A stretch of 53,325 bases of DNA from Sulfurimonas sp. CG01_land_8_20_14_3_00_36_23 (GTDB taxonomy: Bacteria; Campylobacterota; Campylobacteria; Campylobacterales; Sulfurimonadaceae): positions 1-53,325 of the forward strand of contig PETN01000026.1 in NCBI GenBank assembly GCA_002781365.1. The letters run 5' to 3'. The position numbers and the translations under genes are program-made. The notes beneath the pieces were generated by a model. The model was not told the DNA's origin. It was given only the letters and a program-made list of their open reading frames with translations, and searched no databases. Positions 1 through 53,325 of the stretch are shown one piece after another. The stretch's first letter is position 1. Each line of letters opens with the position of its first letter.

Positions 1-146
1 GGTGTGGAAATGTAGGTCGCTGCCTAGTTATATCGTTTACTATTCACTCTCATATTTTTTCAATCCTACTTTTTTTATTTATCTCTAGCTTTACTTTATC
101 CTAAACTTTATATACAATCGCAATTACTTTAACACTTTGGATATCT

Positions 147-812
147 ATGTTTTTAAATCAAGAATGGTCCTCTTTTCTACAAAATGAGTTAGAATCGGAT
201 TACTATATTAAACTACAAAACTTTATAGATAATGAGTATAAAAATAGAGTTGTTTTTCCAAAGTATGAAAATATATTTAGAGCTTTTAATTTACTCTCTC
301 CTGATAAAGTAAAAGTTGTAATTATAGGACAAGACCCTTACCATGGCAAAGGGCAGGCAAATGGTTTGGCATTTTCTGTAGCGGATGATTGTAAAATTCC
401 GCCATCTCTTGTGAACATCTTTAAAGAGCTAGTAGATGACATGAACTGCAAGCCTCCAGCATGTGGAAATCTTACGAAGTGGGCTGAGGAGGGCGTATTA
501 CTCATAAACACAGTTTTAACTGTTGTAGAGTCTCTTCCTAATTCACATAAAAATATTGGTTGGGAAAGATTGACTGATAGTGTGATAAAAAATCTATCGG
601 ATGAAAAAGAGAATCTTGTTTTTATCTTATGGGGCAGTCCATCACAAAAGAAAGAGAAGTTAATTGATGCCTCGAAGCATTTGATACTCAAAGCTCCCCA
701 TCCCTCTCCACTCTCCTCGTATAGAGGTTTCTTTGGTTCTAAACCCTTTTCTCAAACTAATGCATATCTTTTGGCATGTGGAAATGCGAAAGTGGATTGG
801 TCTCTTAGTTAG
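147..812 (+). CDS. ung: uracil-DNA glycosylase, family 1
   Basis: Removes uracil from DNA to start base excision repair in the cytoplasm. The 221-aa length is normal for family 1. The water-activating motif GQDPYHG is at residues 61-67 (Asp63), the uracil-binding segment LLINTVLTV at about 118-126, and the HPSPLS loop with the catalytic His at about 185-190, followed by RGFFGSKPFS. The gene converges on the next gene with an 8-bp tail overlap. Two copies of the dispersed 12-bp word lie inside it: 458-469 with one mismatch and 773-784 exact. Both are read as the residues ACGN. Identification is secure. Confidence 0.97.
   Translation: MFLNQEWSSFLQNELESDYYIKLQNFIDNEYKNRVVFPKYENIFRAFNLLSPDKVKVVIIGQDPYHGKGQANGLAFSVADDCKIPPSLVNIFKELVDDMNCKPPACGNLTKWAEEGVLLINTVLTVVESLPNSHKNIGWERLTDSVIKNLSDEKENLVFILWGSPSQKKEKLIDASKHLILKAPHPSPLSSYRGFFGSKPFSQTNAYLLACGNAKVDWSLS
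458..469 (+). repeat. dispersed 12-bp word, one mismatch
   Basis: AGCATGTGGAAA inside ung, one base away from the consensus GGCATGTGGAAA. Confidence 0.6.
773..784 (+). repeat. dispersed 12-bp word GGCATGTGGAAA
   Basis: Exact copy in the ung C-terminal codons, followed by T as in most copies. Confidence 0.85.
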
Positions 813-1812
813 TTATTACAAACTCTGCAACTACAGGGAGGTGGTCTGAGTACCCTTTTCCTTTGTGTTTGCTTGGCTTTTGTCTGCTTGTTTGCCATCT
901 ATTGATTTTTTTGCTTTTATAGAGATAGCTTGGTTTGAAACTCCTAATAGAATTATGTTTGTAATAGATATCTTTTTGGTTGAGGAGTGATTGTGAAATG
1001 ATAATGTTATCTAGCGCCTCTTTCTTGCCTCGGTAGATATAACTAAACCTCTCATCCTCTTGCGTGTCATACCAAGTGTTATAGAAGTTATCTTTGAGAT
1101 ACTTTGTCTCTTCTGCGCTCTTGTTTTGCTCTATTGTTTTTAAGAGATGATTTATACCAGTCTTCCCGTTTGTATCGTTTAGTTTTCTCTTTTTACTAAA
1201 CTTTATATACTCTTCATAGTCCGAATTGAAATCACCAGTTAAAATGATGTTTTTGTCATATCCAAGTTGTTTGATTCGATGTAAGAGTGCTTTTGCAGAG
1301 ACTACTCTTCTGCTTTCTGCTTCATTTTTTGCTTTCCAATGATTTACAAAGAGATAGAAATCTTTATTGTTGATGCTAAATTTACTCTCTAAAATGTTTC
1401 TATATTTTAAAGAAGAGGTAACGCTAATCTCTTTGGTGTAGACAAATGGTATTTTGCTCAGTAGTGCAACTTTAACGGTTGTATTTTTGTTCTCAGCAAT
1501 TTTATAGTACTGATAGTAGAGTCCATTTTGTTTGAGTGTAAATCGTAAATCTTTTAAGGCTTGAAGTGACTCTATCTCTTCTATAGCGATAATATCCGCA
1601 TCAATCTCGCTCATGACCTTTGCAATATTTTTGAGTTTTATTTTATAGGTCGCTTGGTTCCAGTTTGAAGATGTATTTGGAAAATACTCAGGGTACTCAT
1701 AACCGCTTCTATCGAGGTCAAACAGGTTTTCTACGTTATAGGTTGCAACTTTCAAAATCGTATCTCCAAAGGCGAAGCTTAGTATCGTTAGTAAAAAGAG
1801 AACGATTCTCAT
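805..1812 (-). CDS. exported endonuclease/exonuclease/phosphatase-fold protein
   Basis: A 335-aa protein of the DNase I-like EEP superfamily. It opens with a signal peptide (hydrophobic residues 3-16, ending in FAFG), so it probably acts in the periplasm or outside the cell. Family motifs appear in order: ATYNVENLFD near the start, IIAIEEIES, VNHWKAK, the metal/catalytic GDFNSDYEE, and the C-terminal SDHLPVVAEF with the Asp-His pair. The substrate (DNA, RNA or phosphoester) cannot be told from sequence. Its ATG overlaps the stop of the upstream M3 peptidase gene, so the two are translationally coupled. Confidence 0.88.
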   Translation of the reverse strand: MRIVLFLLTILSFAFGDTILKVATYNVENLFDLDRSGYEYPEYFPNTSSNWNQATYKIKLKNIAKVMSEIDADIIAIEEIESLQALKDLRFTLKQNGLYYQYYKIAENKNTTVKVALLSKIPFVYTKEISVTSSLKYRNILESKFSINNKDFYLFVNHWKAKNEAESRRVVSAKALLHRIKQLGYDKNIILTGDFNSDYEEYIKFSKKRKLNDTNGKTGINHLLKTIEQNKSAEETKYLKDNFYNTWYDTQEDERFSYIYRGKKEALDNIIISQSLLNQKDIYYKHNSIRSFKPSYLYKSKKINRWQTSRQKPSKHKGKGYSDHLPVVAEFVITN

Positions 1813-3773
1813 TCATAAATGCCATTTAATCTTAGTAAATTATCTGGATTTGGTTCTCTTTGCATCAACTCTTCAAAGAGTGCTTGCATGCTTTTTGCTC
1901 CACCACCGTTAAGGACAATAGACAAATATTTTTTTGCTACTTCTGAGTCAAAGATACCCTCATCAAGGATACTAAAAAAGGCATCTGCACTTAAAACTTC
2001 TGCCCATTTATAACTATAGTATCCCGCAGCATAACCCCCTGCAAAGATGTGTGAAAATCCATTTTGAAACTTGTTATATACAGGTACCTTTATGAGTGCT
2101 GTGTTTGCTCTGATGCTATCAAGAAGTGCTTGCACCTCCTCTTCATTATGAACTCTTGTATGGAGTTGAAAGTCAAAGATAGAAAACTCAAGTTGACGTA
2201 CCATCCCCATGGCAGATAAGAAGTTTTTACTTTTTACTAACTTATCTATCATCTCATCTGAGATAATCTCTTTTGTCTCATAGTGTGAAGCAAAGAGTTT
2301 TAAAACAGAAGGCTCATAAGCGAAGTTTTCTAGCAGTTGCGATGGAAACTCTACAGCATCCCACTCGACACCATTGACTCCACTTACGCCAGCTTCATTG
2401 ACGCTACTGAGCATGTGATGTATTGCATGTCCCATTTCATGAAAGAGCGTCACGACATCGTCATGTCTGAGCAGAGATGGATTTTCACTGCTTGAGGCTG
2501 GAAAATTACAAACGATGTAAGCGGAAGCTAACTGCTCCTCTCCCTTCTCGTTTTTGCAGTGCGATTGCCAGTTGTTCATCCAAGCTCCGCCGCTTTTTCC
2601 TTTTCTAGACTCTAAGTCTGTATAGAGTCTTGCACGTAACGCTCCATCTAGGTACAAATCATACGCATTTGCTTTTGCATCCCAGAGAGACTCTTCTACT
2701 TGAACAAACTCTACTCCAAAGAGTTTGTTTAAAAAAGTAAACATTCCATTGACTACGCTCTCCTTCTCAAAGTAGGGACGATAAAGCTCTTCATCAAGGT
2801 CATATTGCGCTCTCTTTAAGAGTTCTGAGTAGTAGGCTGTATCATAGCTATTAAGAGGCTCTGAGGACATTTTTTGAAGCTCTTTTAACTCCTCTTTTGC
2901 TTGTGCAATCGATTTCTCTACCAATCTATGTAAAAACTCTAAAACACTCTTCTCATCTTTTGCCATTTTACTTGAGAGTGAGTAAGAGGCGTAGTTCTCA
3001 AAGCCTAAAAGGTTACTCATCTCATGTTTGAGTGCTAAAAGTTCTTCAATGATTTTTCCATTTTCTGGACTTCTTGTTACATAAGCACGATAAAGTTCTT
3101 CTCTGATTTTTTGGTTTTTACCATAGGTCATGTAGGCTATGTACGATGGCATTTGAAGTGTAAATCTGTAGTGTGTTACGCCATCTTCTGCCTCATCAGG
3201 CTTGAATTTTGCTGCTACTATATCACTTTGTGGCAAGCCCTCCACATCTTTTTCATCCGTGATTATGTACTCATACGCATTGGTTGCATCGAGTAAGTTT
3301 TGTGAGAAGTTATTTGAGAGTTCGCTTTTTCTGATGTTTATCTCTTGGAGTCTCTCTTTTGTCTTCTCATCTAAGTGCGCACCGCTGAGTTCAAAGTTTA
3401 AGATATTTAACTCTACGACTCTTTTTTGTTCATAGTTGAGACTCTCTTTTTCACTCTCTTGTACCTCTTTAAAGGCTTTGTAAATCTCTAAGTTTTGTGA
3501 GAGTTTGGTTGAGTACTCTGTGATGATTGGAAGTGCTTGTGTATAAATCTCTTGGGTCTCTTCTGTATTGCTTACGGAGTTGAGATGAGAGAGCGGAGTG
3601 AAAAAGTGGTTTAAGTACTCATCCATCATCTCTAGGGGTGTTACAAAGTTGAAATAGGTTTTGTTTTCTATACTTAGGAGTGCATCTATTTGTTTGTTGT
3701 TCTCTTCTAACTTGGCTGATAAATCTGCTATAAATGTATCTAGGTCTACTTTAAATTTTAAAAACTTTGGCAT
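1809..3773 (-). CDS. M3-family zinc oligopeptidase (oligopeptidase A-like)
   Basis: A 654-aa cytosolic metallopeptidase that degrades short peptides. The zinc motif HEMGH is at residues 445-449 within TLFHEMGHAIHH. The third zinc ligand is probably Glu475 in WDAVEFPSQLLENF, the normal M3 layout. Length and architecture fit the PrlC/OpdA/thimet oligopeptidase group. The start codon lies inside an exact copy of the dispersed 12-bp word (3769-3780), so the protein begins Met-Pro. It overlaps the start of the exported EEP protein by 4 bp. Confidence 0.93.
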   Translation of the reverse strand: MPKFLKFKVDLDTFIADLSAKLEENNKQIDALLSIENKTYFNFVTPLEMMDEYLNHFFTPLSHLNSVSNTEETQEIYTQALPIITEYSTKLSQNLEIYKAFKEVQESEKESLNYEQKRVVELNILNFELSGAHLDEKTKERLQEINIRKSELSNNFSQNLLDATNAYEYIITDEKDVEGLPQSDIVAAKFKPDEAEDGVTHYRFTLQMPSYIAYMTYGKNQKIREELYRAYVTRSPENGKIIEELLALKHEMSNLLGFENYASYSLSSKMAKDEKSVLEFLHRLVEKSIAQAKEELKELQKMSSEPLNSYDTAYYSELLKRAQYDLDEELYRPYFEKESVVNGMFTFLNKLFGVEFVQVEESLWDAKANAYDLYLDGALRARLYTDLESRKGKSGGAWMNNWQSHCKNEKGEEQLASAYIVCNFPASSSENPSLLRHDDVVTLFHEMGHAIHHMLSSVNEAGVSGVNGVEWDAVEFPSQLLENFAYEPSVLKLFASHYETKEIISDEMIDKLVKSKNFLSAMGMVRQLEFSIFDFQLHTRVHNEEEVQALLDSIRANTALIKVPVYNKFQNGFSHIFAGGYAAGYYSYKWAEVLSADAFFSILDEGIFDSEVAKKYLSIVLNGGGAKSMQALFEELMQREPNPDNLLRLNGIYE

Positions 3774-3780
3774 GTGGAAA
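3769..3780 (+). repeat. dispersed 12-bp word GGCATGTGGAAA
   Basis: Exact copy spanning the start codon of the M3 oligopeptidase. The gene uses the complementary strand, TTTCCACATGCC, as ATG CC. Confidence 0.85.
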
Positions 3781-3791
3781 TTTCCTTTTAT

Positions 3792-4880
3792 TTAATCTTC
3801 TTCATCTCTTTTAGGTCTGACTGCAGCAAACTTGTCGACTAATATATCATCATATTTGTTGGAGTAGTTGAGAAGTCTGTCAAATGCAATTTTACCCTCT
3901 TTATGCGTCAATGAGGAGTCCGCAATCAAATAAGAGAGATAAACACTGTTCTCATTGATAGAAAATTGAAGATAGGAGAACTTTTTATTCTCTTCGAGGA
4001 GATAATCATAAAGCACTTCAATATTGTCCTGCGGAATAGCACACAGTTTAGAGTCACCAATGATAATTCCATTTTCATAATAGTTTATCTCAATCCGAGC
4101 CGTTCCGCGATCTACTCTCCATGCAGATTGCGAGCGGCGTGCAAGTGTTACATTGATATCTAAAGAGCTTAAGATGTCCTCTATAAGCTTGGTCGGTCCC
4201 GTTGGTTTATACCCTTTTCTTCGTAGTCTGGCTATTTCGAGTTTCGTTCCACATGCCAAACAGTAGTCGTTTTTAATCTCCTCTTCGTTGATTAAGTTTT
4301 TACAAGAGCTACATTTGATGATGTTTTTTCGATTGAGTTTCTTATAATTTTCAAGATCCTCTTGGATGTAAAAGTAGGGAAGTGCAAAGCCCAGATTGTT
4401 CGCGTTTTGTATGATAAATGTATTGACACCTATCACAAAACCATCGACATCCAAGAGCGGTCCTCCGCTGTTTCCAGGGTTTATCGCGGCATCTATTTGT
4501 ATATATTCTAAGTCTCCGTTGAGTCGTGAAGCACGCGAAACTATCCCCTCCGTTGCTGTGTAGTTGAGTCCATAAGGGTGTCCTATTGCGATGGTTGTAT
4601 CGCCATCGTTGACACCTTTTGTAGAGAGCAGAAGAGGATTGTTTGGCTGAACAAAATCAAAACTTATAAAAGCTAAATCATAATAGGGGTCATCATAAAC
4701 AACCTGCGCGATGCTTCTTTTTATCTTTTTTGCGGAGATGACAACCTCTTTAAGACCAGAGACCACATGGGAGTTTGTGATGATGAGATCACCTATAATA
4801 AACCCACTTCCAGTTCCATAAGGGGTCATGATTTGTATAATGTTGTCAATATAAGTTTCAAGAATCAGTTGTGTATTCAT
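3792..4880 (-). CDS. trypsin-like serine protease with zinc ribbon and C-terminal YbjN/chaperone-like domain
   Basis: A 362-aa protein with no signal peptide. Residues about 15-175 are a Deg/trypsin-like domain with an intact triad: His38 in TNSHVV, Asp68 in YYDLAFI and Ser138 in NPGNSGGPL. There is no PDZ domain. A four-Cys zinc ribbon follows (CSSC at 190-193, CLAC at 207-210). The last about 130 residues contain a GTARIEI segment and alternating strands that look like a YbjN or type III chaperone-type fold; this is judgement by eye. The start overlaps the stop of the upstream gene by 4 bp (ATGA). The partner gene also has a GTARI segment, so the two probably work together. The absence of an export signal is unusual for a protease of this kind. 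Confidence 0.8.
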   Translation of the reverse strand: MNTQLILETYIDNIIQIMTPYGTGSGFIIGDLIITNSHVVSGLKEVVISAKKIKRSIAQVVYDDPYYDLAFISFDFVQPNNPLLLSTKGVNDGDTTIAIGHPYGLNYTATEGIVSRASRLNGDLEYIQIDAAINPGNSGGPLLDVDGFVIGVNTFIIQNANNLGFALPYFYIQEDLENYKKLNRKNIIKCSSCKNLINEEEIKNDYCLACGTKLEIARLRRKGYKPTGPTKLIEDILSSLDINVTLARRSQSAWRVDRGTARIEINYYENGIIIGDSKLCAIPQDNIEVLYDYLLEENKKFSYLQFSINENSVYLSYLIADSSLTHKEGKIAFDRLLNYSNKYDDILVDKFAAVRPKRDEED

Positions 4881-6199
4881 GACTGTACATCCTCAAAGTT
4901 GAGATTGCTGATTTGCAGATAGAAGCTGTTGTTAAACTCATTGATAGAACTAAAGTTAAGCTCTGCTCCAAAGGGTTCAAGTGACTTGAAACGCTTTTTA
5001 TAAGGTTCTATAATCTCTTCAATTTTTGAGATAATTATCTTTTTAGCAAATGTTTTCTCTTTCGTATTGTAAAGCGTCGGATACTCAAACGCTTTAAAAA
5101 AATCAGGATTTAAAATCTCTATGGGAATCTGAAGCAACTCTTTAATAGCAGGGTGAACACCGTAACTGTAGAGAATGTTAAAAGAGATATATTCGTAAAT
5201 CGTTGGAATCACTTGGTTGTATCTGTTGTTTTTATACCATCTGATTTTTGCGAGTGAATCGTTTATAAAGTTGTTTATCTCTTCGTAAGCGCTTCTGTCG
5301 CTTGGGTTGAAAGTATATTTTGCATCATAAAATTTTGTGCTGAAATCTTCAAAACTCATCTCTTTGAGTTCATCTACATAGACCTTTAACTCATCGTTTT
5401 TTGCTTCGGTCGTGTTGTTCTCATCTCCAAAATATTCCGTAACTTTTTTACTCATCTTCTGATACATCTCATATCTTGGCACAAGTAAATAGTCTATTTT
5501 AAACAGAAGGCAGAGGTAGATAAAAGCTTGCATTCCAGCGTTATCATTGGATGGAAGAGTCGCTATTTTAAAGTTTAACTCTTCAATCCACTGGTGCATG
5601 TAGTCATACTTGACACGTAATTCCTTCTCCTCGATTGGCTCCAAATGGGAGATATCTTCTAGTGGAATATCATGAAACTCATTTTTCGTGTACTCTTTGT
5701 CAAAGTCAGCGTTGAGAGCGAGTTCTCTTAGTGGAAAAAAGGCTTTGTGAGGAGACATCGTGGTGTTGTCATGGTAAAGTTTGAGCTTGATGTAGGAGTC
5801 ATCGCTGTAATAATAAGCATACGTGAGCTGATAATTTCGCTCTAAGATGTAGCGCTTAAAAGCAACGTGTGCATCGCTTTTTTTAATCATAATTGACTCT
5901 GCAAAGAGATACTCTTTGGTAATATAACCGCTGATACGCGCCGTTCCTTGAAATATCTCAAAAGTAAGCTTTTTGTCCTCTCTTGTGATGGTGATGTTGT
6001 TGTTGGACTCTCCATCGGAGTAGTTTTCGAGTGATTTTAAAAAATACTCATAGGCATTTAAAATATCTTTTTTTTCAAAGGCTTCATACGCTTGGTTGAA
6101 AAGCTCCTCTTCATTCTTTGAAATATCAGCATTGATACCTCTTCCAAAAGAGTGCTTTTTCTTTGTAATTGGTGTTTTAAAAAAATTGAACCAGTTCAT
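4877..6199 (-). CDS. uncharacterised protein with YbjN/chaperone-like region, partner of the serine protease
   Basis: A 440-aa soluble protein whose family I do not recognise. Residues about 30-55 form a TPR-like helix pair (ELFNQAYEAFEKKDILNAYEYFLKSL). Residues about 65-160 contain QGTARISGYI followed by strand-helix-strand segments resembling the C-terminal domain of the protease next door. The rest is helical and rich in Tyr, Asn and Glu. No enzyme motif, membrane segment or signal peptide is visible. The 4-bp ATGA overlap with the protease implies co-expression at a fixed ratio. A role as substrate adaptor or regulator of the protease is inference only. Confidence 0.7.
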   Translation of the reverse strand: MNWFNFFKTPITKKKHSFGRGINADISKNEEELFNQAYEAFEKKDILNAYEYFLKSLENYSDGESNNNITITREDKKLTFEIFQGTARISGYITKEYLFAESIMIKKSDAHVAFKRYILERNYQLTYAYYYSDDSYIKLKLYHDNTTMSPHKAFFPLRELALNADFDKEYTKNEFHDIPLEDISHLEPIEEKELRVKYDYMHQWIEELNFKIATLPSNDNAGMQAFIYLCLLFKIDYLLVPRYEMYQKMSKKVTEYFGDENNTTEAKNDELKVYVDELKEMSFEDFSTKFYDAKYTFNPSDRSAYEEINNFINDSLAKIRWYKNNRYNQVIPTIYEYISFNILYSYGVHPAIKELLQIPIEILNPDFFKAFEYPTLYNTKEKTFAKKIIISKIEEIIEPYKKRFKSLEPFGAELNFSSINEFNNSFYLQISNLNFEDVQS

Positions 6200-6250
6200 T
6201 TGTCTACTTTTAAGTTAGTTATCGCGATTATAATAAAATCACGCTTATAT

Positions 6251-7612
6251 TTAACGGCGTTTCTTCTGATTTTTTGTACCCTTTTCTCGCGTTCCTTGAT
6301 ATGCCTTGTTCTTTTTAGCCTCAGCCTCTTCAACAACAAAAGCAGCCTCCGAGTCAATAAACTTATAAACAATCTCTTTCAATCGTTCTACAGAACTCAT
6401 ATCTACACTCTCTCGTGTGGTATGCGAAGCAGTAATATTTGCTCCTATGGAAGCAAACTCAAGTTTGGGAGCTTTGCGCTTAAGGACGGCACACTCTAGC
6501 CCTGCATGTACCGCTTTAAGCTCTACAAACCCTTCTACTTCTTCAACGCTAAAAGAGAGTCTCTGAGCAAACTCACTTTTTTCAATAATCCATGCTGGGT
6601 ATGCATTCTCTTCTCTGATTTTAAATCCAAAGTTATCAAGATAAGAACGCGTCTGCTCTTCAAGTTGAATCATACCTACACCATCCATTGCGCGAAGAGA
6701 TAACTCAACAATTAGCTTGTTATCTTCAATCTTCATCTGCGCAAAGTTCACACTATAATGAGGAATATTGTAGATATTGTTATCTTTTTTAACCCCATGA
6801 GGCATGTTAACTAATGCTGAAAGTATATTTTGTGTATCTGCATAATAGTGAACATGCTCTTGATTTTGAGCCTCTTTAAATTGGCTCGGTACATGCGAGC
6901 CTTCTTCGATGATAAAGAGCGCTTTTGCTGATTTAGAAATAGTGTTACGTGCTTGACCACCTGAAATATCGGCAAGCTTGATGTCACTTTTGTTTAAAAG
7001 TTTTACAATCTCTAAGTTTGCATTGGGGATATTCTTGTCTATATCTAAGCCAGAGTGTCCTCCTGGAAGCTTATCAATACTACACTCATAGTACTTCGCC
7101 CCTTCAACGAGAAGACGTTGGAGTTCTAAGGTTCCCCTCAAATCAACACCACCAGCACAGGCAATATAAACAGTTTCACCCTCTTGCGCATTGAGATTAA
7201 GAACATGTTGTGTTTTGATATTGAGGTCTAAGGCTTTAACCCCTATAAGACCAATCTCTTCATCTGTTGTAAAGAGACAATCCACGGGCTTTTTATCTTT
7301 CATCGCAAGAAGCATCAAGCTCACACCAACAGCGCTATCTGCACCTAAAGTAGACTCTTTTGCTGAGAGTTTTCCCATTTTTTCAATAAGTTCTAAGTTG
7401 GGAGTTTCACCTAGACAGAGCATGTCATAGTGTGATTGCAGGGTTAAGGTCGCTTCATCATGATAACAGATAATATTACCAGCCTTATCACTTTTAACTG
7501 CATACCCGTAAGATTCAGCCCATCTACGGATAAAAGTCCCCATTTCCATCGTATGACCACTACAGTGCGGTATTTTACAAACTTGTTTAAATATATCCCA
7601 AAAAATTTCCAT
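6251..7612 (-). CDS. pepD: aminoacyl-histidine dipeptidase (PepD-like, M20C)
   Basis: A cytosolic metallodipeptidase of the PepD/cytosol non-specific dipeptidase family, 453 aa from the chosen start. Conserved pieces are WDIFKQVCKIPH, the metal-binding QSHYDM, TLGADSAVG, TTDEEIG, the CAGG segment, GGHSGLDI and the C-terminal SHTTRESV. One oddity: where PepD enzymes carry the metal-binding Asp in LNxDSEEEG, this protein reads LNLNAQEGE, an apparent Asp-to-Asn change. The tail is strongly basic (KKNKAYQGTREKGTKNQKKRR). An upstream ATG at 7657 would add 15 residues. I prefer the ATG at 7612 because GAAGGA precedes it, although the spacing is long. Confidence 0.88.
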   Translation of the reverse strand: MEIFWDIFKQVCKIPHCSGHTMEMGTFIRRWAESYGYAVKSDKAGNIICYHDEATLTLQSHYDMLCLGETPNLELIEKMGKLSAKESTLGADSAVGVSLMLLAMKDKKPVDCLFTTDEEIGLIGVKALDLNIKTQHVLNLNAQEGETVYIACAGGVDLRGTLELQRLLVEGAKYYECSIDKLPGGHSGLDIDKNIPNANLEIVKLLNKSDIKLADISGGQARNTISKSAKALFIIEEGSHVPSQFKEAQNQEHVHYYADTQNILSALVNMPHGVKKDNNIYNIPHYSVNFAQMKIEDNKLIVELSLRAMDGVGMIQLEEQTRSYLDNFGFKIREENAYPAWIIEKSEFAQRLSFSVEEVEGFVELKAVHAGLECAVLKRKAPKLEFASIGANITASHTTRESVDMSSVERLKEIVYKFIDSEAAFVVEEAEAKKNKAYQGTREKGTKNQKKRR

Positions 7613-7779
7613 CTTTGTCTTATGTCCTTCAAAAGTCACGAATGAGGCATTATACATTCTCTTTACTTACACGCCTAGTATCTGCTTTCTAAAAGATGCA
7701 TGATAAACATCTCAAACGTGCCCGTGCAAAGATGAGAAATTCTTCTGCAATTCACTCACAGGGGTGAATGGCTTATTTC

Positions 7780-8046
7780 TTAAACACTCAACTTAATTTT
7801 ATCAGTTGTAAATTGGTGAATAAGTATTTGTATTAAATTTTGATAGGGAATAGAACTCTCTAGTGACCTTCTCTTAAGTTCATACAAATCATTCTCTGAA
7901 ATTCTTATAGAAATTGCTTTTTTCTTTTGATGTTTGATAATAGATTGCAACTCTTCTGTACGTTTGGCAATATTACCTTTACTCTTCCATTCTCCATTTT
8001 CTACACTTTTTAATATGTCAAGTTCAAATTCATCTAAATTAGTCAT
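7780..8046 (-). CDS. brnA: antitoxin, ribbon-helix-helix (BrnA/CopG-like)
   Basis: An 88-aa protein. A charged N-terminal half is followed by a ribbon-helix-helix-like stretch: KAISIRISENDLYELKRRS, then a helix ending in HQF. It starts inside the end of the toxin gene (8-bp overlap) with the toxin gene first, the order seen in brnTA operons. By family knowledge it should bind and neutralise the toxin and repress its own promoter. Assignment to BrnA rather than another CopG-type antitoxin is tentative. Confidence 0.75.
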   Translation of the reverse strand: MTNLDEFELDILKSVENGEWKSKGNIAKRTEELQSIIKHQKKKAISIRISENDLYELKRRSLESSIPYQNLIQILIHQFTTDKIKLSV

Positions 8047-8338
8047 TGTTAACTCCTTTTGAATATTTTTTATTCATTTTTCTTGATGGAATAATTGTTT
8101 TTAGAAATATTTCATCTTCACTCTCAACATAAGGCACTAAGTACACATAATCCTTAATTCTTATGAAAATAATAAAAATATCTTGATTAGGATATTTCTC
8201 TTTATTTGGATGGGAAATGTCATCAAGTAAGTCTCCATTTTCAAGTGATAGAATAACATCTTCAAAGCCAATGCCTCTCTCTTTTTTTAAGAGTTCATTT
8301 TTTTCATAGTTATACATTAAGCTTTTATTTTTAAACAT
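8039..8338 (-). CDS. brnT: toxin, BrnT-like ribonuclease
   Basis: A 99-aa protein. The N-terminus YNYEKNELLKKERGIGFED matches the BrnT pattern (aromatic-x-K-x-x-N-x-x-KHGI-x-FE), and the C-terminal IFLKTIIPSRKMNKKY matches the family's R-I-I-S-A-R-K strand. BrnT toxins are small RelE-fold ribonucleases that arrest translation. A good ribosome-binding site (GGAG, 5 nt before ATG) supports the start at 8338. Together with the antitoxin it forms a complete type II pair. The canonical KHG is replaced by KERG here, so activity is not certain. Confidence 0.75.
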   Translation of the reverse strand: MFKNKSLMYNYEKNELLKKERGIGFEDVILSLENGDLLDDISHPNKEKYPNQDIFIIFIRIKDYVYLVPYVESEDEIFLKTIIPSRKMNKKYSKGVNND

Positions 8339-8494
8339 CTGTTCTCCAAGAAATGTATATACTATGTATTTTACAATTATTTATAATTTTTTGCAAGTTT
8401 TTGGATTTTTTATAAATTAATATTAGAGAGGTAATGGGGGCGCAGTGAGCGGATAACGGTTGAGTTGAGAAATAGTTTTGCCTGCTAGGGTAAA

Positions 8495-8632
8495 TTATTG
8501 GTCTCCTCGTACTTGTTGTATCTTTTGTTCTAATAGCCTTCTGTAATATTCTTTCATAGCTGGAACAAAAAGCTTTCGCCAACTTTCTTCATCAATAAGA
8601 TTACTTTTTGCATTGTTGCATAATGGACATAA
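8495..8632 (-). pseudogene. C-terminal fragment resembling an HNH nuclease
   Basis: Read on the minus strand, this stretch encodes about 45 residues beginning LCPLCNNAKSN and ending VRGDQ-stop. The CPLCN-x-x-KSN piece resembles the zinc/DNA-binding half of HNH nucleases. An in-frame TAG (8633-8635) stands immediately upstream, and the region before it shows no clear HNH start. I read this as a decayed gene end, probably a remnant of an accessory insertion next to the toxin-antitoxin pair. The protein-like sequence is clear; the family is less so. Confidence 0.45.
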
Positions 8633-8639
8633 CTATTTA

Positions 8640-9092
8640 TTAGAAAACATTCTATATGAGATAACTTTAAATAACATGATTAGTGATACACAAAAAATGT
8701 CCCCTCAAAAGTAGAAATTTGCTTGATTTTATAGAAAATCATAAGAGTTTCCAGCTATTTTCATTTTTAAGAAATTTAACCTTAAGTAGAAAGTATCCTT
8801 TTAGCCAGAAATTAGCCGTTATTTGGACAAAGGGTTCCCTTAATTGTCTAAAAACCTATTAGAAGGACACAATATCCCTTAAGCTAAAACAGAACTTCCA
8901 CTCTTTTTTGGCTACATAAAAAAGAAAAATATCTTTAGCATGTGGAAATAACTTTGGCATGAGACGGCTGGCATAAAGTGAAGCAGTTCACTTTCCTTTT
9001 AACGTCCGTCTAAAATGTGGAGATAGGACTCGAGCAAAGTGAATATTTATAATTATGCTATAGTTTTACAATTTAAAAAAAGGTGTGTATGA
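8640..9092. repeat. intergenic mosaic repeat region
   Basis: No gene was found in these about 450 bases. Several segments recur at 24300-24545: CCCTCAAAAGTAGAAA, AAGAAAAATATCTT followed by a copy of the 12-bp word (8937-8948, one mismatch), AACGTCCGTCTAAAATGTGG and TGTGGAGATAGGACT. A hairpin with arms AAAGTGAA (8975-8982) and TTCACTTT (8987-8994) around GCAG is shared with the second copy. The promoter and RBS of the glutaminase gene lie at the right end. Confidence 0.75.
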
Positions 9093-10016
9093 ATGGATTA
9101 TCAGTCGATTATCAATGATATTTCAGATGAAGTCTCTTCTCTGTTGAGGGCTGGTAAAGTTGCTGATTATATCCCTGCTTTAGCTGGAGTAAATCCTGAA
9201 CAGTTTGCTATGACTTTGACACTTTTTGATGGAACGCAGTATAGTGTGGGGCAGGCGGATACACTCTTTTCTATTCAGAGTATTTCTAAAGTTTTTAGTT
9301 TTACCTTAGCTTTGAAGCTTTACAGAAAAGAGCTTTATAAGCGTATGGGTGTGGAGCCATCTGGAAACCCTTTTAACTCTCTTGTCCAGCTTGAAAAAGA
9401 GCAGGGTAAGCCAAGAAATCCATTTATCAATGCAGGAGCTATCAATGTTGCAGATGCTCTTATAAGCCATTATGGAGATGAGGAGAGAGCTTTTAGGGAA
9501 GTCTTAGAGTTTATCCAAGATGTGAGTGATGATAAAACCATAGAGTCTAACAAGGTTGTAGCTTCTTCTGAAATGGAGCATGGCTATCGCAATTTAGCAC
9601 TAGCAAATTTTATGAAAAGTTTTAACAACCTCGATAACTCTCCCCAAAAAGCAGTGGAGACTTACTCAAAATATTGTTCTGTTGAGATGAACACGAAAAT
9701 GCTCTCACGTGCAATGCTCTACCTTGCAAACGATGGGATTGACCCAATCACAGGCAGGGTCTATATAACAGAGTCTCAGTCAAAACGAATCAATGCAGTG
9801 ATGCTTACTTGTGGTCATTATGATGCTTCAGGAGATTTTGCTTTTAATGTCGGGCTTCCTGGAAAAAGTGGAGTCGGTGGCGGTATCGTTGCTGTTGTTC
9901 CAAAACTGATGGGCATAGCTGTTTTTTCTCCTGGGTTAAATCTTCAGGGGAACTCTTTAGTCGGGACGAAAGCCTTAGAGCTCTTTACAACAAAAACAAA
10001 ACTGAGTATTTTTTAA
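9093..10016 (+). CDS. glsA: glutaminase
   Basis: Hydrolyses glutamine to glutamate and ammonia in the cytoplasm. The 307-aa length is typical of the serine-dependent beta-lactamase-like glutaminase family. The catalytic Ser-x-x-Lys is in SIQSISKVF (Ser63, Lys66). Other family pieces are NPFINAGAI, the Tyr-containing NxxMLxxAM region (here SRAMLYLANDGIDPITG), and GLPGKSGVGGGI near the C-terminus. An AAGGTG ribosome-binding site lies ahead of the ATG. The gene ends one base before the following methyltransferase gene. Confidence 0.95.
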   Translation: MDYQSIINDISDEVSSLLRAGKVADYIPALAGVNPEQFAMTLTLFDGTQYSVGQADTLFSIQSISKVFSFTLALKLYRKELYKRMGVEPSGNPFNSLVQLEKEQGKPRNPFINAGAINVADALISHYGDEERAFREVLEFIQDVSDDKTIESNKVVASSEMEHGYRNLALANFMKSFNNLDNSPQKAVETYSKYCSVEMNTKMLSRAMLYLANDGIDPITGRVYITESQSKRINAVMLTCGHYDASGDFAFNVGLPGKSGVGGGIVAVVPKLMGIAVFSPGLNLQGNSLVGTKALELFTTKTKLSIF

Positions 10017-10017
10017 A

Positions 10018-11217
10018 ATGAACCAAGAGATAAACCTAACACTAAAACCTGAGTATGTTGAGAAGTATAGAGAGGGGTATCCTCTTTTGTTGAAAGAGGC
10101 TATTGCTGATTGGAGTAAAGTTGAGAAAGAGGGGAGTGTGCTTACCCTTTTTGATGAGCGAAAAAAGTTTGTTGCCAAGGGGTATTATGGGCTTCAAAAC
10201 AAAGGGCATGGCTGGATTCTCTCTTTAGATAAAGATGAAAAAATCGATGTGGACTATTTTGCAAAAAGAATCAAATCTGCCATAGAGTATAGAGCAGATT
10301 TTTTTAGTGATGAAACTACCACAGCTTTTCGCGTTTTCAATGCAGAGGGCGATGGCGTTGGTGGATTGAGCATCGATTACTTTGAGGGTTTTTATCTTCT
10401 CACTTGGTACAGCATCGGGATTTATGAGCATAAGGCAGAGATTTTAGAGGCACTCCAACAAACGACAAACTACAAAGGTATCTACCAAAAAAAACGATTT
10501 GATGCGAAGGGAATGTATCTTGATGATGCGGATGATTTTGTGTGTGGGGAGCATGCACCTGCTCCGCTGATTGTCAAAGAGAGTGGCGTAAACTTTGCGA
10601 TTTATCTCGATGATGGTGCGATGGTCGGAGTTTTTTTAGACCAACGAGCGGTACGAAAAGCGATTCGCGATACCTACGCAAAAGGCAAAACAGTTTTAAA
10701 TACTTTCTCCTACACAGGGGCATTTTCAGTGTTCGCGGCAGTGGGTGGAGCGAGTAAAACTACGAGTGTGGATTTGGCAAAAAGAAGTCTTGGCAAAACC
10801 TCCGAGCAGTTTAGTATCAACGGGATTGACCCTGAGGAGCAAGATATTATTGTCGAAGATGTCTTTAACTACTTTAACTATGCGGTGCGAAAAAAGTTTC
10901 TCTTTGATATGGTGGTGCTTGACCCGCCTAGTTTTGCCCGCTCCAAAAAGCATACTTTTTCCGCTTCCAAAGATTATGTCAAACTTTTAAAAGAGGCGGT
11001 GCAGATAACCAACAAAGGTGGGGTTATCGTCGCTTCTACAAATGCGGCTAACTTTAGTATGATGACTTTTAGGGATTTTATCTTTAAAGCGTTTAAAGAG
11101 CTCAAATGCAAATACACTGTTTTGGAGAGCTACTCTCTGCCAAAAGATTTCAGAGTCTCCGACAAATTTCAAGAGGGCAACTACCTCAAAGTGGTTTTTA
11201 TAAGAAAACTCAACTAA
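10018..11217 (+). CDS. class I SAM-dependent rRNA methyltransferase, RlmI-like
   Basis: A 399-aa protein with an N-terminal PUA-like region (residues about 1-75), a central domain (YKGIYQKKRFDAKG) and a C-terminal Rossmann methyltransferase. The SAM-binding loop is NTFSYTGAFSVFAAVGGA and the catalytic-type motif is VLDPPSFARSKKH at about residue 300, as in RlmI/RlmK-type 23S rRNA cytosine-5 methyltransferases. The position methylated cannot be deduced. It follows glsA with a one-base gap, so the two are probably co-transcribed. Confidence 0.88.
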   Translation: MNQEINLTLKPEYVEKYREGYPLLLKEAIADWSKVEKEGSVLTLFDERKKFVAKGYYGLQNKGHGWILSLDKDEKIDVDYFAKRIKSAIEYRADFFSDETTTAFRVFNAEGDGVGGLSIDYFEGFYLLTWYSIGIYEHKAEILEALQQTTNYKGIYQKKRFDAKGMYLDDADDFVCGEHAPAPLIVKESGVNFAIYLDDGAMVGVFLDQRAVRKAIRDTYAKGKTVLNTFSYTGAFSVFAAVGGASKTTSVDLAKRSLGKTSEQFSINGIDPEEQDIIVEDVFNYFNYAVRKKFLFDMVVLDPPSFARSKKHTFSASKDYVKLLKEAVQITNKGGVIVASTNAANFSMMTFRDFIFKAFKELKCKYTVLESYSLPKDFRVSDKFQEGNYLKVVFIRKLN

Positions 11218-11248
11218 TGGGCTATAATTCGTCTAAATATTAAGGAAC

Positions 11249-11260
11249 TTTCCACATGCC
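11249..11260 (-). repeat. dispersed 12-bp word GGCATGTGGAAA
   Basis: Exact copy on the minus strand. The plus strand TTTCCACATGCC contains the start codon (11256) of the helicase-half gene. Confidence 0.85.
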
Positions 11261-11891
11261 AGAGCAGAGTAAAAAACCGAGAAAAATATATTACGATTCA
11301 AGAAGTGTCACTTTGCGAACGAAGCAGACTATCTACTTTGTGCAAGAGCACGATAAAGCGGCGATGCTTGAGCTGATTTTAAAAGAGCGTGCAGAGAAAC
11401 AGAGCGTGATTCTCACAAGAAGCAAACTCAGAGCCGATGAGCTTAGCGCCTATCTTCAAACAAAAGAGATAAAAGCAAGTGCAATACACTCAAACCGTCG
11501 AGTGAGTGAGCAAGAAGAGATTGCCAACGCTTTTAAGAGTGGCGAGCTGAAAATCATCATCACAACAGATAAGATTTTAGAGGCACTCGCTTTGACAAAT
11601 ATCGAGTTTGTTGTCAGTTATGACCTCCCTATTGAGAGTGAGACCTATTTTGCTAGAGTTGCCTCTCTTAAAGAGCTTGGTGATGCTGTAGCCCTTGTCA
11701 GTCCAGAAGATGACAGACTTTTAAGCACTATAGAACTTGCCCTCAAACAAGAGCTTCCACAAGAGGAACTTGCAGGTTTTACCCCAACGCCTTTCGTCCC
11801 TAAAAAAACTTCCATTCGATTAAATCCAGAGAAGAAAAAACCACGCCATAAAAAGAAAAAAGCTAAAAAAACCCCTCAAAAAGAGAGTTAA
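11256..11891 (+). CDS. stand-alone, degenerate helicase C-terminal domain protein
   Basis: A 211-aa protein covering only the second RecA-like lobe of a DEAD-box-type helicase. There is no Walker A, no DEAD box and no first lobe. Lobe-2 landmarks are present but altered. SVILTRSK takes the place of motif IV. IITTDKILEALAL replaces the usual TDVAARGLD. YFARVASLKELGDAVALVSPEDD stands where HRIGRTGRAG should be, so the arginine-finger residues are lost. The last about 35 residues are very basic (KKKPRHKKKKAKK), suggesting RNA binding. It cannot be an ATPase on its own; a ribosome- or RNA-binding role is inference. The start codon sits inside a copy of the 12-bp word. Confidence 0.75.
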   Translation: MPEQSKKPRKIYYDSRSVTLRTKQTIYFVQEHDKAAMLELILKERAEKQSVILTRSKLRADELSAYLQTKEIKASAIHSNRRVSEQEEIANAFKSGELKIIITTDKILEALALTNIEFVVSYDLPIESETYFARVASLKELGDAVALVSPEDDRLLSTIELALKQELPQEELAGFTPTPFVPKKTSIRLNPEKKKPRHKKKKAKKTPQKES

Positions 11892-12008
11892 ACTTTTCTC
11901 TTTTTAGATACTCTTTACCTATTTCGTTATACTATTATTGAACTAATCCTTTCGATTTTAAATGAACTACTCAAAAATAAAACATGCTTACTATAAAGGA
12001 ATAAGATT

Positions 12009-13400
12009 ATGAATACTATAACTGTAACCTCTCCATACGATGGACATTTTTTAGCAGAGGTTGAACTCTCTTCAGTAGAAGATGTAGATAAGGCACTCGA
12101 TTTAGCGCGTGATGTCTATGAAAATCAAGATAAGTGGCTTCCAAAATATGAGCGTATAGCAATCTTAGAGAGAACTGTAGAGATTATGTCTGGACGTGTG
12201 GAAGAGTTGACACTTATGGCGGCAAACGAGGGCGGAAAACCCTATATGGACTCCAAAGTTGAAGTGGAGCGTGCTATCAATGGCGTGAAGTTGGCGATTG
12301 AACATATAGGCATTTTTGAGGGGAGAGAGATTGCGATGGGACATACAAAAAGTTCCGCAAATCGTATGGCTTACACGATGAAAGAGCCTATCGGTGTTGT
12401 CGCCGCTATTTCGGCTTTTAACCATCCGCTCAACCTTGCAGTTCATCAGATAGTTCCAGCGATTGCTGTGGGTTCTCCTGTTATCATCAAACCAGCTGAA
12501 ACCACGCCTATGTCTGCACTGAACTTTGTCTCTATTTTGTATGAAGCGGGTCTTCCAAAAGCTTGGTGCCAAGTTGTTGTATGTGAACGTGAAGTGAGCC
12601 AATATTTGGCGACGAGTCCAAAGATTGATTATCTCACTTTTATCGGTTCTGGTGCTGTTGGTTGGTACTTAAACTCAAAAGTAGCCAATGGAACACGTGT
12701 TGGACTAGAACATGGAGGGGTTGCGCCTGTGATTGTAGAGCCTGATGCAGACATAGAGGAGCTAATCCCTGCACTTGCTAAGGGTGGTTTTTACCATGCG
12801 GGTCAGGTTTGTGTCTCTGTTCAGAGAATCTATGTGCATGAAAGTATCTGTGCTGAGGTGTGTAAGAAGCTAACTGCTGCCGCAATCAAGATGAAAGTAG
12901 GCGACCCACTTGACCCGACAACAGAGATAGGACCACTTATCACGCATAAAGAGGTTCAAAGAGTGGAAAATTGGGTAGATGAGGCAGTCGCAGATGGAGC
13001 AAAACTTCTCTGCGGTGGACATCGTATCTCTGAGAGTTGTTATGAAGCGACGATTCTTTTAAACCCTCCAAAAGATGCGCTCGTAAGTACGCATGAAGTC
13101 TTTGGTCCTGTTGTTTGTATCTATAGTTATAATGCTATGGATGAAGCGATTGCGGCAGCAAATAGTTTAGAAGTCTCTTTTCAAGCCGCAGTTTTTACTA
13201 AAAATATTGATGTGGCACTCAGAGCGGTCAAACGCTTAAGTGCAACGGCGGTTATGGTCAATGACCATACTGCCTTTAGAGTGGATTGGATGCCTTTTGG
13301 GGGTGCGAAATCCTCAGGGCTTGGCATGGGTGGCATTCCCTTCTCTATGGAAGAGATGAGTAAAGAGAAATTGATGGTGATTAAGTCTAAGGCACTTTAA
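12009..13400 (+). CDS. NAD(P)-dependent aldehyde dehydrogenase
   Basis: A 463-aa soluble aldehyde dehydrogenase superfamily member. Catalytic residues are in place: Asn138 (FNHPLN), Lys161 (IIKPAE), Glu234 (LEHGG) and the nucleophile Cys268 (HAGQVCVS), plus EVFGPVV and PFGGAKSSGLGMGG. The Glu motif reads LEHGG instead of the common LELGG. The aldehyde substrate cannot be named from sequence; lactaldehyde, semialdehyde and glyceraldehyde-type enzymes share this layout. It stands alone, with its own upstream region at 11892-12008 and a GGAATAAGATT ribosome-binding region. Confidence 0.92.
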   Translation: MNTITVTSPYDGHFLAEVELSSVEDVDKALDLARDVYENQDKWLPKYERIAILERTVEIMSGRVEELTLMAANEGGKPYMDSKVEVERAINGVKLAIEHIGIFEGREIAMGHTKSSANRMAYTMKEPIGVVAAISAFNHPLNLAVHQIVPAIAVGSPVIIKPAETTPMSALNFVSILYEAGLPKAWCQVVVCEREVSQYLATSPKIDYLTFIGSGAVGWYLNSKVANGTRVGLEHGGVAPVIVEPDADIEELIPALAKGGFYHAGQVCVSVQRIYVHESICAEVCKKLTAAAIKMKVGDPLDPTTEIGPLITHKEVQRVENWVDEAVADGAKLLCGGHRISESCYEATILLNPPKDALVSTHEVFGPVVCIYSYNAMDEAIAAANSLEVSFQAAVFTKNIDVALRAVKRLSATAVMVNDHTAFRVDWMPFGGAKSSGLGMGGIPFSMEEMSKEKLMVIKSKAL

Positions 13401-13443
13401 AAAAAAAGAGTGTACAATTGCAATTTTCATACTAGGATTTTAA

Positions 13444-14130
13444 GTGACTTTCAATCAAATTAAAATGGCAATTTATGCTACTTTCTTAACAAATTATTAT
13501 GGGGTAAAGCTAAAACTTGCCCCAACACTCCAAGCAAAAAAAGTTTTACGAATCGCTTATGCAAAAACCCTACTAGGTAAGCTAAACATTCAAGTGACAA
13601 TCAAAAATGCACAGAAGCTACCTCATGAGGGACCGATTCTTCTTGCGTGTAACCATCGCAGTATTTTAGACCCTTTGGTCGTAGAACTTCTTATGGAAAA
13701 TATTCCTGTTTATGGGGACTGGATTTCAAAAAAAGAGCTTTATAACTCTTTTTTCTTTGGACTCTTTGTTCGAAATGGGGGGAGTGTTTTGATTGACAGA
13801 GACTCTAACCAGATGAGTAATTTCTTTGCTGATATAAAAGAGAGCGTAAAAGAGGGTGCTTCTATCTACATCTTTCCTGAGGGAACAAGAAACAAATCTG
13901 AGAAGGCATTGGGTGAATTTCTCGGTGGGGCACAACTTATCGCTGTGAAAAACAGACTCCCTATCGTCCCTGTATTCATACGTACAAATGTAAATGAAGT
14001 TTTAAAGTCCGCACTACAAAATCCAAACAAGAGTTACACTATCGAAGTTGAAGCTGGAGATGTGATGGACTATAAAGATAGAAAAGAGTCTCTTGAGAGA
14101 CGCTATAAAGCAACGTTTGATCTACAATAG
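13444..14130 (+). CDS. plsC: 1-acyl-sn-glycerol-3-phosphate acyltransferase, PlsC-like
   Basis: Transfers an acyl chain to lysophosphatidic acid at the inner membrane. The 228-aa protein shows the acyltransferase motif NHRSILD (His71, Asp76), a glycerophosphate-binding region RNGGSVLIDRD, FPEGTRNKS at 144-151 and IVPVFI. The start is GTG with AGGA seven to eight bases upstream. It follows the aldehyde dehydrogenase at a 43-bp distance and may share its transcript. Confidence 0.9.
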   Translation: MTFNQIKMAIYATFLTNYYGVKLKLAPTLQAKKVLRIAYAKTLLGKLNIQVTIKNAQKLPHEGPILLACNHRSILDPLVVELLMENIPVYGDWISKKELYNSFFFGLFVRNGGSVLIDRDSNQMSNFFADIKESVKEGASIYIFPEGTRNKSEKALGEFLGGAQLIAVKNRLPIVPVFIRTNVNEVLKSALQNPNKSYTIEVEAGDVMDYKDRKESLERRYKATFDLQ

Positions 14131-14236
14131 GGAGAAGAGTCTCTATACTCCTTCCTCTACATAAAAAATTTATCCAAAAATCGTAAAATCACTCTACTTT
14201 CATAAAGCTTAATAAAACTTATTACTTCTATAATTC

Positions 14237-14258
14237 AAATTAACATAAAATTAACACT
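14237..14258 (+). promoter_or_regulatory. 11-bp-spaced direct repeat upstream of the TonB receptor operon
   Basis: Two AAATTAACA-type half-sites in direct orientation, one helical turn apart (AAATTAACAT then AAAATTAACACT). The same 22-bp element, with a single base difference, occurs at 22605-22626 before exbB. The layout fits an OmpR-family or similar activator overlapping the -35 region. Confidence 0.6.
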
Positions 14259-14283
14259 TCTCTATTACTATTTGCATAACAAA

Positions 14284-14394
14284 ATTCCTTGCCCTAATTT
14301 CAGTTTGGCGACTTCTTAGGCAAGGAATGGCGACTAGCACCGAAGCAATTTTATCATTTTTTACTAAATTAAATCATAAGCTCTCCTTCGGTGC
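14284..14394 (+). promoter_or_regulatory. structured 5' leader of the TonB-receptor gene (candidate cis-regulatory RNA)
   Basis: Hairpin 1 has perfect 10-bp arms, ATTCCTTGCC (14284-14293) and GGCAAGGAAT (14319-14328). Its 25-nt loop contains GGCGACT, a word repeated just after the stem (14329-14335). Hairpin 2 has perfect 9-bp arms, GCACCGAAG (14337-14345) and CTTCGGTGC (14386-14394). The ribosome-binding site AGGGGA follows at 14413-14418. It does not match cobalamin, TPP, FMN or Moco riboswitch consensus as far as I can recall them. Confidence 0.55.
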
Positions 14395-14422
14395 CATTTT
14401 AAAATATTTCTCAGGGGAATTT

Positions 14423-16516
14423 ATGATAAAAGTAAATGGTATAAGATTGTCTTTAGTAGTTGCTGCAACTCTTTTAAGTGTAGCAAATGTAAGCGCATCG
14501 GACTTAGGAACGATTCAAGTTGAATCATCCACAATTGATGGAAAAACAGATACAAAAAAAACAGAAGTCTCAAGCACTGCGACTATAAGCAGAGAAGATG
14601 TTGAAAAGATAAATCCAAAAACGATTACGGACTTACTGAGTGGTATTGCAGGGGTTACTATCTCCAATGTTGGAACTGATGCCGCAAAAGTACATATTCG
14701 AGGTGTTGATAATCAAAACTATATGGGTGAAAAACCAGGTGTTGCTATCGTTATAGATGGTGTTCCAGTGCAAGAAACAAGTGGGAAAATAAATGTTGAC
14801 CTTGATAATATAGAGTCCATCAAAGTGATTAAGGGTGGGGCTTCTTATCTTTATGGAAATGATGCACTTGCGGGTGCGGTGATTATCACAACTAAAAAGG
14901 CAAAAGGCAAAGACTCCTCAAAAGTGGAGGGTGAAGTTGGAAGTTTTAACTCTAAAAGATTTATGGCTTCAACAAACCAAAGTTTTGATAACTCTGCTCT
15001 GCAACTTCAAGGAAACTACAGATCTTCTGATGGGTATTGGGAAGATGCGTATGTACTTGTAAAATCAATCAATGGAAAATATACTTACTATATAAATGAT
15101 GCCAGTGACATCACTTTTGGCATGGATTATACGCAAAGAAAAACGGGTGATGGAAACAGTGTATCAGGAACCATCGCCGCAGAAACAAACCCGAGAAGTG
15201 TTGGAGAGTACTCTTATGGCGGTTATTATGACAGTACACTTGTAAAATCATTTGTTACCTACTCAAATAATCTAGATGACAAAACAAACTTTATGATAAA
15301 TATTCACAAATATCTCGATGACAAAACATCTAAACTTGCAAGAGCCACAAAAAATGCGAGTGAAATCTGGAATCAAGATGGTGCAAAAGGGGAGTATAAA
15401 ACGGCTTTTGACTCTGTAGCATTTATGGTTGGATTTGACATTCAAAAAAATGCAACAGATGAGACGACGCGATTGGCACTCGATGGCTCACTCTCTTCAG
15501 ATTTTAAAACAAATGAACGCATCAATGCACTTTATACAGAGGTTAAAATAGAGCCTATAAAGGACTTTACAGCGACATTTAACTTCCGATACGACAACAT
15601 CGAGCATCAATATATGGATAAATCTGATACAACAAAAGATGTAAGCCCCACATATAATATTGGTTCTTATAGAGCTGGGTTCAACTATGCTTTAACGCCA
15701 AAGAGTTCACTCTATTCAAGTGTCTCAACAGGTTTTAGAACTCCAACTGTGACGCAGACAAGTGTAAATCAACAAGCATTAAAAGTAGACCCAACGCTTG
15801 CGATTCCCGCTGAGATAAAAGTAGAGACAAGTTACAACTACGAGATAGGCGTGCGAGGTACACACTCAGACATCAAGTATGATGCTTCGATTTATCAACT
15901 TGATAGAACCAACTATATAGGTAGAATTGCAGGAAATTACATCACCTCTAACGATGAGGATGAGAGTAACTATGACAATGTAGGGGATATGAGAAGCCGA
16001 GGTTTTGAACTCTCTGCTATAAGTGATTTAGAGAAGATGTTCTCTTTTGAACTGGCATACACTTATCTTGATGCAGTCTTTACAAATTATTGGATTTCTC
16101 AACAGTTAACTGTGAACACTGCACGTCGTGGACAACCAACAAATGCACAGTTTCAACGTGTGGATTTCTCTGGAAATCAAGTACCACGAACTTCAACACA
16201 CAATGCAAAAATCACACTCAACTACCAACCTATCACAGATGCGATGATTTCAACGGATATATTGCTCAAGGGAAGTTACTATGCAGATGAAGCAAATGTA
16301 CATAAAATGCCAGGGTATGAAGTAGTTAATCTTCGTGCAAACTACAAGTATAAAAATGGATTGGAAATTTTTGCAAGAATCGATAATCTTTTGGACACAA
16401 ATTATTATCAGTTTGTAAATATCAACTCTTCTGCCATCGCAGATATGACAACAGACGCGACTATCAGGGTTGGACAACCACGAGCATACTACGCTGGTCT
16501 GAGATACAAGTTCTAA
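14423..16516 (+). CDS. TonB-dependent outer-membrane receptor
   Basis: About 697 aa from the ATG at 14423, which has AGGGGA five bases before it. An upstream in-frame ATG at 14327 lies within the structured leader and is unlikely. A signal peptide (MIKVNGIRLSLVVAATLLSVANVSA) is followed by a TonB-box-like GTIQVES, then the plug domain (ISREDVEKINPKTITDLLSGIAGV, HIRGVDNQN, VAIVIDGVPVQ, IKVIKGGASYLYGNDALAGAVIIT) and a beta-barrel ending in the expected C-terminal Phe (AGLRYKF). The ligand is unknown. Downstream genes encode membrane Fe-S electron-transfer proteins and a dedicated ExbB-ExbD-TonB, so the receptor probably imports a substrate that is then reduced. Confidence 0.93.
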   Translation: MIKVNGIRLSLVVAATLLSVANVSASDLGTIQVESSTIDGKTDTKKTEVSSTATISREDVEKINPKTITDLLSGIAGVTISNVGTDAAKVHIRGVDNQNYMGEKPGVAIVIDGVPVQETSGKINVDLDNIESIKVIKGGASYLYGNDALAGAVIITTKKAKGKDSSKVEGEVGSFNSKRFMASTNQSFDNSALQLQGNYRSSDGYWEDAYVLVKSINGKYTYYINDASDITFGMDYTQRKTGDGNSVSGTIAAETNPRSVGEYSYGGYYDSTLVKSFVTYSNNLDDKTNFMINIHKYLDDKTSKLARATKNASEIWNQDGAKGEYKTAFDSVAFMVGFDIQKNATDETTRLALDGSLSSDFKTNERINALYTEVKIEPIKDFTATFNFRYDNIEHQYMDKSDTTKDVSPTYNIGSYRAGFNYALTPKSSLYSSVSTGFRTPTVTQTSVNQQALKVDPTLAIPAEIKVETSYNYEIGVRGTHSDIKYDASIYQLDRTNYIGRIAGNYITSNDEDESNYDNVGDMRSRGFELSAISDLEKMFSFELAYTYLDAVFTNYWISQQLTVNTARRGQPTNAQFQRVDFSGNQVPRTSTHNAKITLNYQPITDAMISTDILLKGSYYADEANVHKMPGYEVVNLRANYKYKNGLEIFARIDNLLDTNYYQFVNINSSAIADMTTDATIRVGQPRAYYAGLRYKF

Positions 16517-16525
16517 CTATAAAAA

Positions 16526-17188
16526 GTGGACGCGCTCTCTTACCTCTCACTCTTTATTATAGGACTCTCTTATGGAGGTACGGCATGCATGTTCTCATGT
16601 ATGCCCTTTTTAGCACCGCTTTTGGTCAATCAGACAAATGGAGTGAAGCAATCACTCTCACTCCTTGTTCCTTTTAGCTTAGGGCGTATGCTCTCTTATA
16701 CGCTCCTATCGGTAGCGGCTTTAGCGGGTGCAGGTTTTGTAAAAGCAGTTTTGAAAGAGAATACTATTTTTGTGTGGATACTCGGAGGCTTTACACTCTT
16801 TATGGGAGTGCTTATGCTCTACAGAGTGTTCAATAAAGAGAGAAGAGCGTGTTCTACAAACAGACCTCTAGCAAATGGACTAAAAAATACAAAGTTTGGT
16901 CTCTTTGCTATGGGTGTATTGCTCTCTTTAACACCATGCGCTCCTGTGCTCACGCTTGTAGCATTGAGTGCAAACAGTAGTTCCTTTCCACATGCTGTAG
17001 GTATGGGAATATCTTTTGGTCTAGGTGCAGTACTTGTGCCTTTTTTGTTTTACGGTTTTTTTCTCTCAACGCTCATTCGGGGCTTGTTGGCAGAGTTTAA
17101 ATCCTATGCAGAAAATATTGAAATAGCTGCCGCAACTCTTTTAATGGTTGTGGGAGTTTTAGTTATGAGTGGTCAAATAAAACTTTAA
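16526..17188 (+). CDS. DsbD/CcdA-like six-helix membrane protein
   Basis: A 220-aa integral membrane protein with about six helices in two half-repeats. Each half has a Cys-Pro-type motif: TACMFSCMPFLAPLL near the N-terminus and LTPCAPVLTL in the middle. It resembles the DsbD_2/SafE family whose members often sit beside CcoG-type polyferredoxins. A role in passing reducing power across the membrane, or in metal handling, is plausible. The GTG start has no obvious Shine-Dalgarno sequence; with only 9 bp after the receptor stop it probably relies on coupling. A near copy of the 12-bp word lies at 16985-16996. Confidence 0.8.
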   Translation: MDALSYLSLFIIGLSYGGTACMFSCMPFLAPLLVNQTNGVKQSLSLLVPFSLGRMLSYTLLSVAALAGAGFVKAVLKENTIFVWILGGFTLFMGVLMLYRVFNKERRACSTNRPLANGLKNTKFGLFAMGVLLSLTPCAPVLTLVALSANSSSFPHAVGMGISFGLGAVLVPFLFYGFFLSTLIRGLLAEFKSYAENIEIAAATLLMVVGVLVMSGQIKL

Positions 17189-17198
17189 AAGGTAAAAA

Positions 17199-19532
17199 AT
17201 GGTTGAGTTTATAAAAAGAGATAAAAATGATATTTTTAACAAGCCTCTGCTTGGGTTTTTGTTAAAAAACAGAAAGTTTTTAATGAGTTTAAGAGTAGTT
17301 GTATCAGCACTCTTTTTCTATGGTATCTACTACGGGTTTGCTCATCCTGGAAAAGAGAATCTCTTTACAGGCGCACTCTTTTGGGGGATTTTTTGGGCAC
17401 TCTTTATGGTTGCTACGCTTCCTAGTTTTGGGAGAATCTTCTGCGGTATCTGCCCGCATGGATTTTTAGGAAAATATATAACAAAGTATGGACTCCAAAA
17501 AACGATGCCTAAGTGGATGCAAAACAGATATATAGGTATAACTCTGCTTGTGATTGGCTGGTGGGGAATCTACTATACTTTTCCCTCATTTTGGAAATCA
17601 CCACTCACTACGGCACTTCTCTTTTATGGGGTAACTCTGCTTGCTTTTACTTTTTATATTATTTATAAAGATATGAGTTATTGCAAATATATCTGCCCTA
17701 TTGGAACACTCACACGTGCTTACGATAAGCTCTCCTTTACAAAGCTTGAGACCTATACCGATAGCTGTAAAGATTGTAGAACTTTTGAGTGTGCGAGTGC
17801 CTGTTCTTATAATCTCAAGCCTTTTAGTTTTGCAAAGAAAAATCAAGCCGATGATTGTACCCTTTGTATGGATTGTGCAACAAGTTGTGAAGCTGTGAAG
17901 TTTACGCTGACCAAGCCCTCAGAGCAACTCTTCTCTAGATTTAAAACACTCAATGCAGAAGTTTGGACGTACATTCTTATCCTCGGTGCTATCCCAATCT
18001 CTATGAGTTTTGCACATGGATTAAACAGAACAAAAATAGCCGACTCTATGATCTGGAATCAAACCGCTAACTATTTTGGCATGAGCGAATATGCTGGTGG
18101 ATTTGCCTTCGCCTATGCGATTTTCTTTACAATTTTCTTTTCTGTGCTCGGACTTTTCCTTGCATCCAAAGTTCTTAAAAAAGAGTACACATTGACTTTT
18201 GCTACGCTAGGGTATGCCTATGCACCGCTCTTTATCTTAGGTTCACTTGGACACACTTTGGGAAGTTTTTTCACAAGTGATTATCAGGAAATCGTGGGTG
18301 GTTTTGCGCAGGCGTTTGGGCTTGTTGTTGAGGTTGAACCGCTTGCACATCGCGGGGATAGCTGGCTTAGCTATTTTGGAGTCTTGAAATGGATAGGTGT
18401 TTTGTGGGCTTTCATTCTCATCTACAAACGCATGAAACTCATTGAAGCTTCAAAGGTTCGTAAAGTTTTCGCTTATTTCTTCAGTTCCTTTTTACTCTTT
18501 TTCTTTATAGGTTTAAATTTTTACTCAGGCTATGTCTTTAAAACATACGGCGCCAAAGAGCGTGGAGACTCCATGCATAAGAGTGCCATGGGAGCGCTCA
18601 AAAAAGAGAGACCACAGAGTGAGGGAAGTTATGCAAAGAGAGGGCAGATGCAAGAGTCTGAGCCTATCTACTTTACACTCACTGACCCAAAAAAAGCAGT
18701 ATCTGGGAGTAAGAGAGGCTCCATGTCCCATGGCTCAGGAGATAAAAAAAGAGTTCCTTCAAAAGAGGCATGGCTTGTGTATGGTAAAGATATTACAAAT
18801 GCAAAAGCGATTCCTGAGATACAGATAGAGACTTTTTACTACGATACGAAGAAAAAACCCAACGAGCTGAAAGTTGAAATGAAAAAAGGGAGCAGGGTCT
18901 ATAGTTTTGAGACTCCAGAGAATGGGTATTACAACCTGTATGCAAAAAGTGAGATACAAACAGACAAAGAGTTCCTCTATAAAGTAGCAAAGTTGGAGTA
19001 CTTAAGTGGTCGCCACGGTGTGGAAACACTCTATTCACCAAAGGTGAAAGAGCGAGTGCTCACAGATAAAACAAAAATAGATTTGATACGAATCAAAAAG
19101 GATGAAGAAAATAGCTTTTTTTATAAAAGTGTTATGGGTGAGGAGCTTGCATTTAAAGCTCTTTTTGAGAGCCTACCGCTAAGAGATGCAACTCTAGTTA
19201 TAACCATGCAGAGTGGTTGGAGTAAAAAAGTTCAAACAGATGAAGATGGAGTGGCAAAATTTCATATCATTCGAGACTATTTTCCTGAGTGGGGAAGTTT
19301 TGATAAAAGACATAAAGAGGAGATGCTTCTCACACTTTTCCACATGCCAAAGGAGAGCGAGCAATATATCCTGACCTATCCACTCTCTTTTTATCCAAAC
19401 TCCAGTGATTACGCCTCTTATGGTTATGCACTTTTACTAATTAGCTTGACGCTTTTTATCTCAGGAGTGATTGTTTATAGATTTAGAAAAAACAGAACGA
19501 AACCTTTTAGTGAGTTACGCCATGAAGAGTAA
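17199..19532 (+). CDS. membrane polyferredoxin (NapH/CcoG/NosR-type) fused to a soluble C-terminal domain
   Basis: A 777-aa protein. After several helices come CGIC (82-85), YCKYICPIG (162-169) and two ferredoxin clusters, C190-C193-C198-C202 and C220-C223-C226-C230, typical of NapH/NosR/CcoG-type membrane electron carriers. No N-terminal FMN domain of the NosR kind is present. More helices follow to about residue 500. A soluble segment (about 520-740) then contains LPLRDATLVITMQSGWSKKVQTDEDGVAKF, similar to DUF4198/carboxypeptidase-regulatory-like domains seen in metal-transport proteins, and a last membrane anchor. Its likely job is moving electrons across or within the membrane. It overlaps the next gene by 11 bp. 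Confidence 0.83.
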   Translation: MVEFIKRDKNDIFNKPLLGFLLKNRKFLMSLRVVVSALFFYGIYYGFAHPGKENLFTGALFWGIFWALFMVATLPSFGRIFCGICPHGFLGKYITKYGLQKTMPKWMQNRYIGITLLVIGWWGIYYTFPSFWKSPLTTALLFYGVTLLAFTFYIIYKDMSYCKYICPIGTLTRAYDKLSFTKLETYTDSCKDCRTFECASACSYNLKPFSFAKKNQADDCTLCMDCATSCEAVKFTLTKPSEQLFSRFKTLNAEVWTYILILGAIPISMSFAHGLNRTKIADSMIWNQTANYFGMSEYAGGFAFAYAIFFTIFFSVLGLFLASKVLKKEYTLTFATLGYAYAPLFILGSLGHTLGSFFTSDYQEIVGGFAQAFGLVVEVEPLAHRGDSWLSYFGVLKWIGVLWAFILIYKRMKLIEASKVRKVFAYFFSSFLLFFFIGLNFYSGYVFKTYGAKERGDSMHKSAMGALKKERPQSEGSYAKRGQMQESEPIYFTLTDPKKAVSGSKRGSMSHGSGDKKRVPSKEAWLVYGKDITNAKAIPEIQIETFYYDTKKKPNELKVEMKKGSRVYSFETPENGYYNLYAKSEIQTDKEFLYKVAKLEYLSGRHGVETLYSPKVKERVLTDKTKIDLIRIKKDEENSFFYKSVMGEELAFKALFESLPLRDATLVITMQSGWSKKVQTDEDGVAKFHIIRDYFPEWGSFDKRHKEEMLLTLFHMPKESEQYILTYPLSFYPNSSDYASYGYALLLISLTLFISGVIVYRFRKNRTKPFSELRHEE
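19337..19348 (-). repeat. dispersed 12-bp word GGCATGTGGAAA
   Basis: Exact copy on the minus strand inside the polyferredoxin gene, read there as the residues FHMP. Confidence 0.85.
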
Positions 19533-20508
19533 AATCAAAAAAATTATAAACAATATGAACCTCTCAAGAGTTCGTTTTTGGATACAGCTTTTTAGCTTTG
19601 TGTTGTTTGTATATGGGGGTTATTTTGCCATAGATTTAGGCTCGAAACTGCCTATTTTCACATGCCCTTACAATGAGCAAAGCGGAGCGACGTGTTACTT
19701 GATTCCACTGCAACATCAACTCTCTATGCCTGCGCAAATCTTACTTGGCGGTGCGGGTATCAGTGTGATAGTTGGACTTGTAACCTTCCTTTTTTGGTTT
19801 ATTTTTCTCAACAAAGCGTGGTGCGGGTATGTATGCCCTTTTGGAACGTTTCAAGATTGGCTTACATCTTTGAGAAAAAGTATGGGTATTCGCTACTCGA
19901 CCTACACTCAAAATCAGTTTGAGAGGCTCTCAAAGATAAAGTATGTACTCTTAGCCATAGTGCTTTTAGCTCCGCTTCTTATGGGTGTGGGTGCTTTAGG
20001 GAGTGAGTGGTCGGCCGCTTTTTGTCAGATTTGTCCTGCACGTATTATCTCGCCTATGTTTAGTGGAGATTTGTCGCAGTGGAAAATCGATTTTTCAACG
20101 AAAACTTCGATGATTTTAACAGCTATCGGTATGATTTTCGCAGGACTTTTTTTGGTGGGAAGTTTTATAAAAAAACGCTTCTTCTGCTTCTTCTGTCCTA
20201 TGAGCGCACTGCACTTTATCTTCTCAAAATTCTCTATCGTACAGCTTACAAAAGATGGAAGCAAATGCAGTACTTGTGGAGATTGTTACGCTGTTTGCGA
20301 CATGCAGATAAAAGATATTGCAGATGATGTCAAAAGTACAAACATCTTAAGAGATGACTGTATCTTATGTCTTAAATGTGTAGCGGCATGTCCTGAAAAT
20401 GATGCCTTGCACTTTGATATATTTAAAATCCGCGCCTTTAGTTCCACAAGAGAGGGGTTTGAAAAGAGAATGGGATTACATAAACCAAAAGGAGACTCAG
20501 GTGAGTAG
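19522..20508 (+). CDS. NapH-like membrane ferredoxin (4Fe-4S)
   Basis: About 328 aa from the ATG at 19522, inside the end of the preceding gene. The longer frame from 19471 is not supported. Four or five membrane helices are interrupted by CGYVCPFGTFQDWL, CQICPARII and CFFCPMSALHF. Two C-terminal 4Fe-4S clusters follow: CSTCGDCYAVC and CILCLKCVAACP. This is the NapH/CcoG-like arrangement. Next to the larger polyferredoxin it suggests a two-protein relay delivering low-potential electrons to the soluble Fe-S protein encoded immediately downstream. Confidence 0.85.
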   Translation: MKSKIKKIINNMNLSRVRFWIQLFSFVLFVYGGYFAIDLGSKLPIFTCPYNEQSGATCYLIPLQHQLSMPAQILLGGAGISVIVGLVTFLFWFIFLNKAWCGYVCPFGTFQDWLTSLRKSMGIRYSTYTQNQFERLSKIKYVLLAIVLLAPLLMGVGALGSEWSAAFCQICPARIISPMFSGDLSQWKIDFSTKTSMILTAIGMIFAGLFLVGSFIKKRFFCFFCPMSALHFIFSKFSIVQLTKDGSKCSTCGDCYAVCDMQIKDIADDVKSTNILRDDCILCLKCVAACPENDALHFDIFKIRAFSSTREGFEKRMGLHKPKGDSGE

Positions 20509-21778
20509 CATGCATGAGCATAAGATAGAGACACCCAACGAAAAGCAGAACAGACACAAAGCGATGGAGAGCGTCAATGTTTTAAACACGCTCAAAGAGG
20601 GTTTCAAAACTCCGCCAAAAGCGATGGATTATTTTTATAATCTTTTTGAAGATGTTTACTGCAACCAAAAAGCTCTGCATAAAGATAAAGTCAAAGTAGG
20701 AACGATGTGTATTCAGATTCCCTCAGAGATTATCTATGCGCTTGATGGCGTTCCCATCAGACTCTGCAACGGTTTTTATACGGATGATGAGATTGGAAGT
20801 GACTTCCTGCCGCAAAAAGCGTGTCCTTTAGTAAAGGCAAGCGTAGGGCATCTCTCCTCCAAAAACCTTACCGATAAACCAGATATGATTTACTCTCCTA
20901 CAACCTGCGACCAAAAAACAAAAGCGGGAACACTCATAGCAAGTTTTGGGTATGAGGTCGTAGATGTTGATTTTCCAAGAACCAAAGAGAGCGAGATTAG
21001 CAGAGAGTTTTTTAGACGAAGCATCCGAGAATTTAGTGCAGATTTGTCACAGAAAATGGGCAAAAAGTTAAGCAGAAAAAACTTAAAAGCCTCTATCTCC
21101 AAGATAGGGTATGCCCAATCGCTCTATCATCAAATATCAGAATTTAGAAAAAACAAGATTGTCCCAATCCTTGGAAATGACATCTTTTTAGTAACAAACG
21201 CCTTCTTCTTTGACAAAATAGATAACTGGATTGAAGCTACAGAGAAGTTGGTTGAAGAGTTAGAGCAGAGAGTAAAAGATGAGGTTAATGCCGCAGGAAA
21301 GATAAGCCCGAGAATCGTCTATACAGGTTCTCCCCCAATCTTTCCTAACTACAAAATCCCTCTTATTATTGAGGATTCCGATGGCATTATCGTGGCAGAT
21401 GAGACTTGTAGTTCCAACAGAATGTTTAACGACAGAGTCGCGGTAGATGAGTGGTTTGTAAACGATATGATTGACTCTTTGGCAGATAAGTATTTAAAAG
21501 CATGTACCTGCCCAGTTTTTAGTAAAAATGATGACCGCATACGTCGCATTGTAGAGCTTGTACGATCGCACAATGCCGATGGAGTTATCTATCAAGCCTT
21601 TGCGGGGTGTACGGTTTATGAGCTTGAACAGAGAAGTGTGCTTGAAGCGATGGAGCGAGAGGGTATCTCTATTCTTTACATCGAGAGTGATTACAGTCCT
21701 TCGCAACATGGACAGCTTAGTACCAGAGTCGAAGCGTTTATCGAATCTCTGAAAATCAAGAACAGGAACAAAAAATGA
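20501..21778 (+). CDS. 2-hydroxyacyl-CoA dehydratase (HgdB)-like Fe-S protein, possible double-cubane reductase
   Basis: 425 aa. I choose the GTG at 20501, which has AAGGAG six bases upstream and overlaps the previous stop by 8 bp; an ATG at 20510 is the alternative. The fold is that of HgdB/BcrB/FldB-type subunits. Numbered from this start, Cys89, Cys108 and Cys136 (RLCNG, KACPLVK, TTCDQK) lie in the N-lobe. Cys303, Cys335/337 and Cys370 (ADETCSSNRMF, KACTCPVF, FAGCTVYE) lie in the C-lobe. One three-Cys set per lobe in a single chain is what a double-cubane cluster protein would need; a normal dehydratase is a heterodimer. No second dehydratase subunit gene is present. Function as an ATP-driven reductase of a small substrate is inference from the family and the activator next door. 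Confidence 0.8.
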   Translation: MSSMHEHKIETPNEKQNRHKAMESVNVLNTLKEGFKTPPKAMDYFYNLFEDVYCNQKALHKDKVKVGTMCIQIPSEIIYALDGVPIRLCNGFYTDDEIGSDFLPQKACPLVKASVGHLSSKNLTDKPDMIYSPTTCDQKTKAGTLIASFGYEVVDVDFPRTKESEISREFFRRSIREFSADLSQKMGKKLSRKNLKASISKIGYAQSLYHQISEFRKNKIVPILGNDIFLVTNAFFFDKIDNWIEATEKLVEELEQRVKDEVNAAGKISPRIVYTGSPPIFPNYKIPLIIEDSDGIIVADETCSSNRMFNDRVAVDEWFVNDMIDSLADKYLKACTCPVFSKNDDRIRRIVELVRSHNADGVIYQAFAGCTVYELEQRSVLEAMEREGISILYIESDYSPSQHGQLSTRVEAFIESLKIKNRNKK

Positions 21779-22584
21779 AATATTTCGCAGGAATAGACAT
21801 AGGTTCAACTGCTATTAAAATAACGATTATTGATGAAAACAAAGAGATGGTGGGACATAGAATCAGCGGAAGTGGAAGTATGTTTTACAACTATGCCCAT
21901 CAAACGCTTAATGACCTGCTTAAGGATTTAAACATTAGCAAAGAAGAGGTACTTTATACAGTCGCGACAGGCTATGGCAGAAAACTTTTTAAAGAAGCCG
22001 ATGAAAATATTAGTGAGATAACGGCAAATGCCATCGGAGCGGTAGCCGCGGCGAAAGAGTTTGGTGCGATAAAAACCATCATCAACATAGGCGGACAAGA
22101 TTCCAAGGCAATCTCGCTCGATGAGATGGGCAATGTAGTGAACTTTGCTATGAATGACCGCTGTGCGGCAGGAACTGGAAAGTTTTTGGATGCCTGTGCG
22201 ATGAACCTTGAGATAGGAGTCGAGGAGCTTGGAGAGAGACACTTCAACTCCAAAGGAACACCACTCTCCATCAACAGCACCTGCGCAGTTTTTGCAGAGT
22301 CTGAAATCATAGGACTTTTGGGAAATAGCCACAGTGTTGAAGATATTGTCAGCGGTGTTCACTACTCTATCGCGAAAAGAATCGTGAAGCTTGTTAAACG
22401 CGTGGGGATAAAAGAGGGCATCTATTTTGATGGAGGACCCGCCCTCAATGGTGGACTTGTCAATGCAATAGAGAATGAGTTGGGTAAAAAAATATTTATA
22501 CCAACATACCCACAAGTGACGACCTCTTTTGGTGCTGCGATTTTAGGAGTGGACTCTTATAACTATCAGAGCGTAGGTGTATAA
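21775..22584 (+). CDS. BadF/HgdC-type ATPase, activator of the HgdB-like protein
   Basis: A 269-aa ASKHA-fold ATPase. Phosphate-binding loops are AGIDIGSTAIK (N-terminus) and INIGGQDSKAI (about 104-113). The cysteines that bridge a single 4Fe-4S cluster between two subunits are Cys130 in NDRCAAGTGKF and Cys170 in STCAVFAESE. FDGGPALNGG completes the nucleotide site. Such activators use ATP to fire one electron at very low potential into their partner. The 4-bp ATGA overlap with the HgdB-like gene confirms the pair. Length is normal for HgdC-like proteins. Confidence 0.9.
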   Translation: MKYFAGIDIGSTAIKITIIDENKEMVGHRISGSGSMFYNYAHQTLNDLLKDLNISKEEVLYTVATGYGRKLFKEADENISEITANAIGAVAAAKEFGAIKTIINIGGQDSKAISLDEMGNVVNFAMNDRCAAGTGKFLDACAMNLEIGVEELGERHFNSKGTPLSINSTCAVFAESEIIGLLGNSHSVEDIVSGVHYSIAKRIVKLVKRVGIKEGIYFDGGPALNGGLVNAIENELGKKIFIPTYPQVTTSFGAAILGVDSYNYQSVGV

Positions 22585-22604
22585 AAAGATGCTTCAAAAT
22601 GGAG

Positions 22605-22626
22605 AAATTAACACAAAATTAACACT
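22605..22626 (+). promoter_or_regulatory. 11-bp-spaced direct repeat upstream of exbB
   Basis: AAATTAACAC followed by AAAATTAACACT, identical at 21 of 22 positions to 14237-14258. A TATAAC -10-like hexamer follows at 22639-22644. The shared element indicates that exbB-exbD-tonB is co-regulated with the receptor operon although it has its own promoter. Confidence 0.6.
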
Positions 22627-22665
22627 AACAACCTAAAATATAACAAAAAAAATAGGGTTAATGTT

Positions 22666-23109
22666 ATGGATATAGAATTACTTCAAGATGGTCTTGATTA
22701 TGGGGTTATCGGGATACTTGGTATGATGAGTTTTATTACTCTATGGTTTTGGATAGAGAGGATTCTTTTTTACCGTACGCTTGATTTAAGTAGCTATAAA
22801 TTAAAAGAGTCGTTAGAGATAGACCTTACAAACAACATCAGTATCATCTCCTCTTTTGGCTCCAACGCACCCTACATTGGTCTCCTTGGAACAGTTTTTG
22901 GAATCATCATCACTTTTTACGTTATGGGACAAGGTGGTGATTTGGATGCAAAAAACATTATGACCTCTCTCGCACTTGCACTCAAAGCGACCGCTATGGG
23001 TCTAGCGGTTGCAATCCCTGCTATCTTTTTTCATACGCACATAGTGAGAAAGATGGAAGTCTTAATCGCAAAATGGGAAATCCTTCAAAAGGAAAAACTT
23101 GAATATTAA
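22666..23109 (+). CDS. exbB: ExbB, TonB-system proton channel subunit
   Basis: A 147-aa MotA/TolQ/ExbB family protein with three membrane helices. The conserved core is NAPYIGLLGTVFGIIITFYVMGQGG and the helix ALALKATAMGLAVAIPAIFFHTHI. Short ExbB forms like this are usual in Campylobacterota. It powers TonB with ExbD. An 81-bp gap with its own promoter-like sequence precedes it; it overlaps exbD by 11 bp. Confidence 0.93.
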   Translation: MDIELLQDGLDYGVIGILGMMSFITLWFWIERILFYRTLDLSSYKLKESLEIDLTNNISIISSFGSNAPYIGLLGTVFGIIITFYVMGQGGDLDAKNIMTSLALALKATAMGLAVAIPAIFFHTHIVRKMEVLIAKWEILQKEKLEY

Positions 23110-23485
23110 AAAATTTGAATCCATCAATGTAGTTCCTTTTATCGACATCATGCTTGTCCTTTTGGTTATCGTCCTAACCACGGCCACCTTTGTCGCCAAA
23201 GGGGTTATCCCCGTTGAGTTGCCAAACTCTAAAAGTGCCGCAAAGCAGGATAATCAAAAAACGCTCACGATTACTATCAAGCAAAATGGAGATATTTTTT
23301 TTGATGAGGGGCAGGTTTTGTTACAAGATATAGAGAGACAAATCGCACAATATGAAGCGAAAACTCCTATCAACATTAATTGTGACAAAGAAGCAAAATT
23401 TGATGTGTTCGTTACTCTTCTCGACACGCTCAAAGAAAAAAGTTTCAATAACATTGGAATTATCACTAAAAAAAAGAGTCAATGA
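23099..23485 (+). CDS. exbD: ExbD, TonB-system subunit
   Basis: A 128-aa protein with one N-terminal membrane helix. The essential proton-pathway aspartate is Asp16 in VVPFIDIMLVLLVI; the periplasmic part follows VELPNSKSA. It starts at TTG (23099) with AAGGA upstream, inside the end of exbB, and overlaps tonB by 4 bp. The three genes form one translational unit. Confidence 0.93.
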   Translation: MNIKKFESINVVPFIDIMLVLLVIVLTTATFVAKGVIPVELPNSKSAAKQDNQKTLTITIKQNGDIFFDEGQVLLQDIERQIAQYEAKTPININCDKEAKFDVFVTLLDTLKEKSFNNIGIITKKKSQ

Positions 23486-24177
23486 TGAGTCGCTATCTAA
23501 ACTCTTTTTTTATCGCATTTGCACTCTACTCCTCTGCTTTTGGTGTTATCCTTTACCAATCCACAACAGATAACTTTAGTGACCAACAAACTACAAACGA
23601 GAATGTCAGCCGAGTCTGCTTCTCAGTCATTAATGAGCAGACGCCTATTGTAAAAGAGGAAGTAAAACTTGAGAAGAAAGTCGAGAAGAAAATAGTCAAA
23701 AAAGAGGTTTTACAAACGCCTAACCCAATAGCCAAAGCAACAAGAGAGGTCATAAAAAAAGAGGAACCAAAACCAACTCCAAAGGAAGAGGTGAAGGAAG
23801 TTGTGCAAAAAGAGACCAAAGCAGTTCCAAAACAGAAGATGCAAAAAGTAGTAAGCACAGCGGTAGCCGAGTCAGAAAATGCAGAGATGTTAAAAGCAAA
23901 ACAAGACAAGTTTCTCTCCCATCTAGTAGAAAAAATCAACTCCAACAAATCCTACCCAAACATGGCAAGAAGAAGAGTTATAGAGGGAAATGTAGAGATG
24001 AAGTTTCATCTTTTAGCGGATGGAAGCGTAGAGCATATCAAGCTCATCTCTGGCAGACACATATTTAAAGAATCCGCAGTAGAAGCCATCGCAAAAAGTT
24101 TTCCCGTTGAGGTAGATAAAACACTCTTTAGCTTTCCAAAAGAGTTGAAAATAACGATTGCATATATTTTGAAGTAA
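23482..24177 (+). CDS. tonB: TonB energy-transducing protein
   Basis: 231 aa. An N-terminal membrane anchor (about residues 5-25) is followed by a long Lys/Glu/Pro-rich periplasm-spanning spacer (EEPKPTPKEEVKEVVQKE). The C-terminal TonB domain (about 145-231) contains YPNMARRRVIEGNVEMKFHLLADGSV and AIAKSFPVEV. It should contact the TonB box of the receptor encoded about 9 kb upstream in the same block. An exact copy of the 12-bp word lies 6 bp after the stop. Confidence 0.93.
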   Translation: MMSRYLNSFFIAFALYSSAFGVILYQSTTDNFSDQQTTNENVSRVCFSVINEQTPIVKEEVKLEKKVEKKIVKKEVLQTPNPIAKATREVIKKEEPKPTPKEEVKEVVQKETKAVPKQKMQKVVSTAVAESENAEMLKAKQDKFLSHLVEKINSNKSYPNMARRRVIEGNVEMKFHLLADGSVEHIKLISGRHIFKESAVEAIAKSFPVEVDKTLFSFPKELKITIAYILK

Positions 24178-24183
24178 CTCTTT

Positions 24184-24195
24184 GGCATGTGGAAA
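24184..24195 (+). repeat. dispersed 12-bp word GGCATGTGGAAA
   Basis: Exact copy 6 bp downstream of the tonB stop codon. Confidence 0.85.
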
Positions 24196-24389
24196 TTGGG
24201 TTGTGTTTTTGTTTTGGATAATGGTCGAACAGAACAATAATTTTCATACAGAGGAAAATATTGCGTTCCAAGAACCCTTAATATTTATAATTAATAGAAC
24301 TCAAAATATTCCCTCAAAAGTAGAAAATCACTTGGTTTGAGAATTGAATTCCCATGCTTTTTTAGATACCTAAATAAGAAAAATATCTT

Positions 24390-24401
24390 GGCATGTGGAA
24401 A
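24390..24401 (+). repeat. dispersed 12-bp word GGCATGTGGAAA
   Basis: Exact copy within the intergenic mosaic repeat. Confidence 0.85.
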
Positions 24402-24694
24402 TATAATTGGCATCTGGAAACCATCTTTTTCTATGACTGCGTCGTAAACGAAAAAGACTCTGTGGAGATAGGACTAAGCAAAGTGAAGCAGTTCACTTTG
24501 CTTTTAACGTCCGTCTAAAATGTGGAAATCTTTGGCATGTGGAATTTTGATTTTAATGTCTGTTTTAATTGTGGAAATCTTTGGAAGCGATGGCTTGCCT
24601 TCGCTTGATATGGCAGTTGAGTCACTACACTCATCCGAAGCCAAAGCTTCAGTTTTGTTCTGTTGGTATCAAAAAAGTAAAGGAAGGAGAGGGC

Positions 24695-24729
24695 GCTGTT
24701 TTAGTAAGCAGGGGACTTACTAAAACAGC
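24695..24729 (-). repeat. 14-bp inverted repeat closing small-peptide locus 1
   Basis: Perfect arms GCTGTTTTAGTAAG (24695-24708) and CTTACTAAAACAGC (24716-24729), just downstream of the second peptide gene. The same hairpin closes loci 2 and 3. No T-run follows directly, so it may be an RNA-stabilising or processing hairpin rather than a classic terminator. Confidence 0.7.
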
Positions 24730-24744
24730 TAAGGGGAAAAGAGG

Positions 24745-24843
24745 TTAAGCGTTTAATAAAAAAATGACAAGCGAGCCAGCAGTAATGAGTACAACTTTAA
24801 GTGCTAATATTGCCCAGATAATTTTTGTTGATAATGTATTCAT
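24745..24843 (-). CDS. 32-aa single-helix membrane peptide B (locus 1)
   Basis: Encodes MNTLSTKIIWAILALKVV and continues hydrophobic to end LLNA. A short polar start with STKIIWA is followed by one membrane-spanning stretch. It is 12 bp after peptide A. Two paralogues in this window share its exact length, the S-T-(K/R)-I-I-W-A core and the terminal NA. Amino acids vary among copies while the frame is kept, which argues for a real gene. The function is unknown; a small toxin, a bacteriocin-like peptide and a membrane-complex subunit are possible. Confidence 0.65.
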   Translation of the reverse strand: MNTLSTKIIWAILALKVVLITAGSLVIFLLNA

Positions 24844-24855
24844 AATGAACTCTTG

Positions 24856-24957
24856 TTATACGTTTGCTAAAGAAGCTACGATGATACTTCCCGTTGCTAA
24901 TAAAGATACTTTAAACATTACGACTGCTAAGATAATTTTTGATGTTGACTTGCTCAT
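24856..24957 (-). CDS. 33-aa single-helix membrane peptide A (locus 1)
   Basis: Begins MSKSTSKIILAVVMFKVSLL and ends ASLANV. An AAAGGATTTAAA ribosome-binding region precedes the ATG. The three copies in the window share MSKSTS, KVSLLA, the terminal NV and the length. Peptides A and B resemble each other (STxKII, hydrophobic core, terminal N-x), suggesting an old tandem duplication. No known family is recognised. Confidence 0.7.
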   Translation of the reverse strand: MSKSTSKIILAVVMFKVSLLATGSIIVASLANV

Positions 24958-25002
24958 TTTTAAATCCTTTTTTACTTTTTTGATAGTTGAATTTTAATCT
25001 AT

Positions 25003-25024
25003 CTAAATGAAGAAATCATGAAGA
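25003..25024 (-). promoter_or_regulatory. direct-repeat activator site and promoter of small-peptide locus 1
   Basis: Read on the minus strand: TCTTCATGATT followed by TCTTCATTTAG, two half-sites 11 bp apart. A TAAAAT -10 hexamer (24991-24996) lies 6 bp downstream, so the repeats occupy the -35 region, as for response-regulator activators. The same arrangement precedes loci 2 and 3. A second conserved block, CACACTATATC-ACAC, lies about 50 bp further upstream. Confidence 0.6.
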
Positions 25025-25094
25025 TAAATCTCTGTTCGTAAATGTATTGTAATTGATTAATGTGTGGATATAGTGTGAAGTATGATGAATGTTT

Positions 25095-25137
25095 GGCATG
25101 TGGAAATTTTTAGTGTAGCTTTTTATTTCCACATGCC
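25095..25137. repeat. inverted pair of the 12-bp word forming a 15-bp hairpin
   Basis: GGCATGTGGAAA at 25095-25106 and its complement at 25126-25137. With flanks TT and T, the stem is 15 bp. Both arms are exact copies of the dispersed word. Inverted pairs of this sort can act as transcription terminators. It lies between the truncated toxin and the promoter of small-peptide locus 1. Confidence 0.8.
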
Positions 25138-25188
25138 AAGATAGGGCTACTAAGAAGCTATTCTATGGTTATCTCTGATTCATTAATA

Positions 25189-25263
25189 TCAATATATCTT
25201 GGCTATGAAGCTTTTGAGTTGAAGTAAAAAATCTCTAGAATCTTTTGAAAAATTTACTTTCAT
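25189..25263 (-). pseudogene. truncated RelE/ParE-type toxin
   Basis: Encodes only 24 residues, MKVNFSKDSRDFLLQLKSF and IAKIY, then a stop. The start looks like the first strand and helix of RelE/ParE-fold toxins. It begins 6 bp after the antitoxin gene on the same strand, the usual place for the toxin. The rest of the gene is missing, replaced by the repeat-rich sequence before 25189. Family assignment rests on this short piece and on the context. Confidence 0.45.
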
Positions 25264-25269
25264 AAAAAA

Positions 25270-25476
25270 TTATTTATTGAGCTCTTTAAGAAGTTCATCC
25301 GAGGAGTAAACCTCACTGTTTTCTATCTGTTTTAAACCTTGTAAAATACCATTTTTTTCAAATTTATAGATTGAGTCATCAATAAGTTCTACAGATTCAC
25401 CCTCTTTTTTTAATGATTCTAAAAATGATAGTATCTTTTGTGAAACACTCTCTGAAGCATTTAAATGTAAAGTCAT
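25270..25476 (-). CDS. small antitoxin-like protein, now without a complete toxin
   Basis: A 68-aa acidic, helical protein (MTLHLNASESVSQKILSFLE, then a short strand, then EVYSSDELLKELNK). Its form and length match small antitoxins that pair with RelE/ParE toxins in this phylum. The following toxin frame is truncated to 24 codons, so this is probably a solitary antitoxin. DNA binding is not obvious. Confidence 0.55.
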   Translation of the reverse strand: MTLHLNASESVSQKILSFLESLKKEGESVELIDDSIYKFEKNGILQGLKQIENSEVYSSDELLKELNK

Positions 25477-25556
25477 TGTCGTAACCTTTGAAATGATATG
25501 GATGATATTATAGCTTATTTAAAAAAATTGCCAGAGTTGCAAAACTAAGATTGTTT

Positions 25557-25568
25557 GGCATGTGGAAA
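25557..25568 (+). repeat. dispersed 12-bp word GGCATGTGGAAA
   Basis: Exact intergenic copy, 24 bp before the hairpin that closes small-peptide locus 2. Confidence 0.85.
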
Positions 25569-25591
25569 TAAAAGTTAAGTAAGGAATGGGT

Positions 25592-25628
25592 GCTATTTTA
25601 GTAAGAGGGAAGAACTTACTAAAACAGC
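25592..25628 (-). repeat. 14-bp inverted repeat closing small-peptide locus 2
   Basis: Arms GCTATTTTAGTAAG (25592-25605) and CTTACTAAAACAGC (25615-25628), one mismatch. Same position relative to the peptides as in locus 1. Confidence 0.65.
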
Positions 25629-25666
25629 GAGATGAAGAAATCAGTTAGTATAAATTTGTTAAGTTT

Positions 25667-25765
25667 TTAAGCGTTTATGAGAAAAAGCATGAGGGTTCCA
25701 ACTGCTATTAAAGTTGCTTGCAATACCAATACTGCCCAGATAATTTTTGTGGATGTACTATTCAT
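25667..25765 (-). CDS. 32-aa single-helix membrane peptide B (locus 2)
   Basis: Begins MNSTSTKIIWAVLVLQATL and ends FLINA. An AAAAAGGATTTCAG ribosome-binding site precedes the ATG. Paralogue of the peptide at 24745-24843, same length, with changes spread through the hydrophobic core. Confidence 0.7.
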   Translation of the reverse strand: MNSTSTKIIWAVLVLQATLIAVGTLMLFLINA

Positions 25766-25779
25766 CTGAAATCCTTTTT

Positions 25780-25881
25780 TTATACGTTAACCATAGAAGC
25801 TACAATAAAACTTCCAGTTGCTAATAAAGAGACTTTAAACATTACGACTGCTAAGATAATTTTTGATGTTGATTTGCTCAT
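25780..25881 (-). CDS. 33-aa single-helix membrane peptide A (locus 2)
   Basis: Begins MSKSTSKIILAVVMFKVSLL and ends ASMVNV. AAAGGATTTAAA lies just upstream. It differs from the locus 1 copy at only a few residues near the C-terminus. Confidence 0.72.
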   Translation of the reverse strand: MSKSTSKIILAVVMFKVSLLATGSFIVASMVNV

Positions 25882-25924
25882 TTTAAATCCTTTTGTTTGT
25901 TTTGATAGTTGAATTTTAATCTAT

Positions 25925-25946
25925 CTAAATGAAGAGTTCATGAAGA
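25925..25946 (-). promoter_or_regulatory. direct-repeat activator site of small-peptide locus 2
   Basis: Minus strand TCTTCATGAAC then TCTTCATTTAG, followed by the same TAAAAT -10 hexamer. The two bases that differ from locus 1 fall in the spacer, leaving both half-sites intact. Confidence 0.6.
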
Positions 25947-26087
25947 TAAATCTCTTTTGTAAATGTATTGTAATTTGTAAATGTGTAGATATAGTGTGAA
26001 GTTTTCAATATAAGTTATTTAAATCAATCTTGATACAATAGAGTTTAATTTAATTAACTCAGTTATGATGGGTACAAGGAGATAAGA

Positions 26088-27047
26088 GTGAAACTGTTGC
26101 TATTTATATTTATACTGCTTACACTCTCATCTTGTTCATCCAAAGCAGAGGTAAATGTTGTGAAAAAAGAGAATACTTTTAGTTTTAATGATATTTGGAG
26201 TGTAGTGAGCGCTGATGTTTACGCTCAACTGCCACAAACGAAAGTCTCCTACTTTAAACTCTCTAATGAAAATGGGGGCATTGCACATGATGCCATGCGA
26301 ACACTCTATAACGATGCAGATATATTGGAACCCTTTGAGAAGTTAGCACATCCTAATGGTATCTGTTTTAAAGGTATTTGGAAGATAGATGTGCAAAACC
26401 CTTATGGTGGCTACTTTAAACAAGGGAGTGAAGCGCTTCTCATAGCAAGGGCATCCACTGCCATGAGTAACACAAAAAGCGGTTCGACTCGGGCGTTTGG
26501 TTTTGCTGGCAAACTCTTTGCGACGATGGATCCACAAGAGATAAGTAAACAAGCAAGTGCGAACTTCTTTCTTATAGAGAACTTGGGTGGAACAGATGCG
26601 AAACATTATAGCGATGTGATTCTCACAAATGAACCACCCGCGAGCGTAACGATGGAAGTAGTAAAAAACATAGCCTACGGACTCAAAGTTTCAAATGCAT
26701 TTTCAGATGCCGACAAAAACCCTTCCATCAGACAACTCTACCCAATCTCTTATCTTGGCGAAAACGCGAACGCAAAAATCCTCACTCCAAAATGGATGAA
26801 GATAGAAGCAGCGGACTCCAAAAGAGTAGACGAGAAGGATTTTAGAGAGGAGCTGAAAGTAGAGCGTTCCAAGCCTTTAGTCTTTAACATATCGGTGGCT
26901 AGTAAGAGTGTAGAGGAAGAACAAGAGTGGCAAATGATAGGAACTATCAAACTCGATGCCTCTGCAACATCTTTCTCTTGCGACAGAAGATTACATTTTA
27001 AACATCCACTATGGAGAGATGATTTGGAGTATGAACGCTCTAAATAA
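26088..27047 (+). CDS. putative lipoprotein of unknown function
   Basis: 319 aa. It has a signal sequence and a lipobox (LLTLSSC, Cys at about residue 16), so it is probably anchored to a membrane facing the periplasm. It starts at GTG with AAGGAG seven bases upstream. The body has no motif I recognise. Segments such as HPNGICFKGIWKIDVQNPYGGYFKQGSEALLIARAS suggest a compact soluble domain. Its nearest neighbours are an atypical response regulator and oxidative/metal stress genes, but there is a 192-bp gap before the regulator. Confidence 0.65.
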   Translation: MKLLLFIFILLTLSSCSSKAEVNVVKKENTFSFNDIWSVVSADVYAQLPQTKVSYFKLSNENGGIAHDAMRTLYNDADILEPFEKLAHPNGICFKGIWKIDVQNPYGGYFKQGSEALLIARASTAMSNTKSGSTRAFGFAGKLFATMDPQEISKQASANFFLIENLGGTDAKHYSDVILTNEPPASVTMEVVKNIAYGLKVSNAFSDADKNPSIRQLYPISYLGENANAKILTPKWMKIEAADSKRVDEKDFREELKVERSKPLVFNISVASKSVEEEQEWQMIGTIKLDASATSFSCDRRLHFKHPLWRDDLEYERSK

Positions 27048-27239
27048 ATCTTCTAAAGAAGAGGGTTTGTCAAAAACCATCTGTATGTTTTAGATAACTT
27101 TATAAAATAGATATAATTAAAGTACTACAAACAAGTGACAGTAATATTAGCTTATCATAGCAGTACAATGTTATTAAAGATACAAAATCAAACTAGATGT
27201 TTTCTTCAAAGATTCTGTGACATCATTGAGAGGTAGATT

Positions 27240-27884
27240 ATGAAAGTTGTTTTGCTCGAAGATAAATACTTGTTAAACAATACTATAAAAGAGTATTTAG
27301 AATCCAAAGGTGCGTATGTCGAATCTTACTTAGATGCGCAAGAGTTGTTAAATAATTATAACTTTAAAGCAGATATTGTTGTTTTGGGTATTCAAAACCA
27401 TGAAGCTGGAGGTTTTGAAGTTATTGAGTGGATTAAGAGAATAGATGCTCATGTTCCAACTCTCTTTATAATAACATATACAGATATTGAGAGTATTAAA
27501 AAAGGGTGTGCCTTTGAGTGCTCAGACTACATGAAAAAACCGTTTCTCTTAGAAGAACTTTGGTTGAAGATAGAGCGATTGTTAGATTGCTCAGCCCAGA
27601 AAAAAATCACACTTAGCAATACTATGAGCTTTGATTTAGAAAATGAACAACTCTATTGCTCTTCTAACATTATGAAGTTAACAAAAATACAGCGAAAGAT
27701 TTTAAAACTATTGATAAATCATAAAAATACAATCGTGACGTATGAAGTTCTCATCAGTGAAATTTGGCAAGATTTTTTTATACAAACAAATACAATCGCA
27801 TCCCATATTAAAAATATTCGTAGATATATCCCTAAAAATATGATTGAAAGCGTAAGAGCTGAAGGATATAGATTACTCCTCTAA
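27240..27884 (+). CDS. OmpR-family response regulator lacking the phosphoacceptor Asp
   Basis: 214 aa. A receiver domain occupies residues 1-115 and a winged-helix DNA-binding domain about 125-214 (KIQRKILKLLINHKNTIVTYEVL, ending RAEGYRLLL). The acidic pair (Glu7, Asp8) and the conserved Lys of MKKPF are present. Where the phosphorylated Asp should stand, the strand reads DIVVLGIQN, with Gly50. No sensor kinase gene is nearby. It is therefore an atypical, probably phosphorylation-independent regulator. It is a candidate for the 11-bp direct-repeat sites in this window, without direct proof. Confidence 0.85.
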   Translation: MKVVLLEDKYLLNNTIKEYLESKGAYVESYLDAQELLNNYNFKADIVVLGIQNHEAGGFEVIEWIKRIDAHVPTLFIITYTDIESIKKGCAFECSDYMKKPFLLEELWLKIERLLDCSAQKKITLSNTMSFDLENEQLYCSSNIMKLTKIQRKILKLLINHKNTIVTYEVLISEIWQDFFIQTNTIASHIKNIRRYIPKNMIESVRAEGYRLLL

Positions 27885-27987
27885 ATATTCGGCTCATAAC
27901 TATACTTTCTAAATTTCTCCATAGTTTCTCCATACTCTTTAGATAGACTTACTCTAAGTGATAAAAAAACTCGAAAAGGAGTAGGAA

Positions 27988-28668
27988 ATGGTACATGAAT
28001 TGATAAAACTACCTTATGCATACAATGCATTAGAACCTATAATGTCAACTGAGACACTCCAATACCATCATGGTAAACATCATGCAGGTTATATCTCCAA
28101 GTTGAATAGCTTGATTCCTGGAACAGAGTATGAAACCAAAAGTTTGGTTGAGATGATAAAGCATGCAGAGGGTGCGATTTTTAACAATGCTGCGCAAGTT
28201 TACAACCATGATTTTTTTTGGACAAATCTCTCGCCTGAGAACACAACTCCATCCTTAGCACTTGATTCCATTATAAATGCGCAGTTTGGTTCTGTAGAAG
28301 CTTTCAAAAAAGCTTTTATTGAAAAAGGGCTTGCTCTGTTTGGTTCAGGTTGGGTTTGGCTCTGCATTGATGAGAAAACAAATCTTAGTATTGTGAGCAC
28401 CTCAAACGCTGATAACCCTATCCGTTCAGGATTAGTTCCCTTAATGGTGTGTGATGTTTGGGAACATGCTTACTATATCGACTACAGAAATGCGCGAGCA
28501 GATTATCTTGAAGGTTTCTGGAAACTTGTAAATTGGAAGTTTGTATCGTTTAACTATGCAAACCATGAAAAGCATCGCGGAGATTATTTTTCCAATTTTT
28601 GCAGCGATAATACGCCTTATTGTGACTATGTAGATTCGATTGATGCTATGGAAAATGCAGGAAGCTGA
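27988..28668 (+). CDS. sodB: iron superoxide dismutase
   Basis: Dismutates superoxide in the cytoplasm. 226 aa. Metal ligands are His27 (YHHGKHH), His74 (NHDFFW), Asp156 and His160 (DVWEHAYYIDY). The sequence is of the Fe type (FGSGWVWL). It carries about 30 extra residues after the normal end (WKFVSFNY), containing two cysteines (NFCSDNTPYCDY). A strong AAAAGGAGTAGGAA ribosome-binding region precedes the ATG. It is followed after 30 bp by the metal ATPase gene, a probable stress operon. Confidence 0.94.
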   Translation: MVHELIKLPYAYNALEPIMSTETLQYHHGKHHAGYISKLNSLIPGTEYETKSLVEMIKHAEGAIFNNAAQVYNHDFFWTNLSPENTTPSLALDSIINAQFGSVEAFKKAFIEKGLALFGSGWVWLCIDEKTNLSIVSTSNADNPIRSGLVPLMVCDVWEHAYYIDYRNARADYLEGFWKLVNWKFVSFNYANHEKHRGDYFSNFCSDNTPYCDYVDSIDAMENAGS

Positions 28669-28698
28669 ATAAGGATGCTATAAAAATAGGAGGTTATT

Positions 28699-30873
28699 GT
28701 GAGTAAAGAGGAACATATAAACTCTTGCAACGGCACTTGTAGTATCGGGCAGAATTTTTACACCTGTCCTATGCATCCAGAGATTCACCAAGACCATCCA
28801 GGAACTTGCCCAAAATGCGGGATGGCACTTGAACCTCTCAATGTAGAAGTGAGCAAAGAGAGTGCTGAAAGTGATGAACTTCACGATATGAGCAGGCGTT
28901 TTTGGATAAGTGCGATTATCTCCGTGCCGATTTTTATAGTTGCTATGACAAGCGACCTTTTCCCACAATACTTACCTGCTAGCATCAGCATGAAAAACAT
29001 TCAATGGTTTGAATTTTTCTTGGCTACTCCAGTTGTTCTGTGGGGAGGATGGCCTTTCTTTGTCCGCGGATACAAATCCGTTGTCACATGGAATCTAAAT
29101 ATGTTTACGCTCATCGCTATCGGTGTTGCAACTGCATGGATATACAGCGTTGTCGCTCTCTTTTTTCCAACGATTTTTCCACCCTTAATGCGGAGTGAAT
29201 CTGGTTTAGTCCATGTCTATTTTGAAGCAGCGGCTATGATTACCTCTTTGGTACTTCTGGGGCAAGTGCTAGAACTCAGAGCAAGAAGTAAAACCAATAG
29301 TGCCATTAAAACTCTCCTCAATCTCGCTCCAAAAAAAGCCCATCTGATTGATAAAGAGGGAAATGAGAAGGATGTCGCTCTTGAACAAGTTGAAGTAGGT
29401 GACCTTTTGAGGATAAAACCTGGCGAAAAAGTGCCAGTAGATGGTGTCGTCACAGAGGGTCAAAGCAATATGGACGAATCGATGATAACAGGAGAACCTC
29501 TTCTTGTTACAAAAAGTGTTGAAGATTCTCTCATAGGTGCTACGCTTAACAAAAATGGAACCCTCATCATGCGTGCGCAAAGTGTGGGAAAAGATACCAT
29601 GTTAGCACAGATTGTAGAGATGGTAGCACACGCACAGCGTTCACGTGCTCCGATTCAAAAGCTTGCAGACACAGTCTCTGGTTACTTTGTACCTGCTGTG
29701 GTACTCTTTGCCGTTTTGGCTTCTGTGGGATGGTGGATTTTTGGACCTGAACCTCGTTTGGCATACGCTGTTGTAGCCGCAGTTTCAGTCTTAATCATCG
29801 CTTGCCCGTGTGCTTTGGGTTTAGCAACACCCATCTCCATCATGATTGGAACAGGTCGCGCTGCCTTAGAGGGTGTCTTGGTTAAGGATGCGCGAACCTT
29901 AGAGACGATGGAAAAAGTCACTATGCTCGTAGTGGATAAAACTGGTACATTAACTCAGGGCAAGCCAACGGTTACAACTTTTAAAACTTTGGGTGAGATA
30001 GATAGAGCAAAAGCACTCTCTTACGCCGCAACTCTAGAACGCGCAAGTGAGCATCCTTTAGCAGAAGCAGTCGTTCATAAAGCCAAAGAAGAGAATCTAT
30101 CACTTATGCAAGTGACTCATTTTAATGCAACAACAGGCAAAGGTATCCAAGGCGAAATCGACAATAAAGAAATCGCTATGGGGAGTGAGAAGTTTTTTCA
30201 AAGTTTGGGTATCTCCACGCAAGAGAGTATCACTGAAGCCCAGCAACTGCGAGAAGAGGGAAATACGGTGATTTTTCTGGCTGTTGATTCTAAACTAGCC
30301 GCCATTATAGGGATAGAAGACCCAATCAAAGAGAGCTCAGCAGAAGCGATTGAAGCGCTCAAAGATGAAGGTATAGATATTGTAATGATTAGCGGTGACA
30401 ATGAGATAACTGCAAACGCTGTAGCAAAAAAACTTCATATTATGAAAGTATATGCAAATGTCCTTCCTCAAGAGAAAGCTGAGATTATCAAACGATTGCA
30501 GGCGGATGGTGCTGTTGTGGCGATGGCTGGCGATGGGATAAATGACGCGCCTGCCTTAGCACAGGCAGATGTAGGTATCGCCATGGGAACAGGTACGGAT
30601 GTGGCGATAGAGAGTGCTGGAATCACCCTCATCAAAGGAAATCTTCTAGGTATTTTAAAAATAAGAAAACTGAGCCATGCTACGATGAAAAACATCAGAC
30701 AAAATCTCTTTTTTGCCTTTGTTTACAATAGCGTGGGTGTTCCAATCGCAGCAGGAGTTTTGTACCCATTTTTTGGACTGCTGCTCTCACCTATCATAGC
30801 CGCGGCGGCTATGAGTCTCAGTTCTGTTTCTGTTATTACAAATGCTTTGCGTTTAAAAAGTATGAAAATCTAG
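28699..30873 (+). CDS. copA: P1B-type heavy-metal (copper) transporting ATPase
   Basis: 724 aa. The N-terminus has the Cys/His heavy-metal-binding segment YTCPMHPEIHQDHPGTCPKCG rather than a ferredoxin-like CxxC domain. The transmembrane metal site is CPC (369-371, IIACPCALGLATP), which indicates monovalent Cu or Ag. The phosphorylated Asp413 lies in DKTGTLTQGKP, and MAGDGINDAPALAQADVGIAMG completes the catalytic site. It exports metal across the inner membrane using ATP. It starts at GTG with AGGAGG upstream. Confidence 0.93.
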   Translation: MSKEEHINSCNGTCSIGQNFYTCPMHPEIHQDHPGTCPKCGMALEPLNVEVSKESAESDELHDMSRRFWISAIISVPIFIVAMTSDLFPQYLPASISMKNIQWFEFFLATPVVLWGGWPFFVRGYKSVVTWNLNMFTLIAIGVATAWIYSVVALFFPTIFPPLMRSESGLVHVYFEAAAMITSLVLLGQVLELRARSKTNSAIKTLLNLAPKKAHLIDKEGNEKDVALEQVEVGDLLRIKPGEKVPVDGVVTEGQSNMDESMITGEPLLVTKSVEDSLIGATLNKNGTLIMRAQSVGKDTMLAQIVEMVAHAQRSRAPIQKLADTVSGYFVPAVVLFAVLASVGWWIFGPEPRLAYAVVAAVSVLIIACPCALGLATPISIMIGTGRAALEGVLVKDARTLETMEKVTMLVVDKTGTLTQGKPTVTTFKTLGEIDRAKALSYAATLERASEHPLAEAVVHKAKEENLSLMQVTHFNATTGKGIQGEIDNKEIAMGSEKFFQSLGISTQESITEAQQLREEGNTVIFLAVDSKLAAIIGIEDPIKESSAEAIEALKDEGIDIVMISGDNEITANAVAKKLHIMKVYANVLPQEKAEIIKRLQADGAVVAMAGDGINDAPALAQADVGIAMGTGTDVAIESAGITLIKGNLLGILKIRKLSHATMKNIRQNLFFAFVYNSVGVPIAAGVLYPFFGLLLSPIIAAAAMSLSSVSVITNALRLKSMKI

Positions 30874-30889
30874 TTAAAGGAGTCTAATT

Positions 30890-31429
30890 ATGAAAAGCTT
30901 ATTACTATTCCTGTTTTGTGCACTTTTCCCTATTGTTCTTGGGGCAGTGTCTGGTGAAATTGCATCTGATGCCTCCACAGTAACCTCTTTGAATTATGTA
31001 GGATTGTTTCTGATTGTTTTAGGTGTTAGCTTTATATTTATAGAAGTTTTTGTAGCTGGTTTTGGTTTTTTTGGTATTGGGGGTGTTCTCTCTTTTGTCT
31101 CTGGTTCATTACTATTGTTGGATGAAAATACTCTTGGTTACACGCTATCTGTTCCTATAGTGATTGCCTTTGGTTTCGTCGGAGTTATTTTTTTTATAGT
31201 GGTGATGAAACTTTTTTATAGTTCAAAATCTAAAAAAATAGTTACAGGTGCTCAAGAGATGGTTGGCTCAGTCGCAGAAGTGGTTAAAGTAGATGCAAAA
31301 GGGTATCAGGTTTTATGTCATGGTGAGATATGGGATGCTACAAGTAGCAATCTATTAGTAGTTGGACAAGAAGTAGAAGTTACGGAGCTTTTTGGTCTTA
31401 AGTTAAACGTCAAACCAATTAAGGAGTAA
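30890..31429 (+). CDS. NfeD-family membrane protein (short form)
   Basis: 179 aa. A signal peptide, three or four helices (IVLGVSFIFIEVFVAGFGFFGIGGVLSF and following) and a C-terminal OB-like domain (about 115-179, MVGSVAEVV, GEIWDATSSNLLVVGQEVEV). It lacks the ClpP-like protease part of long NfeD proteins. Short NfeD proteins act with slipins, and a slipin gene follows after 3 bp. Confidence 0.88.
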   Translation: MKSLLLFLFCALFPIVLGAVSGEIASDASTVTSLNYVGLFLIVLGVSFIFIEVFVAGFGFFGIGGVLSFVSGSLLLLDENTLGYTLSVPIVIAFGFVGVIFFIVVMKLFYSSKSKKIVTGAQEMVGSVAEVVKVDAKGYQVLCHGEIWDATSSNLLVVGQEVEVTELFGLKLNVKPIKE

Positions 31430-31432
31430 GTC

Positions 31433-32194
31433 ATGTTTATAAATATACCAGCCATAGGAATTTATGTTGTTGTGTTTCTCGTTGTTTTGTTGGCAATGTC
31501 GATTCGTATTTTACGAGAGTATGAGCGTGGAGTGGTTTTTACGCTAGGTCGTTTTACTGGCATCAAAGGACCAGGAATTATTATCTTGATTCCATTTGTG
31601 CAACAGATGGTAAGAGTCGATTTGCGTATCATTGTTCTCGATGTGCCTACGCAAGATGTTATCTCACATGATAATGTCTCTGTGCATGTAAATGCCGTTG
31701 TCTATTTTCGCGTTATCGACCCACAAAAAGCAATCATTCAAGTGGAAGACTTTTATAATGCTACAAGTCAGTTGGCTCAAACTACTCTGCGCTCAGTCCT
31801 TGGCGGACATGAGCTTGATGAGATGCTTGCAGAACGTGAGCGCCTTAACTCAGATATTCAAGAAATCCTTGATAAACGCACAGATACTTGGGGAATTAAA
31901 ATCTCAAATGTGGAGATAAAACATATAGACCTTGATGAGAGCATGATCCGTGCTATTGCAAAACAGGCTGAAGCAGAGCGTGAGCGTAGAGCGAAAGTTA
32001 TCAATGCAAAAGGGGAGCTTGAAGCAAGTGCGAACATCCTTGAAGCGGCTCAAAAACTGAGTCAAAATGAGCTTGGCATACAGTTAAGATACCTTCAAAC
32101 TATGAGCGACATTGCAGGTGATAAAACAAGTACTTTGGTTTTTCCATTTCCAGTTGAGATGGCAAACTTTTTTAAGATGGCTCAGAAGGAGTAG
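31433..32194 (+). CDS. slipin / stomatin-like SPFH protein
   Basis: 253 aa. One N-terminal membrane helix, then the SPFH/band 7 domain (REYERGVVFTLGRFTGIKGPGIIILIPF, LDVPTQDVISHDNVSVHVNAVVYFRV) and a C-terminal coiled coil (QAEAERERRAKVINAKGELEASANI). Slipins form membrane microdomain scaffolds and pair with NfeD, as here. Confidence 0.93.
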   Translation: MFINIPAIGIYVVVFLVVLLAMSIRILREYERGVVFTLGRFTGIKGPGIIILIPFVQQMVRVDLRIIVLDVPTQDVISHDNVSVHVNAVVYFRVIDPQKAIIQVEDFYNATSQLAQTTLRSVLGGHELDEMLAERERLNSDIQEILDKRTDTWGIKISNVEIKHIDLDESMIRAIAKQAEAERERRAKVINAKGELEASANILEAAQKLSQNELGIQLRYLQTMSDIAGDKTSTLVFPFPVEMANFFKMAQKE

Positions 32195-32232
32195 CTTTTT
32201 ACATTATATATTTTGTTTGTAATCATCCTCAA

Positions 32233-32255
32233 AGCTTATTCATGTAGAATAAGCT
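32233..32255. promoter_or_regulatory. perfect dyad upstream of the ferritin-like gene
   Basis: 9-bp arms AGCTTATTC and GAATAAGCT around ATGTA, 29 bp before the start codon. No T-run follows, so an operator is more likely than a terminator. The regulator is unknown. Confidence 0.4.
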
Positions 32256-32283
32256 GATATAGAAATTATTTAAGGAGTTGGTT

Positions 32284-32799
32284 ATGGCTGTTCGTGGAAA
32301 CTCGATTATCAAAGGGATTGAAATAAGTGAGATTGTTGGACTTTTAAACAGAGCCTATGCGGATGAGTGGTTGGCGTATTACCAGTACTTTATCGAGTCA
32401 AAAGTGACTAAGGGGATTATGAAAGATGCAGTTGTTTCTGAACTTACACTTCATGCGGCGGATGAACTTCGCCACGCAAATTTACTTGCAGATAGAATCC
32501 TCCAACTTGGCGGAACACCTCTTTTGCATCCACAAGAGTGGTTCAAGCAGACAAACTGCGGCTACGATGAGCCTAAAGAATTTGATGTTGTAGCGATTTT
32601 ACAGGATTCTATTAAAGGAGAACAGTGTGCAATCAGCACCTACTCCTCTCTCGTAGATATTGTAAAAGACAAAGATATTGTTACCTACAATATGGTCTCT
32701 CAAATCTTGGCAGATGAAGTGGAACATGAAGAGGATTTACAAGCTCTGCATGATGATATTTCGGAGTTTATTTTCAATATAAAAAAATCATTGCAATAG
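32284..32799 (+). CDS. ferritin-like diiron protein, DPSL/thioferritin-like
   Basis: 171 aa from the ATG at 32284, which has AAGGAG six bases before it; a TTG two codons earlier is less likely. A four-helix bundle carries a bacterioferritin-type diiron site: Glu28, Glu61 and His64 (DELRH), Glu113, Glu145 and His148 (DEVEHEED). Two cysteines, Cys92 and Cys115 (GEQC), are placed as in Dps-like thioferritins. It probably stores iron or uses iron to destroy peroxide. It lies downstream of sodB, copA and NfeD/slipin but has its own promoter region with a perfect dyad. Confidence 0.82.
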   Translation: MAVRGNSIIKGIEISEIVGLLNRAYADEWLAYYQYFIESKVTKGIMKDAVVSELTLHAADELRHANLLADRILQLGGTPLLHPQEWFKQTNCGYDEPKEFDVVAILQDSIKGEQCAISTYSSLVDIVKDKDIVTYNMVSQILADEVEHEEDLQALHDDISEFIFNIKKSLQ

Positions 32800-32836
32800 C
32801 TCTCAAACAGTGTTAAGAAAGAGCTGTTAAAATTTT

Positions 32837-32848
32837 GGCATGTGGAAA
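32837..32848 (+). repeat. dispersed 12-bp word GGCATGTGGAAA
   Basis: Exact copy between the ferritin-like gene and the DAACS transporter gene, just before the transporter's ribosome-binding site. Confidence 0.85.
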
Positions 32849-32868
32849 ATAAAAGTAGGAGTAGGTTA

Positions 32869-34224
32869 ATGGCTGAAGTGAAAAAGATAACACTCACCAC
32901 TAAAGTGTTGATGGGGATGGGGCTTGGTATCTTAGTAGGGCTTGCATTTAACCTTTTAGGACTTAACAGTGAGGGTTCCTTTGTCAATATGTACATAGTC
33001 AATGGACTCTTTTTTACCATAGGGCAAATGTTTGTAACTGGACTCAAAATGCTTGTGGTTCCTTTGGTCTTTTTCTCTCTGGTTACTGGGGTCTTAGGCA
33101 TCGGAGATGTCAGGGCGTTAGGTAAAGTAGGTGGAAAATCTTTTGCTCTTTATATGCTAACAACCGCTATCGCTATCGCGCTTGGGATTAGTATCGCAGT
33201 CACAGTCGGCATTGGCGAAGGTGTCAAGATGAGTTCAGAAGTGGCTTTTAGTGCCAAAGAAGCACCTGCTCTGAGTGCGGTACTTTTAGACATCATCCCT
33301 AGTAATATTGTCAATGCAATGGCATTGGGAAAAATGTTGCAGATTATCTTTTTCTCCATTTTAGTGGGTATCTCTATCTTGATGGTTGGTAAAAAAGCGG
33401 AACCAGTCGTGAAGCTTTTAGAAATCAGTAATGAGATTATGATGAAGATGGTAAACATCGTGATGGCAGTTGCGCCCTATGCTGTTTTTGCTCTCCTTGC
33501 CAAAGCGATTTCCGACCTTGGACTCAACCTACTTGTTGATTTGGCAGGCTATGTCGGAGTGTTGATTTTCGCCTTGTTATTCCATCTCTTTGTTACCTTG
33601 ATGATTGTTTTAAAAGTTTTTTCAGGGATGAACCCGTTTACTTTTTTGAAAAAAATGCGTGAGGTGCAGATATTTGCCTTCAGTACTTCAAGCTCGAATG
33701 CAACGATTCCTGTCACACTTAGATCGGTGATTGATAAACTTGGAGTAAAAAATTCTGTAGCATCTTTCACAGTACCTTTTGGCGCGACTATAAACATGGA
33801 TGGCACAGCGATTATGCAAGGTGTTGCAACTGTTTTTATAGCCAATGCTTATGGTGTAGAACTTGGGATGGTAGGCTACTTAACCGTTATCTTAATGTCT
33901 GTCCTCGCATCTATCGGTACAGCAGGTGTGCCTGGAGTAGGGCTGATTATGCTCTCTATGGTCTTTTCTCAGGTTGGATTGCCTATCGAAGGAATAGGGT
34001 TGATTTTAGGAGTGGATAGATTGCTTGACATGATAAGAACAGCAGTGAATGTCTCTGGAGATGCGGTTGTTTCTGTAGTTGTTGCCAAAAGTGAAAGTGC
34101 TTTGGATGTAAATGTTTACAATGACCCTGATGCAGGTCTCTCTGAGGAAGAGGACATAACGATTGAAGAGAGCGCAGAACAAGCCTTAGCAGAAGTCGTT
34201 ACGCAAACACACAACAGAGACTAA
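32869..34224 (+). CDS. dicarboxylate/amino acid:cation symporter (DAACS family)
   Basis: 451 aa from the ATG at 32869, preceded by AGGAG; the longer frame starting at 32842 would read through the 12-bp word. A GltP/DctA-type sodium or proton symporter with eight helices and two hairpins. The serine-rich re-entrant loop is FSTSSSNATIPVT, the substrate/cation motif is GATINMDGTAIMQG, and a VPGVG hairpin follows. Substrate is glutamate, aspartate or a C4-dicarboxylate. The acidic C-terminal tail is typical. Confidence 0.92.
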   Translation: MAEVKKITLTTKVLMGMGLGILVGLAFNLLGLNSEGSFVNMYIVNGLFFTIGQMFVTGLKMLVVPLVFFSLVTGVLGIGDVRALGKVGGKSFALYMLTTAIAIALGISIAVTVGIGEGVKMSSEVAFSAKEAPALSAVLLDIIPSNIVNAMALGKMLQIIFFSILVGISILMVGKKAEPVVKLLEISNEIMMKMVNIVMAVAPYAVFALLAKAISDLGLNLLVDLAGYVGVLIFALLFHLFVTLMIVLKVFSGMNPFTFLKKMREVQIFAFSTSSSNATIPVTLRSVIDKLGVKNSVASFTVPFGATINMDGTAIMQGVATVFIANAYGVELGMVGYLTVILMSVLASIGTAGVPGVGLIMLSMVFSQVGLPIEGIGLILGVDRLLDMIRTAVNVSGDAVVSVVVAKSESALDVNVYNDPDAGLSEEEDITIEESAEQALAEVVTQTHNRD

Positions 34225-34228
34225 CTCT

Positions 34229-34675
34229 CTACTTTTTAAACTCTGTGTCAAATAAGTTTTTGACACAGCCCTCAATCATACTAAACACTTTTTCAAACCC
34301 GTCAAACCCATTGAAAAAGTATGGGTCAGGAACATCTTGTGACTCGTAACCATAAGCACCAAGTTTTACAAGATTTTTGACTCCCAGAGCTTTTAAGTCA
34401 TTCATATTGCTCTCATCGAGTGCCACAACTAAATCGTACTCTGCAATATCTTTAGGCGTGAACTGTGAAGCACGAAGCATTGAAATGTCGATGCTGTTTG
34501 CTTTACATACTTTCACCGAGTTAGAACAGGGCGCTTCACCCACATGCCAACTTCCAGTTCCAGCAGAACTCACTTGAATGTCGAGTGCATTCTCTTTGAT
34601 AAGTTGAGCCGCGCACCCCTCCGCGATAGGAGACCTACAAATATTTCCTAAACATACAAAGATGATGGATTTCAT
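34229..34675 (-). CDS. low-molecular-weight protein-tyrosine phosphatase
   Basis: 148 aa. The P-loop CLGNICRSP (Cys8, Arg14) is at the N-terminus and the general-acid loop DPYFFNG near the C-terminus, both normal for LMW-PTPs. The target is unknown. It is distinct from the arsC gene at 39109 although it shares the fold. The start overlaps the stop of the small upstream gene by 4 bp (ATGA). Confidence 0.92.
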   Translation of the reverse strand: MKSIIFVCLGNICRSPIAEGCAAQLIKENALDIQVSSAGTGSWHVGEAPCSNSVKVCKANSIDISMLRASQFTPKDIAEYDLVVALDESNMNDLKALGVKNLVKLGAYGYESQDVPDPYFFNGFDGFEKVFSMIEGCVKNLFDTEFKK

Positions 34676-34902
34676 GAGGTGGGCTTCTTTTTTAAACGCT
34701 CTTTAAAAGCAGAGGCATTCAGGTATTTGCCAGTTGTCTCTTTGACAATCGTGTTCGTTTTAGGCTGATATTGCGTAGGTCTAGCTTTGATGGAGTTTCC
34801 ATTTGTTTGAATCTCGCTAATCAAACCAGACTTGAGATTGTTTAAAATCATAAGCACACTCTCTAAGTTTTTACTCTCTACTGAGAGTTTTATTTCAGTC
34901 AT
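34672..34902 (-). CDS. small hypothetical protein coupled to the LMW phosphatase
   Basis: 76 aa, soluble and basic (pattern MTEIKLSVESKNLESVLMIL, then a Lys-rich tail FKERLKKKPTS). No recognised family. Its only clue is the 4-bp ATGA overlap with the phosphatase gene, which implies co-translation. Confidence 0.6.
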   Translation of the reverse strand: MTEIKLSVESKNLESVLMILNNLKSGLISEIQTNGNSIKARPTQYQPKTNTIVKETTGKYLNASAFKERLKKKPTS

Positions 34903-34979
34903 AAACGCTCCAAATATTTTTATCTTATTATATCTATTTTGAGGGAGATGTAGGTAGGCTGTAAGTGGTGGAACTCTTT

Positions 34980-34991
34980 GGCATGTGGAAA
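34980..34991 (+). repeat. dispersed 12-bp word GGCATGTGGAAA
   Basis: Exact copy in the divergent intergenic region upstream of the HTH-Fic pair. Confidence 0.85.
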
Positions 34992-35014
34992 CATAAGAGA
35001 CAGATGAAAATTAA

Positions 35015-35028
35015 TGCCACTTATGGCA
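35015..35028. promoter_or_regulatory. operator-like dyad at the HTH-Fic promoter
   Basis: TGCCA and TGGCA arms around CTTA overlap a CATAAT -10 hexamer (35027-35032). Position and symmetry suit autorepression by the HTH protein that follows. Confidence 0.5.
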
Positions 35029-35050
35029 TAATACTTCTAAAGGAGTTCTT

Positions 35051-35431
35051 ATGAAACGCTTAGAGTTAATAAATCAAATCATCGCTAGAAAAGAGCAACT
35101 TGGCATTACGGTTGAGAATCTTGCTAAGCTTAGCGGAGTAGGTGTTAGAACGATAAATAGACTCTTGAAAAATGAAGATGTAAAACTCAGTACAGTTGAG
35201 CATGTAACAAACTTCTTAGGACTGGACTTTGCGGGTAATGAGCAACTCTCTCTTAGTGCACTTAAAAAGCAAAGAGCACATGAGAAAGCTCTCTTTTTAG
35301 CTTCTATTGTTCAGGGCACATCAACACTAGAGATGCAAGGTTTAGAAGATGAGAGTTTAAGTAAGATTATCTCCATGTATGAAAAAGAGTTTCTAAGTGG
35401 CAGTTATAAAGATACGCTTTGGGTAGCTTAA
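35051..35431 (+). CDS. HTH regulator/antitoxin of the Fic pair
   Basis: 126 aa. An XRE-like helix-turn-helix occupies residues about 15-55 (VENLAKLSGVGVRTINRLLKNEDVKLSTVEHV). The C-terminal half (IVQGTSTLEMQGLEDESL, ending TLWVA) is like HTH proteins found next to Fic proteins in mobile-mystery-type pairs. It is separated from the fic gene by one base, with AAGGAG ahead of its ATG. Probable antitoxin and autorepressor. Confidence 0.78.
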   Translation: MKRLELINQIIARKEQLGITVENLAKLSGVGVRTINRLLKNEDVKLSTVEHVTNFLGLDFAGNEQLSLSALKKQRAHEKALFLASIVQGTSTLEMQGLEDESLSKIISMYEKEFLSGSYKDTLWVA

Positions 35432-35432
35432 A

Positions 35433-36035
35433 ATGATACACTCCACAAAGCCCATAGACGATGCAACGCCACTTGATGATATATCGGGACTCAAACTACC
35501 AAGGGACAAAGTTTACTTACTCAAAGAGATTTATGTTGCAGAAGCAAATAATATAGCACTTGCAACTCTAAAGTATTTAGCTTCACCACCCTCTAAAAAA
35601 CTAGCTTCATTCTCTTACGAATGGCTCTCAAAACTTCACGAAGAGATGTTTGGAAATGTATGGGATTGGGCTGGTAAATTTAGACAAGTTGAACTCTCTA
35701 TAGGCATAAAAGCTTATCAAGTACCAACTGCACTCAAAGAGTTGGCAGATGATATAGCTTTTTGGGATACGCACAAAACTTTTGATATTTATGAGATGGC
35801 AGCACGCATACACCATCGTGCAGTTCAAATCCATCCTTATAAAAATGGAAATGGTCGTTGGTCAAGAATGTTAGCAAACATCTACCTCAGACAAAATGGT
35901 TCTATGCCCGTTAAATGGCAGGAAGATTTACTTTCAAAAGAAAATCCTAAAAGAGATGCCTATATTCAAGCGCTTAAAGTTGCGGATAATGGAGACTACT
36001 CCGCTCTCATAGAGATGCATAAAATAACATACTAA
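35433..36035 (+). CDS. Fic-domain protein (mobile mystery protein B-like)
   Basis: 200 aa. The Fic motif HPYKNGNGRWSR is at about 131-142. The catalytic His and the GNGRxxR anion loop are intact, but the usual Phe is Tyr and the metal-binding Asp/Glu position is Asn. The N-terminal TPLDDISGLKL and MFGNVWDWAGKFR match the mobile mystery protein B group. Fic enzymes AMPylate target proteins; the Asn variant is common in this group. With the HTH gene it forms a toxin-antitoxin-like module. Confidence 0.85.
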   Translation: MIHSTKPIDDATPLDDISGLKLPRDKVYLLKEIYVAEANNIALATLKYLASPPSKKLASFSYEWLSKLHEEMFGNVWDWAGKFRQVELSIGIKAYQVPTALKELADDIAFWDTHKTFDIYEMAARIHHRAVQIHPYKNGNGRWSRMLANIYLRQNGSMPVKWQEDLLSKENPKRDAYIQALKVADNGDYSALIEMHKITY

Positions 36036-36084
36036 CATCGGAACGTTATGTTGGTAACAAAAAAGTAAAAGAAGGAGAGGGGGC

Positions 36085-36120
36085 GCTATTTCAGTAAGAG
36101 GGAGAACTTACTAAAACAGC
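36085..36120 (-). repeat. 14-bp inverted repeat closing small-peptide locus 3
   Basis: Arms GCTATTTCAGTAAG (36085-36098) and CTTACTAAAACAGC (36107-36120). The flank AAAAAAGTAAAAGAAGGAGAGG is close to that of locus 1 (24670-24692). Confidence 0.65.
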
Positions 36121-36168
36121 GAGATGAAGAAATTTGTTAAGTTAAATTGGTTCGTTTTTTTAAATATG

Positions 36169-36267
36169 CTAAGCGTTTAAAAGGAACATAGTAACTGCTC
36201 CGCCTGCAAGTAAAGTTGTTTTAAAAGCTACGATTGCCCAGATGATTCTTGTTGATATACTTTGCAT
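36169..36267 (-). CDS. 32-aa single-helix membrane peptide B (locus 3)
   Basis: Begins MQSISTRIIWAIVAFKTTLL and ends FLLNA; AAGGAGTTTAAA precedes the ATG. The most diverged of the three B copies, yet the length, the ST-x-IIWA core and the terminal NA are kept. Confidence 0.7.
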   Translation of the reverse strand: MQSISTRIIWAIVAFKTTLLAGGAVTMFLLNA

Positions 36268-36280
36268 TTTAAACTCCTTC

Positions 36281-36382
36281 TTATACGTTTACTAATGAAG
36301 CCGCTACAAAAGCTCCAACTGCTAATAGAGATACTTTAACCATTGCGATTGATAAGATAATTGTTGATGTTGATTTACTCAT
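36281..36382 (-). CDS. 33-aa single-helix membrane peptide A (locus 3)
   Basis: Begins MSKSTSTIILSIAMVKVSLL and ends ASLVNV. Many substitutions against loci 1 and 2 are conservative, indicating selection on the protein. Same ribosome-binding site and promoter as the other copies. Confidence 0.72.
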   Translation of the reverse strand: MSKSTSTIILSIAMVKVSLLAVGAFVAASLVNV

Positions 36383-36426
36383 TTTTAAATCCTTTTGTTT
36401 GTTTTGATAGCTGAATTTTAATCTAC

Positions 36427-36448
36427 CTAAATGAAGAAATCATGAAGA
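36427..36448 (-). promoter_or_regulatory. direct-repeat activator site of small-peptide locus 3
   Basis: Minus strand TCTTCATGATT then TCTTCATTTAG, identical to locus 1 although the locus lies 11 kb away. Confidence 0.6.
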
Positions 36449-36553
36449 TAAATCTCTTTTCGTAAAAACATTGTAATTTCTTTTTGTGTAGATATTGTGT
36501 GAGGGAAAAAAAGAGGTTTTTTAGACTCTCTTAGGGAAAGAGAGAAAAAAAGT

Positions 36554-37498
36554 TTAGAGTAAAAAGTTAAAAAGATACCCTATAGCGATAATCCCTAAAC
36601 CCACAATCCCAAAAAAAGTTGCGATGAGTTTGATATGGAGGATTTTTTTGAGAATCATAGCCTCAGGAAGACTCAGTGCTGTAACTGCCATCATAAAACT
36701 AAGCGCCGTTCCAAGCAACATCCCTTTTCCTGTTAAAACCTCCACTAAAGGCATCACGCCTGCCGCATTTGAGTACATAGGAATCCCCATAATAACCGCC
36801 ACTAAAACTGCAAAAGGATTCTCTGCCCCAGCATACTCTGCGATGAAGTCTGCGGGGATATAGCCATGGATAAAAGCACCCACTCCAACCCCGATGAGAA
36901 CATAGAGATAGATACTTTTAAAAATATCTTTTGTGTAGGTATACGCCTCTTGCGCTCTTTGACGCATAGTAAGTTGTATCCTTACTTCTGAGAGTTCCCC
37001 TTCCATCGGTTTGACATCCATCAAGATATATTTCTCCATCTTTAAACGACCGATGACATAACCGCCGAGTATGGCAACAAGAAGACCAAAACCTATATAG
37101 ACAATGGTGACTTTCCAGCCAAAAAGACCAAACAAAAGTGCAATCGCAATCTCATTGTTCATAGGAGAGCTGATTAAAAAAGAGAAAGTCACCCCAATAG
37201 GAATCCGCGCCTGAATGAAACCCAAAAAGAGTGGAATCGCACTACAACTGCAAAAGGGAGTGATGATTCCAAAGAGTGCCGCTAAAACATTTCCATAGAG
37301 TTGAGACTTCCCTTGGAGATGCGCACGGACATATTCTGTATTGAAATGCGTACGGAGGTAGGAGACTATAAAGATGATGGTAATCAGTAAAAACCAGATT
37401 TTTATGGTGTCATAGATGAAGAAGTTAATCGCTTCACCCAAAGCACCCTCAAGCTTGAACAGATCATATATCAGATAATCAACACTCTCTTTCCACAT
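36554..37498 (-). CDS. ArsP/UPF0718-family permease
   Basis: 314 aa from the ATG at 37498, which has AAGGAG six bases before it; an in-frame TTG at 37516 is weaker. About eight helices. The family's Cys pair is in ITPFCSCSAIPLF (Cys83, Cys85), and a second repeat has GIPMYSNAAGVMP. ArsP proteins export organic trivalent arsenicals, and this one is last in the arsR-arsC operon, so arsenic efflux is likely. Export of another thiophilic compound remains possible. The start codon lies inside a copy of the 12-bp word. Confidence 0.85.
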   Translation of the reverse strand: MWKESVDYLIYDLFKLEGALGEAINFFIYDTIKIWFLLITIIFIVSYLRTHFNTEYVRAHLQGKSQLYGNVLAALFGIITPFCSCSAIPLFLGFIQARIPIGVTFSFLISSPMNNEIAIALLFGLFGWKVTIVYIGFGLLVAILGGYVIGRLKMEKYILMDVKPMEGELSEVRIQLTMRQRAQEAYTYTKDIFKSIYLYVLIGVGVGAFIHGYIPADFIAEYAGAENPFAVLVAVIMGIPMYSNAAGVMPLVEVLTGKGMLLGTALSFMMAVTALSLPEAMILKKILHIKLIATFFGIVGLGIIAIGYLFNFLL

Positions 37499-37501
37499 GC
37501 C
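37490..37501 (-). repeat. dispersed 12-bp word GGCATGTGGAAA
   Basis: Exact copy on the minus strand, containing the start codon of the ArsP-like permease (GGC ATG TGG AAA). Confidence 0.85.
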
Positions 37502-37508
37502 AAACTCC

Positions 37509-37892
37509 TTACTCAAATTTATAGGTTTTAAAGAGTTCTAAAAGCTCTTGTGAGCCAATAAGCCCTATGTTTCTATAGACCTCATTTCCATCTTTATCAT
37601 AAATGATTTGAGAGGGAATCATTCGAACATTAAGTGCATTTGCAACTTCTCTATCATTTCTTATATTGATGAAGTTGATGTTATAGCTAGGATATTGTTG
37701 CGTTATCTTGTAGAGTTGCTTAGACATTATCTTACAACTTCTACAACTCTCCGAGCCAACTTCTAAGAAGTAAGGTTTCCCTTTTCCTATACTACTTTGA
37801 ACAAACTCATAGGGTGTCGCTTTTAACATCTGTTCCTCTTCTGAAGCCATCAGTGAGAAAAAAGCGAGCGCGAGTAGAATGAAATATTTCAT
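37509..37892 (-). CDS. exported thioredoxin-fold protein
   Basis: 127 aa from the ATG at 37892 with AAGGA upstream; the frame extends 9 codons further but lacks support. A signal peptide (MKYFILLALAFFSLMASE) is followed by a thioredoxin fold with a CRSC active site (ESCRSCKIM) and the cis-Pro loop MIPSQIIYD. It probably works in the periplasm, reduced through the CcdA-like protein encoded 16 bp upstream. Confidence 0.85.
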   Translation of the reverse strand: MKYFILLALAFFSLMASEEEQMLKATPYEFVQSSIGKGKPYFLEVGSESCRSCKIMSKQLYKITQQYPSYNINFINIRNDREVANALNVRMIPSQIIYDKDGNEVYRNIGLIGSQELLELFKTYKFE

Positions 37893-37908
37893 AAAAATTT
37901 CCTTGTGT

Positions 37909-38610
37909 TTAAAATTCAAGAGATGCTAAGTACGCAAAGTAAGCACCAAAGCCGATTAAGAGTAGAGCAAAAATCTTGTTGAGATAGTCTGAAAATTTTG
38001 CAAGTGTTGTGTTGGATGTAATGCTCTGTGCAAAACCGACAGAGATTCCCGCTGCCAAAAGCAGAAGGGAGTGTCCAAAAGCAAAAGTTAAAATCAGAGC
38101 ATAAGCATAGATATAACCACTATTTGCTGCTACCGTAACGATTGCAATAAGCGGAGCAGAGGCGCAGGGTGTACTGACTAAACCAAAGATAACACCGATA
38201 AAAAAACCACCCCAAAGACGGTATTTGAGAAGCTTTAATAAAATACCTGTTTTGTTGATTTGCCCAAAAGCTCCCCAAGCATAAAGCCCAATAAGTATGC
38301 TTATAAGGGATGCGGCTATATAGGCACCCTGAGGCGCTATAGAGAAAAAGCCGTCAAACTTTGCAACAAGATAGCCTAAAATAGAGAAACTAATCATGAC
38401 ACCAAGTGCAAAAAGAGAAGCAAAGGCATAGGTGTATAAGGTACGCTTACGTCCACTTAAATCTTTGTTAATCGCAACAGAACTCGCAACAATGAGCGGA
38501 ACTGAAACAAGCGAACAAGGTGCGATTGCAGTAAGACTACCAGCCCCAAAGGCCCCCACAAAAGCTAAAATTGAGTGGGAGTTTAGAAGTTCTAAAATGG
38601 CTTCTTGCAT
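37909..38610 (-). CDS. CcdA/DsbD-like thiol electron-transfer membrane protein
   Basis: 233 aa, six helices in two halves, each with a reactive Cys-Pro motif: TAIAPCSLVSVPL and VSTPCASAPLIAI. CcdA proteins move reducing equivalents from cytoplasmic thioredoxin to periplasmic thiol proteins. Flanked by a cytoplasmic thioredoxin-like gene and an exported thioredoxin gene, it completes a transmembrane thiol relay within an arsenic operon. Confidence 0.88.
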   Translation of the reverse strand: MQEAILELLNSHSILAFVGAFGAGSLTAIAPCSLVSVPLIVASSVAINKDLSGRKRTLYTYAFASLFALGVMISFSILGYLVAKFDGFFSIAPQGAYIAASLISILIGLYAWGAFGQINKTGILLKLLKYRLWGGFFIGVIFGLVSTPCASAPLIAIVTVAANSGYIYAYALILTFAFGHSLLLLAAGISVGFAQSITSNTTLAKFSDYLNKIFALLLIGFGAYFAYLASLEF

Positions 38611-38613
38611 AGC

Positions 38614-38847
38614 TTATGCTTTCATAAAAGCTAAAACTTCATCAACACTTAAAAGTTTTCCAGTGCTTACAACTTTGCCATCAATGACAAGTCCAGGTGT
38701 ACTTATGACCTGATACTCCATAATTTTCATAATATCATCCACTTTTTCGAGTTGAACAAACTTACCGCTCTTGGCAATGGCCTCTTTAACTACAGCTTCC
38801 AAAGCAATACATTTGCTGCAGCCTGTTCCTAAAACTTCTATTTTCAT
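38614..38847 (-). CDS. small thioredoxin-like protein
   Basis: 77 aa from the ATG at 38847; a GTG three codons earlier is the alternative. Begins MKIEVLGTGCSKC, the CxxC of glutaredoxin-sized redox-active disulfide protein family members, with the cis-Pro loop STPGLVIDG. It may reduce ArsC or feed the CcdA-like protein. It overlaps the preceding gene by 4 bp. Confidence 0.88.
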   Translation of the reverse strand: MKIEVLGTGCSKCIALEAVVKEAIAKSGKFVQLEKVDDIMKIMEYQVISTPGLVIDGKVVSTGKLLSVDEVLAFMKA

Positions 38848-39089
38848 AACAAACACTCTTTCATAAGTGGTTCTAACTCTTTTGCATTTATGCTACCACT
38901 AATAATGATATTTGTTCCATCTTTTTCACTTGTAACTTCTATATTTTCAATCTTTTGCATGATCTGTGGGTCGCAGTTACAACTACAATGACCATTTTGA
39001 CACTCTTGAATTTTTGCTGAGAGTTCCTCTGTTTTAAATCCAGTTATAAAAGCTTTTACACCATTGTCGGTATTACTTATTTTAAACAT
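38844..39089 (-). CDS. small Cys-rich protein of unknown function in the arsenic operon
   Basis: 81 aa. The centre reads CQNGHCSCNCDP (Cys30, Cys35, Cys37, Cys39) with one more Cys near the end (Cys79). Strands on both sides (FKISNTDNGVKAFITGF, TNIIISGSINAKEL) suggest a small alpha/beta domain carrying a thiol metal-binding loop. No family is recognised. Its place between arsC and the thioredoxin gene suggests an As(III)-binding chaperone or redox carrier, by inference. Confidence 0.7.
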   Translation of the reverse strand: MFKISNTDNGVKAFITGFKTEELSAKIQECQNGHCSCNCDPQIMQKIENIEVTSEKDGTNIIISGSINAKELEPLMKECLL

Positions 39090-39108
39090 ATATTTTCCTT
39101 TGAATTCT

Positions 39109-39519
39109 TTAGCAGAACTCTTTTTTTATGATTGGCAACAGTTCTGTTTCTATGAGGTCGAGTGTTTTTTCATATTCGCTCACATCTTTTCCACTCGGGT
39201 CATCAAAACCGATATGTATAGTTTTTATCGCCTTTGGAAACATAGGGCATGTCTCCTTAGCATGGTCACAAACGGTTACTACTAAATCAAAAGCTGTATC
39301 TAAAACAGACTCAATCACTTTGGAGTGGTAACCCTCTCTCCAATATCCCTTAGACTCTAAAAGTGCTTTGGCATGTGGATTTACAGTTCCACTCGCTTTT
39401 ACTCCTGAACTTTGTGCTTCAACACATGCTCCAAGCTTTGCATTAATTAAAGCTTCTGCCATGATAGAACGGCAACTATTTCCTGTGCAAAGGATGAGAA
39501 CTTTTTTCTTTTTATTCAT
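39109..39519 (-). CDS. arsC: arsenate reductase, thioredoxin-coupled LMW-PTP type
   Basis: 136 aa from the ATG at 39519, which overlaps the arsR stop as ATGA; an ATG three codons earlier sits too close to its AGGAG. The P-loop is CTGNSCRS (Cys11, Cys16), and the redox cysteines are Cys84 and Cys91 in VCDHAKETCPMFP. This is the three-cysteine relay of staphylococcal-type ArsC. It reduces arsenate to arsenite with electrons from thioredoxin. Confidence 0.93.
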   Translation of the reverse strand: MNKKKKVLILCTGNSCRSIMAEALINAKLGACVEAQSSGVKASGTVNPHAKALLESKGYWREGYHSKVIESVLDTAFDLVVTVCDHAKETCPMFPKAIKTIHIGFDDPSGKDVSEYEKTLDLIETELLPIIKKEFC

Positions 39520-39839
39520 AGGGTGCATACTCCTGAATCGGATGATTTTTTAAGAGGTGGAAGGGTGATTGGCAAGACTCTTATCTCTTGAAGTGTTTCG
39601 CTTGCATATCGCTCTAGTGGTGTTTTTATAGAGTAGTACGCCCAAGTTCCTTTACGCTCAACGCGTAAGAAACCTGCATCTTTTAAAATCTTAAGATGTC
39701 GAGAGAGACGCGACTGTATCATATCTAAAGAGGATTGCAAATCACATACACAGCACTCACCATTTGTATCAATAAAGCGTAACAGCAACACTCTTGTTTC
39801 ATCATTGAGTGCCGAAATGCTTCTTAAAAAAGTTTCCAT
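39516..39839 (-). CDS. arsR: ArsR-family arsenite-responsive repressor
   Basis: 107 aa winged-helix regulator. The As(III)-sensing motif is GECCVCDL (Cys29, Cys30, Cys32) at the start of the sensor/recognition helix, and the DNA-reading segment is SRLSRHLKILKDAGFL. It is first in the minus-strand operon and divergent from arsB, with a dyad between them. Arsenite binding should release the repressor and induce both transcripts. Confidence 0.92.
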   Translation of the reverse strand: METFLRSISALNDETRVLLLRFIDTNGECCVCDLQSSLDMIQSRLSRHLKILKDAGFLRVERKGTWAYYSIKTPLERYASETLQEIRVLPITLPPLKKSSDSGVCTL

Positions 39840-39883
39840 ACTCTTCCTCCGTCTGAAGAATTGTAGCAGAAAAACATTACTAT

Positions 39884-39899
39884 ATCAACATATATTGAT
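39884..39899. promoter_or_regulatory. ArsR operator between arsR and arsB
   Basis: ATCAA and TTGAT arms around CATATA, inside the wider symmetry ATATCAA...TTGATTTAT. This is the usual form of ArsR/SmtB-family operators. It serves both divergent promoters. Confidence 0.65.
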
Positions 39900-39947
39900 T
39901 TATATGTTTAATTTTGCTATAGTTTCGGACTTAAAGAGGAGAGAGTC

Positions 39948-41210
39948 ATGGCAACAGCATTGGGTGTTTTTTTAATCACACTACTATTTATAATCTGGCA
40001 ACCGCGTGGTTTACAGATAGGAACTTCGGCTATTTTTGGTGCTCTTGTAGCACTTCTTTTTGGTGTGGTCAGTGTAGCAGATGTCTTTGTTGTTACAGAG
40101 ATTGTATGGGATGCAACACTCTCTTTTATTGGGATAATTATCCTCTCCTTAGTGCTCGATGCGATAGGTTTCTTTGAGTGGGCTGCGCTGAAAATGGCAA
40201 AACTCAGTGGAGGAAATGGAGATAAGATGTTTGTTTACATCCTTATTTTAGGTGCTCTTGTAGCGGCATTTTTTGCAAATGATGGAGCGGCTCTGATACT
40301 TACACCGATTTTACTTGCGAAGATGAAGTATCTTAAGATGAACCCACTTGCTATTTTTGCTTTTTTAATGGCAGGAGGATTTATTGGAGATAGTGCTTCT
40401 AATCCGCTTATCATCTCTAACCTCACAAACATTGTGACGGCTGGCTATTTCGATATAGGCTTTGTTGAATATCTCCAAAATATGTTTCTTCCAAATATGC
40501 TGAGTATCTTTGCTTCGATTGTTGTGCTATGGATTTATTTTCGTAAAGATATTCCTCGTGTCATTGATATCTCCAAACTGCCAGAAGCCTCTTCTGTCAT
40601 AAAAAATCAGACGATGTTTAGATTTTCATGGATTTTTTTAGCACTTTTAATGGGTGGCTATTTTATTGGTGATTATTTCCACATGCCAGTATCTGTTTTT
40701 GCTCTTGGCGGTGCATTGCTCTTTTTAGCGATAGCAAACCATTATAAAGCAGTCAAACCAATAGAGACTATAAAGTCCGCACCATGGCAGGTTGTTTGGT
40801 TTAGTATAGGGCTTTATGTTGTTGTCTATGGTCTTAAAAATGCAGGACTTACCGATGTGATTGCTTCTTGGATTAGAGAGCTTAACAGTTATGGAGAGAC
40901 TATCGCAATCATAGGAACTGGCTTTTTATCGGCAGTTATAAGTTCTGTTATGAATAATATGCCGACGATAATGATTATGGATATTGCGATAGAGCAGGTT
41001 GGTTATCTTGGAAATGAAGCTCTGGTTTATGCAAATATCTTAGGTTCAAACCTTGGACCAAAAATGACACCAATTGGCTCTCTTGCAACACTTCTTTGGT
41101 TGCATGTTCTTGCTCAAAAAGGGGTCAAGATTACTTGGTGGGAATATATGAAAGTAGGGCTTGTGATTACACCGCCCGTTCTTTTGGTGGCTCTGCTCGG
41201 TCTAATCTAG
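39948..41210 (+). CDS. arsB: arsenite efflux permease
   Basis: 420 aa, about ten to twelve helices. It belongs to the ArsB/NhaD ion-transporter superfamily: FFANDGAALILTPILLAK, GGFIGDSASNPLIISNLTNIV, and the C-terminal SVMNNMPTIMIM and LGSNLGPKMTPIGSLATLLW. It exports arsenite made by ArsC. It has an AAAGAGGAGAGAG ribosome-binding region, is divergent from arsR, and overlaps the following convergent gene by 9 bp. Confidence 0.92.
   Translation: MATALGVFLITLLFIIWQPRGLQIGTSAIFGALVALLFGVVSVADVFVVTEIVWDATLSFIGIIILSLVLDAIGFFEWAALKMAKLSGGNGDKMFVYILILGALVAAFFANDGAALILTPILLAKMKYLKMNPLAIFAFLMAGGFIGDSASNPLIISNLTNIVTAGYFDIGFVEYLQNMFLPNMLSIFASIVVLWIYFRKDIPRVIDISKLPEASSVIKNQTMFRFSWIFLALLMGGYFIGDYFHMPVSVFALGGALLFLAIANHYKAVKPIETIKSAPWQVVWFSIGLYVVVYGLKNAGLTDVIASWIRELNSYGETIAIIGTGFLSAVISSVMNNMPTIMIMDIAIEQVGYLGNEALVYANILGSNLGPKMTPIGSLATLLWLHVLAQKGVKITWWEYMKVGLVITPPVLLVALLGLI
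40676..40687 (-). repeat. dispersed 12-bp word GGCATGTGGAAA
   Basis: Exact copy on the minus strand inside arsB, read there as the residues FHMP. Confidence 0.85.
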
Positions 41211-41540
41211 CTTCTGCATATTCTCTAGGGCAAGCGCTTCTATAAATGTATGTTCTGAACTATTAAATTCACGCATAGTATAGGTGAAGGTGAAAATATC
41301 TTTGAGCTTTCTTATAACGAGTTCCGCACTATGTGTGTCGGTGTGCGGCAAAAAGAGAACGATTGTTTGGGAACTCAGTTGCTGCACAATATCGATTTGT
41401 CGTATATTTTTTTCTAAAATATTAAATGCTTTTTTATTTTTTGTATTGATAAAAACTACAGATAAAGGGATTTTATATCGAGAAGCTCTATAAAATTCAT
41501 CTGCGCCGACATTGATTACATTCTCTATTAATAATTCCAT
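41202..41540 (-). CDS. small protein resembling a degenerate GGDEF domain
   Basis: 112 aa. FYRASRYKIPLSVVFINTKN resembles the first strand of a diguanylate cyclase domain. RQIDIVQQLSSQTIVLFLPHTDTHSAELVIRKLKDIF follows the GGDEF region, but the GGDEF signature is replaced by SSQTI. It therefore cannot make c-di-GMP. No signal or membrane segment is seen. Single gene, convergent with arsB. Confidence 0.6.
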   Translation of the reverse strand: MELLIENVINVGADEFYRASRYKIPLSVVFINTKNKKAFNILEKNIRQIDIVQQLSSQTIVLFLPHTDTHSAELVIRKLKDIFTFTYTMREFNSSEHTFIEALALENMQKLD

Positions 41541-41668
41541 AAAAGTTCCTTGTGCGGCACTATATCGACGATTTGTTTTACTATTTTAGCATTAAAGAGA
41601 GCAAAAGCCGCACCTCCTCTAAGTTTTGATATAATAAGCAAAATTAAATAGATAAAAGAGCATATATT

Positions 41669-42166
41669 ATGGAAAAAGTCGAGCCAATGACACTTTTTGG
41701 TTATGAAAAGTTACAAGCTGAAGTTAGAGATCTAAAAAATGTAAAAAGACCACGAACGGTGAAAGATATCGAAGAAGCACTAGAGCATGGAGATTTAAAA
41801 GAGAATGCAGAGTACCATGCGGCAAAAGAGCAACAAAGACTGATAGATGGGCGATTGGCAGACTTAGCTGAACTCATCGGCTGTGCTAAAATCGTGAATC
41901 CTCTGGATTTAGAGCATACAAAAGTAAGTTTTGGTTCTACGATTATTTTAACTAACTTAGAGACAGATGATGTTGTGACTTACACGATAGTCGGTGGTTG
42001 TGAGAGTAACCCAGATATGGGGCTTATCTCTTTTGGTTCTCCTTTAGCAAAACAGCTTTTAGGGAAGAGAGAGGGCGATGAGGTCAAAGTGAAACTTCCA
42101 AATGGAGCCAAAGAGTTTGAGATTGAAGAGATAAAATATCAGGAGATTATCTTTGAGTGTGATTAA
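41669..42166 (+). CDS. greA: transcription elongation factor GreA
   Basis: 165 aa. An N-terminal coiled coil with the acidic tip (EALEHGDLKENAEYHAAKEQQ) and a C-terminal FKBP-like domain (ISFGSPLAKQLLGKREGDEVKVKLPNGAKEFEI). It rescues backtracked RNA polymerase by stimulating transcript cleavage. It overlaps argC by 14 bp. Confidence 0.96.
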   Translation: MEKVEPMTLFGYEKLQAEVRDLKNVKRPRTVKDIEEALEHGDLKENAEYHAAKEQQRLIDGRLADLAELIGCAKIVNPLDLEHTKVSFGSTIILTNLETDDVVTYTIVGGCESNPDMGLISFGSPLAKQLLGKREGDEVKVKLPNGAKEFEIEEIKYQEIIFECD

Positions 42167-43157
42167 TGTAGGCATCATCGGGGTGAGCGGATATACAGGC
42201 TTAGAGCTTGTAAAGATGCTTATTAACCATCCCACTTTTAAACTCAATTATCTGGCAAACTCTGAGGGTGGCACGACGATTAGTGAGCTTCATCCCTCTT
42301 TGAGTGGTGTACTTGATATGGAAGTAAAAAAAGCAGATGTTGAAGAGTGTGCCAAAAGTTGTGCGCTTGTTTTCTTGGCAGTGCCTCATCAAACAGCGAT
42401 GGCATTTGTAAAACCGCTTATGCAAACAGGCATAAAAATAGTGGATTTCTCAGCGGATTATAGATTGACTCAAGAGGTATATGAAGAGTATTATTGTCCA
42501 CATACAGATGTTGAAAATCTAAAAAATGTCGTCTATGGACTTCCTGAGATGTACCGCGAAGAGATAAAAAAAGCCTCTTTAGTTGCAAACCCAGGATGTT
42601 ACCCGACATCTGCAATCTTAGGGCTTTTGCCATTTCTCTCTAAAAGAGTACCAAACACTCCTATTATCATCGATGCTAAAACGGGTGTGAGTGGAGCTGG
42701 TAAAAAGCTGAGCGAAGTCACCCATTTTGTAAATGTGAACGACAATCTTTTTTCCTACAATCCATTTTTTCACAGACATGCTCCAGAGATAGCTCAAAAA
42801 CTCGGAATTGATTTTGATGATGTAAATTTTGTACCTCACTTGGCACCGCTTACAAGAGGTATGCTCTCATCCATCTACATTCAAGTAACCGATGATTTTG
42901 ATGCGCATAAATTGCTTGAAGAGTACTATAAAGATGAGCCATATGTTCGTATCTCTAAAAATCCTGTAGATATGAAAAATACTGCAGGTACAAACTTTTG
43001 CGATATTTACATAAAACAAAAAGGGAGCCTGCTTTTTATCTCTAGTTCTATAGATAATCTTCTTCGTGGTTCCTCTTCGCAAGCACTTGCAAATGCAAAT
43101 CTTATGATGGGACTCCCTGAGTCTGCTGGAATACCAAACATCGCGTATGTTCCCTAA
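42153..43157 (+). CDS. argC: N-acetyl-gamma-glutamyl-phosphate reductase
   Basis: Third step of arginine synthesis. 334 aa. NAD(P)-binding GVSGYTGLELVKML at the N-terminus, catalytic Cys in NPGCYPTSAIL, then DAKTGVSGAGKK and HRHAPEI. I keep the TTG start at 42153 because AGGAG lies seven bases upstream; a GTG two codons later is the alternative. The start lies within greA. Confidence 0.95.
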   Translation: MSVINVGIIGVSGYTGLELVKMLINHPTFKLNYLANSEGGTTISELHPSLSGVLDMEVKKADVEECAKSCALVFLAVPHQTAMAFVKPLMQTGIKIVDFSADYRLTQEVYEEYYCPHTDVENLKNVVYGLPEMYREEIKKASLVANPGCYPTSAILGLLPFLSKRVPNTPIIIDAKTGVSGAGKKLSEVTHFVNVNDNLFSYNPFFHRHAPEIAQKLGIDFDDVNFVPHLAPLTRGMLSSIYIQVTDDFDAHKLLEEYYKDEPYVRISKNPVDMKNTAGTNFCDIYIKQKGSLLFISSSIDNLLRGSSSQALANANLMMGLPESAGIPNIAYVP

Positions 43158-43169
43158 AAAGGCAGATGT

Positions 43170-43898
43170 GTGATAGAGATAAAAGAGGGTGCATTTGTAG
43201 TTTCAGATGCACACTACTCACACTTTCGTCCTGAGCTATTAGCGTTCATAAGAGAGATCCATTCAAAAAAACTCCAACCAACACAGCTTATTTTGATGGG
43301 TGACATTTTTGATACACTCTTTGGCGGAGTTCCTTTTAGTTTGGAGATAAATCAAGAGTTGGTAAAGCTCATCAATGAAATCTCAACGGAGATAGAGGTT
43401 ATCTACTTAGAAGGTAATCATGATTTTAACCTCGCCCCTCTCTTTCCACATGCCAAGATTGTCCCTATTTCAGAACAGCCTTTGGCATGTGGAAATAGTG
43501 GAAGAAAAGTACTCCTCGCTCATGGAGATTTCAACAGCGATATAGGATACAGAGTCTATACAGCACTGATTAGAACACCTACTGTACTTACATTTTTGCA
43601 TCTTTTGAACTTTCTCTCTTTTAACTTGATTTTAAAAAAACTCGATGCCTATTTAAGTAAGAAAGAGGATTGTAAAGAGTTTAGAGGATTTGAGCAGTTT
43701 ATCTCTAAGCGGCTTGCAGGAAAGTATACTTGTGATTACTTTGTAGAGGGGCATTTTCACCAGAACAAGAGCCTGAAACTGGATACATTTACTTACATCA
43801 ATTTAGGGGCTTTTGCTTGCAATCAAAGATACTTTATAGTAAAATCGCCCAACGAAGTAGAATTATTGGAAGAGAAGATTTTCTCTAAGGGGATATAA
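43170..43898 (+). CDS. metallophosphatase, LpxH-like UDP-2,3-diacylglucosamine hydrolase
   Basis: 242 aa calcineurin-like phosphoesterase with all five metal motifs: VSDAHYSH, MGDIFD, EGNHDF, LAHGD and EGHFH. The arrangement and length fit LpxH-type enzymes of lipid A synthesis, although other UDP-sugar pyrophosphatases look alike. The start is GTG. The gene contains an inverted pair of the 12-bp word (43443-43454 and 43494-43505), read as FPHAK and ACGN. It sits 4 bp upstream of cheV. Confidence 0.85.
   Translation: MIEIKEGAFVVSDAHYSHFRPELLAFIREIHSKKLQPTQLILMGDIFDTLFGGVPFSLEINQELVKLINEISTEIEVIYLEGNHDFNLAPLFPHAKIVPISEQPLACGNSGRKVLLAHGDFNSDIGYRVYTALIRTPTVLTFLHLLNFLSFNLILKKLDAYLSKKEDCKEFRGFEQFISKRLAGKYTCDYFVEGHFHQNKSLKLDTFTYINLGAFACNQRYFIVKSPNEVELLEEKIFSKGI
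43443..43505. repeat. inverted pair of the 12-bp word inside the LpxH-like gene
   Basis: Exact copies, minus strand at 43443-43454 and plus strand at 43494-43505, 39 bp apart, both within coding sequence. The mRNA could form a long stem here. Confidence 0.8.
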
Positions 43899-43901
43899 AA
43901 A

Positions 43902-44840
43902 ATGGCTGAGAACACGCTAAAAGTCGGTTCAAATGAGATGGAACTTGTAGACTTCCGCATATTCAAACAAGAAGATAAAGAAGTTTACGAGGGTATTTAC
44001 GGCATAAACGTCTCAAAAGTTCGTGAAATTATCCGTCTTCAACCTTTAACAGACCTTCCAGGAACTCCTGAGTTTATTGAAGGAATTTTTGACTTAAGAG
44101 GGGTTGTACTCCCTGTTGTAAATCTTGCAAAGTGGATGGGAATTGTTGAACCTGAAGGTGTGGAAAAAAACTCAAGAATTATCGTTACAGAGTTTAACAA
44201 TGTACTTATCGGTTTTATAGTACATGAGGCTAAAAGAATCAGACGGATTAATTGGGCGGACATTGACCCATCAAGTTTTATTAGTAATTCAGGTTCTATT
44301 GATGGAAGTAAGATTACAGGGGTCACAAAAATTGAAGATGATAATGTTCTTTTGATTCTTGACTTGGAGAGTGTTGTTCAAGATTTAGGTCTTTACTCTC
44401 CTGATGTAGATAATATTCCTGAAAAGCTAGAGAATTTCTCTGGTCTAGCACTCGTATTAGATGATAGCGCTACTGCTAGAAAAATTGTGAAAGATGCTTT
44501 ACATAAGATGGGCTTTCATGTTATCGAAGCGATTGATGGACAAGATGGACTTGAAAAGCTTGAAGATTTATATGAGGCACATGGCGAGAAGTTGAGTGAG
44601 AAGTTAAAAATCATCATTTCGGATGTTGAAATGCCTCGAATGGACGGTTTCCATTTTGCGGCTAAAACTAAAGAAGATGCTAGATTTAAAACAATTCCAA
44701 TTGTCTTTAACTCTTCAATTAGCGACCATTTTAGTGAAAACAGAGGCAAAGAAGCTGGCGGAGAGGCTTATTTAGTGAAGTTTCAAGCGAGTACATTTTA
44801 TAATGAAATAGCACGCGTTGTTCGTGCGCATATAAAGTAG
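43902..44840 (+). CDS. cheV: CheV chemotaxis coupling protein
   Basis: 312 aa. A CheW-like domain (about 10-165; VSKVREIIRLQPLTDLPGTPEFIEGIFDLRGVVLPVVNL) is fused to a receiver domain (about 180-312; LVLDDSATARKIV, phosphoacceptor Asp in IISDVEMPRMDG). It couples chemoreceptors to CheA and adapts signalling by phosphorylation. First gene of cheV-cheA-cheW, the usual order in Campylobacterota. Confidence 0.95.
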   Translation: MAENTLKVGSNEMELVDFRIFKQEDKEVYEGIYGINVSKVREIIRLQPLTDLPGTPEFIEGIFDLRGVVLPVVNLAKWMGIVEPEGVEKNSRIIVTEFNNVLIGFIVHEAKRIRRINWADIDPSSFISNSGSIDGSKITGVTKIEDDNVLLILDLESVVQDLGLYSPDVDNIPEKLENFSGLALVLDDSATARKIVKDALHKMGFHVIEAIDGQDGLEKLEDLYEAHGEKLSEKLKIIISDVEMPRMDGFHFAAKTKEDARFKTIPIVFNSSISDHFSENRGKEAGGEAYLVKFQASTFYNEIARVVRAHIK

Positions 44841-44851
44841 GGAGTATAAAT

Positions 44852-47248
44852 ATGGATGAATTTCAAGAAATATTACAAGATTTTTTAGTTGAGTCATTTG
44901 AGCTTATAGAGCAGTTAGACCAAGATTTAGTTGAGTTAGAGTCTAGACCTGAAGATTTAGAACTACTCAACGGTATCTTTCGTGTTGCACATACAGTCAA
45001 AGGGGCATCTTCATTCCTAAACTTTGATGTTTTAACGCACCTAACACACCATATGGAAGATGTACTTAACAAAGCACGACATGGTGACTTGGTGATTGAT
45101 GCTAACATTATGGATGTCATTTTAGAGTCTATAGATTTAATGAAGACACTTCTTCACCTCATAAGAGATACAAGTTCAGATGCAGGCGTAGATGTTTCAG
45201 CATGTGTTTCAAGACTTGATAAAGTAAGTGGAGGAACGGGGGAAGTAGAGAGCCCTGTGGCTACTCCTGCGGTAGAAGAGCCAAAAGCTGAAGAGACTCC
45301 TGCTGAAACAGCTGAAGAAGAGCTTGATTATGACAACATGAGTGATGCGGATGTAGAAGCTGAAATCGAGAGACTCTTGGCAGAGAGACAAGAGCAAGAT
45401 AAGGCAAAACGCGCGGCAAAAATCGCGGCAGGAGAGAGTGTTCCAGAAGCTCCACCTGCACCAATGGAAGAAAATAGTGCGAAGCCAGAACAAGAGTCTG
45501 CACCAGCCCCAGTTCCAAAACCAGCCCCAGTTCCAGTTGCTCCAAAAGCAGCTCCAGCAAAAGAGAAGAGTGATGATACAGTTGCAGCAGCTCCAGCTAC
45601 GAGAACACCTGCTGTAGTTGAACAGACGATTCGTGTAGATGTTAAACGACTTGACCACTTAATGAACCTAATCGGGGAACTTGTTCTTGCAAAAAATCGT
45701 CTCATAAAAATAAATGATGATGTAGAAGAGAGATATGAGGGTGAAGAGTTCTTAGAGGAGTTAAATCAAGTTGTTTCGATTGTTTCTCTTGTAACTACTG
45801 ACTTGCAGATTGCTGTAATGAAGACAAGAATGCTCCCTGTAGGAAAAGTCTTTAACAAATTCCCAAGAATGATTCGTGATTTAACACGTGAACTTAACAA
45901 GAAAATGGAACTTGAAATTTCGGGTGAAGAGACTGAACTTGATAAATCGATTGTTGAAGAGATTGGTGATCCATTAGTACATATTATTAGAAACTCTTGT
46001 GACCATGGTATTGAAATGCCAGATGTCCGTTTGGCAGCAGGGAAACCTGAAGTCGGAACAATTTCCCTAAAAGCATACAATGAAGGGAATGCCATCGTTA
46101 TTCAAATAGATGATGATGGAAAAGGTTTAGATGCGGAAATGCTCAAAGCTAAATCTCTTGAAAAAGGCGTTATTACTGAAAAAGAAGCAGAAATAATGAG
46201 TGAAAAAGAGGCATTTGCGCTTATCTTCAAGCCTGGGTTTTCAACTGCAGCATCTGTAACAAGTGTTTCAGGTCGTGGGGTTGGAATGGATGTTGTAAAG
46301 ACAAACATTGAAAAGCTTAATGGTATCATAGACATTGAAAGTACTATCGGAAAGGGAACTTCACTCAAACTCAAAATCCCTCTCACACTTGCAATTATTC
46401 AAGCACTTCTAGTGGGTGTTCAAGAGGAACATTATGCGATTCCATTAGCATCTGTTTTAGAGACTGTTCGAATCTCTAAAGATGAGATTTTCTCTGTTGA
46501 GAATCGTTCTGTGTTAAGACTTCGTAATGAAGTTTTATCTTTGGTCCATATTGGAGATATTTTTGAAGTAGAGCGTATCCTTGATTCAAGTGAACATGCT
46601 TATGTTGTTGTCCTTGGACTAGGTTCAAGCAAAATAGGATTGATAGTGGACTCACTCATTGGACAAGAGGAGATAGTTATCAAGTCCTTAGGAGATTATC
46701 TTACTGGTGTTGAGGGTATCGCAGGGGCTACAATCCGTGGTGATGGTGGTGTAACACTTATTGTCGATGTCGCAGCACTTATGACTATGGCAAAAGGTGT
46801 AAAAGTTCCTGCCATGATGGAAGAGAGCTCTTCTGCTACAAAAGAGAAAACGAAAGCTTCGGACTACACTGTTATGATTGTGGATGATTCAAAAACAGAT
46901 AGAACAATTATGCGTAAGGCGCTTGAACCTATCGGTATTACTTTAGTTGAAGCTGCTGATGGTCAAGAAGCACTCAATATCTTAAAGCAGGGTGATCATA
47001 CTTTTGATGCGATGCTTGTCGATATTGAGATGCCTCGAATGGATGGTTATACACTTGCTACTGAGATTAAAAAGTATAATAGATATAAGAACTTACCTCT
47101 GATCGCTGTGACTTCTCGTACAGGTAAGTCTGACCGTATGCGTGGGGTTGAATCAGGAATGGTTGAGTACATAACAAAACCTTATTCTGCTGACTATCTT
47201 TTAAGTGTAGTTCAAAGAAATGTTAACTTTAAATCGGAGTTTTTATAA
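44852..47248 (+). CDS. cheA: CheA histidine kinase with C-terminal receiver domain
   Basis: 798 aa. HPt domain with phosphorylated His47 (RVAHTVKGASSFL). A long Ala/Pro/Glu-rich linker (about 130-255) takes the place of a clear P2 domain. The dimerisation helices follow, then an HATPase domain (NSCDHGIEMP, DDDGKGLD, GRGVGMDVV), a CheW-like domain, and a fused receiver (about 675-798; IVDDSKTDRTIMRK, phosphoacceptor in LVDIEMPRMDGY). This CheA-receiver fusion is characteristic of Campylobacterota. It overlaps cheW by one base. Confidence 0.96.
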   Translation: MDEFQEILQDFLVESFELIEQLDQDLVELESRPEDLELLNGIFRVAHTVKGASSFLNFDVLTHLTHHMEDVLNKARHGDLVIDANIMDVILESIDLMKTLLHLIRDTSSDAGVDVSACVSRLDKVSGGTGEVESPVATPAVEEPKAEETPAETAEEELDYDNMSDADVEAEIERLLAERQEQDKAKRAAKIAAGESVPEAPPAPMEENSAKPEQESAPAPVPKPAPVPVAPKAAPAKEKSDDTVAAAPATRTPAVVEQTIRVDVKRLDHLMNLIGELVLAKNRLIKINDDVEERYEGEEFLEELNQVVSIVSLVTTDLQIAVMKTRMLPVGKVFNKFPRMIRDLTRELNKKMELEISGEETELDKSIVEEIGDPLVHIIRNSCDHGIEMPDVRLAAGKPEVGTISLKAYNEGNAIVIQIDDDGKGLDAEMLKAKSLEKGVITEKEAEIMSEKEAFALIFKPGFSTAASVTSVSGRGVGMDVVKTNIEKLNGIIDIESTIGKGTSLKLKIPLTLAIIQALLVGVQEEHYAIPLASVLETVRISKDEIFSVENRSVLRLRNEVLSLVHIGDIFEVERILDSSEHAYVVVLGLGSSKIGLIVDSLIGQEEIVIKSLGDYLTGVEGIAGATIRGDGGVTLIVDVAALMTMAKGVKVPAMMEESSSATKEKTKASDYTVMIVDDSKTDRTIMRKALEPIGITLVEAADGQEALNILKQGDHTFDAMLVDIEMPRMDGYTLATEIKKYNRYKNLPLIAVTSRTGKSDRMRGVESGMVEYITKPYSADYLLSVVQRNVNFKSEFL

Positions 47249-47742
47249 TGAGTGATAAATTAAAAGAGATCATAAATAAGCAAAGTAAACAAGCAGATTC
47301 GGCTATCAACCATACGGATGATATAGTTCAATTAGTTGGTTTTATCATAGGTCAAGAAGAGTATGCTGTGCCAATATTGACTATTCAAGAGATTATAAAA
47401 CCAATTGCGTGGACAAGAGTACCACAAACGCCAAAGTATATTTTAGGTGTTTTTAACCTTCGTGGTTCTGTTATCCCTTTGATAGACTTGCGTGTAAAAT
47501 TTGGTCTGAAACCTAAAAAGCATAATGAAGAGACACGCTTTTTTGTTTTGAAGCAGGGTGACGATGTTGCAGGTTTTGTAATTGACAGACTGACAATGGC
47601 TTTAAGAATCAAAAAGAGTGATATTGGACCTGCACCTGATAGTGTTGCTGGTGATGACAGCATGATAGATGGTGTTGGCAAGCAAAATGATAAAATATTA
47701 ACAATTCTTAAAGTGAAAAAGTTGCTAGAAAGAGATTTCTAG
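47248..47742 (+). CDS. cheW: CheW chemotaxis adaptor
   Basis: 164 aa single CheW domain (QLVGFIIGQEEYAVPILTIQEIIKP, TPKYILGVFNLRGSVIPLIDLR). It links chemoreceptors to CheA at the membrane array. Its ATG shares a base with the cheA stop codon. Confidence 0.95.
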   Translation: MSDKLKEIINKQSKQADSAINHTDDIVQLVGFIIGQEEYAVPILTIQEIIKPIAWTRVPQTPKYILGVFNLRGSVIPLIDLRVKFGLKPKKHNEETRFFVLKQGDDVAGFVIDRLTMALRIKKSDIGPAPDSVAGDDSMIDGVGKQNDKILTILKVKKLLERDF

Positions 47743-47752
47743 GCAACTCAAG

Positions 47753-48871
47753 ATGAACAACTATTTAACCCTCTCCCCCAATCAAAATAAACTCCTTATC
47801 TCTTTTTTTGGTAAACTAACTCTCTATACAATAGGAATCCATGAAAAACAGCTAGCTACTTTTAATTTTTCGACTTTTAAAAGTGTTGTTATCAACTTGG
47901 AAGAAGTCTCTGAAATGGATACGGCAGCTGCTATATTTATTATGAACCTTTCAAATAGAGTCTCATCAGAGGGACTAGATGTAGAACTGAGTTGTTCGAG
48001 TGAAGCTATGTTACAAACACTTCGTCTTATTAAAAAACAGAAGCAAAAATCACTACATATTCCACATGCCATAAACAGAACTTTGATAGATGCAATCGGA
48101 AAAAAAGCCTACTCTATTTACAAAAACTTTTCATCCTTTCTCTCCTTTTTAGGAAAACTTTTCTCGACGAAAATATTCTATTTAAAATCTTTAAAAAATA
48201 TCAGATTTAAAGAGATTGCATTTGAGATAAATGAGAGTGCAATCAAAGCTTTGGGAATTATAGCTCTTACAAGTTTTTTAATCGGAGTGGTTGTCGCCTA
48301 TCAATCCGCTTTTCAGCTGAAAATCTATGGAGCAAACATCTTTATTGTTGATATGCTAGGTATCTCAATACTCAGAGAACTCTCACCACTCATTACGGCG
48401 ATTGTCATCGCAGGAAGAAGTGGTTCAGCCTATACAGCGCAAATAGGTGCTATGAAAATTACTGAAGAGCTTGATGCGATGAAGACTATGGGATTTGACC
48501 CCTACATTTATCTCTACATGCCGCGTATTATTGCGCTTATGCTAGCGATGCCGATTCTGATTTTTGTCTCAGATATTATGGCTGTTATTGGTGGAATGGT
48601 TGTTGCAAATTTAGACTTGGGAATTACAACCGACTTGTTTTTGAAAAGATTTAATGATGTTGTTGCGGCAAAACATTTTTTTATAGGCATCGTAAAAGGA
48701 CCATTCTTCGCATTTTTGATAGCTACTATTGGGATTTATAGAGGTATGATGGTCAAAAACGATACGCAAAGTATAGGTTTTAACACGACAAAAAGTGTTG
48801 TTGAAGCTATTTTTGCAGTGATAGTGTGTGATGCAATTTTTTCCATAGCTTTTACAAATTTAGGTCTATAA
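47753..48871 (+). CDS. mlaE: MlaE-family ABC permease with N-terminal STAS domain
   Basis: 372 aa. Residues about 1-105 form a STAS domain (FSTFKSVVINLEEVSEMDTAAAIFIMNLSNR), which in other systems is the separate MlaB. After it comes the MlaE permease (FLIGVVVAYQSAFQLKIYGANIFIVDMLG, RELSPLITAIVIAGRSGSAYTAQIGAMKITEELDAMKTMGFDP). Part of an inner-membrane lipid transporter with MlaF and MlaD. A near copy of the 12-bp word (48059-48070) is read as IPHA. Confidence 0.92.
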   Translation: MNNYLTLSPNQNKLLISFFGKLTLYTIGIHEKQLATFNFSTFKSVVINLEEVSEMDTAAAIFIMNLSNRVSSEGLDVELSCSSEAMLQTLRLIKKQKQKSLHIPHAINRTLIDAIGKKAYSIYKNFSSFLSFLGKLFSTKIFYLKSLKNIRFKEIAFEINESAIKALGIIALTSFLIGVVVAYQSAFQLKIYGANIFIVDMLGISILRELSPLITAIVIAGRSGSAYTAQIGAMKITEELDAMKTMGFDPYIYLYMPRIIALMLAMPILIFVSDIMAVIGGMVVANLDLGITTDLFLKRFNDVVAAKHFFIGIVKGPFFAFLIATIGIYRGMMVKNDTQSIGFNTTKSVVEAIFAVIVCDAIFSIAFTNLGL

Positions 48872-49614
48872 TGAAGACAATTATAAGAGTGGAAAATCTC
48901 AAAACAGTACTTGACAACATAATTGTTCATGATGGAGTAAACCTGAGTGTAAAAGAGGGTGAAATCTATGGTTTGTTAGGACCTAGTGGATGTGGAAAAA
49001 CAACGCTTTTGCGGGAAATGGTTCTTCTGCAAAAGTTTGCTGCGGGTTCTATAAATATCTTGGGTTATGATATGGGAAGTATAGAATATACGGCCGCCCA
49101 AAAGCTAAGAAAAGAGTGGGGCGTGCTCTTTCAAGCAGGGGCGCTCTTCTCTTCGCTTACAATCGCTGAGAATATTGCGCTTCCTCTTATTGAATACACG
49201 GATTTATCGAGAAAAATGATAGATGAAATCGTTGAGTTTAAAATCAATGTTGTCGGGTTAAAATCAAGTGATGCACTTTTTTACCCTTCACAAATAAGTG
49301 GAGGAATGAAGAAAAAAGCGGGTTTAGCCAGAGCGCTTGCTATGGACCCAAAACTTCTCTTTTTGGATGAACCTACAAGTGGACTTGACCCGATTTCTGC
49401 AAGGGATTTTGATAGTTTAATCTTAGAACTTAGAAGTCTCTTTGGCTTAACAATCGTCATGGTCTCACATGATTTACAGTCGATTAATGATACACTCGAT
49501 AGAATTGCTGTTATTGATAATAAAAAGATTGCCTACGAAGGCAGTTTGGCTGAAGTGGCTTCGGCAGAGAGCCCATTTATAAAAACATTTTTCAGGAGCA
49601 AGTTTGAACAATAG
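48871..49614 (+). CDS. mlaF: MlaF-family ABC ATPase
   Basis: 247 aa. Walker A GPSGCGKTT, signature ISGGMKKKAGLARAL, Walker B LLFLDEPTSGLDP, switch His in MVSHD. It drives lipid transport with MlaE. Its ATG shares one base with the mlaE stop, and it overlaps mlaD by 11 bp. Confidence 0.95.
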   Translation: MKTIIRVENLKTVLDNIIVHDGVNLSVKEGEIYGLLGPSGCGKTTLLREMVLLQKFAAGSINILGYDMGSIEYTAAQKLRKEWGVLFQAGALFSSLTIAENIALPLIEYTDLSRKMIDEIVEFKINVVGLKSSDALFYPSQISGGMKKKAGLARALAMDPKLLFLDEPTSGLDPISARDFDSLILELRSLFGLTIVMVSHDLQSINDTLDRIAVIDNKKIAYEGSLAEVASAESPFIKTFFRSKFEQ

Positions 49615-50566
49615 AGTGAACTATACAGTTGTCGGATTTCTAGTGCTTGCTGGATTTTTTTTAATGCTTGGATTTTCCTACTGGCTCTTAAAACCATCCG
49701 TTGAGTCGGAGACTACAAAGTATCTTATACATTTCGATGAATCGGTCTTAGGTCTCAATCTTGATGCTCCTGTAAAGTATAGAGGTATTGCCGTTGGCAA
49801 AGTAACACGCCTTCGAATAAATCCTAAAAATTCAGAGCAGGTAGAGGTGTTAGTTACAATACTCAAAACAACTCCTATCAAATCAACTACAGTCGCAAAA
49901 CTAACGGCACAGGGGATTACAGGTCTTAGCTATATTAACTTGAACTTAGGTGACAACGGTGCTCCAAGCCTAAAACGTAAAGAGGGGGAAGAGTATCCTA
50001 TTATAAAGACGGAGGCATCTTTTTTTGAGACTTTTGAAAAATCACTCGATAATGTTTCTACAAAACTCTCAAAAACTTTGACACAGACAGAGATACTCTT
50101 AAGTCCTGAAAATCAGGAGCAGATTAATTTTCTCCTTAAAAGAAGTGCTGATTTTATGGATAAGATGCAAAGGATGTTTGATGATAGAACAATCAATAAT
50201 TTTCATACAACGGTGCAACATCTTGCATCATCTTCTGAAAAATTTGATTTGCTCTTACCAAAAATAGAAGTTTTTGTAGATAAGAGTCTAGCTTGGGAAA
50301 CGAGCATCTCTACCTCTTTCACCTCGATCATGAAGAGTTATCTTGGTATTAGAGCTACTATGGATGAGATAAATAGAGCTATCTCGAGTGGAGAGTTTAA
50401 TTTTAAAGAGATTGCGGGAGACGTAGTCCCTACAATGAATAATACAATCCTTGAGATGCAACACTTAATGATACGCATAGAGGGTATTTTAAATCAGTAT
50501 GAGAGAAGTCCTAGTGACATACTCTTTATGCAAGAAGAGATAAAAAAAGGTCCGGGAGAGAAGTAG
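49604..50566 (+). CDS. mlaD: MlaD/MCE-domain protein
   Basis: 320 aa. One N-terminal membrane helix (VVGFLVLAGFFLMLGFSYWLL) and one MCE domain (about 38-125; VLGLNLDAPVKYRGIAVGKVTRLRI, LTAQGITGLSYINLNLG), then a long helical tail. It forms the periplasmic lipid-conducting ring. The start is TTG with AGGAG upstream, inside mlaF. Confidence 0.92.
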   Translation: MNNRVNYTVVGFLVLAGFFLMLGFSYWLLKPSVESETTKYLIHFDESVLGLNLDAPVKYRGIAVGKVTRLRINPKNSEQVEVLVTILKTTPIKSTTVAKLTAQGITGLSYINLNLGDNGAPSLKRKEGEEYPIIKTEASFFETFEKSLDNVSTKLSKTLTQTEILLSPENQEQINFLLKRSADFMDKMQRMFDDRTINNFHTTVQHLASSSEKFDLLLPKIEVFVDKSLAWETSISTSFTSIMKSYLGIRATMDEINRAISSGEFNFKEIAGDVVPTMNNTILEMQHLMIRIEGILNQYERSPSDILFMQEEIKKGPGEK

Positions 50567-51166
50567 ATGTATAGATATATTTTGATAATAGCGAGTCTTT
50601 TTTTATTTTCTGCATGTAGCATTAATAAGCCAGCAGTTGCAGAGTTTAGAATCAATACAAATTTGATACTCAGTGATGAAAATGCACAGATGTGTTTAGA
50701 TAAATCTATAAAAGTCGCACAGGCTTTTAGTTCAAACTCAATTATGTCTATTAAGATGAACTATGCACAGGGACCTAACAAACAGTTTGTCTATTCCCAA
50801 TCACAATGGGCAGATGCACCAAACCGCGCTATAACATCTGAAGTGGAGCGCCTACTCAAAGAGTCAAAATTTTTTAAAAGTGTTCAAACATCTAAATCAA
50901 GAAGTAATAATGATTTGATTTTAGAGATAAACATCGAAGATTTTATGCAGTATTTTAATGAAGACTCAACAGAGTCCTATGCCCTAGCAGCTGTGAGTAT
51001 GAGTCTCTTAGATGCTTCAAGCAACAGCGTTATCGCCTCGAACTCTTTTAAATCAAGAGTTCAAGTGAAGCAACTCAGCGCAGAGGGTGGGGTAGAAGCA
51101 CTCAACAGTGCGCTTGAAGATATTTTGTCTCAAACATATCAGTGGTTCATTGGAGTCTGTAAGTGA
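50567..51166 (+). CDS. ABC-transport auxiliary lipoprotein (PqiC/LptE-like fold)
   Basis: 199 aa. Lipobox LFLFSACS puts the lipidated Cys at about residue 17. The rest (RINTNLILSDENAQMCLDKSIKVA, YSQSQWADAPNRAITSEVERLL) matches the ABC-type auxiliary component family found with MCE transporters. It probably provides the outer-membrane end of the Mla-like pathway. It starts directly after the mlaD stop. Confidence 0.85.
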   Translation: MYRYILIIASLFLFSACSINKPAVAEFRINTNLILSDENAQMCLDKSIKVAQAFSSNSIMSIKMNYAQGPNKQFVYSQSQWADAPNRAITSEVERLLKESKFFKSVQTSKSRSNNDLILEINIEDFMQYFNEDSTESYALAAVSMSLLDASSNSVIASNSFKSRVQVKQLSAEGGVEALNSALEDILSQTYQWFIGVCK

Positions 51167-52452
51167 TACAAGAAGAAGAGTATAAAAAGAGAAGAGATAA
51201 ACTCTCTAAGAAACTATTAAATTACTCCGTTGGAATTATCTCTGCATCTTCTTATAAAACCCGTTCTAATGATACACAATACCCATACAGACAAAACAGC
51301 AACTTTTACTATTTGAGTGGATTTAAAGAGGATAACACTGCCCTTGTTTTTGTAAAAAGAAAAAAAAGTATCAAAACGATTCTCTTTGTGCAGGCGAAGG
51401 ATAAAGTGCAAGAGTTGTGGAATGGCAAAAGGCTAGGAGAGAAAAAGGCTAAAAAGAGATTTTTAGTGGATGAAGTTTACACAATGAGGGAGTTTGACTC
51501 TAAATTAAAAGAGTTTATAGGAGCTGCTAAAAATCTCTATTATGATTTTGACTCAGAAGATAAAAGTGTTCAACTCCTAAAGCCCTATGTCAAAGCGATT
51601 CAAACAAACAAAAATATTGCACCTCTGATTCATAAAATGAGACTCATCAAATCTTCTGCCGAGATTCAAGAGATAAAAAAAGCAATTCATATTACAAAAA
51701 AAGCGCATCATCAGGCTATGAATTTTTCTAAAATTGGTAAGAAAGAGTATATGCTTCAAGCGGAGATAGAGTATACCTTTAAATCTCATGGCGCATACAG
51801 TGATGCTTATACATCCATAGTGGCATGTGGAAACTCTGCAAATACTTTGCACTATATTGAGAACAACAGAGCGTTGGTAGAGAATGCGCTTATTCTTATA
51901 GATGCGGGCTGTGAGTATGACTATTACGCGAGTGACATAACGCGGACTATTCCTGTGAGTGGACAGTTTACACAGCCACAAAAAGAGCTTTACAATATGA
52001 TTTTGGAAGTGCAACTCAAAATCATTAAGATGGTAAAACCACATGCCAAAAGAAGTGACTTGCAACAAAAAGCACAAGAGCTTCTTTGTCGTGGTATGTT
52101 AGAGCTTAAAATACTCAAAGGCAACTATAAAAAACTGATGAAAAAAGAAGCCTATAAAAAATACTACCCTCATGGAATAGGGCATTGGATGGGTATAGAT
52201 GTTCATGATGAAGCTCCTTACAAAGATGAAAATGGCAATGAAATAGCATTTGCAAAAGGGATGGTTTTAACCATAGAACCTGGGATATATATCGATAAAG
52301 ATGACAAAAAAGTACCTAAAAAATATCGTGGAATCGGGATAAGAATAGAAGATGATATTTTAGTAACAAAGCGTGGGTATAAAAATTTATCTGCAAAAAT
52401 TGCAAAAAGTGTTAAAGAGATAGAGTCTATCTCCTCTGATAGAAAGCTTTAG
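51163..52452 (+). CDS. pepP: Xaa-Pro aminopeptidase (M24B)
   Basis: 429 aa. N-terminal creatinase-like domain (YPYRQNSNFYYLSGF). Catalytic pita-bread domain with the metal ligands in LIDAGCEYDYYASDITRTIP, HGIGHWMGIDVHD, TIEPGIYI and IRIEDDI. It cleaves N-terminal residues next to proline in the cytoplasm. The GTG start overlaps the preceding stop. It contains an exact copy of the 12-bp word at 51822-51833 (read VACGN) and a 9-bp core match near 52038 (read PHAK). Confidence 0.92.
   Translation: MIQEEEYKKRRDKLSKKLLNYSVGIISASSYKTRSNDTQYPYRQNSNFYYLSGFKEDNTALVFVKRKKSIKTILFVQAKDKVQELWNGKRLGEKKAKKRFLVDEVYTMREFDSKLKEFIGAAKNLYYDFDSEDKSVQLLKPYVKAIQTNKNIAPLIHKMRLIKSSAEIQEIKKAIHITKKAHHQAMNFSKIGKKEYMLQAEIEYTFKSHGAYSDAYTSIVACGNSANTLHYIENNRALVENALILIDAGCEYDYYASDITRTIPVSGQFTQPQKELYNMILEVQLKIIKMVKPHAKRSDLQQKAQELLCRGMLELKILKGNYKKLMKKEAYKKYYPHGIGHWMGIDVHDEAPYKDENGNEIAFAKGMVLTIEPGIYIDKDDKKVPKKYRGIGIRIEDDILVTKRGYKNLSAKIAKSVKEIESISSDRKL
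51822..51833 (+). repeat. dispersed 12-bp word GGCATGTGGAAA
   Basis: Exact copy inside the Xaa-Pro aminopeptidase gene. Confidence 0.85.
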
Positions 52453-52883
52453 TTATAAGAGTAGCTCCAGCCCGTTAAAGAGAACTCTTTGGCTTGGCTA
52501 AACTCATTTGAATCCGCTAAAAAATCCAAAACATGCATCACGCTATAGGGAATCCTCTGTTGATCCTCAGGCTTTACTAAAAGCATTGGCATAGGAGGTG
52601 TATCTTGCGCATTGCTGATTGCAAAGCCTACAGGCATAAGTTGACTCATAAGCTCACTAGGTTCTCCTATGCTCTGCTCTTGGAGAAATTTAGCTAAAAC
52701 GGCTTCTTGTACCTCCTCTGGCAAAACATCTGAGGTATTTAAAAAGATTGTAAAATGAATCGGTGTTTGTTTGAAATGGTCTGGAGCTGGTGCCGCCATG
52801 AGGATATACTCTACATTTTCTAAGTGTTTTATAATTTCGAGAGGGTCTAAATATTTATCTGTTTTTATAGCTTGTACGTTCAT
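52449..52883 (-). CDS. conserved-looking hypothetical protein
   Basis: 144 aa, acidic, soluble, Pro-rich in the middle (APAPDHFKQTPIHFTIFL, QDTPPMPMLLVKPEDQQ). No recognised domain. It is convergent with pepP (4-bp overlap) and 17 bp downstream of another small hypothetical gene, so those two form an operon. Confidence 0.65.
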   Translation of the reverse strand: MNVQAIKTDKYLDPLEIIKHLENVEYILMAAPAPDHFKQTPIHFTIFLNTSDVLPEEVQEAVLAKFLQEQSIGEPSELMSQLMPVGFAISNAQDTPPMPMLLVKPEDQQRIPYSVMHVLDFLADSNEFSQAKEFSLTGWSYSYN

Positions 52884-52900
52884 CTATCTCTTTCCTGTTA

Positions 52901-53218
52901 TTATCGTGACAAAAATTGTTGTAAGGCGAGATACTCTTCTTCAATCGTTTTTAAATTTTGAAGCATTTTTATCTCATCAATTGCGGCATTCTCTTTTAAA
53001 AACTCTTCTCTCCATGCTATGTTCTTGTTGAGTTCATTTAAGCCTGTTGTAACATACTCAAGCATGGTCTCAATTTGAGCACCGCTAATCATGCCATCTC
53101 CATCTGCTTTATAAAAAAGAAGCGCGTACTCATTCATCTCTTGTGTGAGTCTAAAATCGTCTGCTATGTTTTTTATAATCTGTTTGATTTTTTTGTTTTT
53201 AAATTCTCGTTTTGCCAT
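52901..53218 (-). CDS. small hypothetical coiled-coil protein
   Basis: 105 aa. The N-terminus is basic (MAKREFKNKKIKQIIKNIADD), and the rest is helical and likely coiled-coil (EFLKENAAIDEIKMLQNLKTIEEEYLALQQFL). No family is recognised. It is first of a two-gene minus-strand operon. Confidence 0.65.
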   Translation of the reverse strand: MAKREFKNKKIKQIIKNIADDFRLTQEMNEYALLFYKADGDGMISGAQIETMLEYVTTGLNELNKNIAWREEFLKENAAIDEIKMLQNLKTIEEEYLALQQFLSR

Positions 53219-53325
53219 TGCAATTTGCCTGATTTTTAATTGAACCCTCTGAACAAGTCCATTTACAGAACTTTGTTTGAAAAGTTAGTAGTTTTTAATA
53301 TTTGACTTTTTCTTTTTAGCAGTTT

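Follow-up and report, generated by a model that had tools for sequence, protein, structure and literature searches.

Why should an outer-membrane receptor be encoded side by side with two membrane polyferredoxins and an ATP-driven reductase, and what might such a set of proteins import? This question is raised by nine co-directional genes on the forward strand of the window (the whole 53,325-nucleotide stretch of Sulfurimonas DNA that was analysed). Open reading frames and Pfam/NCBIfam profiles confirm all nine at the positions given in a preliminary description of the locus. The first is a TonB-dependent receptor of 697 aa without any cysteine (14423-16516; PF07715 and PF00593); its start at 14423 is correct, as an alternative longer frame from 14327 starts within a structured leader. 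It is followed by a DsbD_2/COG2836-like membrane protein with a CMFSCMP motif (16526-17188), a long polyferredoxin of 777 aa (17199-19532) and a NapH-like polyferredoxin (19519-20508, with 19519 as the likely start and the longest frame opening at 19471), both with Fer4_5 and NapH-like matches. The soluble pair consists of an HGD-D protein of the double-cubane type (DCCP; 20510-21778, 422 aa, nine invariant cysteines) and a BadF/HgdC-type ATPase activator (BadF/CoA_E_activ; 21775-22584) with cysteines in NDRCAAG and NSTCAVF. ExbB (22666-23109), ExbD (23099-23485) and TonB (23482-24177; TonB_C) complete the import motor. None of the cluster genes encodes an inner-membrane importer.

Since the gene set is conserved in relatives, the neighbourhood is not a product of chance. 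A NapH polyferredoxin adjoins the cluster-type DCCP in all 27 loci found in relatives, the receptor and the long polyferredoxin are each present in 26, and DsbD_2 and the cognate BadF-type ATPase (beside the DCCP) in 25. The possibility that these genes occur separately in relatives, raised in the preliminary description, is thus not borne out. This DCCP clade is carried by about 7% of the sampled Campylobacterota, and the gene set is kept across families (including the named cultured strain Sulfurovum mangrovi ST1-3); distantly related DCCP-BadF pairs are solitary and lack the remaining genes. In several relatives an RND permease lies immediately 3' of badF. We found no literature reports of the cluster in Sulfurimonas.

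A new indication of function comes from the promoters. A TTAACA-N5-TTAACA direct repeat, an 11-bp repeat of the OmpR-family type, lies upstream of both transcription units: TTAACATAAAATTAACACTT at 14240-14259 (+) for the receptor operon and TTAACACAAAATTAACACTA at 22608-22627 (+) 5' of exbB. Exact copies occur at only these two sites, 14240 and 22608, in the whole genome. Allowing at most one mismatch in five genomes, the box precedes 4/4 cluster receptors and 3/3 OprC-type (CPNRMDP) copper receptors against 0/22 other TonB receptors (7/7 vs 0/22; Fisher P = 6e-7). It is also present at 8 of 19 genes for the copper chaperone NosL (counting those outside Campylobacter-type families), compared with 3 of 279 control genes from the neighbourhoods, and these three all belong to a single family of response regulators. 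Boxes in the genome of the window itself stand 5' of the cluster and of exbB, and also of an OprC-type receptor and a NosL-ABC operon. Single matches away from promoters carry little weight, given that one mismatch yields 43 genome-wide matches against 30 for a reversed control.

Concerning the regulator itself, an RR-HK-ExbB locus of the same genome (G000:C83) is orthologous to the regulators found beside the cluster, yet has no box, and a paralogue of this locus (G000:C31) does carry one. The response regulator at 27240 in the window is divergent and lacks a kinase; we do not argue for it as the cognate regulator.

Between the box and the receptor gene lies a covarying leader RNA. Its hairpin P1 (14284-14330, +; CM match 14284-14341) has an invariant AGUUUGGCGACU apex, and in 9 of its 10 stem pairs both partners vary across 11 sequences. 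A second stem, P2 (GCACCGAAG/CTTCGGTGC; 14337-14394, +), has a bulge-like GCGACTA stretch on its 5' side. We reject a known riboswitch, as Rfam gives no gathering-level matches in the window or in nine relatives (chance-level matches only at E<=10). One relative carries the leader RNA upstream of an alternative oxidase. Weak matches of the leader model at loci L254, L256 and L257 lack the box and were treated as chance.

Because copper-scavenging genes carry the same control signals, the cluster is likely to extract copper from tight complexes under copper scarcity. Our reading is that the operon is probably a copper-starvation acquisition system, which takes up chelated copper and releases it by reduction, using low-potential electrons from BadF and the DCCP. 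The copper link of the operon is well supported; the role of the DCCP we infer.

It might be argued that the box reports a respiratory or redox state (oxygen, N2O or the quinone pool) instead of copper, since the genes for NosL, cbb3 and the alternative oxidase also belong to respiration. The cluster would then dispose of electrons or reduce a small molecule, and the copper genes would be co-regulated because cuproenzymes are respiratory. In two relatives the box indeed lies ahead of a DsbD_2 gene that is immediately followed by ccoNOQP (CcoN being named in one) and ahead of a heme-only oxidase-like operon, units which we also count in favour of the copper reading. Moreover, 11-bp TTAA direct repeats look similar to other redox boxes of the OmpR family. 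OprC-type receptors and NosL, however, handle copper and have no catalytic respiratory role, and among TonB receptors the box selects only the copper types and the cluster receptor, which makes this explanation rather unlikely.

Uptake of iron, as a ferric siderophore or other chelate reduced in the periplasm by the polyferredoxins with electrons from BadF and the DCCP, is an explanation that we consider unlikely, though several observations are in its favour. Among subfamily models the receptor scores highest with those of siderophore receptors, the RND permease behind badF resembles an arrangement for ligand recycling (which it would perform in some relatives), and ferric catecholates have very low redox potentials. 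Against this, no Fur-like site was found near the operon, and the promoter box is common to copper genes, not iron genes, and missing at other TonB receptors.

A redox cofactor such as PQQ, imported by the receptor and then modified by the soluble pair, is very unlikely to be the substrate. When a profile of the receptor family is compared with the PDB, the best match is PqqU/YncD (182 bits), which is not a copper receptor and is the closest solved relative by sequence, a counterpoint to the mechanism proposed below. Nevertheless, the receptor scores 111 with the PqqU equivalog against a cut-off of 1200, none of the neighbouring genes has a known use for PQQ, and the box is, again, that of copper genes.

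Known copper receptors resemble the cluster receptor only in part. OprC binds copper through CxxxM-HxM (PMC8610252). The ionic copper receptors OprC and NosA share the promoter box with the cluster, and OprC-type receptors are its direct neighbours in two genomes, but the cluster receptor has neither their CxxxM ligand motif nor any cysteine. A parallel in layout is CrtA of Bordetella, which imports chelated copper, is devoid of conserved Cys/Met and has a PepSY_TM protein as its partner (PMC12914433): here too a receptor tied to copper and free of conserved Cys/Met adjoins a membrane protein from a family of reductases, in some cases with its own ExbBD-TonB. The two differ in that the receptors are weakly related (62 bits to 9RVQ, a lower score than for PqqU and several siderophore receptors), the regulators are different, and polyferredoxins with DCCP and BadF take the place of PepSY_TM.

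The soluble pair belongs to the HGD-D and BadF families, but a 2-hydroxyacyl-CoA dehydratase or a variant of benzoyl-CoA reductase can practically be dismissed, because the genome holds a single PF06050 match where two different subunits are needed, the cluster has no CoA genes and the double-cubane cysteines are present. The preliminary description had disfavoured acyl-CoA dehydration from the cluster alone; the whole-genome search for a second subunit extends that argument. By sequence, the HGD-D protein belongs to a distinct double-cubane clade. It matches PF06050 over its full length (298.6 bits), and Cys 67, 86, 105, 133, 300, 334 and 367, invariant in 19 relatives, align with the cysteines of 7YYL. 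With 324.2 bits against a curated cut-off of 350 for the NF040772 equivalog, it is a relative and not a strict member. Carboxydothermus hydrogenoformans DCCP and its reductase (6ENO, 7YYL) thus share with it the family, the cluster cysteines and an adjoining BadF-type ATP-dependent activator, whereas the cluster protein is only about 30% identical, forms its own clade and is encoded within a TonB/polyferredoxin operon. No physiological role has been assigned to the known DCCP (PMC11971306).

For the polyferredoxins, the earlier label 'NapH/CcoG-type' is loose in its second half. Both match NapH models below the cut-off (TIGR02163: 80.3 and 30.0 bits vs 213), and the CcoG model is absent among their NCBIfam matches at E<=1e-3. 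With CcoG, a cupric reductase according to a statement cited in PMC8267372, and with the NapH/MauN quinol dehydrogenase subunits they have in common CxxCP motifs, two 4Fe-4S ferredoxin sets and a multi-span membrane part. They differ from both in that one of the pair is fused to a periplasmic domain. This C-terminal domain of about 290 aa (approximately 18648-19529), overlooked in the preliminary description, has a DUF4198 metal-binding fold with His/Met-rich stretches at its N terminus. Neither Pfam nor a PDB sequence search returned a match for it, and the likeness emerged from fold comparison only: Z 19.4 and rmsd 2.4 over 190 residues for Zcp, whose structures were solved with Zn, Cu and Co, and Z 16.7 for a Ni-bound DUF4198 protein. 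Compared with these proteins (9MHJ, 9MHM, 9GCB) the fold is common over about 190 residues, but identity is 12-14% and the cluster domain is membrane-anchored through its fusion.

Taken as a copper-starvation system, the operon might work as follows. At low copper an OmpR-family response regulator would probably act at the TTAACA-N5-TTAACA boxes and switch on the receptor operon with its dedicated ExbBD-TonB, and the receptor would bring a copper chelate into the periplasm. There the DUF4198-fold domain may hold copper or the complex, while the two NapH-like polyferredoxins could pass electrons over the inner membrane to reduce Cu(II) to Cu(I) and release it (by the precedents of CcoG, NapH and FoxB-like proteins). 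ATP hydrolysis by BadF would drive very low-potential electrons into the DCCP, which may feed the iron-sulfur domains that the polyferredoxins have on the cytoplasmic side and so render strongly chelated or low-potential copper complexes reducible; alternatively, it could reduce the chelator itself. A counterpoint to this role is that ordinary Cu(II) reduction needs no ATP-driven electrons. The core of the earlier proposal, that a metal complex is taken up and then reduced, is retained and narrowed to copper by the regulation; a direct attack of the HgdB-like protein on the imported substrate inside the cell finds no support. Given that the cluster lacks an inner-membrane importer but has polyferredoxins in the membrane and a metal-binding domain in the periplasm, reduction more plausibly takes place at the periplasmic face. 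We regard it as possible rather than probable that this is a new kind of metal-acquisition machine, in which an ATP-powered double-cubane reductase either pushes electrons through transmembrane polyferredoxins to free copper from chelates that would otherwise resist reduction, or breaks the chelator down by reduction, within a regulon that is also under a new copper-linked structured leader RNA.

No physiological substrate is known for double-cubane proteins, a widespread group. The present clade has partners and a regulon that speak for copper starvation, so that the substrate question becomes directly testable. If true, this would to our knowledge be the first case of ATP-driven low-potential electrons serving metal uptake, and it would also establish a copper regulon, marked by a box of its own and by a covarying leader RNA, for Campylobacterota reliant on cbb3 oxidase, a copper enzyme.

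Nine genes on the plus strand (14423-24177) run in one direction, as the preliminary description had observed, and encode a TonB receptor, a DsbD_2 protein, a long polyferredoxin, a NapH-like polyferredoxin, an HGD-D protein, BadF, ExbB, ExbD and TonB. The longest ORF of the receptor begins at 14327, within the leader, and the likely start is 14423, with a signal peptide. We searched 397 genomes of the phylum for relatives of the HGD-D protein, here referred to as double-cubane cluster protein (DCCP): close relatives (at least 55% identity) occur at 29 places, after which identity drops to roughly 35% or below in a distant group. All 27 close loci examined with their flanks carry the NapH gene; the long polyferredoxin and the receptor are present in 26 each, DsbD_2 and BadF in 25 each, and ExbB/ExbD/TonB in 12-15; the genomes of the two loci lacking BadF have a second cluster with it. 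The distant loci contain DCCP and BadF only (4/4 examined). A scan of named genomes, partly overlapping the phylum sample, yielded 23 long loci composed as in the cluster; the named records holding close DCCP relatives belong to Campylobacterota, and many bear the title Sulfurimonas or Sulfurovum. The nine genes are not a chance neighbourhood, and the conservation that the preliminary description proposed to check is found. In Sulfurovum mangrovi ST1-3 the operon lies on a 395-kb plasmid record (NZ_CP087125.1:350925-370178, locus L282), and it is therefore probably able to move between strains. At two loci (L039, L041) the DCCP cluster has a smaller neighbouring module that lacks DCCP and combines a TonB receptor with NapH and a free-standing DUF4198-like protein. 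Located 3' of the operon (27240-30873) are a kinase-less OmpR-type response regulator, a Fe/Mn superoxide dismutase and an HMBD-domain heavy-metal P-type ATPase.

Regulatory signals link the cluster to copper. A direct repeat, TTAACA-N5-TTAACA, is located upstream of the receptors, and its exact form occurs twice in the own genome: ahead of the receptor (14240-14259) and ahead of exbB (22608-22627). In relatives the exact repeat also precedes an OprC-type copper receptor (CPNRMD motif), NosL copper chaperones, a DsbD_2 gene immediately 5' of ccoNOQP and a heme-only oxidase-like operon. Gene classes were picked after the first matches and the receptor and NosL tests used mostly previously unseen loci; among 30 TonB receptors of five genomes (at most one mismatch) the box is found at 4/4 cluster receptors with an intact upstream region (a further locus is a 3' fragment), 3/3 OprC-type and 0/22 others (Fisher P 6e-7). 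NosL genes carry it in 8/19 cases outside Campylobacter-type families and 0/11 inside, against 3/279 neighbourhood control genes, all three being OmpR-type response regulators of one family. In the own genome the box is present at the OprC-type receptor and the NosL-ABC operon. Boxes or near-boxes also precede small exported Cys/Met-rich proteins (G000:C9:16718, locus L292, in the own genome; L210:6548-7000), which are possibly copper-binding. A single operon of response regulator, kinase and ExbB, one copy per genome (L262-L268; own genome G000:C83:8246-8872), encodes a candidate regulator of the cluster; its regulators are related to those adjoining the cluster in some relatives.

The stretch from the promoter to the start codon contains a hairpin with a nearly invariant apex, AGUUUGGCGACU (a single C-to-U change). 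A covariance model gave 11 convincing instances (7 of them used to build it), all with the box upstream; 10 precede a TonB receptor and one the heme-only oxidase-like operon. Across 11 sequences, nine of 10 stem pairs vary on both sides, a covariation reached in 0/500 shuffles, with an alignment fitted to the model and thus somewhat favouring structure. Rfam gave no match, and the leader is a candidate copper-linked cis-regulatory RNA. The oxidase-like operon (L075:9424-13742) is cytochrome-c-fused and includes a CcoG-like gene.

Each polyferredoxin contains CxxCP motifs along with two sets of ferredoxin-type cysteines. The modelled C-terminal domain of the long one (pLDDT 88.7) matches Zcp (Z about 19) and a Ni-bound DUF4198 protein (Z 16.7), both far ahead of the next matches (6.3); the Zcp structures compared contain Zn, Cu and Co. 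In some relatives the DUF4198-like domain is a separate protein with a signal-like N-terminal segment and a C-terminal membrane anchor, and in many it is preceded by His-/Met-rich stretches.

The HGD-D protein scores 324 bits against NF040772 (double-cubane anaerobic reductase), slightly below the cut-off of 350. Its best PDB match is the C. hydrogenoformans DCCP, which we take 6ENO/7YYL to be (PMC11971306 and general knowledge); the cysteines align, nine being invariant among 19 relatives. A two-subunit dehydratase is excluded because the own genome has a single HGD-D gene, which bears out the earlier doubt about acyl-CoA dehydration. The physiological relevance of the known DCCP reactions is unclear (PMC11971306). 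In Campylobacter-type genomes (family f3; e.g. G213:C2:14563-15639, G052:C1:174743-175819) stand-alone DCCP relatives in many cases carry one in-frame stop (TAG or TAA), which suggests that interruption or decay of this gene is widespread.

Starting from the demonstrated gene set, folds and box common to cluster and copper genes, the receptor would import a copper chelate, like CrtA, a chelated-copper importer paired with a PepSY_TM protein (PMC12914433). Copper or its complex would be held at the DUF4198 domain and reduced via the polyferredoxins, resembling CcoG, which reduces Cu(II) (Marckmann 2019, as cited in PMC8267372). BadF/DCCP would supply low-potential electrons, making hard-to-reduce complexes accessible, and the RND permease following badF in several relatives could export the emptied ligand. 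The DCCP role is the weakest step: simple Cu(II) requires no ATP-driven electrons, so presumably either the complexes have a low potential or the chelator is the DCCP target. The preliminary reading, uptake and reduction of a metal complex, cofactor or other substrate, is thus partly supported, and narrowed to copper by the shared box. Literature searches found no description of the cluster, and to our knowledge its electron source would be unprecedented among such systems; the cluster is probably a novel form of TonB-plus-reductase metal uptake.
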